DNA from: Spiroplasma diminutum CUAS-1 | Lineage (GTDB): Bacteria > Bacillota_I > Bacilli_A > Mycoplasmatales > Mycoplasmataceae | NCBI RefSeq assembly: GCF_000439455.1 | Contig: NC_021833.1 | Location: 62,001-126,000, forward strand | Length of the DNA stretch: 64,000 bases | Direction of reading: 5' to 3' | Shown here: positions 1 to 64,000 of the stretch, piece after piece | How the letters are laid out: every line of letters begins with the position of its first letter | Position numbering within the stretch: the stretch's first letter is position 1 | Translations under genes and position numbers: made by a program | The notes under the pieces: model-generated | Seen by the model: only the letters and a program-made list of their open reading frames with translations | What the model was told of the DNA's origin: nothing | The model's database searches: none

Positions 1-96
1 AAATTTGATTCAAATAATGAAAAGATAATTGATGTATATTCGAAATATTTTAATTTGAGTAATAATGAAATGGAAATTATGAGGTTATATTCGTAG
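1..96 (+). CDS. ABC transporter ATPase, C-terminal end only
   Basis: The reading frame is open from the window edge to TAG at 94-96, giving 31 residues. The visible tail (KIIDVYSKYFNL, then IMRLY) resembles the tails of the two complete ATPases ending at 49821 (HIMDVYKKHMNE, then LSDLY) and 52629. The permease starts 1 nt after the stop, the same spacing as at 52629/52631. The catalytic part lies outside the window. I infer it is the ATPase partner of the next gene, which is a paralogue of the permeases at 49821 and 52631. The assignment rests on tail similarity and gene order only. Confidence 0.6.
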   Translation, partial: KFDSNNEKIIDVYSKYFNLSNNEMEIMRLYS

Positions 97-97
97 T

Positions 98-1954
98 ATG
101 CAAAATAAAATTAAGAGAAATAATAATTATATATTTATTTTTCAATTTCATATAATTAAAATATTAAAATCTACAAGTATTTGAATTACCTCAATTTTAT
201 TTATAATTTGCAATTTGTTTTTTACTTTATTAGGTTCTGCAGGAGTATTAAATGGTAATTTCATAGAAGACACTCAATTTTTTAAGATATTAAATTATAT
301 ATTTTCAAATATATTAATTGGTATGGTTGTTGTTTTCTTGATATACATCATTTTTATCAAACAAAAAAAAGATGGATTTATAAATTCTGAAGTTCAATTA
401 GGAATTAAACCAATTTTGAGTTTTTTAATAAGAATGTTTTGTACTTATACATATTTATTAGTTCTATTGACTATAAATTTATTTTTATACTATTTATTTT
501 ATTGATCAAAAGGTAATACTTATTCTCAAATAAATAAATCATTATTTATAGATACAGGTTTATTCTTTTATTTCTCGAGTTTTATTATTTTTTCCGTAGT
601 TTTATTATTTTCAACTGTATTTAACTCTACTGCTGGATTAGTTATTAATATGACTTTAATTATTTTTTTCAGTTTGTCGATAAATATATCTTATGCAATT
701 AATTTATTTACTAATAAAACTGTAAATAATATAAAAATGAAAAATAAAACATTGTTTGAATATCAGCTAACTACTGGACAAGATTTTTATAGTACTTTTA
801 ATAAAAGTGAAATATACTCAAATTTATTTGATCCTTCGAAAGTAAAAACTTTTTTTGAATCATCAAATATTCAAAAAGAATTAACTGGATTTAATTATGA
901 ATATAATGAAAAATTAAATAAGATAAATATAAATCCTGAATCTGCAACTTTTGAGGAGGAGTTAAAAAATGCACTTTATTCTAGAGCCTTAAACACTGGA
1001 CAATTAAATTTTGTAATTGACAATGATCATTTATTTAATAATGACTATATATTTACTAAAATTATTAATGATATTTATACTGTATTTCTTGAAAGTGAAA
1101 TACCAAAAAATAATCAAGGTTTAGGATATGATGAAGAGAGTCAATATGGATGATTTTTATTTGAAAATAATTCTAATTTAAAATATAAAAATGTTGATCT
1201 TTTGGAAACTATAAATATTCTAAAAAAAAATAAAGTTACAGAACAATATAGTGAATTATTAGACTATATATATTCATCATATGTAAATCTAACATATATC
1301 TTAAATAATGAAAATATAACTTATAACAAAAAAGGTATTTTTAGAGGAAAAAACATTGAAAAAAGAATTAATTCTAAAAAATATGATCCTTTAAGTTATT
1401 TATGACCTTATCTTTTTGAAATTAATTCAAATCCTCTTGAAGATGATAAATATTTAGCTGAGAATCAAGAAGTATTAAAAACTTATTATAATTACCCAGA
1501 ATTAATGATTATTAATTATTTATTCTTTCATTTATGAAGAAATTCAATGTATATAGATATGGAATTAAATTTATCAGAACTATTTCCATCAGTAAATAGT
1601 TCTGATAACGAAAATAGAAAAGAAATATTTCTAGGAAAATATTTAGAGCTAAATGATGATATTAATAAAGCTTCAAAATCAAACTTTTTAAACTATTATA
1701 CTTATATTTATTATTCAAATAATCAAAATCTAATAAATGATTATATTAATTCAAAAAGTGAAATGGCAAAATTATATCCATATAATTGTATGAAATTAGA
1801 TAAAAGTATTTTTGAAGAAGTTCCATTTAAAAATTTTAATAATAAACTTTATAAAAATTTTAATGCTGCATTTGTTTATTTAACACATATAATGATATTT
1901 TTATGTTTATTAGGAATAACAGCATATATATTTAAATTTAAAATTATCATTTAA
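98..1954 (+). CDS. Large-loop ABC transporter permease (618 aa)
   Basis: Integral membrane subunit of an ABC transporter; substrate unknown. ATG at 98 follows the ATPase stop by 1 nt. About six hydrophobic segments fill the first 200 residues, then comes a hydrophilic, Asn/Lys-rich region of about 370 residues, probably outside the cell, and one last membrane segment near the C-terminus. Two motifs are shared with the permeases at 49821 and 52631: a charged stretch after TM2 (here KQKKDGFINSEVQLG) and a PEL-I-N-L-W-SM pattern (here PELMIINYLFFHLWRNSM). TGA is read as Trp throughout. Family-level function (type ABC-2-like export) is inference; no named family was recognised. Confidence 0.75.
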
Positions 1955-1986
1955 AAATTATTTTCTATTTTAAATATAATTAGTAG

Positions 1987-2012
1987 AACAAGGTTTTAAT
2001 CTTGTTTTTTTT
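1987..2012 (+). terminator. Intrinsic terminator after the large-loop permease
   Basis: A 6-bp stem (AACAAG at 1987-1992 with CTTGTT at 2001-2006) is followed directly by a T run to 2012. It closes the upstream ABC operon. Confidence 0.7.
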
Positions 2013-2048
2013 ATTTAACTATGTAAAATATTGCTAAGACATAGTATC

Positions 2049-2073
2049 TCTAGGGAAAAGCTCTAGATTTTTT
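2049..2073 (+). promoter_or_regulatory. Terminator-like hairpin in the uvrB leader
   Basis: TCTAGGG (2049-2055) pairs with CTCTAGA (2061-2067), one G-U pair, loop AAAAG, followed by six T residues. It lies only 27 nt before the uvrB ATG, so little room remains for a promoter downstream. A TGTAAAAT box at 2022-2029 would place transcription start upstream of the hairpin, making it a possible attenuator in the uvrB 5' leader rather than a simple end of the previous operon. Confidence 0.45.
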
Positions 2074-2100
2074 AAGTGTCTTTTTAAAGGAATAAGAATT

Positions 2101-4086
2101 ATGGAAAATAAAAATATAAAATTCCAGTTAGTCACAGACTATAAACCTGGAGGAGATCAACCTAATGCAATAAAAGGTTTGATTAATGGTCTAAAAAATA
2201 ATGTAAAGCACCAGGTATTAATGGGAGCAACTGGAACTGGAAAAACATTTACAATGGCAAATGTTATTCAAGAAATTAATAAGCCAACGTTAGTTTTAGC
2301 ACATAATAAAACTTTGGCAATGCAATTATATATTGAGTTAAAAGAATTATTTCCTAATAATAAAGTTGAATATTATGTTTCTAACTTTGACTTTTATCAA
2401 CCAGAAGCATATATACCTTCAAGAGATTTATATATCGATAAAGATGCAAAAAGAAATAATGACCTTGAAATGATGAGACTAAGTTCTATGAATGCACTAA
2501 TGATTAGAAAAGATACAATAGTAGTTGCATCAGTTGCATGTATTTATGCAACTCAAGATCCAAAAGAGTATGGAGATGTATTCTTTGAATTACAAGTTGG
2601 ACAAGTTTTATCAAAAAAGGAATTACTTACTTTTTTAGTTCAAACTGGTTATACAAGAGATGAAAACGATTTAGCGATGGGTTACTTTAGTGCAAAGGGA
2701 GATGTTATTAGAATTGCTCCAAGTTGAACAGATAAGTATCATATTAGAATCTCTATGTTTGGTGACGAAATTGAAGCAATTGAAATGATTGATATTTTAA
2801 ACAATACTGTAATTGAAAAATTAAGAATGTTTACAGTTTACCCAGCAGCAGCGTATGTAACAAACTTTGACAAAATGAAATTAGTTGTTGAAAATATTGG
2901 AAAAGAACTAGAAAAAAGAGTGCTGTGATTTCAAGAACAAAAAAAATTTATTGAAGCAGATAGACTAATGAAAAGAACAAAATATGATATGGAAACAATG
3001 AGTGAGTTTGGAATTTGTAGTGGTATAGAAAACTATTCTCCACATTTAGATTTTAGAGCACCAGGAGTTCCTCCATTTACATTAATTGATTATTTTGGTG
3101 ACGACTTCTTAACAATAATTGATGAGTCACACATGATGATTCCACAATTAAATGCAATGTACAATACTGATAGAAGTAGAAAAGAAACTTTAATTGAACA
3201 TGGTTTTAGATTACCAAGTGCAATTGATAATAGACCTTTGAAATTTGAAGAGTTTGCAGGAAAATTAAAAAATGTAATTTATACTTCTGCAACTCCAGGA
3301 CCATATGAACTTGAATTGGTAAATAATGAAGTAGTAGAACAAATTATTAGACCAACAGGATTAGTTGACCCACAAATTGAAATTCGTTCAACAATAAATC
3401 AAATGAACGATATTGTCGATGAGATAAATAAAGTAATTGCAAAAAATCAAAAAGTATTTATTACAACAATTACTATTAGAATTTCTGAGGATATAACTGC
3501 ATACTTACAATCAAGAAACTTAAAAGTTGCTTACTTACATTCAGAATTGAAAACTCTAGAAAGAAATCAAGTACTTACAGATTTAAGAAAAGGAGTTTAT
3601 GATGTTATTGTTGGAGTTAACTTATTAAGGGAAGGTTTAGATATTCCCGAAGTTAGTTTAGTTTGTATTTTGGATGCAGATAAACAAGGATTTTTAAGAA
3701 ACACAAGAAGTTTAATTCAAACAATTGGTAGAGCTGCAAGAAACTCAGAAGGTAGAGTAATTTTTTATGCAGATTCAACTTCACAAGCTATGAAAGAAGC
3801 TATTGAAGAAACTGATAGAAGAAGAAAAATTCAAGAGGACTATAATAAAGCAAATGGAATAATTCCAAAAACAATAATTAAAAAAATTAGTGACGTTATT
3901 GCTGATTCAAATATTAGAAATAAAGTTGATGAACTAAAAAAATTAAAGAAAAAAGAAAAAGAAAAGAAAAAAGAAAACTTGATTGAAGAATTAAGAAAAC
4001 AAATGTTATCTGCTGCAAAAGAACAAAATTATGAAAAGGCAGCTGAAATTAGAGATCTTATTTTAGAATTACAAGCAGAAGGATAG
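2101..4086 (+). CDS. uvrB: Excinuclease ABC subunit B
   Basis: UvrB is the DNA-damage-verifying helicase-like subunit of nucleotide excision repair; it is loaded by UvrA and recruits UvrC. The protein is 661 residues, the usual length. Walker A GATGTGKT is at residues 42-49. The beta-hairpin region ([16 protein letters not shown]) and the helicase motif DESHMMIPQ are present, as is QTIGRAARN near the end of the helicase core. The C-terminal UVR domain ([20 protein letters not shown]) is intact. AAAGG at 2086-2090 serves ATG 2101. uvrA begins 11 nt after the stop, so the two are almost certainly one operon. Confidence 0.97.
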
Positions 4087-4097
4087 AAGGTAAAATT

Positions 4098-6938
4098 ATG
4101 AATAAAAAAATTATAGTTAAAGGAGCAAGAGAACATAACTTAAAAAACATTGATATTGAAATACCAAAAGAAAAATTAGTTGTGTTTACAGGATTGTCAG
4201 GTAGTGGAAAATCTTCATTAGCATTTAACACAATTTATGCTGAGGGAGAAAGAAGATATATTGAATCTCTTTCATCATTTTCAAGACAATTTTTAAAGTC
4301 AGTTGAAAAGCCAGATGTAGATGAAATTGAAGGATTAAGTCCAGCAATATCAATTGACCAAAAATCTACAAGTCATAATCCAAGATCAACTGTTGGAACT
4401 ACAACAGAAATTCATGATCATTTGAGATTGTTATTTGCAAATATTGGAACACCATTTTGTATTAACGGTCATGGACCAATTAAAACTTCTTCATTAAAAG
4501 AAATTATTGAAACAATAAAAAAAGAAACACAAGATGAAGATCAAATATTTATTTTAGCTCCTGTTGTAAGAGATAAAAAAGGAACTCATAAAGATTTATT
4601 AATTAAATTAAAAAAAGAAAATTTTTTAAGAGTACAAGTAAATGGAGAATTAAGAAGTTTAGAAGAGGATATTGAATTAGAACAAAATAAAAGACATAAC
4701 ATTGATATTGTAGTTGATAGATTGATTTATAAAATTAATGATGAGGACTTGCAATCAAGAATATATTCTGCAATTGAAGTTGGTTTAGGATATTCAAATG
4801 GGCTAATTAGAATTCAATATCCAAAAAGAAATAATGAGACTAAATTATTTTCAACAAAATATTCTTGTAGTGAATGTGGATTTTCAATTCCAAATCTTGA
4901 AGCAAATTTATTTTCATTTAATAAAAAAAATGGAGCATGTGAAACTTGTTCAGGACTTGGAGTAAATTTGGAAGCAGATCCAGCTTTGATTATTCCAGAT
5001 TCTTCTCTATCAATTCGTGAAGGAGGAATCTTATATTATAAAAATCTTGTAGACTCAACAAATATTGAATGACAAAAATTTAAAGTTCTATGTGATTATT
5101 ATTTAATTGATTTAAATTCACAAATAAATAAACTAAATGAAAAACAATTAAATGTAATTCTTTATGGTAGTGAAGAACCAATAGAATCCAAAATTACAAC
5201 AGTAAGTGGAAATGTTTTAAGATCTTTTGATTATATTGAAGGTATTGCAAATGTTATTGAAAGAAGATATGTTGAAACTAAATCAGAAGATAATAGAAAA
5301 TATTATGGAAAGTATATGATGTCAAAAGTTTGTAAAACTTGTGATGGAAAAAGGTTAAATGATATAGCTTTAAGTGTAAAAATAAATAATTTATCAATTG
5401 CAGATTTTGTTGAAATGACCATAGAAGATGAATTAACATTTTTATTAAATTTAAACTTAACTGAACAGCAAGAAAAAATTGCAAGTCTAGTTTTAAATCA
5501 GTTACTTTCAAGAATTAGTTTTTTAAATGAAGTGGGATTAAATTATTTGACTCTATCAAGAAGTGCAACAACTTTATCTGGAGGAGAAGCACAAAGAATA
5601 AGGTTGGCAAAACAATTGGGTTCAAAACTATCTGGGGTTCTTTATGTTTTAGATGAACCATCAATTGGTTTACATCAAAGAGATAATGATAAATTAATTT
5701 CAACTCTTAAAAAATTAAGGGATTTAGGAAATACTCTAATAGTTGTTGAACATGATGAAGATACGATGAAAGCTTCAGATTGAATTGTAGATATTGGACC
5801 TGGTGCGGGAATTGATGGGGGTAATATTACAGCACAAGGAACTTATGAAGAGATTTGTAAAAACCCAAATTCACTTACAGGAAAATATCTATCAAAACAA
5901 TTATCAATTCCAACTCCTAAAAAACGAAGAGGAGGTAACGGTCTTAAAATTGAAATCAAAGGAGCAACTGAAAATAATTTAAAAAACATTGACGTAACAC
6001 TGCCATTAGGTAAATTCATTTCAGTTACTGGAGTGAGTGGAAGTGGTAAATCAACTTTAGTTGAGGAAGTAATTTATAAAGGATTAAGAAAAGAATTAAA
6101 TAAGGAATTAATTCGTCCTGGTAAATATAAATCAATGAAGGGTTGAGAAAATATTGATAAAATAATTTATGTTTCACAAGACCCAATTGGAAAAACTCCA
6201 AGATCAAATCCTGCAACTTATACTTCTGTATTTGATGATATAAGAGATTTGTATACAGAAATACCAGAATCAAAAATTAGAGGATATAAAAAAGGAAGAT
6301 TTAGTTTCAATGTTCCTGGTGGAAGATGTGATGCTTGTTCAGGTGATGGAGTTGTACGTGTTGATATGCAATTTCTTGGTTATGTCGAAGTTATTTGTGA
6401 AATTTGTGATGGTAAAAGATATAATGAAGAAACTTTGCAAATTAAATATAGAGGAAAAAATATTTGAAACGTATTGAATATGACTGTTCAAGAAGCTTAT
6501 GATTTTTTTGAAAATATACCAAAGATTAGAGAAAAATTAGAAACTATCTTAGCTGTTGGACTTGGTTATATTAAACTTGGACAAAATGCTACAACTTTAT
6601 CTGGAGGAGAAGCACAAAGAGTAAAACTCTCAACATTTTTATTGAAAAAGCAAACAGGTAAAACATTATTCTTATTAGATGAGCCAACAACTGGTTTACA
6701 TATAGATGATGTTAAAAGATTAATTAGTGTATTAAATATTTTAGTAGATCAAGGAAATACTGTTCTTACAATTGAACACAATCTTGATTTTATAAAAGTT
6801 TCAGATTATGTAATTGATCTAGGTCCAGAAGGTGGAAGCGGTGGAGGACAAATTATGGTAACAGGAACACCAGAACAAATAATTGAAAGTAAAGAAAGTT
6901 TCACTGCAAAATATTTAAAGGAGTATTTAAATGATTAG
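4098..6938 (+). CDS. uvrA: Excinuclease ABC subunit A
   Basis: UvrA is the damage-recognition ATPase of nucleotide excision repair. The 946-residue product has two ABC modules. The first has Walker [10 protein letters not shown] near residue 32, signature TLSGGEAQR and DEPS; the second has [18 protein letters not shown] and DEPTTGLH. Zinc-binding CxxC pairs are seen before and after about residue 265-285 (CSECG, CETCSG) and in the second half (CDACSG, CEICDG). It overlaps folC by 8 nt (folC ATG at 6931), so translation is probably coupled. AAGGTAAA precedes ATG 4098. Confidence 0.97.
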
Positions 6939-8028
6939 TGTAGAAGAAAATTTAATTCCATCAGATATAATCTTTAAAAAGAATTATAACTTAACTAAAA
7001 TGTTAAAAGAATTAGGTAATCCTCAAAATAATTTTTACGTAATAAATGTTGTTGGAACAAATGGGAAGGGTTCAACATCACAATTTATTTTTAGTGGATT
7101 AAAAGAAAAATTTAAAAATGTTGGCCTATTTAGTTCACCAGCATTTCTGTTTCACAATGAAAGAATTTCATTTAATTCTGAAATGATTTCTGATGAAGAG
7201 TTGAAAAAAATAATTTCAGATAATGAGTCATTAATTAAAAAATATGAATTAACATTTTTTGAAATTTGAACTTTTATTGCAATAATCTTTTTTAATGAAA
7301 GAAAAGTTGATGTTGCAGTTATTGAAGCAGGAATTGGTGGAGCAAAAGATTCAACAAATGTTTTTGAAAGACAATTAGCTGTATGTGTTACATCTTTAGG
7401 ATTAGATCATCAAGAGATTTTAGGAGAAACAATTGAACAGATAATAGAGCAAAAGGTTTCTATTGCAAAAAAAGATGTTAAAATTTTTATAAGCTCTGAT
7501 AATAAAAAGTATAAAAATATAATTGCTAAAGTAAATAATAATGAAAAAGTTTATACAAAAAGAATTTCTGATTCAGTATATTTTCAAAGTTTTAATAAAG
7601 GATTAGCAAAACAAGTTTTAGAATATTTAGGAATTCCATTTTCTGATTTTTCTATAGTTCCATTAGGAAGATATACTATACTTAGAAATAACCCATTATT
7701 CATTTTAGATGGATGTCATAATGATAATGGTGCATTAAAATTATCTAGACAAATTAAAGATATTGAAGATTTAATTATTTTATTTGGTTCAAGTGAGGGT
7801 AAGAAACATATGAAAATTTTGGATACATTAAAAAAAAGCAAGAGAAAAATTTATTTGACAGAGTTTGATCATATTAAATCTTGAAAAATAGATAGAAATA
7901 AGTTTTCAAATTTTGAAATATTAGATAATTGAAAAGAGTTTTTGGAAAAAAATAAGGAAAAAAACATATTGGTTTGTGGAAGTTTATACTTTGCCCCAAT
8001 TGTCTATAATTGATTTAATGAACAATAA
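6931..8028 (+). CDS. folC: Folylpolyglutamate synthase / dihydrofolate synthase family
   Basis: FolC adds glutamate to folates, keeping them in the cell. The 365-residue protein carries the family P-loop VGTNGKGST near residue 43, [12 protein letters not shown] near residue 130, and GLDHQEILG, followed by the Mur-ligase-like C-terminal domain with [17 protein letters not shown] lies inside the end of uvrA. The next gene, a probable folate ECF S component, overlaps its 3' end, which supports a folate-salvage role rather than de novo synthesis. Slightly shorter than many bacterial FolC proteins (about 420 residues). Confidence 0.92.
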
Positions 8029-8692
8029 TATAAATTTCTATTTGTATACAAATATTGCAGCTGTAATTCTTTTAGTTGGAATATTAATATGTTCATTAGC
8101 TCTTGAAAATTTCACCTTTAAAAAAATTAGTTTAAAACATTTAACAGTAATGGCACTTTTTGCTGCATGTAGTGCTGTTTTAACAGGTATTACAGCAAAA
8201 ATTCCTATATTAGGAAATATCAGATTAGCTCTTGGTGATTGAATATTATTTTTAATAGGTTTAATATTTGGACCCATTTGTGGTGTAATATCTGCAATTT
8301 CAACAGATACTTTGATGGCAGTTATTCTACCAAGTCCTTATGGATATCATGCAGGATATATGTTTGGAAAAAGTTTATTAGCTTTTGCAGGAGCACTTGT
8401 TTATTTAACACGATCTAATAAAAGAATTTTGTTAAAAGTAATTGTGTTATATAGCACAGCATATATTTTTCAAAGTTTATTTTTAAATCAAATTTGAATG
8501 ATGTCTTGAGCAGGAGTTGCAGCATGAGCAGATCTGTTATTTAAATTATTCAAATTACCTATTGTTTTACCTATATATATAACAATTACATATTTGGCTT
8601 ATATTCCAATCAGAAAATTATTGGAAGGTTGAAATAATGAGTATGTTTGATGTTTTAAAAGTGAATATAAAACAAGAAATCTAGATTATTAA
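8018..8692 (+). CDS. Probable folate ECF transporter S component (FolT-like)
   Basis: A 224-residue membrane protein with about six hydrophobic segments. The pattern GNIRLALGD, then LIFGPICGVISAISTD, then PSPYGYHAGYMFGK matches the layout of ECF S components of the FolT type, which bind folate and work with a shared EcfA/EcfA'/EcfT module; none of those is in this window. Position directly after folC supports the substrate. ATG 8018 overlaps the folC end by 11 nt and lacks a clear Shine-Dalgarno; an in-frame GTG at 7976 is an alternative start. Family confident, substrate inferred from family pattern and neighbour. Confidence 0.75.
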
Positions 8693-8706
8693 TTCTAGAT
8701 TTTTTT
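8678..8706 (+). terminator. Terminator after the folC operon
   Basis: AATCTAGA (8678-8685) pairs with TCTAGATT (8694-8701), followed by T residues. The stem overlaps the last codons and stop of the FolT-like gene. Confidence 0.7.
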
Positions 8707-8746
8707 ATTCCAATTATTATATATAATTACTAATGAGGTAATAAAA

Positions 8747-9676
8747 ATGAGTAAACTATATGCGAAAAAAATAATTGAAGCTTTTAAATTAGAAATTATA
8801 GCTGGAAAAGATAAAACAAATAATTTAATTGAAGCTTATGGTATTAACAGAGCTGGACTAGAATTAACAGGATATTTTGAAGAAGGTGAAAAATCTCATA
8901 GAATAATAGTTATGTCTACAAAAGAATATTCATACATTATGAATTTTGGAGAAGATGAAAGAAAGATTAGATATCAAAAACTTTTTACAAGAAATATTCC
9001 TATGATTATTCTTACTGATAAATTTGAAGATCAATTAGCAATAGATGTTGCTCTTGCAACTAATTCTCTTTTAGTAAGAACAAATAATCAATCTACAAGT
9101 GATTTTACACAAAATATTCTTGAATTTATGGATGACTATTTTGCACCTCTAACAGAAGTACATGCTTCATGTGTAAATATATTTGGTAAGGGTGTTTTAT
9201 TGGTTGGAGAATCAGGTATTGGTAAATCAGAGATTACTCTAGACTTAGTTAAAACAAATCATTTATTTGTAGGTGATGATAGAATCGTAATTACAAAAAA
9301 ATCAAATGAACTTTATGGGAAAAGTCATGAAATTTTAAAAAATTTAGTTGAAGTTAGAGGTATTGGAATTGTCGATGTTTCTCAAACAAATGGTTATCAA
9401 GTTATTTTAGAAAGAACTAAAATTGATTTAGTAATTGAATTAACTCAATTTAAAAAAAATGGAATTGATGATTCAGAAAGACTTGGAAATACTTTTGTTA
9501 CATATGAGATACTTGGTGTTGAAGTTCCATATATAAAAATTCCTGTTACATCAGGAAGAAATATTCCAAATATTATCGAAGCTGCTGTTGCAAAATTAAA
9601 AATTAAACAAAGTGGTTTATATAAGGATGAAACTCAAATTCTAAGTGAAAGAGCATTAAATTTTAATAATGATTAA
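8747..9676 (+). CDS. hprK: HPr kinase/phosphorylase
   Basis: HprK phosphorylates and dephosphorylates Ser46 of HPr, tuning PTS activity to metabolic state. The 309-residue length is standard. P-loop GESGIGKS is at residues 154-161; the family signature VEVRGIGIVDV-type segment appears as LVEVRGIGIVDV, and the C-terminal IPVTSGRNIPNIIE is present. GAGGTAAT precedes ATG 8747. The target HPr (44300) keeps Ser46. The stop overlaps the lgt start (ATG 9669) by 8 nt, matching the hprK-lgt order common in Firmicutes. Confidence 0.97.
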   Translation: MSKLYAKKIIEAFKLEIIAGKDKTNNLIEAYGINRAGLELTGYFEEGEKSHRIIVMSTKEYSYIMNFGEDERKIRYQKLFTRNIPMIILTDKFEDQLAIDVALATNSLLVRTNNQSTSDFTQNILEFMDDYFAPLTEVHASCVNIFGKGVLLVGESGIGKSEITLDLVKTNHLFVGDDRIVITKKSNELYGKSHEILKNLVEVRGIGIVDVSQTNGYQVILERTKIDLVIELTQFKKNGIDDSERLGNTFVTYEILGVEVPYIKIPVTSGRNIPNIIEAAVAKLKIKQSGLYKDETQILSERALNFNND

Positions 9677-11054
9677 TTTTTTTTCTGACGTAATTTGAAA
9701 GAATGGCGAAGATATACCATATAATTCTGATCCATTATCTTTTATGTATTCAATTTTTATTATTACAGGAGTTTTATTAGTTATTTTCGTTTCAGCTTTT
9801 AAATTGCATTTAAGAGCAATTCCTTTAAAAGATTTTTTAAATGGAATATATATATCTCTTCCAATTGGAATTTTGGGTGCAAGTATTTTTGGTAAACTTG
9901 GAGCAAGTGGTGATCAATGAAAAATATATATGTTATTTTTCTTTTGAGAACCTGGAATGAGTTTTTTTGGATCAATGCTTTGTGGAGGAACAGCTGCATT
10001 TTTATGACTTTGACATAAAAGCCGATATACAAAAATATCTATTTTTGTATATGCAGATTGTATAGTTCCAAATATTTTATTAGGACAATCAATTGGTAGA
10101 TGAGGAAATTTATTTAATCATGAAATATTAGGACGTGAAATATCAGATGCTAATATGAGTAAGATTACTTGATTACCTAATTTTATTTGACATAGATTAT
10201 TTTATTTTCATAATCTTGATACAGGAGAGACGTTTGAAAAACTGCAATTTCACGAACCGTTATTTTTGTATGAATCATTTGCAACATTACTTTTATGAAT
10301 TTTGATAACTTTTGTTATTGCAAATTTATGAAAAATAATAAATAAAAAACCTTGAAAAAAAGATCCACTAAATTTTCCAAATTTATCAAATAGTATATAT
10401 CAAAGTGAAATACCATCTTATTCTACTCAAGTTCCAATTAGATATTTGAAAGATAAAAATGGCAAAGTTTATCTTTCAAGAAATTGAGCTTGAAAAAAAG
10501 CATATACTTTATATGAACCACAAAAAGCATTAGTTAATATTGAGCAAAGAAAAATTGATGAATCTAAAATAAAATTGTTACAGTCAAGGGAGAAATATAG
10601 AAATTTAACTAGAAAAATTAATCAAGATATTCAAAAGAAAAAGGATAATTTAATAAAAGGTAAAATTTCTAAAAATGAATTCAAAATATATAAAAAAGAT
10701 TTATTTAAGAATTATAGAAGAGAATTAAAAAGATTAAAAATTGAAAAAAATTACTTTAATTCATGAGTGAGAAGAGATTCAAAGAATCTTTATAAATTAA
10801 ATAATCCTTATGATTATAGAATTGTAAACTCAGGTGTTTTAGCTGGAGTTTATATTTCTGGATATACAATATTAAGATTTATTTTGGATCCATTTAGAAA
10901 TCCATATGAACTGACTGTTAAAGAAAATGAAATATTGAATTATTTATTTTTAACAATGTTTTTAACTTTTGGAATTGCTGTAATTATTTTTGCTCAATTT
11001 ATAGCACCAAAAAAATGAAGGGAAGAGGGATGATTATATGAAAAATCATATTAA
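9669..11054 (+). CDS. lgt: Lgt homologue 1, lacking the essential histidine
   Basis: Prolipoprotein diacylglyceryl transferase family, 461 residues, membrane-embedded. The core signature GQSIGRWGNLFNHE and the FLYES motif are present. Where active Lgt proteins have a His-Gly-Gly (E. coli His103), this copy reads [12 protein letters not shown], so the histidine is Phe and the second Gly is Ser. A Lys/Glu-rich segment of about 100 residues sits between the last two membrane helices, ahead of RFILDPFR. The gene overlaps hprK by 8 nt and trxB by 17 nt. Many TGA codons are read as Trp. Family membership is clear; activity is doubtful, and the second copy at 12034 has the normal motif. Confidence 0.85.
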
Positions 11055-11970
11055 TACAGATTACGATTTAATAATTGCTGGAGCTGGTCCGGCAGGATTG
11101 AGTGCTGCAATTTATGCAGGAAGAGCAGGATTAAATGTTCTTGTTCTAGAAAAGGAAGCACCTGGTGGAAAAGTAATAAAAACTGGCGAAATTGAAAATT
11201 ACCCAGGATTTACAAATATACAGGGACCAGATTTAGCAATGCACTTTTTTGAGCAAGCAAACGCAATGGGTGCTCAATTTGAATTTTCAGGACTTAAAGA
11301 TTTCGAAAGAACAGATATTTTTAATATAGAGCTTGAAAATGGGAAGAATTTGACATCTAAGGCTTTAATTATTGCAACAGGTACAAAAGAGAATTTATTA
11401 GGAGTTCCTGGCGAAATTGAATTATATGGAAAAGGTGTATCATATTGTGCAGTATGTGACGGTAGTTTTTATAAAGAAATGCCCGTAGCTGTAGTTGGCG
11501 GAGGATATAGTGCTATTGAAGAATCAATTTTTTTAACAAGATTTGTTTCAAAAGTTTACTTAATTCATAGAAGCCAAAAATTTAGAGTAGATAATAAAAC
11601 ATTACAAAAAGCGCAATCTAATGAGAAAATTGAGTTTATATTAGATTCAGTAGTTGAAAGTATTGAAGGTTCAGATAAAGTAAGTTCAATAAAAATAAAA
11701 AATACAATTGAAAATACAAAAAAAGAATTGGAAGTAAATGCTGTATTTCCATTTATTGGTCATTATCCAGTTACAAATTTTGTTAAACAAATACAAATTT
11801 TGGATGAAGAAAAACATGTAGTTGGTGATGAAAGAATGAGAACAAAAATAGAGGGCTTATTTGTAGCAGGAGATGTTAGAAATACACCTTTTAGACAAAT
11901 TGCAACAGCAACAGCAGATGGAGCATTAGCCGGACAAAATGCAGTAAATTATATTGAAAGCCTTGATTAA
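11038..11970 (+). CDS. trxB: Thioredoxin reductase
   Basis: NADPH-dependent flavoprotein that reduces thioredoxin. The 310-residue length is normal. FAD motif [17 protein letters not shown] lies near the N-terminus; the redox pair is CAVC at Cys137 and Cys140; the NADPH motif is [12 protein letters not shown]; the C-terminal FAD motif is [23 protein letters not shown] precedes ATG 11038, inside the end of lgt. It sits between two lgt genes. Confidence 0.97.
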
Positions 11971-11986
11971 AATATCAAGGTTTTTT
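11961..11986 (+). terminator. Terminator after trxB
   Basis: CCTTGAT (11961-11967) pairs with ATCAAGG (11974-11980), followed by six T residues. The stem starts inside the last codons of trxB. Confidence 0.8.
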
Positions 11987-12033
11987 AATACTTGGTATGT
12001 TAAAATAAAATGGTTAAAAAGGTGTTGATAAGT

Positions 12034-13386
12034 ATGTTTTACGGGTGAATTCAAGGAAATAATTGAGTAAAACCAGATGGAATATGAACAGTAAAAGAAA
12101 ATTATGGATTTATTCATGTTTATGCATTGACAATGACTTTAGGAGTTATTTTTGCAATAGGTATTTCTGCTATAAAATTATATAGAAGAGGTATACCGTT
12201 GACAGAGCTTTGAGTGGGAGCTGCAATTGTTGTGCCATTTTCTTTAATGGGAGCAAGTTTTTTTGGAAAATTGAATTCAAATGGTCTTGGAACAAATGGT
12301 TCTTCATTTCTAGACTTTCTTTCTTTATTTGCTTTCTGAGAAGGTGGAATGGCAATTCATGGTGGAGTTTATACAGGTACACTAATCGGTATAATTATGT
12401 TTTATTTTATTGGTAAAAGAACAAAAGTATCATTATGAATATATGCAGATTGTATAGTTCCAAATGTTCTTGTTGGACAAGGAATTGGTAGATGAGGAAA
12501 TTTCTTTAATCATGAAATCTTTGGAAAACCTATTGCTGTTTGAAATAATGGTAATACATCAGCACTAAACTGACTTCCAAATTTTATAAGAACAAATATG
12601 GTGTGAAAATATCAAGGAAATGGTGAAACACTTAATGGGCTGGAATTAATAGATAATACAGAGTACATTATGAATCCAATATTTCTTTATGAATCTATTT
12701 CTTTAATTACAGCATGAGTTATTATTACTTTTGTTATTCCAAATATCGGTAAATGAATTGGTAAAAAACCTTGAAAATTGCATCCAAATACTTTTACAAT
12801 TGAAACACCAAAATACAAAATCTGAAGATCAGAATTATATGCAAATCATGATAAAAAAGACATTGAATTATACAAAAAAGAAATTTTAAATATTAACGAT
12901 AAAAATTATATTAAAAGAAAATGAAAACAAGGCAAACTTTTAGATGAATGTAATAACCCAGAAAAATACACTATTATTAGAACGGGGGTGCAAGCTGGAT
13001 TATATTTCTTTATATGAAACTTAGTTAGATTTATTTTAGAATTAGGCAGACCAGATGATCATTTATTTTTAATGTATCAAAGAACATTATCATTGACAAT
13101 AATTGGATTATCAATGTTTATAGGATTGAGTATTTCTTTATTAGCTCAATTCGTTGTTCCATATTTATTCAGACAGCCTGGATGAATTTATGAACAAGAA
13201 TATTTCTATTTAGAAGAAAAAATTAATTTCAGTAATTCTGAGCAAAATATTCAAGTAAACAATCTAAAAGAAGAAAATAAAGAAATCAAATTACAAAAAA
13301 AAGTAGAAAAAAATAGACTAAAAGAAGAAAAAATTAAAGCAAGTTTAAAAAAGAAACTTGAAATTAGAAAAGACAAAGATAAATAA
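12034..13386 (+). CDS. lgt: Prolipoprotein diacylglyceryl transferase (Lgt homologue 2)
   Basis: Lgt transfers diacylglycerol from phosphatidylglycerol to the lipobox cysteine of prolipoproteins. The 450-residue protein has the intact motif GGMAIHGGVYTG (the essential His), [20 protein letters not shown], the FLYES motif and RFILELGRPDD in the last helix region. It is much longer than the usual 270-300 residues: about 75 extra residues lie before the last helix pair and a Lys/Glu-rich tail of about 60 residues ends the protein. It has its own leader after the trxB terminator, with AAGGTG before ATG 12034. Substrates include lipoproteins such as that at 27925. Confidence 0.92.
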
Positions 13387-13417
13387 AAAAGAATAGGTAA
13401 GAAAATAAGGTGATAGT

Positions 13418-14365
13418 ATGTCATTTGCAATGGAAGTGAAAGAAGAAATTTTAAATCATACATTTACACATGAGCAAAAGATAATGCTTTTATCTGGTTT
13501 TATAAAATATAATGGTGAACTAATATATACAAATAATAGAGCTGCATTAAAATTGACAAATACAAGCAATCAAGTTATAAGGAATATATTTACCATATTA
13601 AAAACTATATATGACGGAAACGTTGAAATATCAATTATTCAAATTCAAAAACTTAGAAAAAATAAAATTTATCAATTATTATTAACTGATAGAGTTTTAG
13701 AGTTTCTAAGTGAAAATGATATTTTTCATCCCGGTTTAAATAACAAAGTTATTGAAATGAACTTAGAAAAATATGAAAAAAAAATATGAGAAGAATTAAC
13801 AAGAGCATATATTTCAGGAATTTTTATAGCCGTAGGAAGTGTTAATTCACCTGAAACTACAAATTATCATTTAGAGTTTCAATTTAAAGAGGAGGAGTCT
13901 TCTATCTATATAGTTAAGACTCTTAAAAAATACAGATTTAATTTTAAAGTAACAAATAAAAAAAATAAATTTGTTTGCTATGCTAAAAAATCAATTGTTG
14001 TTTCTGACTTTCTAAAATTTATGGATGCTTCAATTTCTGTAATGAAATTTGAGAATACAAGAATAAATAGAGATGTGAGTAACAACATAAATAGAATGAT
14101 TAATATTGATATTTATAATCAACAAAAATCCTCTTTAACAGGATCAAAACAAATAGAAGAAATTAAATTAATACAAAGAAATAATCTCATGTTAGAGCTT
14201 TCACCAAAAGCACAGTTACTTTCTGAAATAAGATTAGAAAATCCGGATGCTTCCTTTTCGGAATTAGAGTACCTGATGAATGAAAAAAAAGTATTAATTA
14301 CAAAATCAGGAATAAGCAACTTATTTAAAATAATAAGTAAGTTGGCAAATACAATTGGAGAATAA
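13418..14365 (+). CDS. whiA: DNA-binding protein WhiA
   Basis: WhiA combines a LAGLIDADG-homing-endonuclease-like fold with a C-terminal helix-turn-helix; in other bacteria it regulates division or ribosomal protein genes. The 315-residue protein starts with SFAMEVKEEILNH, has RAYISGIFIAVGSVNSPE in the middle and ends with the helix-turn-helix region LSEIRLENPDASFSELEYL. AAGGTG precedes ATG 13418, 31 nt after lgt. In many Firmicutes whiA follows rapZ and yvcK, both absent here. A small XRE regulator begins 2 nt after the stop. Confidence 0.95.
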
Positions 14366-14367
14366 AA

Positions 14368-14589
14368 ATGGAAAAAGACATAATTAAAACATTTAGTAAA
14401 AATATGAAAAAAATAAGGGTAGATGCACAATTAACTCAAGAGGAATTAAGTTTTAGTTCTGAGTTACATAGAAATTACATTTCTGATGCAGAGAGAGGTA
14501 AAAGAAATATCTCACTAAAATCAGTCGAAAAGATTGCAAAAGCACTAAATGTACAGCCAATTGAATTTTTTAGGGAAATTAAAGAATAA
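14368..14589 (+). CDS. Small XRE-family helix-turn-helix regulator
   Basis: A 73-residue protein that is almost entirely one HTH_XRE domain (KKIRVDAQLTQEELSF, then RNYISDAERGKRNISL). Its size and RNYIS-E-G pattern resemble controller-type and stand-alone Cro/CI-like regulators. It begins 2 nt after whiA, so it is likely co-transcribed and translationally coupled. No restriction or toxin gene is nearby. Target unknown. Confidence 0.9.
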   Translation: MEKDIIKTFSKNMKKIRVDAQLTQEELSFSSELHRNYISDAERGKRNISLKSVEKIAKALNVQPIEFFREIKE

Positions 14590-14590
14590 T

Positions 14591-14630
14591 TAAAAGTAAA
14601 AGCAGAACTTAGGTTCTGCTTTTACTTTTA
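14591..14630. terminator. Bidirectional terminator between the whiA operon and the rhodanese-like gene
   Basis: A perfect 18-bp stem: TAAAAGTAAAAGCAGAAC (14591-14608) with its complement at 14613-14630, loop TTAG, A/T-rich ends on both sides. It serves the plus-strand XRE gene and the convergent minus-strand gene, whose stop codon (14628-14630) is part of the stem. Confidence 0.9.
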
Positions 14631-15023
14631 AAATATTATAACTTTTGTCAAATTATCAAATTCAGGGTTATTTCTTATTTTTTTATAACCATTATATAAT
14701 ACAAATGCCCTAAAGCCTTTTGATCTTAAACTTTTGTAAATTGATAAGTGACTTCTTGAATCCTCATCTATTATAAGTATTTTTGATTTTTTATCTAAAA
14801 CTTTAAAATATTTAAAATTAAATGTAGTTATAGGAATATTTATTGTTCCCTCAAGATGATTTTCTTTATAAGAGAGTGAGTTTCTTATATCAATAACTTG
14901 TCAATTTTTGTTTTTTAGGATATTACTTAGTTTTTTGCTACTCTTTGTCTTATATTTCTTTTTAAATGAATTTGTTTTAAATATTTTTTCCAAAAATTTA
15001 AATACATAATCTAATCATTGCAT
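14628..15023 (-). CDS. Rhodanese-like domain protein without catalytic cysteine
   Basis: A 131-residue protein read from ATG at 15023 with TGA as Trp. It has an N-terminal Lys-rich segment and then a rhodanese-homology domain: VIDIRNSLSYKENHLEGTIN, IPITTF, KILIIDEDSRSH, GFRAFVLYNGYKKI. In active rhodaneses the loop is C-x4-R; here the matching loop is IDEDSRS and the whole protein has no cysteine. It therefore cannot transfer sulfur by the usual mechanism and may be a binding or regulatory domain. GGTGATTAAAG precedes the start. Divergent from lemA. Confidence 0.75.
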
Positions 15024-15106
15024 CTTTAATCACCAATAATATTATATATTTATTTGTTTCTTTAAACTATAAGTTGTAAAATATATTATATAAGAGGAAA
15101 GAAAAA

Positions 15107-15721
15107 ATGAGAATAACACCAGAACAAGAGTTTAACAATATAAACAATAGAGCTAATCAAAAACCAAAAAGAAACCCTTTAGGAGTTTTATTTTGGTATC
15201 TTAGTTTTTTATTAATAATTCCAGCATTGATACATCTTGGAAATATAAATAAATTAAAAAAATTAAATATAAAAGTTTCAGAAGCAGAGTCTGGAATTGA
15301 TGTACAACTTAAAAATAGAAGAGATACTTTAATAAAATTGATTGAAGCAGTTCAAGGATCTATGAAATTTGAAAAAGAGCTTTTATCAAATTTAACTTCA
15401 ATGAGAACGGGAGTTAGTGTAGAGAGCATGGGAAAAAATGCAGCAATGTTAGATAGAGTTTCAAAACAAGTAACAATGCAACTTGAAAACTATCCAGATA
15501 TCAAATCTGCACAATTAGTGAAGGAACTTATGTCTTCAACAAAAGATATTGAAGATAATATTGCAGCGGCAAGAAGAATTTATAATTCAAATGTAAGTGT
15601 ATTTAACCAAACAATAGATGTTTTTCCATCAAATTCAGCAGCAGCACAATTAGGATATTCATTTAAATCTTTATTTGAAATTACTGATTTTGAAAGACAA
15701 GACATTAAAATTGAATTTTAA
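15107..15721 (+). CDS. lemA: LemA family protein
   Basis: A 204-residue protein with one membrane segment (LGVLFWYLSFLLIIPALIHL) followed by a long helical domain. SEAESGIDVQLKNRRDTLIKL is close to the LemA family opening. The family function is poorly defined. AAGAGGAAAG precedes ATG 15107. It is followed by two paralogous membrane proteins (15739, 16798) in the same direction, an arrangement that recurs in Mollicutes from memory. Confidence 0.9.
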   Translation: MRITPEQEFNNINNRANQKPKRNPLGVLFWYLSFLLIIPALIHLGNINKLKKLNIKVSEAESGIDVQLKNRRDTLIKLIEAVQGSMKFEKELLSNLTSMRTGVSVESMGKNAAMLDRVSKQVTMQLENYPDIKSAQLVKELMSSTKDIEDNIAAARRIYNSNVSVFNQTIDVFPSNSAAAQLGYSFKSLFEITDFERQDIKIEF

Positions 15722-15738
15722 AAGTAGGATATTAGGGT

Positions 15739-16773
15739 ATGAAAATTAATCAAAATTTACAGAATGATGTAGAGAAAGTTTTTTGGGAAAATACAGAATT
15801 AAATATTATATTGAAAAAAATTTTATTTAATAAGGTTTTACTTATATTTTGAAATATATTGTTAGTTGTAATATTTTTAGGTTCTCTAGGAGTATTAATT
15901 TTTAATTTAATTTCAAGTAATCAAAATGGTCAATTAAATATAATAGCTATATCAACATTATTTTTTGGAACTTTATTGAGTTTAATTATTATTGTATTTA
16001 CAATAAGAAAATCAAAAAAATTAAGCCTTCTTTTAAATGAAAAGATTTTTAGTGGAAAAAAACTTGATTTAGTTTATAAAAACTATTTTGAATTTAATTT
16101 CAAAGCACATGGCTTAAGCGAAATAGAACTTAATTTAGTTAATCCTGAATTTAAAATTGAAAAAATTTGAAACAGTTATAAAACTTATCTAAATACTAAG
16201 GATGCACCTTTTAAAACTCAATCAATTAATTCAATCAATTTCACTTTTAATAATCAAAGAGGAAGTTTTGTAATTAATAATCCTATTCGTTTTATAGAGA
16301 GAAAGAGAACATATAATAACTCAAAAAATGGATCAAAATACAAAACAGTTACTACAAAATTCTCAAGTAGTAATTTATTCTTAGAATCAAATAAATATTC
16401 AGAAAATTTTAGAGGTATTAAAGTTAAAAAAAGTGGAAAATTAAAGGGAGATTATAAATCAGAGTCTGTTCTATTTAATGACAAATACTCAACAAATTTT
16501 TCATCAACAGATCTAAAAGCAACTCAGTTTCTAACACCTATCGCATTAGATAAACTTTCGAATTTAGAATTAAATGGTTTTAATGCTTTAGGAATTAATA
16601 ATGAAGTTTATGTAGAAAAGTATAAAGTTGGAAAAGATATATTTCCAATTGGAATCTTTGATTTTACAAAGTTATTTACAAAAAGCAATTTAATTCAACT
16701 TGTTTCAAAAAAAATTATTTTAGAATTTGAAATGCTTTTGGATTCTCTTGAATATATTTCATATATGAAATAG
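15739..16773 (+). CDS. DUF3137-like membrane protein, paralogue 1
   Basis: A 344-residue protein with two membrane helices near residues 35-95 and a soluble C-terminal domain. The C-terminal domain contains GDYKSESVLFNDKYSTNF, then TQFLTPIALDKLS and GKDIFPIGIFDFTKLF, all repeated with little change in the proteins at 16798 and 20898. I assign DUF3137 from recall of the family beside LemA; no function is known. It follows lemA by 17 nt. Confidence 0.75.
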
Positions 16774-16797
16774 TTTCTGAATTGAAAGGTAACAATT

Positions 16798-17826
16798 ATG
16801 AGTAATTTAAAATTACAAGAAAATATAAAAAATATTTTCGAAATGGATATTAATTTAAAAAATATTATAAAGACGATAGTAAATTTAAAAAAGAAAGTAC
16901 TTTTATTTTCAGTACTTTTATTTTTATCTATTTTTATAATTACTGGTTTATTTATTATATGCTTTATTCTATTTGATAATATTTGAATATCATCAATAAT
17001 ATTCACAGTAGTATCTATTATTACCATGATTACTTTAATTATAGTAATTTTTAAATTTTTAAAAAAAATTAAATTTAGTACTGAAATTTTAAATAAAAAT
17101 CTTTATGAAAATAATAATATTCAGAAGCTATATGAAGATTATTTCAATGCAAATATATCTACTAATGAATTAGAAAGTTTTAAATTTATATATCTAAATT
17201 CAAAAATTACTATAAATGAAATAGAGCAGGATTATCATTATTTTTTAAAGAATAAGGATGAACCAATTCTAAGTAATAAAATTAATTATTTTGAATTTTT
17301 TTATAGAGGAATCAAAGGTTTCTTTCAAATTAATGAACCTATTCATTTTATTCATTATGAAACAACAACAGACTCTTCTGGAAAAACTATTACAGAGAAA
17401 AAGATAACTAAATTTTCAAGTGATCAATTGTTTTATAATAATGAAAAATATATTACAAACTATAATGGTTTTAAAATACAATCAAAAATCAAATTAAAAG
17501 GGGATTATAAAACGGAGTCTGTTATTTTCAACAAAAAATATACAACAAATCTTAATTCTTCTGATATAAAGTCAACTAAGTTTCTAACACCTTATGCTAT
17601 AGATTTACTTTCAAATATTGAAGATAAGGACTTTTATAAATTAGGTATTGAAAAGCAGCTTTATGTTGAAAAGTATAAAATTGGAAAAGATATTTTACCA
17701 ATAGGTATTTTGGATCTAACTATGTTATTTAATGAGAATAAATTAATGGCTTTAATTGAAAATAAAATAATTTCAGATTTTAATTTATTTACTAGATCAA
17801 TTGCTTATATAAGTTTTCTTAAATAG
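16798..17826 (+). CDS. DUF3137-like membrane protein, paralogue 2
   Basis: A 342-residue paralogue of the preceding protein: two N-terminal membrane helices (about residues 40-62 and 65-85), then a domain with GDYKTESVIFNKKYTTNL, TKFLTPYAIDLLS and GKDILPIGILDLTMLF. GAAAGGTAAC precedes ATG 16798, 24 nt after the previous stop. It ends the lemA operon. Tandem duplication is the simplest explanation. Confidence 0.75.
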
Positions 17827-17830
17827 ATTT

Positions 17831-17866
17831 AAAAAGAGAATGATTAAAAGAAATCATTCTCTTTTT
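17831..17866 (+). terminator. Terminator after the lemA operon
   Basis: AAAAAGAGAATGATT (17831-17845) pairs with AATCATTCTCTTTTT (17852-17866), a 15-bp perfect stem with a T-rich end. Confidence 0.85.
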
Positions 17867-17909
17867 ATTTCAAATGTAGTATTATATATTTAATGAATGG
17901 AGGCCTTGT

Positions 17910-18203
17910 ATGAATTTACTTGCCGGAACAGCTTCACAACAAACGCTAGCAAATCAAATAATTTTGGGTTTTGAAATTCTAGGTTTAGTTATATCAGTAT
18001 TAATGATAATTGTTGGTTTAGTACAGAACAAAAGTTCTCAAACTGGTTTAAGTGCTCTTAATGGGGGAAATGATGAATTATTTTCCAATTCTAAAGAGCG
18101 TGGAGTAGATAAAACAACATCTATTTGAATGTTCAGTTTAGGAATCACACTATTTATAATTACAATTGTAATAGGAATTATTTCAAACACTGTTCTGCGT
18201 TAA
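17910..18203 (+). CDS. secG: Preprotein translocase subunit SecG
   Basis: A 97-residue protein with two membrane helices (LGFEILGLVISVLMIIVGLV and LGITLFIITIVIGIISNTV) joined by a Gly/Ser-rich loop containing KSSQTGLSALNGG, as in SecG. GGAGGCC precedes ATG 17910. secG directly before rnr and smpB is a common Firmicutes order. One TGA codon is read as Trp at 18126. Confidence 0.9.
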
Positions 18204-18216
18204 TAGTGTTTTTTTT
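18186..18216 (+). terminator. Terminator after secG
   Basis: AACACT (18186-18191) pairs with AGTGTT (18205-18210), then a T run. The loop contains the secG stop codon. Because rnr starts at 18233, the hairpin may only partly end transcription. Confidence 0.6.
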
Positions 18217-18232
18217 AATAGAAAGAAATGTT

Positions 18233-20329
18233 ATGAAAAATATAATACTATCTCAAGGAGAAAAAAAAGAAAAAATACACTTAAATGATTTATTGAAAAA
18301 AATATCAGCAGATCATGAAAGTGTAACAACTGTATTAAAAGAACTTCAAGAAGAACATTTAATAGGTTGAACAAAAGAAAATGTAATATACTTTGTTGGT
18401 AAAACATATAAATTAGGTTCAATTAAAATAAATGATAAAGGTTTTGGTTTTGTAAAAGAATTCAATAGCGATGATGAAGATTTTTTTGTTCCACCAAATG
18501 CGCTTCATGGGGCAATAACTTCCGATGAAGTAATTTTTACAGTTCAAAAAGAAAATGATGATAGATTTAAAGCTACAATTGAAGATATTACTCTAAGATC
18601 TAAAACATCTCTTGTTGGAGAAATTGTAAAAAGTAAAGATGGAAGATTTTTAGATTTCATTCCAAATGAACCAGGATTTAAAAATTATAGAATTGTTATG
18701 GTTAATTTAAAAGATTACACATTAAAAGAAGACTTAATTTTAAAAGTGAAACTCCTAGATGTAAGAGACAGAAAATTATTTGTTAGAATTCAAAAAGTAA
18801 TTGGTGATGCAAATAAAGCAATTGATAGAATTATTTCTATAGCATATGAATACGATATTAAGCCTGAATTTAATAAATTAACAATAGAAAATGCAAATGA
18901 AGTTGCAAAACCAATAGACTATAATGATTTCAAAATTAAAAGAAGACTTGCAAATTCATTAGTCGATAAGAATTTAGTTACTATTGATGGAGTGGACTCA
19001 AAAGATTTAGACGATGCCATATATGTTGAAAAAATACAAGGTGGGTATAAACTTATTGTTGCAATTGCTGATGTAAGTTATTATGTAACTCCATTTTCTC
19101 CTCTCGATAATACAGCATTATTTAGAGGTAATTCAGTCTATCTTGCAAATAAAGTTATCCCAATGCTTCCAGAAAAATTATCAAATGGAGTATGTAGTTT
19201 GAACCCTAATGAAGAAAAGCTTTGCATGGTTGCAGAAATTGATTTTGATTTAAATGGAAAAGTTATTTCAAAAAAAGTTTATGAATCAATAATGGTTTCA
19301 AAAGCAAGATTAACATATAAAGAAGTTAATGAACTTTATAAAAATAATCAATCCACTAGAAGTAAAGAAATAATTGAAATGTTGATGACTGCAAAAGAGT
19401 TGCATCAAATAATTGATAATGAAAGATCAAAAAGAGGAGCAATTGAATTTGAAATAGCAGAACCTAAAATAATATTGGATAAAGATTCAAATGTTATTGA
19501 AATTGCAAAACGTGATAGGGGTATTAGTGAAAAACTAATTGAAAATTTTATGGTTAGTGCAAATGAATGTGTTGCAAGTGTGATCTTTAATAAAGAACTT
19601 CCATTTTTATATAGAAACCATGATGTTCCAAAAGAAGAAAATTTAATTGAATGACATTCAATTTTAAGAGCTCTAGGAATCAATGTAAAATTAAGTGATC
19701 TAGATAAAATAAATCCTAAAACAATTAAAGATGCTCTTCAACAAATTGAAGAGCAAATTAAAGATTCAACAGAAAGAGATGTAATAAATGTTACATTACT
19801 TAAATTTATGGAAAAGGCAGCTTATGAATTAGAAAACATAGGGCACTTTGGTTTAGCAAGTAATTGTTATACACATTTTACAAGTCCTATTAGAAGATAT
19901 AGTGATTTAATTGTTCATAGATATTTAAAACAATATCTTGTTGATAAAGACTTGAGAGATTTTAAATTAGAACAAAATGAAAAATTTGTTTTAAAAGCAT
20001 GTTCTATAATAAATGATACAGAAAAAAAGGCAGTCTCTGCTGAAAGAGAAGTTAATAAAGTATGTATGGCAGAGTATATGCAATCAAAAATCGGACAAGA
20101 ATTTGAAGGTATCATAGCTGCGGTTTTAAAATTTGGAATATTTGTACAATTAGATAATTGTGTTGAAGGATTAATACATATATCAGAATTACCTGAATTT
20201 ACTTTTGATGATAAAACAAGCATTATGGTAAATAAGCAAAATAAAATATTTAGACTTGGTCAAAAAATTAAGATTAAAGTCAAAAATGCTGATGTTAAAA
20301 AAAGGATTATTGACTTTGTTCTTGCTTAA
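18233..20329 (+). CDS. rnr: Ribonuclease R
   Basis: 3'-5' exoribonuclease that degrades structured RNA and takes part in trans-translation clean-up. The 698-residue protein has an N-terminal winged-helix region, cold-shock-like domains (GFGFVKEFNSDDEDFFVPP), the RNB catalytic domain with DGVDSKDLDDA supplying Asp252, Asp258, Asp260 and Asp261, and a C-terminal S1 domain (GIIAAVLKFGIFVQLDN). The Shine-Dalgarno (GAAAG) is weak. Followed 14 nt later by smpB and, further on, ssrA, so the trans-translation functions are clustered. Confidence 0.96.
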
Positions 20330-20343
20330 TGGTGGTGAATAAA

Positions 20344-20784
20344 ATGGGTGAACATATATTATTAAAAAATAAAAAGGCTTATTTTAATTATGAAATATTA
20401 GATACTTGAGAAGCTGGGATTGTTTTAACAGGACCGGAAATTAAATCAATAAGAAATAAGGATGTATCAATTGATGAATCATTTATTCTTATTAGAAAAG
20501 GACAAGTAGAAATATTAAACATGAATATAAAAAATTATGAATTTGCAAATTATGTCAAACAAGAAACAACAAGAACTAGACTTTTATTATTGCATAAAGA
20601 AGAAACTAAAAAAATATTAAAAAGAGTTCAATTAGAAAATTTAACAATAGTGCCTCTTAAATTATATTTAAAAGGCAATTATGCTAAATTAGAAATAGGT
20701 TTGGGAAAAGGTAAAAAACTTATTGATAAAAGAGAAACTATAAAACAAAGAGATATTGAAAGAAAATTAAATAAAATTAAGTAA
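20344..20784 (+). CDS. smpB: SsrA-binding protein
   Basis: SmpB binds tmRNA and carries it to stalled ribosomes. The 146-residue protein has the conserved opening ([18 protein letters not shown]), [12 protein letters not shown], and the basic C-terminal tail [24 protein letters not shown] precedes ATG 20344, 14 nt after rnr. One TGA (20408) is read as Trp. Its partner ssrA is at 22483. Confidence 0.96.
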
Positions 20785-20809
20785 AAGAATATATTTTCTT
20801 TTATTTTTT
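20783..20809 (+). terminator. Weak terminator after smpB
   Basis: AAAAGAA (20783-20789) pairs with TTCTTTT (20796-20802), followed by ATTTTTT. A/T-only apart from one pair, so efficiency is uncertain. Confidence 0.45.
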
Positions 20810-20897
20810 ATTTCCTACTATAAGTTTATTTAAATTAATAATGTAAAATAAAATTAATGCAAAGAAAGGCAATATAAAATAATTAAGGGGGAAAAAT

Positions 20898-21911
20898 ATG
20901 TTAGATGAAATACTTTTAAATGAATTAAAGGTAATTTTTGGTGATGATAAAAATATAATAGGAAAAGCAGCAAAAAATGCTAGAAGTAGAAATTGAGCAA
21001 GAGTAATTTTTATTGTATTTATTTTAATAGCATTATTAGATCTTTGTGCAATTTTAATTTTAAAGAATAATAAAATTGCATTTACTATTATTATTCCAAT
21101 AAGTTTATTCGGGATTCTTTTAGTTTTTTTAACAAGGCTTTTATTACCAAAAATAAGAATAAGATTATCAAAAAATTTGAATAGATATTTTGGAAGTGAT
21201 GACAGATTAAAGAAAATATATGAAAAATATTTAACAAAGCAATTGGAGATTTATGGAATAAGGGATGTTAAATTTTATCAACTAAATTTTGATAGTTCAT
21301 GTGTAAGAACTTCAAAATCTCGTAATAGTTATTTATCATCATTACCTGCTCCTAGTGTAAAAACAGATTTAAATTATATAAGTTTTATTTTTAATAATAA
21401 AGAGACCATATTTAGAATTGATAAACCAGTATTACATTCTCAAGCAGAATATGGTGAATCATTTTCTGAAAAAAGAAATAGAAGAACTTCATTAATTTCA
21501 TCTATTGATAACATTTTTATTAAAAATGAAAAACTTCAACAAGAATGTTACGATTTGAAAATAAGAATAGCAGGAAGGTTTGCAGGAGAATATAAAACTG
21601 AATCAATTGAATTTAATAATAGATATTCAACTAATTTAACCTCTAATGATGCAGCAGGACCTAAATTTTTAACTCCAATAGTTTTAGATACATTATCAGG
21701 ATTGGCAGATATAGATTTTTTTTCAATGGGTGTCAATGATAGAGTTTACATGCAAAAAGTAATTATATCTCAAGAAATATATCCAATTGGAATCTTTGAT
21801 TTCACAAAACTTAGAAATAAGAAAGATGTTTTTGAATTAATAACAAAAAAAATGACTTTAGAATTAGATTTAATTAGAAGGTCATTATCTTATATATCAA
21901 CTATAAGATAG
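20898..21911 (+). CDS. DUF3137-like membrane protein, paralogue 3
   Basis: A 337-residue homologue of the proteins at 15739 and 16798, in its own transcription unit. Two membrane helices lie near residues 37-85. The C-terminal domain repeats the family pattern: GEYKTESIEFNNRYSTNL, GPKFLTPIVLDTLS and YPIGIFDFTKLR. AAGGGGGAAA precedes ATG 20898. Function unknown. Its separation from lemA by secG-rnr-smpB suggests an older duplication or transposition. Confidence 0.75.
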
Positions 21912-21913
21912 AA

Positions 21914-21957
21914 AGTAATAAAAATGTATTCTTTAAAAAGAATACATTTTTATTACT
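21914..21957. terminator. Bidirectional terminator, 20-bp stem
   Basis: A 20-bp near-perfect stem (21914-21933 with 21938-21957) between the DUF3137-like gene and the convergent minus-strand gene ending at 21953; A- and T-rich flanks suit both directions. Confidence 0.85.
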
Positions 21958-22393
21958 GGGGTTTTATATTGGGATCTCTTAAATCCCTTTCGTCAGTTTT
22001 TTTATTTTCTTTATCTTTATCTTTTTCTGACATTATAATTATTCCACTTGCTAATGTTAATCCTCCACCAATTAGTCCAATAAAATTTGAAAAACCAACT
22101 AATATTTTTATTGAACCAATAATTATTTGAAATATTCCTAATAAATAAGGATTTTTTAGATTCTTTTTAAATAACATTATTAGAATAAATATATTTATAA
22201 TAGTCGAAATACCAAAAATTATTGCAATTATAATTAGAAATACATTATAAAATGGACCGATTTCTTTAACTTCTTCTAATGCATATTTTTTTAATAAAGA
22301 TATAACTAAAAATGTAATTAATAAAGCTAAGCTATCTATAATTAATGATGTTATAGCTCCAGCTACCCCTAATGTTTTTGCTCTTTTATCCAT
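21953..22393 (-). CDS. Four-helix membrane protein, unknown
   Basis: A 146-residue protein read from ATG at 22393, with AAGAAAGGTAAT before it. Four hydrophobic segments alternate with short loops (starting GVAGAITSLIIDSLALLITF), and a charged Lys/Asp/Glu tail of about 25 residues ends it. The layout resembles small DUF4064-type membrane proteins, but I cannot confirm that. Its last residues lie inside the shared terminator stem. Divergent from ssrA. Confidence 0.65.
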   Translation of the reverse strand: MDKRAKTLGVAGAITSLIIDSLALLITFLVISLLKKYALEEVKEIGPFYNVFLIIIAIIFGISTIINIFILIMLFKKNLKNPYLLGIFQIIIGSIKILVGFSNFIGLIGGGLTLASGIIIMSEKDKDKENKKTDERDLRDPNIKPQ

Positions 22394-22444
22394 ATATTAC
22401 CTTTCTTAAACGTATAAGTTTATTTTAATATATAAATTAATAGA

Positions 22445-22474
22445 TTTAGAAATATTTAAATATTGTTTTATAAT
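22445..22474 (+). promoter_or_regulatory. ssrA promoter
   Basis: TATAAT at 22469-22474 lies 8 nt before the mature tmRNA 5' end. TTTAGA at 22445-22450, 18 nt upstream of it, is the best -35 candidate. Confidence 0.65.
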
Positions 22475-22482
22475 ATATTTAT

Positions 22483-22895
22483 GGGGGTGTCCTGGTTTCG
22501 ACAGGATACAGCTGACTCATAACTGCAGTGGTTTGGTAGACCTTAATACTTCTAGGTTTGATAAAATGCAAACGAAGAAAAAAATGAATTTGAAATGCCA
22601 GCATTTATGTTCAATAATGCAACAGCTGGAGTTGCTTTAGCAGCTTAATAAACTTTTAAAGTTTATAGCAGTTCAACGTTAAGAAATGTGTTTGTACTTC
22701 ATTGATTAACGTATTACCTAGTACAATAGAATGAATGATTCTAATGATAAATTTGTTCGAAATACCATCATTAGCGCTATAAATTTAAATCTTGTTGCCT
22801 CTGTTGGTTTGTAGTGTAAGTTAGAGACAACTAAACTGTAGATGTTATGGGTTGGAGTATTTTGGACGCGGGTTCGATTCCCGCCATCTCCACCA
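22483..22895 (+). ncRNA. ssrA: tmRNA
   Basis: Transfer-messenger RNA that rescues stalled ribosomes and tags the unfinished protein. The 5' end GGGGGTGTCCTGG pairs with the 3' end CATCTCC followed by encoded ACCA (acceptor stem 22483-22489 with 22885-22891). The T arm GCGGGTTCGATTCCCGC is just before the 3' end and the GGTTTCGAC hallmark follows the 5' acceptor strand. The tag reading frame begins at GCA 22568. About 413 nt, normal for a one-piece tmRNA. Partner smpB is at 20344. Confidence 0.97.
22568..22648 (+). other. tmRNA tag reading frame (26 codons)
   Basis: From the resume codon GCA at 22568 the frame reads ANEEKNEFE, then MPAFMFNNATAG, and ends VALAA before tandem stops TAA TAA. The Ala-Ala end is the usual protease-recognition tail; the MPAFM core resembles tags recalled for Mesoplasma and Spiroplasma tmRNAs. 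Confidence 0.85.
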
Positions 22896-22938
22896 TTTTT
22901 TTATGTTTAATTGTTATATAAGAAAGGAATGTAAATTT

Positions 22939-24894
22939 ATGAATATTATAACAATATTAATTACATGTCTTTCTTATACAACAATCATAGCTCTTTGTTA
23001 CACAATATTTTGGGGCTTAACAAGACATCTGTTTGTTAAGTTAAAAATCTATTATGAAATATTATTAGGTTTTATATTAGGTTTTATTTCAACATTTTCA
23101 ATTATTATAATGTCACTATTAGGAGCAAATGTTGATAATCTTGGTAGTCTTGGTTTAACAATCTTTTTACCAACTTTTTTATATTGAGTTTCAATATTTT
23201 TCATTTCACCATTTTCAAGTATAGGTATATTAATATGTAATATTTTAAATCTTTTAGTATTTTCTTCTTTATTTGGACAATATTTTGGTAAGCCAACAGA
23301 TACTTGGACTATAATGGTACTAACTTTAGCTTATATAATTCCTTTTTTAACTTATTTATTAAATGTAACTTGAAAAAAATTATCTTATTGATCAAATTGA
23401 TCAATTACAACTATAGTAATTCTTTTAACAGGACTTATTTGAAGTATAGCCACAATTAATACATCTGCTACACTTTTAAATTTAACAAATCTACTTTTTT
23501 GATTAGGAAGTGGTTATTTAACTTATGTATATATTGCAGTTATAAATCAAATATATTTGCATGCTTTAAAATTACAAAATATTGTTACTTATGACAATAT
23601 TTATTATTTAAATTTTTCTTCAGCACATAATCAAATTTTAAATAAGATACAAGAAACAAAAACTAAATATGGTATATATCTAACGTATTTTATATCTAAT
23701 TTTGAAAAATTTGAATCAAAAGTGAGTAGTGAAATTAGAGAAGAAGTTGTGCATTCAATTTCTGAACAAAGTTTCAATCTTATAAAAGATGAATTTAAAG
23801 ATGTAGTTTTTTTTAAACCAAATTATAAAACTTTCGCTGTCTTTATTCCTTTTCAAATGTATGAAGATTTTCAAGAAACTAAAAATAAAGATTTGGAAAA
23901 CATTAAAAAAGTTTTTTCTAAAATGACTACTAATTTTAAGATTGATAAATACAGAATATCTGTAAAATTAAAATCTGTTTGTTCTTATTATGGAATTCAT
24001 TCAAATAATTTAGATACTTTATTAGAATATAACAAACATGTTGCCAATAACCTTTTATTGACATATCAAGAACAGAATGTAATTGTAAACCCAATGGAAA
24101 TTCTTAAAGAAAAAAATCAAAGTAAAAAAATGCTTTCTTTAAACGAAGTTGTTAACTTAAATAAATTTGTTAATCTATTTGAGCCCATATTTTCTTCTGT
24201 AAAAAAAGATTTCCAGTCTTATTTTTTAAATGGAATGATTGAAGGATTAGAAATTAATTCAGACCTTTTTGAACAAAAAAATAAACTTATTTTTGATATG
24301 GGATTACAATCTTATTTTTTAAGATATATCTCATTGCAATCTTTTAAAAAACTCTCTAAACAAAATAATGAAGTAAGAGCTAAGGATTTTTTTATGGATT
24401 ATGACAGTGATTATCTTTCAAGTGAGGAATTTGATTCAGAAGAATTTATTTTAAAACTAAAAAATCTTAAAATAAATTTAGAAAAGATTATTTTAAATTT
24501 TGATTTAAGTAAGGAAGTAGACAATAAAAGAAAACTTCAAAAAAATATTGAAATACTAAAACAAAAATCAATAAGAGTTTCTGTTTCAAATTTTGGTTCT
24601 TTAAAAACTGACTTTGCTTTATTAGACTCGTATAAACCTGAATTTATTTTCTTAGAAAATGAAATTTCAAGAAAAATAAATTATAATAAAGAAAATGAAA
24701 ACATAGTAATCGAAAGTCTTAAAATTGCAAATAAATTAGAAGCAAAATTAATTGCAACTGGTGTAAATAGCTATATAATTTATAAACATTTAAAATCATT
24801 AGGTGTTGAATTATTCAGAGGAGAACTTATTGGAAGTTCTATTGAGCCAAAAGAGGTAATTTCTGATGAACTAAAATACTTATTAAATAAATAA
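22939..24894 (+). CDS. Membrane protein with degenerate GGDEF and EAL domains
   Basis: A 651-residue protein. Residues 1-220 hold about seven membrane segments. Residues 245-370 look like a decayed GGDEF (cyclase) domain: the fold pattern remains, but the GGDEF position reads PNYKTFAVF. Residues 450-645 look like an EAL (c-di-GMP phosphodiesterase) domain whose catalytic residues are lost: DDFG is SNFG at 550-553, AEGVE is ATGVN with Thr607 and Asn610, and the QGY motif is RGE. AAAGGAATG precedes ATG 22939, which follows ssrA by 43 nt. I infer a non-catalytic sensor or scaffold. Fold assignment is from pattern reading only. Confidence 0.65.
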
Positions 24895-24914
24895 TTAGAA
24901 AGAGGATGAAGTAA

Positions 24915-26348
24915 ATGTTAGAGAGAGAAGACAATGTAAAAGAATTAAGTAAGCAAATTGAAGCATTAATAATCTCAAATGATTTAAAAAAATTAAGAGA
25001 TTTAGAAGAAAATAACTATCCACAAGATCTAGCAGAAGCTCTTGAAAAATTAGATGAGAAAATAATTGTTATAGCATTAAGACTTTTTACAACAGATACA
25101 AGTAGTGAAATTTTTCCACATTTAGATGCTGATATACAAGAAGAAGTAATTAGCACAATGTCTTCAAAACAAGTTAATGAACTTTTTACAGAATTATATG
25201 CAGATGATATCGTAGATATTCTTGAAGAAATGCCTTCAAATATTGTTAAGAAAATTTTAAGATCAGCCACACCAGAAGCTAGGGCGCAGATTAATAGTAT
25301 ATTAAAATATAATGATGATACAGCTGGAAGTATAATGAGTGTTGATTATACAAGATTTAAAGTAAATTGAACTGTAAATGAAGCAATAGATAAAATAAGA
25401 GAAAGAGATAATGAGTCAGAAGATCATAATACTTTTTATGTTGTTGATGACTTAAATAATTTAAAAGGAACTATTGAATTAAAAGATTTAGTTTTTTCAA
25501 AAGCTGAAACATTAATATCTGAAATAATGGATGAAAGAGTTTTATTTGCTTATACGAAAGATGATCAAGAGACTGTAGCAGATATGTTTAAAAAGTATGA
25601 TATTACAACTTTGCCAGTTATTAATGTTCAACAAAAATTAGTTGGTATTATTACAGTAGACGATGTATTAGATGTGATTGAAGAAGAAGTTACAGAAGAT
25701 ATTCATAAAATGGCAGGTATTAATCCAACAGATGATGAATATTTCAAAACTAGTGTTTGAAAAATGGTTAGATCAAGAAGTGTATGATTAATATTTTTAA
25801 TGATAACAGCTACTTTATCTCAAATTGTTTTTTCTATTTTTATGCATATTTATTATGTAAAGGATACAAATAATATCAATAATATAGTAATGTTCTTATT
25901 AACTCCGTTATTAACAGTTATTTCTGGAACTACTGGAAATGCTGGAACTCAATCTTCAACAATGGTTGTAAGAGCCTTGTCACTTAGAGAAGTTGAAACA
26001 AAAGACTTTACTAGAGTAATGTGAAAGGAATTTAGAGTTGCATTAGTAACTGGTTTAATACTTGTTAGTGTTAATTTTATTAGAATGATAGTTATATACT
26101 CAATAGAATTCAAAGGTGATCTAAGTGAACCAGTTCTATGATACACAATTGCAACATTTTCTATTTCAATGTATGTTGCATTAATAATGGCTAAATTAAT
26201 TGGAGGAACACTACCAATTATTGCAAAGAAATTAAAAATTGATCCAGCTATAATGGCCTCACCATTATTAACAACAATTGTTGATGCTTTATCAACTGCA
26301 TTATTCTTTGCAATTGGTTTAATTTTCTTTGTAAGTTATATTAATTAG
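24915..26348 (+). CDS. mgtE: Magnesium transporter MgtE
   Basis: MgtE is a gated Mg2+ channel. The 477-residue protein shows the N-terminal superhelical domain (EALEKLDEKIIVIALRLF, then DDIVDILEEMPSNIVKKILR), a CBS pair (second repeat: MFKKYDITTLPVINVQQKLV), a connecting helix and a five-helix pore with GTTGNAGTQSSTMVVRAL and PALL-type AIMASPLLTTIVDALST near the end. AGAGGATG precedes ATG 24915. Regulation is expected to be by cytosolic Mg2+ binding to the CBS/N domains, as known for the family. Confidence 0.95.
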
Positions 26349-26358
26349 GAGAATTAAA

Positions 26359-27009
26359 ATGAGATTAAGAAATAAAAATTGAACAAAAAACTATATTGAA
26401 GAAAATTTAAATAAGATGATAACTCTAAATGGGAAAGTAAATCCAACAAAAGTATTTGATAAAAACCAAGATACTTTTTTAGAAGTAGGTTGTGGTAAAG
26501 GTCAATTTATTATTGGACAAGCTAATAAAAATAAAGATAAAAATTACATAGCTATGGAAAAAGAAACTACAGTGATAGGAGTAGCTTTAAAAAAAGCAAT
26601 GACAACAGAAAGTTTTGATTCATCAAATTTAATATTTTTAAATAGATACGCAGAAAACTTATTGGATATTTTCGAACCTAATTCTTTAAAAGGGATATTT
26701 CTTAATTTTTCTGATCCATGACCAAAGGCAAAACATTATAAAAAAAGACTAACATATATAAAATTTTTGGAAATATATTGGGAGTTATTACAAGATAATG
26801 GAATAATTGAAATAAAAACTGATAATGATAAATTATATGATTTTAGTTTAGAAGAAATTGAAAAATCAAAGTTTAAAATAGTTTACAATACAAATGATTT
26901 ATATTCTAATGATGAACTATTAAAAGATAATATTGCAACTGAGTATGAGCAAAAATTTTGCTCATTGGGAAAAAATATTAATAAAATAGTAATAAAAAAA
27001 GAGGTTTAA
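26359..27009 (+). CDS. trmB: tRNA (guanine-N7-)-methyltransferase
   Basis: TrmB methylates G46 in the variable loop of tRNA using S-adenosylmethionine. The 216-residue protein has the SAM-binding motif LEVGCGKGQFI, the family motif NFSDPWPKAKHYKKRL and a C-terminal IEIKTDND. TAGGAGAAT precedes ATG 26359, 10 nt after mgtE. Its last codons overlap the end of the minus-strand gene at 27006. Confidence 0.95.
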
Positions 27010-27033
27010 TCCTTCAGAGGAACCTCTTTTTTT
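26997..27033. terminator. Bidirectional terminator at the trmB/minus-gene overlap
   Basis: AAAAGAGGTT (26997-27006) pairs with AACCTCTTTT (27021-27030), followed by TTT. The hairpin covers the end of both convergent genes. Confidence 0.8.
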
Positions 27034-27557
27034 GGTGGATTATTTAAAAAATTTAAATATGATTTTTTAAATTCTAAATTTTCTGAAATTAAATATCTTG
27101 TAGTTTCAAAAAATAAGTATAAATAAATATAATTTATAAAAAATAATATAAAAAATATTCATCAAACTTCTTTTGCATTTTCAGATCAACTAACTTTATT
27201 TATCATAGACCCACTTGTCAATTCAATAAAGAATGCTCCAACTGTAAAAATACTAATAAATATTATTATAAATCTATTTTTTATTACATTTAATTCTTGC
27301 TCTTTTGATTCTAAATTTGTAGTAATCTCCATATTATAGAATAACGAAATTGAAGATTTACTTAGATTAGTTAAAGTAGATATTAAGTAAACTAATATAA
27401 AATTAAGATTTATTTGACAAAATAACGATATTTTGTTTTTTGTAGATAAAGGAAGACTTAAAAGTATTATTGAAAATATTACAATAAGTGATAGAGTAAT
27501 TGAACCAAATCAAAGTATTGGTTTTCTTAAGTCCTTTTTAATTATTTTGAAATCCAT
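27006..27557 (-). CDS. Membrane protein, unknown (183 aa)
   Basis: Read from ATG at 27557 with four TGA codons as Trp; AAGGTG lies upstream. Four hydrophobic segments are visible (first: SITLSLIVIFSIILLSL; last: IFFILFFINYIYLYLFF), separated by a charged central loop. It ends NPPKKEVPLKD. No family recognised. The stop overlaps the trmB stop on the other strand by 4 nt, and most of its coding potential is invisible unless TGA is read as Trp. Confidence 0.7.
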
Positions 27558-27633
27558 TTTTTTCACCTTTTTTAATTATATAAAAGATATCGCACTGTTT
27601 TGCAAAAAGATTTTAATAAATTTACAAAAAGTA

Positions 27634-27662
27634 TTACTTTTTTTCAAATAAAGTCATATAAT
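27634..27662 (+). promoter_or_regulatory. Promoter of the nucleoside-transport operon
   Basis: TATAAT at 27657-27662 with TTACTT at 27634-27639, spacer 17 nt. It lies 20 nt upstream of the purine aptamer. A second TATAAT at 27881-27886, downstream of the riboswitch terminator, could give riboswitch-independent expression but lacks a good -35. Confidence 0.6.
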
Positions 27663-27682
27663 AGATTTGTAAATAAAGTAAA

Positions 27683-27748
27683 ATGCTTTTATAAGTCAGC
27701 ATATTGGGCTGATGTTTCTACAATGTACCTATACATTTCTAAAAGTAT
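27683..27748 (+). promoter_or_regulatory. Purine riboswitch aptamer
   Basis: Three-way junction of the purine class. P1: ATGCTTTTA (27683-27691) with TAAAAGTAT (27740-27748). P2: TCAGC (27696-27700) with GCTGA (27708-27712), loop ATATTGG. J2/3 contains TTTCTAC. P3: AATGT (27722-27726) with ACATT (27733-27737), loop ACCTAT. The GG of L2 and CC of L3 can form the loop-loop contact. The base matching position 74 is C (27739), which in this class points to guanine or a related guanine nucleoside rather than adenine. The gene downstream is a nucleoside-binding lipoprotein, consistent with purine control. Confidence 0.85.
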
Positions 27749-27758
27749 ACATAGAAAG

Positions 27759-27804
27759 GAGTAAACTTTTTCAGCAGTGATATTAGAAAGTTTACTCTTT
27801 TTTT
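27759..27804 (+). terminator. Riboswitch-controlled terminator
   Basis: GAGTAAACTTT (27759-27769) pairs with AAAGTTTACTC (27787-27797), followed by seven T residues. ACTTTT in the 5' arm can instead pair with AAAAGT of the P1 3' strand (27741-27746), giving an antiterminator when the aptamer is empty. Ligand binding would therefore switch expression off. Confidence 0.8.
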
Positions 27805-27924
27805 ACAAATATAATAGCAAGAGCTTATTTACGCCAAAACTTAATAAAAATAAAACACTATTAAAATATTTAGGGAAATTTATAATAGAAGATTTATTAT
27901 AAATTATGAAAGGTAAATAATACA

Positions 27925-29304
27925 ATGAAAAAATTAATATCAGGATTAATGGCAGTAGCAGTTGTTGGTTCAAGTGCTTCAACTGTTGTTGCGTGTGTTA
28001 AAAAATATAAACCATACAATGAAATATATCTTGTAACAGATGCAGGAAAAATTAATGATAAATCATTTAACCAATCAGGATATGATGGTGGAAATGAAAT
28101 AATGAATTTACTAGGAGTTAATGAAGATAAACAATACGATGGAATTGGGTATTTCCAACCAGCAACTTTAAGTGAATTGAAAGATGGATACAGAAATGCA
28201 GCAGATTCTGGTGCAAAAACTCTTATCTTACCTGGATTTAAACATAATGAAGATAATTTAAAAACAGCATCAGAACTTATTGGAAAAAACAATGGAAATA
28301 CAATCTTATTAGATGGTACTGCAACAGATGCAAGTGGAAAAGCAATTGAAAACTCTGTTGGGTTCTTATTTAGAGCTGATATATCTGCATTCTATTCAGG
28401 AATGGCTTCAATTATATGATCATTAGCAAATGGAAATTATAATACAGCTAATGATGGTGAATTGAAATTAGCAACATTTGGTGGAATTCCTAATGGAAAA
28501 GCTGTTGATAACTTTATGCATGGTTATCTAGCATCAATTGACGCTTATAATACGTTAAAAGCTGAAGAAAAAGGAAAGGAAGCAATTAAAACTTTACTTA
28601 CATCAGCAGGAGCAGAGGAAAATTCACTTGATAAACTTTTAAATGTAAATGTTTCAAGAATTAGTTCGCAAGACGGAAGTAAAGACCTAGAAAATATTAA
28701 TTTCTTTACTAATAGTTTTGATGCAGGAAAAGGTACTGAAATTTCAAAAAAAATGATTGGACAAGGTGCTAACGTTGTAATGGCAGTTGCCGGTCCACAA
28801 ACTGGAGACTTACTACAACAAATAAGAGAAGCAAATTCAAAAACATTAGTTGTTGGAGTTGATACTAATCAAGTTGATTCTTATCAAACATATTCAGATA
28901 AATTTATTACATCTGCTGAAAAGGATTTAGTATCAGCTACAGTAGCTGGTGCAGCAATGACAACTTATTCAAATAATGAAGCATTTAAAACTGCTGCAGA
29001 TGAACACATCAAAAAAGCTGTTTTAACAGAAGATCAAGAATCAAAAACTGATTGAAAAGGTGAAACAATTTATATGGGTGGAAAATTCTCTCAAGGTGGA
29101 AATAATAAAGTAGATAAAAATTTACATGACGCTATTTCTTTATTATTTAAAGAAGAATATATAATTGCATCTTCAGAATATTATTTTGAAAATGTTAAAG
29201 ACGCTTGAAATGAGAACTTAGCAACTGATTTTATAACAGCTTATGCAAAAACTATTACAGATAAATTATTAGCTGCTACAGGACCAGAATCAGGAGCAGA
29301 ATAA
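27925..29304 (+). CDS. BMP/PnrA-type nucleoside-binding lipoprotein
   Basis: Substrate-binding lipoprotein of a nucleoside ABC importer. The 459-residue protein has a signal peptide ending in lipobox VVAC (Cys24), then DAGKINDKSFNQSGYDGG, the family's purine-binding opening, LILPGFKHNEDN, and later VVGVDTNQVDSYQ. AAAGGTAAAT precedes ATG 27925. It leads the ATPase and two permeases at 29371-33848, matching the known order for Bmp/Nup systems, and is preceded by a purine riboswitch. Longer than typical PnrA (about 350 residues) because of extended loops. Confidence 0.9.
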
Positions 29305-29327
29305 TAATAACTAATAAATTTCAGATT

Positions 29328-29353
29328 AAATAACCGGTTTTTATCGGTTATTT
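29328..29353 (+). terminator. Hairpin between lipoprotein and ATPase genes
   Basis: AAATAACCG (29328-29336) pairs with CGGTTATTT (29345-29353). The T tract after it is short and interrupted, so it probably limits rather than stops read-through, giving excess binding protein over transporter. Confidence 0.5.
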
Positions 29354-29370
29354 ATTTGTAAGGAGGAAAT

Positions 29371-30900
29371 ATGAACCAATACGCAGTTGAAATGGAAAAT
29401 ATATCTATGATTTTTAACAAAACAATTGTTGCAAATAAAGATATAAACTTTAAAGTTAAAAAAAATGAAATACATGCTTTAGTTGGAGAAAATGGTGCGG
29501 GTAAATCTACTTTAATGTCTATATTATTTGGTATTTATGAACCAACAACAGGGTCTATAAAGATAAATGGGAAAGTAGAATCAATTTCTAATCCTATTAA
29601 AGCTTCAAAGTTAGGCATTGGTATGGTACATCAACATTTTAAATTGGTTGATATATTCCCGCTTTGAAAAAATATAGCTCTTGGTGCAGAAGATGTTTTT
29701 GCAAAGACTATTGTTAATTCAAAAAAAATAAAAAGGGATATTAAGGTAATTATAGATAAATATAAGTTCGATGTTAATTTAGATCAAGTTGCAGGTTCTG
29801 CAACAGTTGGAGCCCAGCAAAGAACAGAAATATTAAAAATTTTATATAGAGATGCAGATATATTAGTATTTGATGAACCCACAGCTGTTTTAACACCACA
29901 AGAAATTGATGGATTATTAGAAGTTATGAAAGAGCTTCAAGCAGCAGGTAAAACAATAATATTTATAACTCATAAAATGGCAGAAATATGAAAAGTTGCA
30001 AATTCAGCAACAGTTATTAGAAAAGGTAAAGTTATTGATACATTTGATATATCAAAAACTACACCAGAACAATTAGCTGAAGCAATGGTTGGCAGAAAAT
30101 TAGTTGAAATAAAAAACAATTATAAAAATTCCAAAAATGAAATTGTTTTAAAAATGGACAATGTTACTGTAAAAAAAGAACATAATCATAAAATATTAGG
30201 TCTTAAAAATTTTAATTTAGAAATTAAAGCAGGAGAGATAGTTGCCATTGCAGGAGTTGAAGGAAATGGTCAACAAGAAATAGTTAATTCAATTACTGGT
30301 CTGTCAAAAATTGAATCAGGGGAAATTTTTATAGATGATATGAAGATTTCAAAAGAATCAATTTTAAATAGATATAAGAAGTATAAGATAAGACATATAC
30401 CAGAAGATAGACATAAGCATGGTTTAGTATTAGACCTAAATTTGCTTGAGAATAGTGTACTTCAAGATATATCAGATAGCAAATTTAGTAAATTTGGAAT
30501 AATAAATTTTGCTGCAATTCAAACATATGCACAAAAAATATTATTAAAATATGATGTTAGAAATGCTCAATCAGGTTTTGCAATAGCAAGACAACTATCA
30601 GGGGGTAACCAACAAAAAGTTATTGTTGGAAGAGAAATGTCTGCAGAAAGTAAATTAATAGTTATTTTTCAACCAACAAGAGGACTTGATGTTGGTTCAA
30701 TTGAATTTATACATGAACAAATTTTAAAAGCAAAAGATGAAGGAAAAGCTATTTTACTTGTATCTTATGAATTAACAGAAGTAATGGCTTTGGCAGATAG
30801 AATACTTGTAATTAATTCAGGAGAATTAGTTGGAGAATTTTCAGGTAAGGGTGTTAAAAAAGAAGATATTGGAAGAATGATGTTAGGAAAGGGTCACTAG
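29371..30900 (+). CDS. Nucleoside ABC importer, double ATPase subunit
   Basis: A 509-residue protein with two ABC domains, as in RbsA/NupO-like subunits. The first domain has Walker A GENGAGKST, DEPTAVLTP and ITHK. Its signature loop reads VGAQQR. The second has a degenerate Walker A (GVEGNGQQE), signature LSGGNQQK and FQPTRGLDVGS, the arrangement seen in this importer class. AAGGAGG precedes ATG 29371. It is followed after 1 nt by the first permease. Confidence 0.94.
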
Positions 30901-30901
30901 T

Positions 30902-32953
30902 ATGGATTTTAAATTAAATAGATGATTAAGAAATCAAAAATTAAAGAACAACATAATTAGCGAAAGAACTGTTTCTAAATTAAATTATTTTAAAGCATCT
31001 TCTATAGCAATAATTCTTGGTCTTTTAGCTGGCTCAATAATAGTATTTAGTCAAGGATATAATGGGTTTGCATTTATTTTTGAATCTTTTGGGTACTCAA
31101 TGGATAATGCAACTATAAATAGAACTTTAAATTATTTTACAGTTTATATTTTTATGGGACTTGCTTTAGCATTAGGTTTTAAAGTTGGTATTTTTAATAT
31201 GGGTGGATCAGGACAAGCAATAATTGGAATGGTTTTAGCTATAGCATTAATTGGTTCAAAAGCACAAGCTGATGGTGTTGCATTTAGTGAGGTTGATAAA
31301 AACTTCGTAATCGTAATTTTTATTTTATTTATACTTGGTGGAGCATTGATTTCAATGATTTCTGGGTTATTAAAGGTATTTTTTAATATTCATGAAGTTG
31401 TTACAACTGTGATGATGAACTGAATAGTTTGATATGGAGCTAGATGAATATTAATTGACACTAAATTTGGATGACAAAGTTCTTCACATCAAACTGGATA
31501 TTTAACTCCAGAGTTAAATCCTGAATGATTATCTATTGGTGGAAATAATTGAATACTTGGTTTAACATTAGCATTGATTTCAGTGTTTTCAGTTTGACTT
31601 ATATTATCATTTACTACATTTGGTTACAAATTTAAAGTTGTTGGTAAACAGCCACAAGCTGCTATGTATGCGGGTATTAAAAATAGACAATTTATAATAC
31701 TTACAACAGCATTACAAGGGGTATTTATAGGAATGGGAGCTATTTTTTACTGATTTAATGTTAAAAAAAGTATGTTAATTGGTACTGAGGTATTACCTTC
31801 AATTGGATTTGATGCTATACCAATTGCTCTTGTGGCTTTTAATAATGTTATAGCAATAATACCTGTGGCTTTTATTTGAGCATCATTAAATGCAGGTGCG
31901 GAAAGAGCTAGAGGATTAAGTTTTCAAGGTCTTTCTACTGAAACAACAAGTTTATTTTTTGGATTAATAATATATTCTTCAGCAATCTATATATTATTTC
32001 TGAATTTTAAACCAATTGAAAAAATTAAAAAGTGATTATTTGAAATGAAATGTTATGTATATATTGATTTTAAAAATGATACAAAACAAGAAATAAAAAA
32101 ATTAAAATATGAAAAAAAATTAATTCTTAAAAAAGAAGATATTTTAAAATTAAAATCAGAAATAGAAATTATTAAAAATAAAATTAAAAAACTAAAAAAT
32201 GATACTAGATCTGTTGATGAAATTAAATCTGAAAAAATCGAATTGTTTAAATTAGAGCAGTTATTAAAATCAGAAATAGATAATTATTTATCAATTTATA
32301 ATTCTCAAATTAAAATGAAAAAGCAAGAAATAAATCAATATTATGATGAGCAAAAGTTAATTTATTTAAATAATTCTTATAAAGGAATTAAAAGAAGGGT
32401 TAATAAAGATTTTGCAGAAAAATATTATGGAATTATGGATCAATTTGTGTCATTACAAATTGAGCAATCAGAATTAGTTGAGGGTATTAAAAAGAAAATT
32501 AAAAACGTAAATAAAAATGAAAATATTGTAAAAATATTAAATGAAATTAAGGAAAATAAAAATACTCTTAAAAAATTTAGTAAAAATGAAAGTGCAGAGA
32601 CATCCTTAATTAAAGGAAAAATTATTGATTTAAAAAATAATTTTAAATCAATTAGAAATGCAGAAATAAAAGAATTAAAATTGAAAATTGAAAATATTAA
32701 AAATTCTTATAATCAAAATGCTAAAAAAGTTTTAGATGAATTTATTTTATATAAAGAAGAAAAGACAAAAAAAATGAATTCAGCTCAACAAGAAGCAAAA
32801 ACTTATTTAGAACAAATTAATGAGAAATATAAAATTGAATTTATAAACTTAAAGGAAAATAATTCAAAACATGATTACAAAAATCAGAAACTTAAAATTA
32901 ATATTAATAAATACAATGAGGAATTGGAGGTAATGAATAAATATGGTATCTAG
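30902..32953 (+). CDS. Nucleoside ABC permease fused to a long coiled-coil domain
   Basis: Residues 1-380 form the multi-helix permease of the BMP-type importer (LGFKVGIFNMGGSGQAIIG, FNIHEVVTTVMMNW, then GFDAIPIALVAFNN). The frame continues without a stop through TGA (Trp) at 32033 into about 300 residues dominated by Lys, Glu, Asn and Ile heptads, ending at TAG 32951. There is no Shine-Dalgarno before ATG 32045, so I treat it as one 683-residue protein. Bacterial permeases of this type are usually about 350 residues. The coiled coil should be cytoplasmic. Its 3' end overlaps the next permease by 11 nt. Confidence 0.85.
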
Positions 32954-33848
32954 TTTAATGGAATATTTATCAATTTATTTTGCTGTATTTTCTCTCGCTG
33001 CTTTAGCAGGACTTATTGCTGAAAGATCAGGTGTTGTAAACGTTGGGATAGAAGGTTATATGATAATTGGTGCATTAACTACTTCACTTTTTGGTCAATC
33101 TTTTTCTGAATCAATGGGTAATACAAGTCAAATCATTGCACTACTACTTGGTGCAATAGCTGGAGGAATAGTTTCATTTCTTCATTCATTTGCTGCAATT
33201 AAATTAAAAGCGGATCAAATTATAGCGGGAACTTCTATTAACCTTCTTGCACAAGGTTTTGGTTTATATCTAGCGACTTCTGGTGCAAAAACACAAATTG
33301 AATCAGGATATATTACAATTACATTTGATTCATATAAATTCTTGTCAATTTATTTAATAATAGCAATTTTAGTTACATTAATATCTGGACTTTACTTTTC
33401 TTTTACAAGAACAGGTATGAGACATATTTCAGCAGGGGAAAATCCAAATGCTTTGGAAGCAGCTGGAGTAAATGTTATAAGATATAGAGTTGTTGCAGTA
33501 TTTATTTCAGGTGTTATAGCATCATTGGCTGGGGGAATATATCTTCTAACAGCTGGAAATGCTAATTTCTATGGAACTGCAAATGGTATGGGTTTCTTAG
33601 CCTTAGCAATTATGATTTTGGGACAATGAAGAGTTAAGTTTGTTCTTTTAGGAGCAGCAAGTTTTGCATTATTCTTCTCAATTTCAAAAGCTGTACCAAT
33701 TAATTTAAGTGGTGGATGATTACAAAAGAATAGTAAATTGTTTCAAGTTTTACCTTTTGTAATATCTCTGATTACAATGGTTGTACTTTCTAAGTGATCA
33801 AAACCTCCAGCTGCTTTAGGTATACCTTATGATAAAGCTAAACGCTAA
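32943..33848 (+). CDS. Nucleoside ABC permease, second subunit
   Basis: A 301-residue multi-helix permease with the family segments AGLIAERSGVVNVGIEGYMI, HSFAAIKLKADQIIAGTSIN and GENPNALEAAGVNVIRYR. GGAGG at 32926-32930 is inside the previous gene. It pairs with the permease at 30902 to form the membrane channel; the second protein has normal length and no coiled coil. Confidence 0.92.
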
Positions 33849-33860
33849 TATAATGGTTTA

Positions 33861-33886
33861 AAAAGTTTCTATGGAAACTTTTTTTA
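33861..33886 (+). terminator. Terminator after the nucleoside importer operon
   Basis: AAAAGTTTC (33861-33869) pairs with GAAACTTTT (33874-33882), followed by T residues. Confidence 0.8.
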
Positions 33887-33915
33887 TATATAATATACAT
33901 AGAGGAGAATGATTT

Positions 33916-34635
33916 ATGTCAAAAACACCGACACCACATATTAATGCTAAAAAAGAAGATATAGCAAAAATAGTTTTAATGCCAGGAGATCCACTTAGAG
34001 CTAAAAAAATTGCTGAAGTTTACTTGGAAAATGTAAAACTTGTAAATGAAGTTAGAAATATGTTTATATACACAGGAACATATAAGGGAATAGAAGTAAC
34101 TATTGCAGGAAGTGGAATGGGGTGTCCAAGTATTGGTATCTATTCATATGAACTTTTTAAATTTTATGATGTTGACTATATTATAAGAGTTGGTAGTGGA
34201 GGAAGTTATAATGAAAATATAAATGTTTATGATATTTATAATGTAAAAGAAGCTTTTGGAGAAAGTAACTACGCAAAAATAGCTGCAAATATTGATTCAA
34301 ATATTATTGAATCAGGACAGGACTTATTTAATAAAATTGAAATGGTTGCTGCAAATAAAGGTATTAAAACACATAAAGGACGTTGTCATTCATCTGATGT
34401 TTTTTATAGATATGATGATTCAATGAATTTTGCAAAACAAAATAAACTTGATGTAGTTGAAATGGAATCTTATGCATTATTTGCAAATGCAATTGTTACA
34501 AACAAGCAAGCTGCTTGTCTATTAACAATATCAGATAGTTTTATAACAAATGAGGCAACAACAGCTGAAGAAAGACAAAATAATTTTATGCAAATGATTG
34601 AATTAGCATTAGATACAGCTTTAGAATTAAAATAA
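33916..34635 (+). CDS. deoD: Purine-nucleoside phosphorylase
   Basis: DeoD cleaves purine nucleosides with phosphate to free base and (deoxy)ribose 1-phosphate. The 239-residue protein has TPHINAKKEDIAKIVLMPGD, GSGMGCPSIGIYSYEL, and VVEMESYALFANA, all family marks. A TATAAT box at 33889-33894 and AGAGGAG before ATG 33916 suggest its own promoter. It acts on nucleosides brought in by the importer just upstream. Confidence 0.96.
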   Translation: MSKTPTPHINAKKEDIAKIVLMPGDPLRAKKIAEVYLENVKLVNEVRNMFIYTGTYKGIEVTIAGSGMGCPSIGIYSYELFKFYDVDYIIRVGSGGSYNENINVYDIYNVKEAFGESNYAKIAANIDSNIIESGQDLFNKIEMVAANKGIKTHKGRCHSSDVFYRYDDSMNFAKQNKLDVVEMESYALFANAIVTNKQAACLLTISDSFITNEATTAEERQNNFMQMIELALDTALELK

Positions 34636-34657
34636 TACCAATTGTGGTATTTTTTTT
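34635..34657 (+). terminator. Terminator after deoD
   Basis: ATACCA (34635-34640) pairs with TGGTAT (34645-34650), then a T run. Confidence 0.75.
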
Positions 34658-34742
34658 CATTTGGAAAAAAATTCTATTAAGGGATGTACTAAGTTTAAAA
34701 ATAATGTAAAATCAAAAGGACTTATATTATTGGAGGGTATGA

Positions 34743-35708
34743 ATGAATATTTTAGCTATCGAATCAAGTTGTGACGAATTTAGTATTTCTATAATGAGCG
34801 ATAGCAAAATTCTATCAAATATCATATCGAGTCAAATTAAAGATCACTCTAAATATGGTGGAGTAGTTCCAGAGTTAGCTTCAAGACTTCATGTTGAAAA
34901 TTTTCACTGAGTTTTAATTGAAGCAATTGAAAAAAGTGAAATTCAATTAGAAGATATAGATTATATTTCTTATACTTCAAATCCTGGATTAATAGGAAGT
35001 TTAATTATTGGAAAACTTGTTGCTCAAACTCTTGCGATGTATTTAGGAAAACCATTAAAAGAAATGAATCACATTGAAGGTCATATATATGGAGCCAATA
35101 TTGAAGAAAAATTTATTTATCCAGTATTAGCACTTGTTGTGAGTGGTGGTCATACACAAATTCAACTTCTTGAAAAACCATTGGATTTTAAAATAATAGG
35201 TACAACCCAAGATGATGCTGTTGGAGAATGTTATGATAAAGTAGCAAGAGTTTTAGGATTGGAATATCCAGGTGGTCCTAAAATTGATATTTTAGCAAGA
35301 GAAGGAAATAAAAATAGATACGTATTACCAATCAGTAAAAATGATGGTACATATGATTTCTCATTTTCTGGTTTAAAAACAGCGAGTTTAAATTTGATAA
35401 ATAAGTTAAATCAAAATAAAGAAGAAATTAACATTCAAGATTTTTGTGCAAGTTTTCAAAATACAGCTATTGAAACTTTAATGATAAAATTTCGAAGAGC
35501 TGTAAAGGAATTAAAACCAAAAACTATTACAGTGGTTGGTGGAGTTAGTGCTAATTCAAGCATAAGAAATAAATTTTATGATATAGCAAGAGAGTATAAT
35601 ATTGAGAAAGTAATAGTTCCAAATATGGAATATTGTACAGATAATGCTGCAATGATTGCAGAATTAACAAAAGAATATATAAGAACAGAAAGTAAAATGG
35701 AGGACTAA
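34743..35708 (+). CDS. tsaD: tRNA N6-adenosine threonylcarbamoyltransferase
   Basis: TsaD completes t6A37 modification of ANN-decoding tRNAs, with TsaB and TsaE (not in this window). The 321-residue protein begins [11 protein letters not shown], has the metal ligands in HIEGH (His110, His114), VVSGGHTQ, and [11 protein letters not shown] with DNAAMIA near the end. TGGAGGG precedes ATG 34743; the ATG 4 nt upstream is out of frame. Followed 2 nt later by an RpiR-type regulator. Confidence 0.95.
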
Positions 35709-35710
35709 AT

Positions 35711-36490
35711 ATGCGCTCATTTTTAAGCAAATTAACTACTATTGATGATAAAGATTTAACTATTAAAGAAAAGAAAATTGTTGAATATATTAAAGGACAT
35801 CTAAAAGAGATAGTAGATACAAATATGAAAATTGAAAGAATGGCACAAGAAGCTGGAACTGGTTACAGTGCGATCTATGGATTATTAAAAAAATTAAATA
35901 TTAAAGGATTTAGAGATTTTGCAATTTCACTTGCAAATGATGCTGAAAATCAAGAAATCAACATAGCTAAAAATGATGAAAATGTTGTTTCAGGTTATAT
36001 AAACATAATCAAGCAAAATTATGCATTAATTGAAAAGAAATCGATTTTTGAAACTCTTAATATTATTAAATCTTCAAGAAGAATTTTCTTTTGCTATTGA
36101 GAAAATTTACTATCAGGACCAGCACATGAACTTTCGAATTTCTTCTATAATAGTGGATATAATGTTTATTTATTGGATAGTGACCAAGATACAATTAAAG
36201 ATAGAATAAGCACATCGAATAGTGAAGATGTTTTTGTATTCTTTACAAGATATGGTAATTCTTCAAGACTTGATAATGTAATTAATGAACTTGGTGAAAT
36301 GAATAGAAAAATTATTTATATATCAGGTAAAGTTGCATCAAGTGATGTTACAAAGTATTTAAATTCAATACATACTTTGATTGTTGATAATCCAGATACA
36401 AGTATTTATAAGGGTCACATTTCAAATTCTGTACCATTTAATTACTTTAATGATTTACTTATTTATCATTTCCTAAATTCAGATAAATAG
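35711..36490 (+). CDS. MurR/RpiR family transcriptional regulator
   Basis: A 259-residue protein with the N-terminal RpiR helix-turn-helix (IVEYIKGHLKEIV, MAQEAGTGYSAIYGLLKKLN, GFRDFAISLA) and a C-terminal SIS sugar-phosphate-binding domain (DVFVFFTRYGNSSRLD). These regulators usually sense phosphosugars. ATG 35711 follows tsaD by 2 nt. Its target is not evident; the neighbouring hydrolase follows by 16 nt. Confidence 0.85.
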
Positions 36491-36506
36491 ATAGAGTGAA
36501 TAAAAA

Positions 36507-37616
36507 ATGAATAAAACTAAAAAAATAAGAAAAAAAACTTTAGTTAATAGTATAAAAAGGGGTTTTAGGATTTTTTATAATAGTTTAGAAACTCCATTTT
36601 TCGAATCTTCAATTAGAGTTTCAAAAAAAATTAAGAAATTTAATAAAACAAAAGAAGATAAAAAATGAATGAAAGAACTTTTAACTACTAATAAAGTGAT
36701 TAAAAGATTTTATAAAAGACCAGAATTACAGGTACTGGATATTGATAATATCCAATCAATTTATTTCAAATCAAGAGATCAAATTAATTTAGCAGGTTTG
36801 GTCTACGAACCAAATAAAAATTCAAACAAATGAGTCATTGCTTGTCACTGATTTGCAGGTCATAAATCTTTGGCACTTCATCATGCTATGATTTTTGCAA
36901 AAATGGGTTATAACATCATGGTTTTTGATTTTAGAGGACATGGACAATCTCAAGATGATTCAACAACTATGGGAGCAAAAGAAAAGCATGATCTTATGGG
37001 AGCAGTTGATTGATTAAAAGAAAATAGAAAAATCGACCAATTAGCTCTTATGGGGACTAGTATGGGTGGTTTTGTAGTTAATTATTGTTCATTCTTCTAT
37101 AAAGATGAATTTAAAGAACTAAATCTTAAATTTGTTGTTTCTGATGTTGCTTATGGTAGTGTATTTAGTCTATTTTTACATATTAGAAATATATATTTGT
37201 TCTTTTTGCCAAAAAAAAGAACAAAAAAAGTTATTGAAAGATTGATTTTAAAACAAAGTAAACAAGAAAATAATTTAAACTTTCACGAAGTAAGTATATT
37301 TCATTTATTAAGAGAATATGGAAATAAGGAATTATTCCCTACATTATTTCTACATTCCTCAGATGATAAAGTAACAAGTTCAGCAGATACATATGAATTA
37401 CTTATAAAAAGATCGTTTAAAGAAGATGATTATTTGGTGTTTAACTTTTCAATGCACACACAAGGAATAAGATTTCATTTTAAATCATTTAATTATAAAA
37501 TTGCAGAATTCATAAATAGGTTTGAAGAAGATGATACTAAATTTAAGAATATAGTTGATCAGTGAAAACTTTTAAAATTTGACAAAAAGGATCAATTATC
37601 ATTGTTGTTAAATTAG
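36507..37616 (+). CDS. Alpha/beta hydrolase
   Basis: A 369-residue protein with a Lys-rich N-terminal region of about 75 residues, then an alpha/beta hydrolase fold: WVIACHWFAGHKSL, FDFRGHGQSQ, and the nucleophile elbow GTSMGG. The late segment LFLHSSDDKVTS holds the likely catalytic Asp. Substrate unknown; family members include lysophospholipases and esterases. ATG 36507 follows the regulator; a weak AGAGTG is upstream. Several TGA codons are read as Trp. Confidence 0.85.
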
Positions 37617-37622
37617 TAAATT

Positions 37623-37650
37623 AAAAAGAGAGTTTAACTCTCTTTTTTTG
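37623..37650 (+). terminator. Terminator after the tsaD operon
   Basis: AAAAAGAGAG (37623-37632) pairs with CTCTCTTTTT (37638-37647), then T residues. Confidence 0.8.
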
Positions 37651-37681
37651 TATAATAATATTGCAAAAAGGAAGTAATAAA

Positions 37682-39043
37682 ATGATAGACATTAGAGAAT
37701 TATATTTAAAATATAAAGACATTAAAGAAGTAAAATTAATAGCTAGAGTTAGAAATAATAGACAAGGTAAAGTTGTAAGTTTTTTAATTTTAAACGATGG
37801 TACTACATTGAATGATGTTCAAGTTGTATATAAAACTGATACAAAAGGATATCAAGAAGCAATTCAGGCAAGGGTCAGTTCTATTGTAGAAATTAAGGGA
37901 AATATAATATTAACTCCAGGTAAACAACAAGAGTTTGAAATTCAAGCTGAAGAAATAGTTTTATTGGATCAAGCAATTGAAGAATATCCTTTACAAAAAA
38001 AAGAACATTCTCCAGAATTTTTAAGAGAAATTTCACATTTAAGAGCAAGAACAAAAACTTTTCAAGCGATATTTAGAATTAGATCTATTGCAGCATTTGC
38101 AATTCACAAATTTTTTCAAGAGCAAAACTATGTTTATGTTAATACTCCTATAATAACTGGAAATGATGCTGAAGGAGCAGGAGAATCATTTATTGTTAGT
38201 ACAAGAGATGATGCAAATTATGAAGAAGATTTTTTTGCAAAAAAAGCAAGTTTAACTGTATCAGGTCAATTGCATGGTGAAGCATATGCTCAGGCTTTTA
38301 AAAATATATATACTTTTGGACCAACTTTTAGAGCAGAAAATTCAAATACTTCAAAACACGCAGCAGAATTTTGAATGATAGAACCAGAAATGGCATTTTG
38401 TGATTTAAATGAAAATTTAAAAATAATTGAAGATTTAGTTAGATATACTATTAATTATATTTTTGAAAATGCAAAAGAAGAACTAGATTTCTGTAATTCC
38501 AATTTAGAAGAAGGTTTAATAGAAAAATTAAACACTGTAAGAAATTCTAAATTTGCTATAAACACATATGAAGAAGTAATAGAAATATTAAAAGATGCTG
38601 TAAAAAATGGTCATTCTTTTGAAGAATCAAATATTGAATTTGGTTTAGATTTAGGAACAGAACATGAGAGATTTATATGTGAAGTTGTTAATAAATGTCC
38701 AACATTTGTAACAAATTACCCTAAAGAAATTAAAGCTTTTTATATGAAACAAAATTCAGACAACAAAACTGTTGCAGCAGCAGATTTACTTGTTCCTGGA
38801 ATTGGTGAATTAGTAGGGGGAAGTCAACGTGAAGATGACTTTGAAAAAATCATTCAGAGATGTAAAGAAATGGGCATTGAACCAGAAGACTTAGATTGAT
38901 ACAATGAATTAAGAAATTATGGATATTACAAATCTGCTGGATTTGGATTAGGGTTTGAAAGACTTATTATGTATGTAACTGGTGCTTCAAATATAAGAGA
39001 TGTAATTTCTTTCCCAAGAACACCAAGGAATCTGATTTTTTAA
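37682..39043 (+). CDS. asnS: Asparaginyl-tRNA synthetase
   Basis: Class II aminoacyl-tRNA synthetase, 453 residues. N-terminal OB-fold anticodon-binding domain ([18 protein letters not shown]), motif 2 ([20 protein letters not shown]) and motif 3 ([15 protein letters not shown]). AAAAGGAAG precedes ATG 37682. A TATAAT-like box lies about 30 nt upstream. A full set of AsnRS motifs makes the Asn assignment more likely than AspRS; the LVGGSQRE segment is as in AsnRS. Confidence 0.95.
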
Positions 39044-39065
39044 AGGTATGTTTATACCTTTTTTT
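39042..39065 (+). terminator. Terminator after asnS
   Basis: AAAGGTAT (39042-39049) pairs with ATACCTTT (39054-39061), loop GTTT, then T residues; the stem begins within the asnS stop codon. Confidence 0.85.
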
Positions 39066-39141
39066 AAATGATTTTGTTAAAAATTTTTTTAGTGCTTATA
39101 AATTAGTGTAAAATTAATATGATAAATAAGGGGGACGTCCT

Positions 39142-40110
39142 ATGCTAGTTTCATTTGTTATTACATGACAAGAAATAGAAGAAAAAATTGATACAACTTT
39201 AAAAAGTGTATTAGATCAAACTGATAATGATTATGAAATTATTTTAATCTCAGATAAAATGTTGGAAGATAATGAAGAATTTATAGTTCTAAGAAAGTAT
39301 TTTTGAGATATCAATAGAATTAAAACAGTAGTAAACAGTTCAATTCAAGGTGCATCTGTTTGTTGAAATACAGCAATTGATTTAGCTGAGGGTCAATATA
39401 TTAAATTTATCACTCAAGGTGATACTATAAATCCAAATTTTGTAAAAACTTTAAAAGAAGAATTACAAAAGTATGATGATGAGGAACTAGATATAATAGA
39501 ATATAATATTCAATTAAACGGACTTTCTGATAAAACAATTGATACATATTTACAAAAAGGAAAAGTTTATAATTTAAATAGAGATTATGAACCTTATGCA
39601 CATATAAGCGCTACTCTATCAAATAAAATATTTAGAACAAACCTTCTTAAAGAATTTGGTTTTAAATTTAGAAGATTTGTAAGATTTGATATGTTATTTA
39701 CATATAAAGTATTAGGACAAACTGATTCATATGTATTCTTGGATACAAAAGAACCTTTAGAATCAATGTATTTAGGAAAGGTTTCATATTCAGTATTTGA
39801 TTTAGTAAATCAATGAACACACATTTTAAACTATTACAGAAGAATTGGTAAGTTTAAGGATCTAAAAGATTATTTAAATTATGCATATTATAAAACATTA
39901 ATCCATATATGATTATGAAATATCAGAAAATATGATAATAAATTATTAATTAAGAAAGCTGCAACTTTTGCAAGTAGAAAATTCGAAGATAAAAGAGAAG
40001 ACTTTATGAAAAATAATAAAGCATATTTAGAAACTAATGATGTTAGATTTAAAGAAATAGTTCAAGGTTTCTCTAGTTATATAAAAGAATTAATGAAGCT
40101 TGCAAGATAA
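39142..40110 (+). CDS. Glycosyltransferase family 2-like protein
   Basis: A 322-residue protein, broken by TGA codons unless read as Trp. The N-terminus is GT2-like: MLVSFVITWQEIEEKIDTTL, SVLDQTDNDYEIILIS, GASVCWNTAIDLAEGQYIKF, then GDT where the DxD-type motif would lie (ITQGDTINPNF). The C-terminal half is helical and basic. No membrane helix is seen. AAGGGGG precedes ATG 39142. Likely sugar transfer to lipid or capsule; the donor is unknown. Followed by an RDD membrane protein 12 nt later. Confidence 0.75.
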
Positions 40111-40122
40111 GGAACTGGTTTT

Positions 40123-40803
40123 GTGATACATCAAACTGAACAAAACTATATAAAAAAATCTTCTCACAATTTGGTAAAACCTCATTTGGGAAGAATTTTT
40201 TTTGCTAGACTTTTTGATATTATTATTTGTTCTATACCAACAATAATTTTGATCTTTTTAAATCCAATAAAAAGTTGACAAACTTTACTTATAAATATTA
40301 GTATAAGTCAAATATTATTATTCTTTTATTTTGTATTATTACCATACTTTTCAAAAGGAAATACTTTTGGTAAATTTCTTTTTAAATTAAGATTAAAAAA
40401 AATAAAAGATAGCAAATTAAAACTAAGAGATATTTTTCTTAGAGAATTTTATTTTTTATATATTCCTTTGATATTTCAATTACTTTCACAAACTATCATG
40501 GGAATAATTCTTTTCACATCTCCCCATGACTCAGAAAATGGATTCTTATTAAAACTTATAAATAATATAAGCTATACTTTTTTAGCTATTTGATTTATTT
40601 ATATACCTTTAACAATTTATTTACAAAAAGAAAACATTTCAGCAATTGATTTAAAATTGGGAACTAGAGTTTTCTTTTTAGAAAAAATTATAAAGAATGA
40701 AAAAAGGGAAAGCAAAAATACGCATGTTCATTTGCAAAATGATAAACCAGGAAAAATTGATATTAAAGAAATAGAAAAAATTATAGGTGAGGAAAATGAA
40801 TAA
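40123..40803 (+). CDS. RDD family membrane protein
   Basis: A 226-residue membrane protein that begins at GTG 40123, with AAGGA 9 nt upstream. It has the RDD signature (GRIFFARLFDIIICSIP) in the first helix, GNTFGKFLFKLRL after the second, and about four helices in all, followed by a charged tail. Function of the family is uncertain (some members act in Na+/H+ exchange or lipid transport). It overlaps the next gene by 8 nt. Confidence 0.75.
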
Positions 40804-41977
40804 ATTTAAAAATGTTGAAAATAAAATTTTAGAAATTATTGAAAAGAATTTTTTTACGGGTGCTGTAATTCAAATTAATCAGAATAAGAAAACTATTTTT
40901 TCATATAGTTATGGAATTAATGATATTGATAAACAAACATTTATGAATGAAGATTTAATCTTTAGGGGGTATTCACTAACAAAAACTGTCACTGTGGCTT
41001 CATTTTTGACATTAATAGATAAGAAAATAATTTCTCTTGATGATAAGTTATCAAAATTTTTTCCTGAATTTACTGAAATGAAAGTTTTAAACAAAGAAGG
41101 TATGCAAGAAATTAATAAGAGTAACAATCCAATTTTAATAAAGCATTTATTAACTATGACATCAGGTTTTACGTATTTTGGTAATAAAAACATTACACAA
41201 AAGGAAACAACTAAATTACTTGCTAAATTTGTTGAAAAAGAAAATGATACTTATATTAATTATGAAACATTTATGAAAATGCTTTCAAATATTCCATTAG
41301 AATTTGAACCTGGGACTAATTGAAGATATGGAATATCTTTAGACGTATTGGCTGCAGTTATTGAAAAGGTAACTAAAAGAAAATTTAGTGATTTTGTTAA
41401 AGAAACTATTTTTGAACCATTGGAAATGAATGATAGCGATTTTTATTTAAAAGATAAAAATAGGGAAGCTAAAGTATATAGTTGAAATTTAATAGAAGAT
41501 AAACCAACTTTAACAAAAGTTGAAAATTTCAATTTCTTATTTCAAGAAATTGATAAAATTCCTCAAATGCCTATGGGTGGTGCAGGAATTTTTACAACCG
41601 TAAAAGATTATTCCAAATTTTTGGATTTCCTTTTAGATGGAAAAGACTCAAAAGGAAATCAAATTTTAAGTTCTCATATTTTAAATGAAATGAAAAGTGA
41701 TCAGTTAAAAGAAATAAGAAAATATTTTAAGTGAACATTAAATGATGAGTATAGTTATGGCTATGGTGTAAGAGTAAGAATGGAAAATACAAATTATCCT
41801 TTAACAGAAATTGGTGAGTTTGGATGAGATGGGCTTTTAGGTTCAACTGGACTTGCTGATCCTAAAAATAAATTTACAGTTTGTTTAATGTTAAGTTCAA
41901 AACCCGGACATAATAAATTAATTGAATCAGAATTTTTTGATTCTCTTTATAAAGATTTAGCAAATTATAAATATTAA
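40796..41977 (+). CDS. Serine hydrolase of the beta-lactamase/PBP fold (S12-like)
   Basis: A 393-residue protein with the class C beta-lactamase/esterase fold. The SxxK motif is Ser60-Leu-Thr-Lys63 (GYSLTKTVTV). Tyr178 in NWRYGIS fits the YxN position. PMGGAGIFTTVKDY is a common segment of the family. There is no signal peptide, so it is probably cytoplasmic. In a wall-less organism a peptidoglycan substrate is unlikely; an esterase or peptidase role is more plausible. Start ATG 40796; an in-frame GTG 9 nt upstream is possible. Confidence 0.82.
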
Positions 41978-42039
41978 TTTTTATATTTATAAAACTATTT
42001 AAAATTGATATTATAGATAAGTTAAAGGAGTTATTTTAT

Positions 42040-44211
42040 ATGTTAGAAGAATTATTAAAACAGTTAAATGATGAACAATTAGAATCTGTTATTACAACAG
42101 ATGTTCCATTAAGAATTATTGCAGGAGCGGGAAGTGGTAAAACTAGAGTTATTACAACTAAAGTTGCTTATTTAATTGAAAAAGAAAAAATTGTACCTTC
42201 TAAAATTTTAGCAGTGACTTTTACAAACAAAGCTGCTCAAGAAATGAAAAATAGAGTAAAAAAAATAATTCCTAATTTAGATAGAAATCCTTTAATTACA
42301 ACATTTCACTCCTTTTGTGTAAGAGTTTTGAGAGAAGATTGTGAATATATAGGAATTTCTAAGGACTTTACAATCATTGATGCATCAGATCAAGGAAAAA
42401 TTATAAGAGATATAATTAAAAGACTTGATATTGGAAATGATAAAAATAAACCTGAGAAAAAAATACTTTCAAAAATTAGTAATTGAAAATCAAAACAACT
42501 TTCATGAGAAGAAGCATATGAAGAAACTTTCAATATAGCTGAAAAGAAATGAGCAAAAGCATTTAGAGATTATGAACAATATCTAAATGAAAAAAATTAT
42601 TTAGATTTTGATGATTTAATTTTAAAAGTTCACAAATTATTTAATGATAATCTTGACGTTAGAGAAAAATGAAAAAAGAGATTTGATTATATAATGGTTG
42701 ATGAATTTCAAGATACAAACTATACACAATTTGATTTAATTAAATGATTAACCGGGTCAAGAAATAATTTAACGGTTGTTGGAGATCCTGACCAAACAAT
42801 TTATTCTTGAAGAGGAGCAAAAGTTAGTATAATTCTTAATTTTAAAGAACAATTTAAAAACTCAAGAACTGTAATGTTAACAGAAAATTATAGATCAACT
42901 AAACCAATTTTAGATATAGCAAATGAATTTATTGATAATAATAAAAATAGAGAAAAAAAAGATATTTTTACACAAAAAAAAGACGGAGAGATTGTTCATG
43001 TAAAAGAAGTTGCTTCAAGAAATTTTGAAGCAAAATTTGTTTCTAAAAAAATTAAAGAATTGATTGAAAAAGGAGAATATAAATATTCAGATATTTATAT
43101 TCTGTATAGAACAAATGCATGATCTCAAGAATTTGAAAAAGAATTTCAAAATCAAAAAATTCCATTTCAATTAATTGGTGGATTTAAATTTAGAGATAGA
43201 AAAGTTATTAAAGATGTAACTGCACTTTTAAGAGCGGTTGTATTTAAAGATGATTTATCAATGGAAAGAGTTTTTGGTTTTACTCCAAAGGTTGGTGCAG
43301 TTACATCTTCAAGAATTAAACAAGCAGCTGAAGAATTTGATTTAAATCTTTTTGACTTTTTAACCTCACAACATACAGAAGTAAATGCAATATCAAAAAA
43401 TTTAAATTATTTAATTAAATGCTTAACAAAAAGTAGATTACTCTTTGAAGAAAATAAGAGTTTATTGGAATTAACCGAATTTTTAGTAAAAGAATCAGGT
43501 TATAAAGATAGATTAGATTTAAAAGATAAAGAAGATATTGAATCACTTCAAAATCTAGAAGCATATTATGATCAAATGGAGAAATATGATACTTATTATA
43601 ATGAAACTGAAAATGAATTAAATAGAGCAGTTACTTTTTTACAAGAAGAAGCACTCTCAAGTGATGAAGAGAGCAATGAAGAAATAAATAAAGTCACATT
43701 GTTAACAATTCATTCTGCAAAAGGATTAGAAAATAAAGTAGTCTTTATTGTAGGTTTAAATAAAGATATATTCCCTTCAAAAATGAGCTTTTATTCAATG
43801 GAAAGTTTAGAAGAAGAAAGAAGAGCATTTTATGTAGCTATAACTAGAGCACAAGAACTTTTATATATAAGTTATGTTTCTGGTGAATATTCATATATAT
43901 CAAGTGGTGAATTGGGAGCATCTAGATTTATACAAGAATTAAATCCTGAACTCTATGATATTGAAAAAAACATATACTTTCACTCAAATAATGAAACATC
44001 AAGCGGATATAAAGGTAAACCCAATTTAGAGCTAAAACCTCAAAAATTAGAGGCTGGTGTAGTTAAGGGAAATGATATAAAGCATATAATATTTGGTAAA
44101 GGTAAGGTTGTTAGAGTAATTGATAAATACATATCAGTGGCTTTTGTAGACCCAAAACAGGGTGTTAAAATGATTCCTATAAATTCTAATACTTGAGAAA
44201 AAGTGGAATAA
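42040..44211 (+). CDS. pcrA: UvrD/PcrA-type DNA helicase
   Basis: SF1A 3'-5' helicase for repair and replication-fork maintenance, 723 residues. Motif I is AGAGSGKTRVITTK, motif Ia TFTNKAAQEMKNRV, motif II VDEFQDTN, motif III VVGDPDQTIYSWRGA, motif IV ENYRSTKPIL, motif V VTLLTIHSAKGLE and motif VI EEERRAFYVAITRAQ. The C-terminal PcrA-type tail (IKHIIFGKGKVVRVIDKYI) is present. AAAGGAG precedes ATG 42040. Confidence 0.94.
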
Positions 44212-44299
44212 ATTTTCAAATAAATCAATAAAAAATAGCAATATTTCCTTGTATATAAAACATTTTTCTATAAAATAATATTGTTAAGGAGGATAATAT

Positions 44300-44563
44300 A
44301 TGACTTCATTCACAGCTACAGTAATTGATCCAGTTGGTTTACATGCAAGACCTGCATCAGTTTTAACTAAAGAAGCTTCAAAGTTTGCATCTGAAATTAA
44401 AATCAAATGCGGAGATAAAGAAGGAAACTTAAAATCAATTATGAACGTTATGGCACTTGCTGTTAAAACAGGTGCTGAAATTACAATTGAAGCAAATGGC
44501 GAAGACGAAAACGAAGCTATTGAGGCAATTGAAAAAGCAATGAAAGATAACTCAATTATCTAA
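44300..44563 (+). CDS. ptsH: Phosphocarrier protein HPr
   Basis: HPr passes phosphate from Enzyme I to sugar-specific PTS enzymes. The 87-residue protein has the active-site His15 in DPVGLHARPA and the regulatory Ser46 in NLKSIMNVMALAV. AAGGAGG precedes ATG 44300 and a TATAAAAT box lies at 44269. ptsI is not adjacent but is at 57439. hprK (8747) is expected to modify Ser46. Confidence 0.97.
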   Translation: MTSFTATVIDPVGLHARPASVLTKEASKFASEIKIKCGDKEGNLKSIMNVMALAVKTGAEITIEANGEDENEAIEAIEKAMKDNSII

Positions 44564-44572
44564 TATTAATGA

Positions 44573-44596
44573 AGCCCTAAAATAGGGTTTTTTTTA
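44573..44596 (+). terminator. Terminator after ptsH
   Basis: AGCCCT (44573-44578) pairs with AGGGTT (44584-44589), one G-U pair, then a run of T residues. Confidence 0.75.
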
Positions 44597-44745
44597 TTAA
44601 AATATTATGCCTTTATAATGTTTTAATAAAAATTTATATGACAATTTCAAGGAAATTAAATTTTATTAAAAAAAAATTAAAAAAAGGTTTCTTTTTACTT
44701 TTTTTTAGTTATAACATTATAGAAATGAAAAACACAATTTCGCAA

Positions 44746-44857
44746 AAAAAGATGTCAGGTAATTTGGTGAAATTCCAAAACTGTACCAGCACCTGTAATA
44801 AGTAAATAAATTTAAAAAATTAGTTTATAAAATCAAAGTCAGAAACCTGGTCTTTTT
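44746..44857 (+). promoter_or_regulatory. Cobalamin-riboswitch-like element upstream of nrdFIE
   Basis: The core matches the cobalamin aptamer family in order and spacing: P4 TTTGG (44763-44767) with CCAAA (44775-44779) closing TGAAATT, so that GGTGAAATTCC is the conserved L4 region; then ACTGTACCAGCACCTGTAA (44780-44798), the counterpart of CTGCCCGCAACTGTAA; then a variable A/T-rich hairpin; then AAGTCAGAAACCTGG (44836-44850), a B12-box-like P13. A closing helix AAAAAGA (44746-44752) with TCTTTTT (44851-44857) encloses the domain. The element is compact: the P3 hairpin upstream of P4 seems missing. Ligand identity is inference. Confidence 0.7.
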
Positions 44858-44912
44858 ATAACAAATCTTTTACTGGCTATAAAAGAGAATATTTATTAGA
44901 TAATATTTTAGC

Positions 44913-44935
44913 CACGATACAAACATCGTGTTTTT
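44913..44935 (+). terminator. Terminator in the nrdF leader
   Basis: CACGAT (44913-44918) pairs with ATCGTG (44925-44930), loop ACAAAC, then TTTTT. It lies 156 nt upstream of the nrdF start. TGGCT at 44874-44878 can pair with AGCCA at 44910-44914, overlapping the stem base, which would form an antiterminator. Confidence 0.75.
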
Positions 44936-45090
44936 GTTTCACTAAATAAGCAATATGTTTTGTGAAATGATCTATTTTATATAGTTATCATTTTTAATAA
45001 CCCAAAATTAAGGTTTTTAAACATAATTGAAGGCGTAAATGCCAAAAATTCTATTAAAATATAGAATTGCAACATGAAAGGCAGAAAACC
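44936..45090 (+). other. Rest of the nrdF leader, no gene seen
   Basis: No open frame. It contains small inverted repeats: GTTTCAC with GTGAAAT (44936-44967), GGC...GCC around 45032-45043 and ATTCTAT with ATAGAAT (45049-45066). AAAGG at 45077-45081 is the nrdF Shine-Dalgarno. No second aptamer was recognised. Confidence 0.5.
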
Positions 45091-46113
45091 ATGGCAAAGA
45101 AAAAAAATCAATATTATTATGATTCACTTTCACCAATTGAATTTGCAATGAATAAATTCAATGGAAGAATGAGATCAGTAAACTGAAACGTTATGAACGA
45201 TGATAAAGACTTAGAAGTATGAAATAGAGCAACTCAAAATTTTTGATTACCTGAGAAAGTTCCAGTTTCAAATGACTTAGTTTCATGAAAGACATTAACT
45301 CCTGAATGACAAGAATTAATTACTAGAACTTTTACTGGACTAACATTATTAGATACTATTCAAGCAACAGTAGGGGACGTTGCTCAAGTTCCAAATTCAT
45401 TAACAGACCACGAGCAAGTTATATATACAAACTTTGCATTTATGGTAGCTGTACATGCAAGATCATATGGAACAATTTTCTCAACATTATGTTCAAGTGA
45501 ACAAATTGAAGAGGCACATGAATGAGTAATTAATTGTGATAGTTTACAAGAGAGAGCAAAAGCTCTAATTCCTTATTACACAGGAAATGATCCTTTAAAA
45601 TCAAAAGTTGCAGCAGCACTTATGCCAGGATTCTTATTATATGGGGGATTCTACTTACCATTCTATTTATCAGCAAGAGGTAAATTACCAAATACTTCTG
45701 ATATTATTAGATTAATTTTAAGAGATAAGGTTATCCATAATTATTACAGTGGATACAAGTATCAAAGAAAAGTTGAAAAACTTTCTCCTGAAAAACAAGC
45801 AGAAATGAAAAAATTTGTTTTTGATTTATTATATGAATTAATAGATCTTGAAAATAAATTTTTATATGAATTATATGATGGATTTGGAATTGCAGAAGAT
45901 GCAGTAAGATTCAGTTTATATAATGCAGGTAAATTTTTACAAAACTTAGGGTATGAATCTCCATTTACAGAAGAAGAAACAAGAATCGAACCTGAGATAT
46001 TTACTCAGTTATCAGCTAGAGCAGATGAAAATCATGACTTTTTCTCAGGAAACGGTTCATCATATGTTATGGGTGTTACTGAAGAAACTTCTGACGAGGA
46101 CTGAGAATTCTAA
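45091..46113 (+). CDS. nrdF: Class Ie (metal-free type) ribonucleotide reductase small subunit
   Basis: A 340-residue NrdF. In metal-dependent NrdF the dimetal site uses an Asp, three Glu and two His. Here two His (His122, His216) and the Asp (Asp88) remain but the three Glu positions are Val119 (FMVAVHARSYG), Pro179 (LMPGFLLYGG) and Lys213 (RDKVIHNYY). This Val-Pro-Lys set is the signature of class Ie enzymes, which carry a DOPA radical on Tyr126 and no metal; Tyr126 is present in the ARSYG motif. Pro179 and Lys213 are 34 residues apart, as are the Glu residues they replace. nrdI and nrdE follow. Confidence 0.95.
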
Positions 46114-46119
46114 AAAAAT

Positions 46120-46578
46120 ATGCACAGCGATGTGATAAAAATATCTGATAAAGATATTAAAAAACCAAAAGGAAAAGTGTTTGTTGTATACTTTTCATCA
46201 ATTTCTAACAATACCCATAGATTTATGGACAAACTAGATGTTAGTGATGCAAGAATTCCTTATGAATTAAATCAAGAATTAATTGTTGATAAGGAATACG
46301 TTTTAATAACTCCAACTTATGCTGGAGGCGGCGGAGATACAAAAGGAGCAGTACCAGCTCAAGTAATAAAATTTTTAAACAACGAAAACAATAGGCACTT
46401 ATGTAGGGGAGTTATTGCATCTGGAAATACAAATTTCGGAGATACATTTGCAATTGCAGGACCCATTATTTCGAAAAAACTTAATGTTCCATTATTGTAT
46501 CAATTTGAACTTTTAGGAACACAAAATGATGTAGAATCTATTAGAAAAATCTTAGAAGATTTTTGAGGGGAAAAATAA
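46120..46578 (+). CDS. nrdI: NrdI flavodoxin
   Basis: A 152-residue flavodoxin-like protein with VVYFSSISNNTHRF (FMN phosphate loop), TPTYAGGGGDTKGAVP and SGNTNFGDTFAIAG, the NrdI pattern. NrdI supplies an oxidant that activates NrdF, and in class Ie it is required for making the tyrosine-derived radical. It starts 6 nt after nrdF without a clear Shine-Dalgarno, so coupling is likely. Confidence 0.95.
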
Positions 46579-46581
46579 ATT

Positions 46582-48747
46582 ATGAATACAGATAATATAA
46601 AAAGTCTTTCTGGAACAAATGAATCTGATGAATATATCAAATTAAATGCAAGAGCAAAATTGTTCGTTCCTGGACAAGATAACTTTAAATTAGATATAGA
46701 AGCAGCAGAACTTTATATGAAAGAACATATTGAACCAAATATGATGAAATTTAGTTCTACTAAAGAAAGAATTGAATATTTAGTAAATAATCAATACTAT
46801 GATGAAGAAGTTATTTCAAAATACACAATGGATCAATTAGATGAATTAACAAAATATGCTTATTCATTTGAATTCAAATTTCCAAGTTTTATGGGAGCAT
46901 TAAAATTCTTTAATGCTTATGGATTAAAAACTTTTGATGGAAAACAATATTTAGAAAATTATGAAGATAGAGTTGTTTCAAATGCTTTATTTTTAGCTGG
47001 TGGAAACTTTGAAAAGGCTAAAAATATTCTTAGACAAATCATTTTAGGAAGATTCCAACCAGCAACTCCAACTTTCTTAAATGCTGGAAAAAAACAAAGA
47101 GGAGAATATGTTTCTTGTTACTTATTAAGAGTAGAAGATAATATGGAATCGATAGCAAGAGCTGTAACAACATCATTACAATTATCAAAACGTGGTGGTG
47201 GGGTTGCTCTATGTTTAACAAACCTAAGAGAATTTGGCGCACCAATTAAAAATATTGAGAACCAAGCAACTGGTGTAATTCCAGTTATGAAAATTCTTGA
47301 AGATTCATTTTCATATGCAAATCAATTAGGACAAAGACAAGGTGCAGGAGCAGTTTACTTAAACGTTCACCATCCTGATATTATGTCATTCTTAGATACA
47401 AAACGTGAAAATGCTGATGAAAAAATAAGAATTAAATCATTATCATTAGGAGTTGTTGTTCCTGATATTACTTTTGAATTAGCAAAAGAAAATAAAGAAA
47501 TGGCATTATTTAGTCCATATGATGTAGAAAAAGTTTATAATAAAGCATTTTCAGATATTTCTGTAACTGAAGAATATGAAAATATGTTAAATAATCCAAA
47601 AATCAAAAAAACTTTCATTAATGCAAGAAAATTATTTCAAGCAATTGCAGAATTACATTTTGAAAGTGGATATCCATATTTACTATTCGATGATACTGTA
47701 AATAATAGTAATGCTCATCCAGTTGCTGGAAGAATTGTTATGAGTAACTTATGTAGTGAAATTGTTCAAGTTTCAACTCCAAGTGAATTTAATACTGATT
47801 TATCATTTAGTAAAACTGGAGAAGATATCTGTTGTAATTTAGGAAGTATGAATATTGCCAAAACAATGGAATCAGGAGATGAATTCTCAGAAGTAATTTA
47901 TAACTCAATTCTTGCTTTAGATCATGTCTCAAGAAATAGTGATTTATCAAGTGCTCCATCAATTGAAAATGGAAATCAAAATAATCATGCTGTTGGATTA
48001 GGAGCTATGAACTTACATGGTTTCTTAGCAACAAATCATATTTATTACAATGCACCAGAAGCAGTGGATTTTACAAATATGTTCTTCTATACAATGGCTT
48101 ATCATGCATTTAAAGCATCAAATAAATTAGCAAAAGAATTTGGTTCATTTGCAGGATTTAAAATTTCAAAATTTGCTGATGGTTCATATTTTGATAAATA
48201 TACAAAATGTGAAGAAAGCAAATGAACTCCTGAATCAGATACTGTAAAAGGATTATTTGAAAAATATGGAGTTTCAATTCCAACTCAAAAAGACTGAATA
48301 GAACTTTCAGAAGAAATTAAAAATACAGGATTGGCGAACTCACACTTGATGGCAGTTGCTCCAACAGGATCAATTAGTTATTTATCATCATGTACACCAA
48401 GCTTACAACCAGTAGTTGCTCCAGTTGAGGTTAGAAAAGAAGGAAAACTTGGAAGAGTTTATGTTCCTGCTTATAAAATTGACTTTGACAATATGGGATA
48501 TTATTCATTAGGAGCTTATGAAGTAGGACCAGACCCAATTATTGATATTGTAGCTGCAGCTCAACAACATGTTGATCAAGCTATATCACTTACATTATTT
48601 ATGACAGACCAAGCAACAACAAGAGACTTAAACAAAGCATATATTAGAGCATATACAAAAGGATGTGCATCAATTTATTATGTTAGAGTACGTCAAGAAG
48701 TTCTTGAAGATAGTGAAAACTATGAATGTGATGCTTGTGTAATTTAA
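46582..48747 (+). CDS. nrdE: Class Ib ribonucleotide reductase large subunit
   Basis: Catalytic subunit that reduces ribonucleoside diphosphates. The 721-residue protein has the active-site segments [24 protein letters not shown] and [10 protein letters not shown], and ends in a redox-active CDAC pair (ECDACVI). It lacks the ATP-cone, normal for NrdE. GAGGGG precedes ATG 46582, 3 nt after nrdI. TGA at 48223 and 48295 are Trp. Neither a class II (B12) nor a class III enzyme is in this window. Confidence 0.97.
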
Positions 48748-48760
48748 ATTTTAAAAATAA

Positions 48761-48787
48761 AAAAATCTTCTTTTAAAGAAGATTTTT
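48761..48787 (+). terminator. Terminator after nrdE
   Basis: AAAAATCTTC (48761-48770) pairs with GAAGATTTTT (48778-48787), followed by T residues. Confidence 0.85.
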
Positions 48788-48790
48788 TTA

Positions 48791-49009
48791 TTTAATATAA
48801 AATACCAATTCGAGTAAAGTATGCATTAACATTATTATGTCAATAAAGAAATATCCTAACTAAAATAAATAAAATTATAAATTTTAAAAAATTTAATTGT
48901 GAATCTATATATTCTTAACAATGACTTCTAAATTAAAAATGTTTTACTTTTTTATAGATATATAATTTTTATAATTATTAATAAAATATTTTAATAAAAA
49001 TATAAACAG
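48791..49009. other. Non-coding stretch upstream of the ABC cluster
   Basis: Extremely A/T-rich, with stops in all frames and no RNA gene or aptamer that I recognise. It separates the nrd operon from the ABC cluster. Confidence 0.5.
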
Positions 49010-49027
49010 TTTTTTTTTTTTTTTTTT
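49010..49027 (+). repeat. 18-T homopolymer at the ABC cluster promoter
   Basis: An uninterrupted run of 18 T, the longest homopolymer I see in the window. It ends where the -35 of the promoter with TATAAT 49048-49053 should be (spacer about 20 nt from the tract end). Such tracts expand and contract by slipped-strand errors and can alter promoter spacing. Confidence 0.9.
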
Positions 49028-49053
49028 AAAACAAGAGCTAATGAATTTATAAT
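49025..49053 (+). promoter_or_regulatory. Putative promoter of the tandem ABC operon
   Basis: TATAAT at 49048-49053, and TTTAAA at 49025-49030 in the -35 position with a 17-nt spacer. The first three T of the -35 belong to the poly-T tract. AAGGAGA precedes ATG 49075. Confidence 0.55.
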
Positions 49054-49074
49054 TAATATAAGGAGATAAATGAA

Positions 49075-49821
49075 ATGATTGAGATTAAAAATATATCCAG
49101 AAAAATGGGGAATTTTGGATTAGATAATGTTAGTTTTAAAATTAAAAATGGTTCTGTTGTTGCTTTCGTTGGGGATAATGGAGCAGGTAAAACCACAACA
49201 ATTAAAGCAATTTTTGGAGAACTTAAACTTGATAGTGGAGAAATATTAATAGATGGAGAAAATTTATTTAAAAATAATAATTTATCAAAAGTCGCTTTTT
49301 TTCCAGATTCAAATAATGTTCCATTAGATATTAAAGTACATGAATATTTACATTATATTTGTGCGGCAAATAATATGAATAAAGAGAGAACTGATTTAAG
49401 TATTGATAATGTTTATAGATTATTGGAACTTAGACCGTACAAAGATAAAAAAATTAAGGAATTATCTTCTGGATGAAAGAAAAAAGCTATAATGGCAAGC
49501 GTTTTGGTTAGATCACCTGAATATATTATTTTTGATGAACCAACTGCAAACGTTGATGTTGAATCAAAAATGTACTTTATGGATATTTTTAAATTACTTT
49601 CAAAAGTAGGAATTACAATATTAATTACAAGTCATATAATTGAAGAGTTACAAGAATTAGCAAATTATTTAGTTTTAATTAAAAAGGGGCAAATTGTTTA
49701 TTCAAATGATTTTGATAAAACTAAAGAACATATTATGGATGTTTATAAAAAACATATGAATGAGCCAATTAAAGATTTACACATTTTAAGTGATTTATAT
49801 AATAAAAAGGATAAAAAATAA
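49075..49821 (+). CDS. ABC transporter ATPase, tandem module 1
   Basis: A 248-residue ABC ATPase: Walker A GDNGAGKTTT, IAFFPDS-type Q-loop region (VAFFPDSNNVP), signature variant LSSGWKKKA where LSGGQ is normal, Walker B YIIFDEPTANVDVES and H-loop TSHIIEE. The Q of LSGGQ is Trp (TGA at 49474). Its permease overlaps by 1 nt (ATG 49821). Closest relative in the window is the ATPase at 51877. Substrate unknown. Confidence 0.9.
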
Positions 49822-51860
49822 TGAAAGATACAAATAAAGTAATGCTAAAGAAAGATAAACAAACAAATTTTGTAAAAGAATATAAAAATTTTGCTCTTCT
49901 TTATAGAATAAATTTAAAATTAAGTTTAAAAAATGTTGGTTCAATTATATCTGGTATATTATTTGCATTTGTAACAATAATTTTATTTTTTGTTGAATTT
50001 ACTGAAGTAATTAAAAGTGCATCATTAAATAATTATGCAACATATAAAATTCTAACTTACTCATTGAGTTCTTCATTATTAATTTTTCATATATTATTAA
50101 ATTCACTATACTTATTTAAAAAGCAAGTATCTGATGGAATTTCTTCAATTGAACTTAGAGCTGGTTATAAAACTTGAAAATCGTATTTAATTAGAGTATT
50201 TATAATTTTTTCAACATCTTTAATTTATATATTAATAACTTTATTAAGTGTTATCATATTAAATTTAACAAGTATAAATGATACTGTAATGATTTTCAGT
50301 TTACATTATTCACAAGTCTTCTTCTTTGGATTCCTAGCATTTTTTTCTACATTGGTATTATCAACAATAATGATTATGTTTAAAACATCTTTGGCAACAA
50401 TATTTGCAATGCTTTACATTTTGATGATTGCATTAGCTCCAATAACTGCATCAATAAAATTTATGATCATTAATAGTGAAAATTCAAATTATAAAACTAA
50501 CATAAAAATGATTGCAGGAGAATCTTTTTATCAAGCAAATAGTAAAAATGAGAATTTATTTAATGATGATAATGGAAGTGGTGAATCAAAAACAATAACT
50601 TCTATTGATAACTACATTCAAGAGGTACTAAAACCTTTAGAAGGAAAAACAGATGGAGGAAAAGTAATACTACCTGCTGAAAATTATTTTAATGGTTTTG
50701 ATTTAAAAGGTGTTGTAAAAGAAAACGCATTGAATGATTCCTATTCATTTAATTATGCAAAAGCAAATCATATTTTGACAAAAAACTTAGGTTTAGGACA
50801 AGTTTATTATAAATATAATGTATTTAATCAAAATCAAGAGCTTGAACAAGAATTTCTTTTAGAAAAATCACCTGTTTGAAATATTTTAGAACCAATAAAT
50901 AAAACAGTTTTGGAGAAAACTAATAGTTTCACAAAAAGCAATAGTGAAAAAATACCAACTTTGTTTGTAAAAACTAATAAGTATTATTCAAATAGATTTA
51001 TAAATTCAAAAAACATAGATATAAATACTTTTATTGATGAATTAAAACAAGAATTACCGGAGTTATATTTATTTTTGAATTTTATTCAAAAATTTTATAA
51101 TGAATATAAATCAATAATATTATCTTTAAATTTTGCTAATAATGGGTTTGCTATGTACAATGATATTTTAGATAATGCACTATTAAACAATAGTTCCTAT
51201 ATGCCTAGTAAAAGTTTAAACTATTATTCATGAAAAGAAACTTGAACTGAAGAAGAAGGACAATATAATAGGAATTTTTCAAGAAATTTCTGTGAAGTTG
51301 ATAAATATAATAGTTTTGATAATAGTGAATGATATGTTTGTAAAGAAAATACTGATCTAATAAAACATAATAATGATATGGCAAAGGTCTATGCTGATAT
51401 TCCAGAACTTACAATATTAAATCAACTTATTGTAAGTTTATGAAGAATGTCTATGGACTTTGACACATTCAGAGATAATAGAGAAAGTATTGATGATTCT
51501 CTTTATAACTACTTTAACATTACAGTTGCTTCAAATTCATTAAAAACTGATATTTTTAGACATTTTGCAGCAATATCAACTGGTCTATTTTCAAAGCCAT
51601 TAACAAATGATTTATATAATGTGTCATCTTCAGGATTTTATCAAGGTCAATTTTATAATATTAAAAATATATTTGAATTTGAAAACTACAGCTATCAGAA
51701 TAAAGATTTAAATGCTCCAATGGAACCTGTTTATAAAAACAAACAAATAAAAAATAGAGTAGTTTTCATAATTCCTTTAGCATATTTTGCATATATTGTT
51801 CTAATTTCTCCTTTAGGTTATGTTGGATACTTTATGTTTAATAGAAAGTCTAAATTATAG
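49821..51860 (+). CDS. Large-loop ABC permease, tandem module 1
   Basis: A 679-residue membrane protein with about six N-terminal helices, a hydrophilic region of about 400 residues and a final helix (VFIIPLAYFAYIVLISPLG). Motifs shared with its paralogues: KKQVSDGISSIELRAGYKT after the second helix, and PELTILNQLIVSLWRMSM in the loop. The loop is probably external. TGA codons as Trp keep it open. It overlaps the ATPase by 1 nt. Function is export- or binding-related by analogy only. Confidence 0.78.
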
Positions 51861-51876
51861 AGAGGAGTTTTAAAAA

Positions 51877-52629
51877 ATGATCGAAATAAAAAATATTACA
51901 AGAGACTTAGGTGGTTTTGTTATGAACCAAGTAAGTTTTAAAATAAAAAAAGGGTCAGTTGTTGCTTTTGTTGGTGATAATGGTGCTGGAAAAACAACAA
52001 CTATTAAAGCTCTTTTTGGAGAATTAAAATTAGAACATGGTGAAATATTAATGGATGGAAAAAATATATTTGAAGAAGAAAATCTTCAAAGAATAGCATT
52101 CTTTCCAGATTCAAATAGTGTTCCGTTAAATATGAAAGTAAAAGATTATGTTTCTTATGTTTGTGCTGTTAATGGTATGTCAAAAAGCGATTCAAAAGAT
52201 GCAGCAGATAAAATATTTAAAATGTTATCTTTAGAACCGTACATCAATAAAAAAATTAAAAGCTTAAGTGCTGGATGAAAAAAAAGAGCTATAATGGCAA
52301 GCGTACTTGTTAGAACTCCAGATTATATTATTTTTGATGAACCAACTGCAAACGTTGACGTAGAGGCTAAATTATCATTTATGAATATTCTTCATGAACT
52401 TTCAAAAATTGGAGTTACTATTTTAATTACAAGTCATGTTCTTGAAGAACTACAAGAAGTTGCAAATTATGTGGTATTTATACGTGATGGAGAAATAATT
52501 TTAGAAAAGGATTTTAATAATCAAACAGAATCAATTGCAACCCTTTATAAACAAGTTATGGCTGAAAAGGATAATAAAGAAAAACTCTTAAAGGAAATTT
52601 ATAATCCCAATGAAGGGAAGGTAATTTAA
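51877..52629 (+). CDS. ABC transporter ATPase, tandem module 2
   Basis: A 250-residue paralogue of the protein at 49075: Walker A GDNGAGKTTT, FFPDSNSVPLN, signature LSAGWKKRA, FDEPTANVDVEA and TSHVLEE. AGAGGAG precedes ATG 51877, 17 nt after the previous permease, so modules 1 and 2 are one operon. Its permease begins 1 nt after the stop. Confidence 0.9.
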
Positions 52630-52630
52630 T

Positions 52631-54550
52631 ATGTCAGAAGTAAAGTTAAATTTAACCAAGATTAAAAACTCTAATGAGAAAAAAATCTTAAATAATTCAG
52701 AAAATAAATTTAATGGATTTAAAACATTATATTTAATTAATTTAAAAAGACTTATTAGAAATAAAGCTGTTATTACAATGACTATTATTTCATTAGTAGT
52801 TACTTTTATAATGTCTTCATTGGTTGCCTCATTCATGAAAGATCCAAGTAATGCGGAATCAATTGGTACAATAATGATCAGTATTACTTATATATGTGAA
52901 ATATTTTTCTTTATTATATTTATGATTATTCTTTCAACGGAATTGATTAAAAAACAACTATTAGAAGGAATACAAAACATTGAAATAAGATCAGGAGTTA
53001 GTTTTAAAAAATCATTTTTACTTAGATGATATGTATTTATGACTTTTGTTTTTTCATTAGCTCTTTTAAATGCTATTTTAAAGATTTCATTAACATCAAC
53101 AATAATATTTAAATTTGATTTAACATCATTTGCAATACTTAGTTCTTGTATATTCTTTTTCTTTATTGGATTTGTTTGAACTCCAGTAGTTTTTGCAATA
53201 ACAATTTTGTGTTCTATGACTTGAAGTATAATGTTAAATGTATTTATTACCTTGATTTTGGTTTTTTCAGGAATGGCATCTTCAGTAGAAAAAAGTATAA
53301 ATTATGATAATACAGCAAATAATGAAATGGTTATGAAAACAAATTTAAAAGCTGCTATTTCAAGTTCTTTTTATAAAAATATGAAAAATGATGTAAATGT
53401 AAATAAAATATTTAATGATAATGATGAAAGCGGGGAATCAAAATTAGGAAACCAATTACAAAAAAATGCTTCTGGAATTCCAATTATTGACGATAATGAA
53501 ATCAAATCAACAAGTATATATTTTTATGAAAATCCAAATTTTGTGAATAATGATATAAAAATTATTTATCAAAATTCATTATATTCTGGACTATTTAATG
53601 TTAAATATGAATTGGATGAAAAAATTTATGCACCCTTAGAAAACACAGAAATTTTTAATTTATTGAATGAAATTTTTATGACGGTTAAAGATGGTATGGA
53701 ATCAAATAATAATAAACCTCCACTTTCACTTCCAGGATACAATGGGGGATATATGGATAGATATGGCTATGACAGTAAATTTCATGATTTAGAGCCTTTA
53801 ATAAAGTGATTATCTAAACAAGAAAAGACAAAACAATATAAAAATCTATTAAATTGAGTTAATAATTTATATTCAAAATATAAATTCGCTTTAATAAATA
53901 ATAAATATTATAATTATTATGATTCAAATGGAAAAGATCAAACTTATCAACCATTATTGATAATTAGTGATTTTAATTTAAAAGGAAGTTCAGATTGAAA
54001 TCCATTAGAAGACCCTATAAACAAAGAAATCAATAAGGTTTATAAAAGATATCCAGAATTGAGAATTATTAATAATTTAGTAACAGAAGCTTGAATCGGA
54101 TCAATGGTTTGAAGAGCAGAATATAAATATTCTGATCGTTATAATCCTTCATCAAGTTATTCTTCCTTTAATAATCCACAAGAAACTTATGAAAATTATC
54201 AAAAATGAACAAATAAATCTATAATAGGAAATTCATTAAATATTTTTAATCATTTTTCAATAATTAATTCACAATTAATTGGAAATAACTTAAATAAAGA
54301 TCTATTATTTAAACAATCTTTTCTAAGTTATACAGGTATTACAACAGGATATTCAAATCTTTCTGATTTAGCTAAAGTAGATAGTAGACTATTAGAAGGT
54401 AATCAAGAATTGAAACCAATTTTTGAAACTGTTAAATTAAAGAAAAAATCTGGATTTTTAGTTCCAGTAGCATTTTTAATGTATATTTTAATTTCAACTG
54501 GTTTTATGTATTTAATATTCTTATTGTGAGCTAAAAAAGCTAAAATTTAA
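52631..54550 (+). CDS. Large-loop ABC permease, tandem module 2
   Basis: A 639-residue paralogue of the permeases at 98 and 49821. It has the KKQLLEGIQNIEIRSG motif after the second helix, then about four more helices, a hydrophilic region of about 380 residues and a final helix (VPVAFLMYILISTGFMYLIF). The loop includes YPELRIINNLVTEAW, matching the PEL-I-N-L-W pattern. GGTAATTT precedes ATG 52631. Function unknown. Confidence 0.78.
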
Positions 54551-54571
54551 AACGCTGTAAAGCGCTTTTTT
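54549..54571 (+). terminator. Terminator after the tandem ABC operon
   Basis: AAAACGCT (54549-54556) pairs with AGCG-TTTT (54561-54570) with one bulged C, followed by T; it begins in the permease stop codon. Confidence 0.65.
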
Positions 54572-54641
54572 ATTTAATTGATTACTTCATTTAAAAGTGA
54601 AGTTAAATTAGATATAATATATATTAATGGGAGACAAACAA

Positions 54642-56702
54642 ATGGAAAATACTTTTTTTGTCAGATATAAAGAAGATGAGAATTTAATTAATTTAACAGA
54701 GACGAAAAATTTTAAAAAAAGTAAAGGGTTTTTTGGGCTTTGATTTTTTTATTGAAAAAAATATAAATTTAAATCTTTGGCTGTAATATTTTTAATACTT
54801 TTAGTATCGGCTATATCTGTTTTTAATATTCTTATTGCAAGACAATTAACTGCTTTATTAGTTACTGAAACAATGATGAGTACTTTTAAAAATGCAGATA
54901 TGATGGTAACTATTGTTAATGAATTACTAAATGAAGCAACAAATAAGCCTGGTGGAATTTTAACTCAAGAACAAATGGAGGAGTTAATAAAATGACTAGC
55001 AAATTCAGGTATGGGTATTTCAGATGATGTTATAAATATAGTCATTCATAAATATTATTTTGATTACATAACTGTAATTGATGGAATAGCAAGAGCCGAT
55101 TTTTTATTCTTTCATATAGCAAAAATTGAGTGAGTGTGAATTCTTTTAGGTAGTATTTCTATAATTATTTTATTAATGTATAGTGCTTATTGTTTATGTG
55201 GAGAAATTAGTGAAGATGCAAATACTGATTTAAAAAATAAACTCGTAAAGTCATTATTAAATAAAAATATAGAATTTTACAATCAAAATTCTCAAGGAAA
55301 AATAACTGAAACTATTGTTAAGGATTCAAAAAATATAGCAAATCAACTTAAAGTAGCACCAATAATTATAATATTTATTATCTTTTCAACTTTTGGGTCA
55401 ATTGGAATGTTAATTTATATAGATTTAATAATTTCATTATTAATGTTTGCTTTAATTTTATTTGTATTATTACTTGCATTAATTGTTGTTTTAGCTATTT
55501 CAAAACCTGTTAAAAATAGTATTGAAGAAAGATCAAAACATGACTCTGAAATAACAGAAAAAATTGCGGCAATAAGATTAATTAAATCAAGCGGAACATG
55601 AGTTAATGAAGAAATACAAAATAATATTGAAACTGAAAAAAACAATAGAAAAAACAAAAAACTAAATTTTGCAATATCAATAATTCCAGGAATTATTATA
55701 GGAGCAATGGGTTGTTTGACTTTATCTTCAATGATATTTGGTGTTTTCATTTATGGAGAAAATACTCAAAAATTAATTACAGTATTTTCTTCATTTACAG
55801 CAGGTATATTTGTAATGGTTACTCCAATATTTCAATTAAATACTATCTTGCAAAGTATTAATGAAACTAATAAATCATCACAAAACATTGGAGAAATAGT
55901 TACAGATGAAAATAATGTAATTGAAAAGAATTTAACTCAAATAGTTGAAAATAACAAAATAAATAAAATTGAATTTAAAAATGTAGAATTTGCTTATCCT
56001 TCTAATCCAAATGTTCCCGTAATAAGAGATCTAAATATTATTTTGGAACAAGGAAAATCTTATGCCTTTGTTGGTCCGTCAGGAAGTGGTAAATCAACAA
56101 TTACAAGACTTATAATGAGATTCTATGAAGATTTTTCTGGTCAAATAAATATAAATGATAATTTAGAAATTAGAGATATATCTTTAAAAAATTGAATGGA
56201 CAATATTGGCTATGTTGATCAAGAACCACAAATTTTATCAGCTACAGTTAGAGAAAACTTGAGATATATAAAAGAAAATGCAACAGATGAAGAAATTATT
56301 GAAGCATGTAAAAAGGCAAAAATTCATGATTTAATAATGAGTTTTTCAGAAGGATATGATACTTTCTTGCAGGAGAGAGGAAAACAATTAAGTGGTGGAC
56401 AAAAGCAAAGACTTGTTATTGCTAGAATGTTTTTAAAAGATCCGAGTTTAATTATTCTTGATGAGGCAACAAGTGCATTAGATAACCTTGTTGAAAAAGA
56501 AATTTCTGCTGAACTAGAAAAATTAATTGTAGGAAAAACTACAATTGCAATTGCTCATAGGTTAAGTACTATCAAAAACTATGACAAAATATTTGTTTTA
56601 GATACAAATAAAAGAATAGTTCAAACTGGAACATTTATAGAATTAATAAAACAACCAGGTTTATTTAAAGAACTCTATGAAGTTGGTAAGGAGAATGAAT
56701 AG
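54642..56702 (+). CDS. ABC exporter (membrane domain plus ATPase)
   Basis: A 686-residue single-chain ABC exporter half-transporter. The membrane domain starts near residue 45; the first extracytoplasmic loop is long (about 100 residues). The ATPase domain has Walker A GPSGSGKST, Q-loop VDQEPQILSATVREN, signature LSGGQKQRL, Walker B LIILDEATSALD and H-loop AHRLST. GGGAG precedes ATG 54642; TATAAT lies at 54613. A homodimer or heterodimer would be needed. Substrate unknown (lipid, drug or peptide in related proteins). Confidence 0.9.
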
Positions 56703-56703
56703 T

Positions 56704-57351
56704 ATGAAGAATTTTATTAAGATTTTTAATCCTTCAAATAATTGAAAAACAACTTTCATTTTGATTTTAATTTTAGCAATTTTAACATTCTTTTTAGCTC
56801 TTTTTATGGGTTATCAATTTACTGACGGAGATGGGAATGTTTATTCTTTTAAATTACTTTCAAAAAATTATGATAGATCATTAAAATATATATATGAAAT
56901 ATTTTCATTACCATCAAGTAATCAAACAGAATCAGGTATAGCAATAAAAAATTCATATGATGCTAGTAATGTTTATGCATTAATTTCCAATTATAATTTA
57001 CTAGCATATATTCTTTGATTTATATTGCCAATAGGTTTTATATTAAATCAATTTAGATTAAGTCATTTAATAGGTAAAACAAGAAGAACTGTAAATGCAA
57101 CTATTATTCTTATCACTTCAATAGTATTATTAATTTTAATTATTAACTATTGAATTGGATATTTTCAATGAATCAATTTATTAAATGATAGAAGATTTGA
57201 AGGAATAAATACATGAGGATATAATTGAAGAACTGTTGTTCAACAGTCTTTATTAATAATAGGAGTAGGGTTGTTTATTGCAATTTCATGCTACAACGTA
57301 TTTGTTGAAAATAAAGTTAAATATTTATATATTTCAGAAAAACAAAAATAG
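56704..57351 (+). CDS. Small membrane protein coupled to the ABC exporter
   Basis: A 215-residue protein starting 1 nt after the exporter gene. Four hydrophobic segments (first: FILILILAILTFFLALFMG; then AYILWFILPIGFILNQF) with a loop of about 65 residues after the first. No family recognised. Tight spacing suggests it works with the exporter. Several TGA codons are Trp. Confidence 0.7.
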
Positions 57352-57371
57352 CAATTTAATTGCTATTTTTT
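57344..57371 (+). terminator. Terminator after the exporter operon
   Basis: AAAAATAGCAAT (57344-57355) pairs with ATTGCTATTTTT (57359-57370); T-rich end. Confidence 0.85.
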
Positions 57372-57438
57372 TATGTCTACTTTTAACTTTTAAAACCCAA
57401 TATTGTGTATAATATAAATGTTTAATAGGAGGTTATTA

Positions 57439-59157
57439 ATGTCTAACAAATTATCAGGAATTGGTGCAAGTAATGGTATATCTATTGCAAAAGTATATAT
57501 ACTTGACGAACAACCAATAGTTATTTCAGAAACAAAAACAACTGATGTTGAAAGTGAACTTTCAATTATAAGCTCATCAATTGAAAAGGCAAAAGCAGAT
57601 TTACTTAGCTTGCAAGGAATTGCTAAAGAAAAATTAGGTGAAGAAAAGGCTGCAATCTTTGAAGCACATGCTTCAATTTTAGAAGATCCAGCTATGGCAG
57701 AAGAGTTTACATCATTGGTAAAAGAACAAAATTATAATGCTGCAAAAGCAATTAAAGAGGTTGCTGACAAATATATGGCAATGTTTGAAGCAATGGATGA
57801 TGATTATTTTAAAGAAAGAGCTGCTGACATTAAAGACGTAACTGAAAGATTAATTAGATACGTATTAAATATGCCAGTTGCAGATTTGGCAACAATTAAT
57901 GAAGAAGTTATTATTGTTGCAGAAGATTTAACACCTTCACAAACTGCTCAATTAAACCCAAAATTTGTTAAAGGGTTTGCATGTAATATTGGTGGAAGAA
58001 CTAGTCATGCTGCTATAATGGCAAGAAGTTTAGAAATTCCTGCAGTTTTAGGGTTAAAAACTATTTTACATGATGTTAAAGAAGGAGATATTTTAGCTTT
58101 AAATGGTGAAACAGGTGATGTTGAAATTAATCCAACAGACAAGAATGAATGAGAAAAATTAGCAAATGAGTTTGCTAAGGAAAAAGATGAATTAAAAAAA
58201 TTAAAAGATCAACCAACTTTAACTAAAGATGGATTTGATGGATTCGTTCTTGAGGGAAACATTGGTAGTCCAAAAGATGTTGAAGCTGTACTTGAAAATG
58301 GTGGAGAAGCTGTTGGTCTGTTTAGAAGTGAATTCTTATATATGGATAATGATCATTTCCCAACTGAAGAAGAACAATTCGTTTCATATAAAAAAGTTGT
58401 TGATGAAATGAATGGTAAATTAACAGTTATTAGAACTTTGGATATTGGTGGAGATAAAAAATTATCATATTTCTCATTTCCAGAAGAAATGAACCCATTT
58501 TTAGGATATCGTGCTATCAGATTTACACTGGATAGAAAAGATATTTTTAAAGATCAAATTAGAGCTTTATTAAGAGCTAGTGCATTTGGACCAGTTGGTA
58601 TTATGTTCCCAATGATTGCTACAGTTGATGAATTCTTAGCTGCAAAACAATTTACACTAGATTGTAAAGCAGATTTAGAAAAAGAAGGTCATAAAATTGG
58701 AACTGACTTAGAAATTGGAATGATGGTAGAAATACCTGCAGCAGCAGTTAATGCAGAAAACTTTGCAAAACATGCAGACTTCTTCTCAGTTGGAACAAAT
58801 GATTTAATTCAATATACAATGGCAGCAGATAGAATGAGTGAAAATGTAACTTACCTATATCAACCATATAATCCATCAATTTTAAAATTATTAAAAATGA
58901 CAATAGATGGCGCACATAAACATGGTAAATGAGCTGGAATGTGTGGAGAAATGGCTGGAGAACCTGATGCTATTCCATTATTAATGGGATTAGGACTTGA
59001 TGCGTACTCAATGTCAGCTACAAGTATTTTAAAAGCAAGAAGCATTATGTCAAAACTTACTTTAAAAGAAACACAAGAATTAGCTAATAAAGCATTAGAA
59101 TGTGAAACATCTGATCAAGTTATTAAATTAGTTAAAGAATTAATGGAAAATAAATAA
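57439..59157 (+). CDS. ptsI: PTS Enzyme I
   Basis: Phosphoenolpyruvate-protein phosphotransferase, first step of all PTS sugar uptake. The 572-residue protein has the phospho-accepting His190 in [13 protein letters not shown], the PEP-binding RSEFLYMDN and the C-terminal GMCGEMAGE cysteine. AGGAGG before ATG 57439 fixes the start; an in-frame ATG at 57418 is upstream of that Shine-Dalgarno and unlikely. crr follows in its own unit at 59281. Confidence 0.97.
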
Positions 59158-59160
59158 TTT

Positions 59161-59192
59161 AAAAATCTATAAGAAAGCTTATAGATTTTTTT
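59161..59192 (+). terminator. Terminator after ptsI
   Basis: AAAAATCTATAAG (59161-59173) pairs with CTTATAGATTTTT (59178-59190); T-rich end. Confidence 0.9.
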
Positions 59193-59280
59193 ATGCATAA
59201 TAGCAAATTTAACTAATTATAAAAATAGAAATAAATAAGTTCTTTTTATTGTAAAATAAGTTGGAGGAGAAGGTATTATT

Positions 59281-59757
59281 ATGGGATTATTCACAAAAAA
59301 TAAAAATTTAGATATTTTTGCACCAGTTGATGGTGAAATTATTGATCTTTCAAAAGTAGAAGACGAAGTGTTTTCAGAAAAAATGTTAGGTGATGGATTG
59401 GCAATTATTCCTGAAAATGGAGAATTTGTAGCACCAATTGATGGAAAATTAGTAACAGTTTTCCCAAGTGGTCATGCATATGGTATTGCTAACTCAAATG
59501 GAGTTGAAATTTTATTACATATAGGATTAGATACTGTATCACTAAACGGAGAAGGTTTTGATATAAATGTTAAACAAGGTCAAAACGTTAAAAAAGGTGA
59601 CTTATTAGTTAATGTTGATATAGAATCAGTATCTAAAAAAGTTCCTTCAATGCAAACACCATTAATTTTTACAACAGATTCAATGAGTGGAAGAAGTTTT
59701 GAAATAGTAAAAACTGGAAAAGTTAAAAAAGGTGACTTGATTGCACAAGTAAAATAA
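59281..59757 (+). CDS. crr: PTS EIIA, glucose type
   Basis: A 158-residue single-domain EIIA of the glucose/sucrose family. The phosphorylated residue is His80 in ILLHIGLDTVSL; the second active-site histidine is His65 in SGHAYGI. GGAGGAGAAGG precedes ATG 59281. Being a free-standing EIIA, it can serve several EIIBC permeases located elsewhere. It takes phosphate from HPr (44300). Confidence 0.95.
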   Translation: MGLFTKNKNLDIFAPVDGEIIDLSKVEDEVFSEKMLGDGLAIIPENGEFVAPIDGKLVTVFPSGHAYGIANSNGVEILLHIGLDTVSLNGEGFDINVKQGQNVKKGDLLVNVDIESVSKKVPSMQTPLIFTTDSMSGRSFEIVKTGKVKKGDLIAQVK

Positions 59758-59771
59758 TAACTATTTTACTA

Positions 59772-59797
59772 AAAAACCTCTGTGTGAGGTTTTTTTC
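59772..59797 (+). terminator. Terminator after crr
   Basis: AAAAACCTC (59772-59780) pairs with GAGGTTTTT (59786-59794), then T residues. Confidence 0.85.
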
Positions 59798-59840
59798 TTT
59801 TTAATAGATATTAGTAGTAAAATTAAATAAGGTGAAATTT

Positions 59841-60821
59841 ATGAAAAATTATATAAAAAAATTAAGAGATAAACATTTTAATTTAAGTGAAGAATCTAAA
59901 TTTAGATTTGATATATTAAATTATAAAACAGATGGAATGATATTTATTTCAAGTGTTTTATTAGTACCTTTATTTTTAGCATTATTTATATTTTTTATTA
60001 GTTTTAACGATAAAAATTCTTTAGATGGTTGACCAACTACTGTATTTTCAGTCTTTTATTTATTGTCAGTAGCAACAGGATTAATATTTCATATATTAAG
60101 AAATGGAAGGCAATCTTTTAAAACTGGATACCTTTGAATATATATGTTTATTCTTGGACCACAAGTTGTTGCATTACCTATTATTTTTATAATTCCTTTA
60201 CTTGCAATATTTTCACAAGAACAAGGTATAGTAAATTGATATTCATCAATTTTAATTACTATTTTTACAGAATTAATAATATTAATATTAGCAGCGGTTT
60301 ATAATAAAAAATTTTTTAAAAGATTAAAAGAAACATTTAAAACAAAATGAAAGGAATTAATAGTAGTTACTCTAATTGGAACAATTTTATTATTTTTAAT
60401 TTCAACATTTTTATTTTCTAATTTAATTGAAACAAAATTATTTGGTTTACCTGAAAGTCAAAATGAAATTAATTTAAAAAAGATGTTAAATGGTGAAAAT
60501 GGAAATGGAGTAAAAATATCTGCAATTATTTTACTTTTTATTTTAACAGTTGTACTAGCTCCTATATGTGAAGAATTATGTATGAGAGATAGCTTTAATC
60601 TAAATGCATCAAATAGATGATTAGGATTTGTAGGAAGTGCAATGTTTTTTGGATTTATTCACTATGGTCCATCTTTTGACTTTGAACATTTTTTAAGTTA
60701 TACATCTGCTGGTTTTATACTATCGGGAATCTTCTTATTTACAAAAGGAAATGCAACTTACACATGAACATTACATTTAACAAATAATTTAATTGCATTT
60801 ATTTTAGTATTATCAGTTTAA
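59841..60821 (+). CDS. CPBP family intramembrane metalloprotease-like protein
   Basis: A 326-residue protein with about eight membrane helices and the CPBP (Abi/CAAX protease) motifs: EELCMRDSF (EExxxR), GFIHYG (FxxxH) and HLTNN at the end. Family members cleave or scaffold membrane proteins and prenylated or bacteriocin peptides. AAGGTGA precedes ATG 59841; an in-frame GTG at 59832 overlaps that Shine-Dalgarno. Substrate unknown. Nine TGA codons or so are read as Trp. Confidence 0.82.
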
Positions 60822-60839
60822 AAGTAGAAAGAGGTCTTT

Positions 60840-61733
60840 ATGACACTTATTAAAGTAAATCAAAATGATGTAGATCAAACAATATTTAATTTTATAAAAA
60901 AGAATTATAAATCAACAAACTTATCAATAATATATAAATGATTTAGAAAAGGTAAAATTAAAATAAATGATATTAGAGTTAAAGATCTAAAAATAAAAAT
61001 AAAATTAAATGATGAGGTTAAAGTTTTTGATAGTAGTCAAACTGAAAAAAGAGATCAATTTATAGAAGTTGATTTTTCAAATTTATCTATAATTTATGAA
61101 GATGAAAATATTTTGATAGTTGATAAAGAACCAAATCTAGAAGTTCATTCACCTGTAAATATTAATTTAGATCAAATAGTTAAAAGTTATTTAAAAAATA
61201 AAAAAGAATATAATCCAGAAGAAGAAAATAGTTTTGTAATAAGTCATGTTCATAGAATTGATAAACTTACAAAGGGATTGGTAATTTATGCAAAGAATAA
61301 AATAACTTTAGACATTTTATTAAAGGAATTAAATAATAAGAGCAAAATTACTAAACTTTATTTAGCAAAAACTGAGAATAGTAACTTACAAACGGGAAAA
61401 ATATCTGGTTATATAAAATATGACAATGATAATCAAAAAGCTAAGTTTAGGGTTGAAAAATTTAACAATGCTAAAAAAGTAGAACAAATTAATAGACTAA
61501 TTGATGAGACTAAAAATATTTATGAGATTCAAATAATAACAGGTAGAAAACATCAAATTAGAGCTGTATGTAATTTTTATAAAGCACCAATTTGTAAAGA
61601 CTTTAGATATGGTGGAGAAAGAAGTAGTTTAAGAGAAATAGATTTAATTGCTTATAAGTTAATTTTTAATGATTTTGAAGGATACTTATCTTACTTAAAT
61701 GGTAATGAATACAAATCAAATTATAATTTTTAA
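60840..61733 (+). CDS. RluA-family 23S rRNA pseudouridine synthase
   Basis: A 297-residue protein with an S4-like N-terminal region (WFRKGKIKINDIRVKD) and the RluA catalytic core: HRIDKLTKGLVIYAK (catalytic Asp in the HRxD motif), IYEIQIITGRKHQIRA. It fits RluC/RluD-type enzymes that modify the large-subunit rRNA. GAAAGAGG precedes ATG 60840, 18 nt after the CPBP gene. The exact target cannot be read from sequence here. Confidence 0.88.
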
Positions 61734-61769
61734 TGTTAAAATTATATTAATGTGTCAGGAGGTTGAACA

Positions 61770-63665
61770 ATGTTATCTACAAGACAAGGTATTTTCAGTG
61801 TAATTGTTGGTACAACAATCTCAACTTTTAATGCAATAATTCAATTTTTAACAATGTATTGAGTACTTGAAAAATTTGGAACAGAGTTTAACGGGTTTAT
61901 ACGTTTAGTAACATCTTTTTCAGCAATAATTGCAACAGCTGAAGGTGCGCTTGGTATAGCAGCTTCAATATTACTGGTAAAACCATTAGTTAATAATGAT
62001 TGAATTAGTGCAAATGAAATATATTCAACAGCAAAAAAAAGTTTTAGAAGATCTGCAATAACAAGTTTAGCATTAGTTACACTAACTGCTATTTTTTATC
62101 CATTATATGCAGGGGTAAGTGCTAATGGTAATATATTTAATCCAAATAGTTGAAAAGGTATTGGTCTAATATTAACAGGAGCAGAAAAGGGTTTCGCTCC
62201 GTATTGAATGTTAATGTTTGTTGCTCTAATATTTGGGACTAAGAATTTTGTTTCTGCTTTTTGATTTAGTGTTTATGAAACAATAATAATAGCCGATAAT
62301 AAAAATGTTATTAGAAGAATTACTATTTTGTTCTCAGATATTCTAGTAAGTGGTCTTACATTTTATTTACTTGCAACAGTTGAAAATCCAATATTACCTT
62401 TTATTCCAACATTACTTTACTCTCCAATAAAGGGTTTATTAATTTATATGTATGTTAAAAAGAAATATTTATGATTAAAATATTACAGAGATTTTAATAG
62501 TTTTAAATTGAATACAACCACATCAAAAATAACATGATCTAATTTAGGTTCAACTTTATTATTGAATTCTGATATAGCTATTGCTTCAATTATATTAGGA
62601 CTTAGTGTTTCTTCTACTCTATCACTTTATTTAGTTGTAGCACTAAATGTTAGATTGATTATGACAAACTTTGTTGTTTCTTTTAGAGAATTCTTTGTTA
62701 CTTTAGTTGCTAAAAGAGGAAGAATTGGCTGAGAAAGTTATACAAAGTACGAGCTTTATACATATTTAATTGCTGCATTTACATTTATCAATATGTCAAT
62801 TTTATCTCCATATTTTGTAAGCGCATTATATGCAAAAAATATTGTCATTGATTCAGCTGATGTTTGAAATAGAAACGCTTTTGAATTTATGTTTTATACA
62901 CCAAACTTTTCAATACTTTATGGAGCAATTACTGCCTTTACAATACTTTGTGATGGTCAAATGACTCTTATTCAAGCAAAGGGAAGATATGGAGAGGTAT
63001 CAAAATTTCAAAATATTATAGGAATTATTTATATAATTGGGGCAGTCTTAATAACTTTTATTTTGGTAACATCAAAAGTTGGTGGAGAGTATACATTAGT
63101 GGTTGGTATTATAAGTATGTACACTGTTAAATTAGTATCCTTAATAATTAGATATAGTTATTTATGAATCTATGTTTGAAAATATGTTACTTATAATTCA
63201 ACTAAGAAAAATGTTTTAAATAACTTTTTAATTCTTATAATACCAATAATTTTGAGTGCAATATTAAATGTTTTATTTATTAGTAAAAAATTGAATATTG
63301 AAAAATCAACAGATCCTTCTGCGCATATTGCACCATTAATTGCTCTATTCTTTACAACAATTTTCGTTTCAATGACATTGTTAATATTATTTTCTTACAT
63401 TTTAAATGCAAAAGCATTTAATGGTATTATAAGAAATCTACCAATAGTTCAAAAAATTGTAACAAATAGATCCTCAGAACAAAGAAAAAAAAGATTTGAA
63501 GAATATGGTATAGATGTAGATGGAATTGTTGATAAAGGAAATCAAATTTCACATGCTATGTATGGTATTGAAGATAGTTCATTAAATAGTGAAATTCTTA
63601 ATGAATCAACAGAAATTAGCATAAATCCTAAAAGTGAAAATATTTTTGTTTTAAAAGGTAAGTAA
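61770..63665 (+). CDS. Multi-helix flippase-like membrane protein
   Basis: A 631-residue protein with about twelve to fourteen hydrophobic segments and an arrangement reminiscent of polysaccharide/MATE-type flippases (opening GIFSVIVGTTISTFNAIIQF, later STLLLNSDIAIASIILGLS). The C-terminus is a hydrophilic tail of about 75 residues. AGGAGG precedes ATG 61770. I infer a lipid-linked sugar flippase role from layout; a capsule or glycolipid partner could be the glycosyltransferase at 39142, but nothing links them directly. Confidence 0.65.
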
Positions 63666-63688
63666 AATCGATTTTATCGATTTTTTTT
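63665..63688 (+). terminator. Terminator after the flippase-like gene
   Basis: AAATCGAT (63665-63672) pairs with ATCGATTT (63676-63683), then T residues. Confidence 0.85.
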
Positions 63689-63748
63689 ATTTAATTTTAA
63701 GGAATAGTTTAATACTTTCAAGGTGCTATAATTTAGAAAGGTGAAAAT

Positions 63749-64000
63749 ATGGTAAATACTTCAATTTTTATTGCTTTAGGAATAGCAATGTTATATCTGT
63801 TTATGTTTTATACATCAGGTTTAATAATTACTGAATTATTCAAATTTAGAATAAAAAATTATTTTGTAGCAATAGCTACAGGTTTTTTTAGTTATTTTAC
63901 TTTTATTTCAGTTGCAACTTTCCCATTACAATTAATATCAGTTCTCCCATATGTTTTCTTTGTATATTATATTTTCGCAATATCAATTATTTATTTAATA
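63749..64000 (+). CDS. Membrane protein, truncated by the window edge
   Basis: ATG 63749 with AAAGGTGA upstream and TATAAT at 63727-63732. The visible 84 residues are nearly all hydrophobic, with about three membrane segments (MVNTSIFIALGIAMLYLFMF first). The frame is open to base 64000. No family can be assigned from this part. Confidence 0.6.
   Translation, partial: MVNTSIFIALGIAMLYLFMFYTSGLIITELFKFRIKNYFVAIATGFFSYFTFISVATFPLQLISVLPYVFFVYYIFAISIIYLI

Follow-up and report, generated by a model that had tools for sequence, protein, structure and literature searches.

A cobalamin riboswitch descendant, probably kept as an attenuator, upstream of the class Ie ribonucleotide reductase operon of Spiroplasma diminutum

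Riboswitch classes were known to change their ligand, and the evolutionary stages before, during and after such a change were rarely seen. In the known structures of cobalamin riboswitches, the ligand site was lined by the junctions J3/4, J5/6 and J6/3. The junction motifs that defined the classes have been discussed previously (PMC11260477). On the protein side, the class Ie chemistry of the Mesoplasma florum R2e and its VPK label have been published (PMC11846895), and in the studied R2e proteins NrdI helped to make DOPA. Both subjects met at one ribonucleotide reductase (RNR) locus of Spiroplasma diminutum CUAS-1. It was analyzed within a window of 64,000 nucleotides (contig NC_021833.1, positions 62,001 to 126,000 of the forward strand), and the coordinates of S. 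diminutum features given here are window positions. The new element at this locus was the leader of the RNR operon; the protein was of a known kind.

The nrdF gene (45091..46113, + strand) was assigned to the class Ie (VPK) R2 proteins from its table 4 translation, a PDB match and a residue alignment. Under table 11 the frame contained seven internal TGA codons, and under table 4 (TGA=Trp) it encoded a single intact protein of 340 amino acids with a TAA stop at 46111-46113. The best PDB relative was the M. florum R2e (6gp2), which aligned at full length, over all 340 residues, with 692.9 bits. The original prediction was that three metal-binding glutamates had given way to Val119 (codon 45445..45447, +), Pro179 (45625..45627, +) and Lys213 (45727..45729, +), with Tyr126 and both histidines remaining and 34 residues between Pro179 and Lys213. 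It was exact on all of these points: no glutamate was present in the alignment to 6gp2 at the three positions where the class Ib equivalents were metal-binding, the histidines were H122 and H216, and D88 was retained too. The V-P-K set was also correctly attributed to class Ie, the M. florum R2e having the same residues. Moreover, the same seven residues (D88, V119, H122, Y126, P179, K213 and H216) were found in 40 of 40 NrdF proteins from 60 genomes of the family. Judged by its residues, NrdF was an ordinary, already described member of class Ie (VPK), and by homology it would be metal-free with a DOPA radical in this species as well.

The next gene after nrdF was nrdI for the RNR assembly flavoprotein (46120..46578, +; TIGR00333, 186.6 bits, cut-off 74.7), which fitted class Ie (VPK). 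It was followed by nrdE for the class Ib/Ie large subunit (46582..48747, +; TIGR04170, 998 bits, cut-off 750), and nrdF-nrdI-nrdE formed a standard class Ie (VPK) RNR operon. On the other side lay ptsH, which encoded HPr (44300..44563, +; TIGR01003, 109 bits). In S. diminutum and the eight relatives of its clade, ptsH was located 482-555 nt upstream of nrdF with the leader alone between them. Elsewhere in the window, a purine-clan riboswitch at 27667-27761 (+) scored 45.1 bits, above the Purine cut-off, and 42.1 bits with the 2'-dG-I model (cut-off 51). The ORF downstream of it (27925-29304, 459 aa) had no NCBIfam match. The window also contained a tmRNA gene (22483-22895, +) with the tag peptide EEKNEFEMPAFMFNNATAGVALAA.

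The family sample of 60 genomes included S. diminutum (G000) and Spiroplasma taiwanense CT-1 (G045). Cobalamin riboswitches (RF00174) above the cut-off were present in 21 of these genomes; the best scores were 66-114 bits in 20 of them, and S. taiwanense had two riboswitches of 38-45 bits. BtuR was encoded in 19 of the 21 genomes with a riboswitch versus 5 of the 39 without one (Fisher 3e-9), and NrdJ in 15 of 21 versus 5 of 39 (Fisher 8e-6). Eight of the ten genomes with both NrdJ and NrdF had the riboswitch directly upstream of nrdF. Among the 30 genomes with NrdF and no intact NrdJ, a riboswitch above the cut-off was found on nrdF in one, namely S. taiwanense. In G033, a lipoprotein-like gene came after the riboswitch, then a gene for a small membrane protein and then BtuR. 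The plain reading of this distribution was that, whenever the B12-dependent NrdJ could work, AdoCbl shut down the RNR that needed no B12 and, in part of the genomes, salvage too. The same logic existed in other bacteria with both RNR classes, for example at Streptomyces nrdABS.

Three further riboswitches (L010, L019 and L026, from G022, G020 and G026) preceded genes for a DeoD-type purine-nucleoside phosphorylase and a deoxynucleoside kinase; it seemed from this that B12 control extended beyond RNR to the salvage of deoxynucleosides. In Mesoplasma-type and other relatives, the nrdFIE operon carried a 2'-dG-I riboswitch instead. This was seen in the genera g3, g7 and g11, and RF01510 was found upstream of nrdF in G003, G007, G008, G012, G013, G052, G054 and G055. 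In G015 and G017, searches for NrdJ, BtuR and NrdF gave no match, yet cobalamin riboswitches with canonical junctions (L013, L022) persisted there upstream of ORFs that looked broken.

The leader of the S. diminutum operon had been called cobalamin-like. The likeness was real, at scores below the thresholds: the segment 44746-44857 matched RF01689 with 33.3 bits (E 6e-6 in a search of 701 bases; curated cut-off 36.5) and RF00174 with 27.1 bits (curated cut-off 31.5), and an Rfam scan of the window at the gathering threshold did not report it. A 2'-dG riboswitch in this position was ruled out, since RF01510 matched other lineages only and gave no match in the leader of S. diminutum or of its clade. 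Weak RF03531 matches lay within the upstream helicase gene and were taken as chance. We also set aside 38-nt matches to RF01689 (AdoCbl-II) such as GAUUCAGUGAAAUUCUGAAACCGACGGUAAAGUCCGGAUGAGAG (L016, L025, L027-L029 and L031), which were located upstream of a membrane-protein gene and which resembled FMN-riboswitch sequence. In the literature covered, which excluded most subscription journals, we found no mention of cobalamin riboswitches in Spiroplasma or Mollicutes.

The history of the locus could be followed in the closest relatives. In S. taiwanense, the gene order was uvrD, ptsH, nrdJ in four broken pieces, a riboswitch, lipoprotein-like genes, a membrane-protein gene, ABC-like genes, btuR, a second riboswitch and nrdF-I-E. 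The btuR gene was in two pieces and the membrane-protein gene also had a stop. This B12 cassette (L228 2985-10481) was decaying through stops and frame breaks, and both of its cobalamin riboswitches survived. The membrane protein of the cassette (174 aa) had no Pfam match; that it was a B12 importer was a guess on our part. In S. diminutum and its eight relatives the cassette between ptsH and nrdF was gone. Family searches, in each of which the positive controls matched, found in the S. diminutum genome no NrdJ and no B12-binding domain above the cut-off, no BtuR, no PduO-type adenosyltransferase, no QueG and no relative of the cassette membrane protein. None of the tested B12 enzymes was left in the nine-genome clade.

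The rpoB tree of the nine genomes was ((G034,G042),((G029,(G041,G043)),(G000,(G039,(G040,G038))))), next to S. taiwanense, with support of 0.70-0.82 for the deeper splits within the nine. The core of the leader was kept in six of them (G000, G038, G039, G040, G034 and G042) and erased in the other three (G029, G041 and G043). It was also gone in G032, G037 and G046, where 83-86 nt separated ptsH and nrdF. The terminator hairpin had folding energies of -5.7 to -7.0 kcal/mol in the six genomes versus -0.9 to -4.4 kcal/mol in the three. Thus, the aptamer and the terminator were kept jointly in six genomes and lost jointly in three, which argued that they were one functional unit.

The original prediction also held that control and cofactor logic did not match at this operon. 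In the relatives the two did match: their B12 switch usually sat on a B12-independent RNR to which NrdJ was the alternative. For S. diminutum the mismatch stood, as the B12 side was lost and the leader remained. A B12-type leader on a B12-independent and presumably metal-free RNR made sense because NrdJ was lost.

The whole leader extended from the aptamer-like part to the terminator (44746-44939, + strand as all its elements). The degenerate cobalamin-riboswitch-like aptamer (44746..44857) was delineated from the RF01689 and RF00174 matches, alignments and pair counts. It consisted of P1 (44746-44752/44851-44857), P3 (44755-44759/44846-44850), P4 with UUUGG/CCAAA (44763-44767/44775-44779), P5-L5 (44782-44791), a J5/6 of the single base C44792, P6 with CUG/CAG (44793-44795/44840-44842), the P6 arm (44805-44812/44821-44828) and J6/3 (44843-44845). 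The CCAG of L5 (44786..44789), invariant in the six genomes, was the proposed kissing-loop partner of CUGG in L13 (44873-44876), the loop of the hairpin CUUUU-ACUGGCUAU-AAAAG (44867..44885). A predicted antiterminator (44875..44913) paired GGCUA (44875-44879) with UAGCC (44909-44913) around an inner AU stem. It overlapped a predicted intrinsic terminator (44913..44939), CACGAU-ACAAAC-AUCGUG followed by UUUUUGUUU, with a folding energy of -6.1 kcal/mol.

The antiterminator was present in the predicted folds of all six leaders and of S. taiwanense, and the leaders of G057 and G058 had GGUCA...UGACC at its sites, a double compensatory change. The fifth pair of the L5-L13 kissing interaction differed among canonical elements. 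Namely, L5 CCCAG accompanied L13 CUGGG in 14 of 14 cases (C with G), and ACCAG accompanied CUGG(C/U) in 8 of 8 (A with C/U); the two types sorted by clade and were counted as one or two events. Among the six leaders, both partners had changed in four pairs; the short AU hairpin standing in place of the P6 arm contained three of the four. The RNAalifold consensus paired AGUCAG with CUGGCU of L13. This pairing was invariant in the six, but its complementarity was incomplete in G057 and G058; we set it aside, and it would be a possible alternative only. A second set of AU-rich hairpins lay downstream of the terminator (UUUCAC...GUGAAAUGAU...AUCAUUUUU, within 44720-45090), with 25 of 38 columns kept in the six. 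GUGAAA also occurred in L4, and UUUCAC stood at the start of the leader in most relatives. Near the ribosome-binding site, a stem GGCGC...GCGCC seemed to vary with compensation.

Conservation within the six genomes was concentrated in three parts of the leader. The P4-P5-P6 core had 38 invariant columns of 41, the segment containing the P13/L13 hairpin 24 of 24, and the 3' side of the antiterminator with the terminator 38 of 41, which made 100 of 106 columns together. In most other stretches 20-66% of the columns were invariant. At fourfold sites, which were an imperfect neutral yardstick, the invariant share was 37.5% in nrdF, 37.8% in a part of nrdE and 50.5% in rpoB. At p=0.505, the binomial chance was 7e-9 for the core, 8e-8 for the P13 segment and 7e-9 for the terminator part. 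Between G000 and G042, the identity of the aptamer region was 0.80 versus 0.67 at fourfold sites of nrdF, and the aptamer evolved more slowly; between G029 and G043 it was 0.62 versus 0.79, and the aptamer evolved faster. The leader sequence was not merely immutable, because G029, G041 and G043 lost it. In the six genomes it appeared to be under purifying selection with none of the searched B12 enzymes found.

This pattern bore on the view that the leader was a neutral fossil, the remnant of a B12 switch in decay, with a similarity that was just left over. Such a fossil would account for both Rfam scores below the cut-offs, the lost P6 accessory arm, the weak P3 and the variable J3/4. It would also agree with the erasure of the leader in three close relatives and with G015 and G017, where cobalamin riboswitches without NrdJ or BtuR demonstrated that relics can linger. 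However, 100 of 106 invariant columns contrasted with 38-51% of the fourfold sites, and the aptamer and terminator were conserved or lost as a unit. We considered a neutral fossil quite unlikely.

The ligand side of the aptamer behaved differently from its scaffold. The canonical elements compared, including those of S. taiwanense, had GGGAA in J3/4, GCAAC in J5/6 and a four-base J6/3 (CAG-NANA-CC). In the six leaders, the A of J5/6 was changed to C (five genomes) or U (one), J6/3 was one base shorter (with the G034 reading blurred by its broken P3), and the GGGAA of J3/4 was lost in six of six, with GGUAA, GGAUA, GGAAA, GUAAA and GCAAA seen instead. Several of the six had a weak P3, and in G034 it was broken. 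A shared change of junctions on a frozen scaffold had the look of a ligand change, and the non-uniform J3/4 with the weak P3 would also fit a pocket that bound nothing any more.

Three forms of a selected leader could be weighed against these data. In the first, the pocket would have been retuned and the leader would be a new variant whose ligand was no corrinoid but a compound linked to the output of RNR, for example a nucleotide or a deoxynucleoside. The shared J5/6 and J6/3 changes and the loss of GGGAA in six of six on the frozen scaffold favored it, and the 2'-dG-I riboswitch on the same operon in relatives was a precedent for sensing of dNTP products. A model built from the six leaders also set them apart, scoring its own members at 135-153 bits and the next element at 75 bits across 320 genomes of the order. 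Matches of this model outside the family (G305, G308, G309, G312 and G313) had canonical junctions and were dismissed as ordinary cobalamin riboswitches. On the other hand, the retuned variant was confined to six closely related genomes, its J3/4 varied among them, and some of the changes could be mimicked by AU drift, so that we regarded it as doubtful.

A second possibility was that the leader still sensed a corrinoid from the host or medium, acting as a shortened class-II-like cobalamin riboswitch. P4, L5, AGUCAG and the L13 partner were kept, class II works without the P8-P12 arm, divergent B12 switches exist (PMC11260477) and, taken as a whole, the cobalamin riboswitches accept a number of different corrinoids (PMC9600662). 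Against it stood the genome, in which a B12 enzyme, an adenosyltransferase and the cassette membrane protein were not found, and the changes of all three junctions, J3/4, J5/6 and J6/3, relative to the canonical elements compared. This was a tentative possibility at best. Finally, a ligand-blind scaffold of kissing loop, P13 and terminator might hold the basal transcription of nrdFIE at a constant level. It would explain why the scaffold and terminator were the most constrained parts while the ligand-side junctions and P3 drifted. However, much simpler means would suffice for a fixed level, conservation of P4 and of its loop would then not be needed, and G032, G037 and G046 managed without any leader; this option seemed somewhat improbable. 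If the leader was under selection, a new ligand, a remaining corrinoid response and a ligand-blind scaffold would each take about a third of the probability.

In our preferred explanation, it was probable that the leader was a riboswitch-derived attenuator of nrdFIE, orphaned and kept by selection. This judgement was about the general explanation and overlapped with those on the rivals, three of which were its possible forms. The descent from a cobalamin riboswitch was evident from the RF01689 and RF00174 matches, from the P4, L5, AGUCAG and L13 letters, which were as in canonical elements, and from the same place upstream of nrdF. The ancestral riboswitch presumably turned down the B12-independent RNR in relatives that owned NrdJ. 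The ancestor of the nine-species clade had probably lost the B12 cassette that lay between ptsH and the leader; a single loss was assumed by parsimony, and several late losses would have left less time for decay. Purifying selection would then have preserved the leader in six species, where it would attenuate transcription, possibly in response to some persisting input. The same layout has been dissected by mutation in the P. megaterium metE switch (PMC10653944), and by analogy its off-switch logic may apply here. In the off state, CCAG of L5 would kiss CUGG of L13, P13 would be held, UAGCC would remain free, and the terminator would form and turn nrdFIE off. With no kissing, GGCUA of L13 would pair with UAGCC, open the base of the terminator and turn nrdFIE on. 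Several observations spoke against the attenuator: the weak P3 and varied J3/4 were also the look of a slowly decaying pocket, the covariation was modest (four two-sided pairs), and the antiterminator overlapped the terminator stem by one or two pairs only. It was rather unlikely that the leader was the first cobalamin-fold variant whose ligand changed after B12 loss and that tuned a metal-free RNR by another metabolite.

Thus, one operon on a shallow tree presented intact switches in relatives, broken B12 genes with a switch in S. taiwanense, a leader kept and remodelled without B12 genes in six species, an eroded one in three and a missing one in three more. This was an unusually clean case in which the fate of a riboswitch after loss of the pathway for its ligand was directly testable with small and cheap constructs. 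The leader was a cobalamin riboswitch descendant that had the P4-P5 core, the L5-L13 kissing-loop complementarity and the same layout, and that departed from the family in score, junctions and B12 context.

In comparison to described systems, the predicted protein showed no difference of substance from the M. florum R2e (PDB 6GP2, 6GP3, 8BT3 and 8BT4). They shared V-P-K, Tyr126, both histidines, Asp88 and nrdI in the operon. The leader shared P4, P5/L5, AGUCAG, the L13 letters, the antiterminator/terminator layout and the site upstream of nrdF with the class I cobalamin riboswitches (RF00174) of B12-competent Spiroplasma relatives. In contrast to them, its J3/4 GGGAA, J5/6 A and 4-nt J6/3 were all changed, its P6 accessory arm was a short AU hairpin, its score was below the cut-off and B12 enzymes were not found in the genome. 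With AdoCbl-II, or class II (RF01689), its best-scoring Rfam family, it had in common the missing P8-P12 arm and a similar size, but it scored below the cut-off of 36.5. The GGAA in J3/4 and UCU in J6/3 of class IIb (PMC11260477) were absent from the S. diminutum copy. The M. florum 2'-dG-I riboswitch (RF01510) sensed a deoxynucleoside and was likewise located on nrdFIE, namely in Mesoplasma-type and other relatives, whereas its fold, from the purine riboswitch clan, was unrelated to that of this leader and absent from it.
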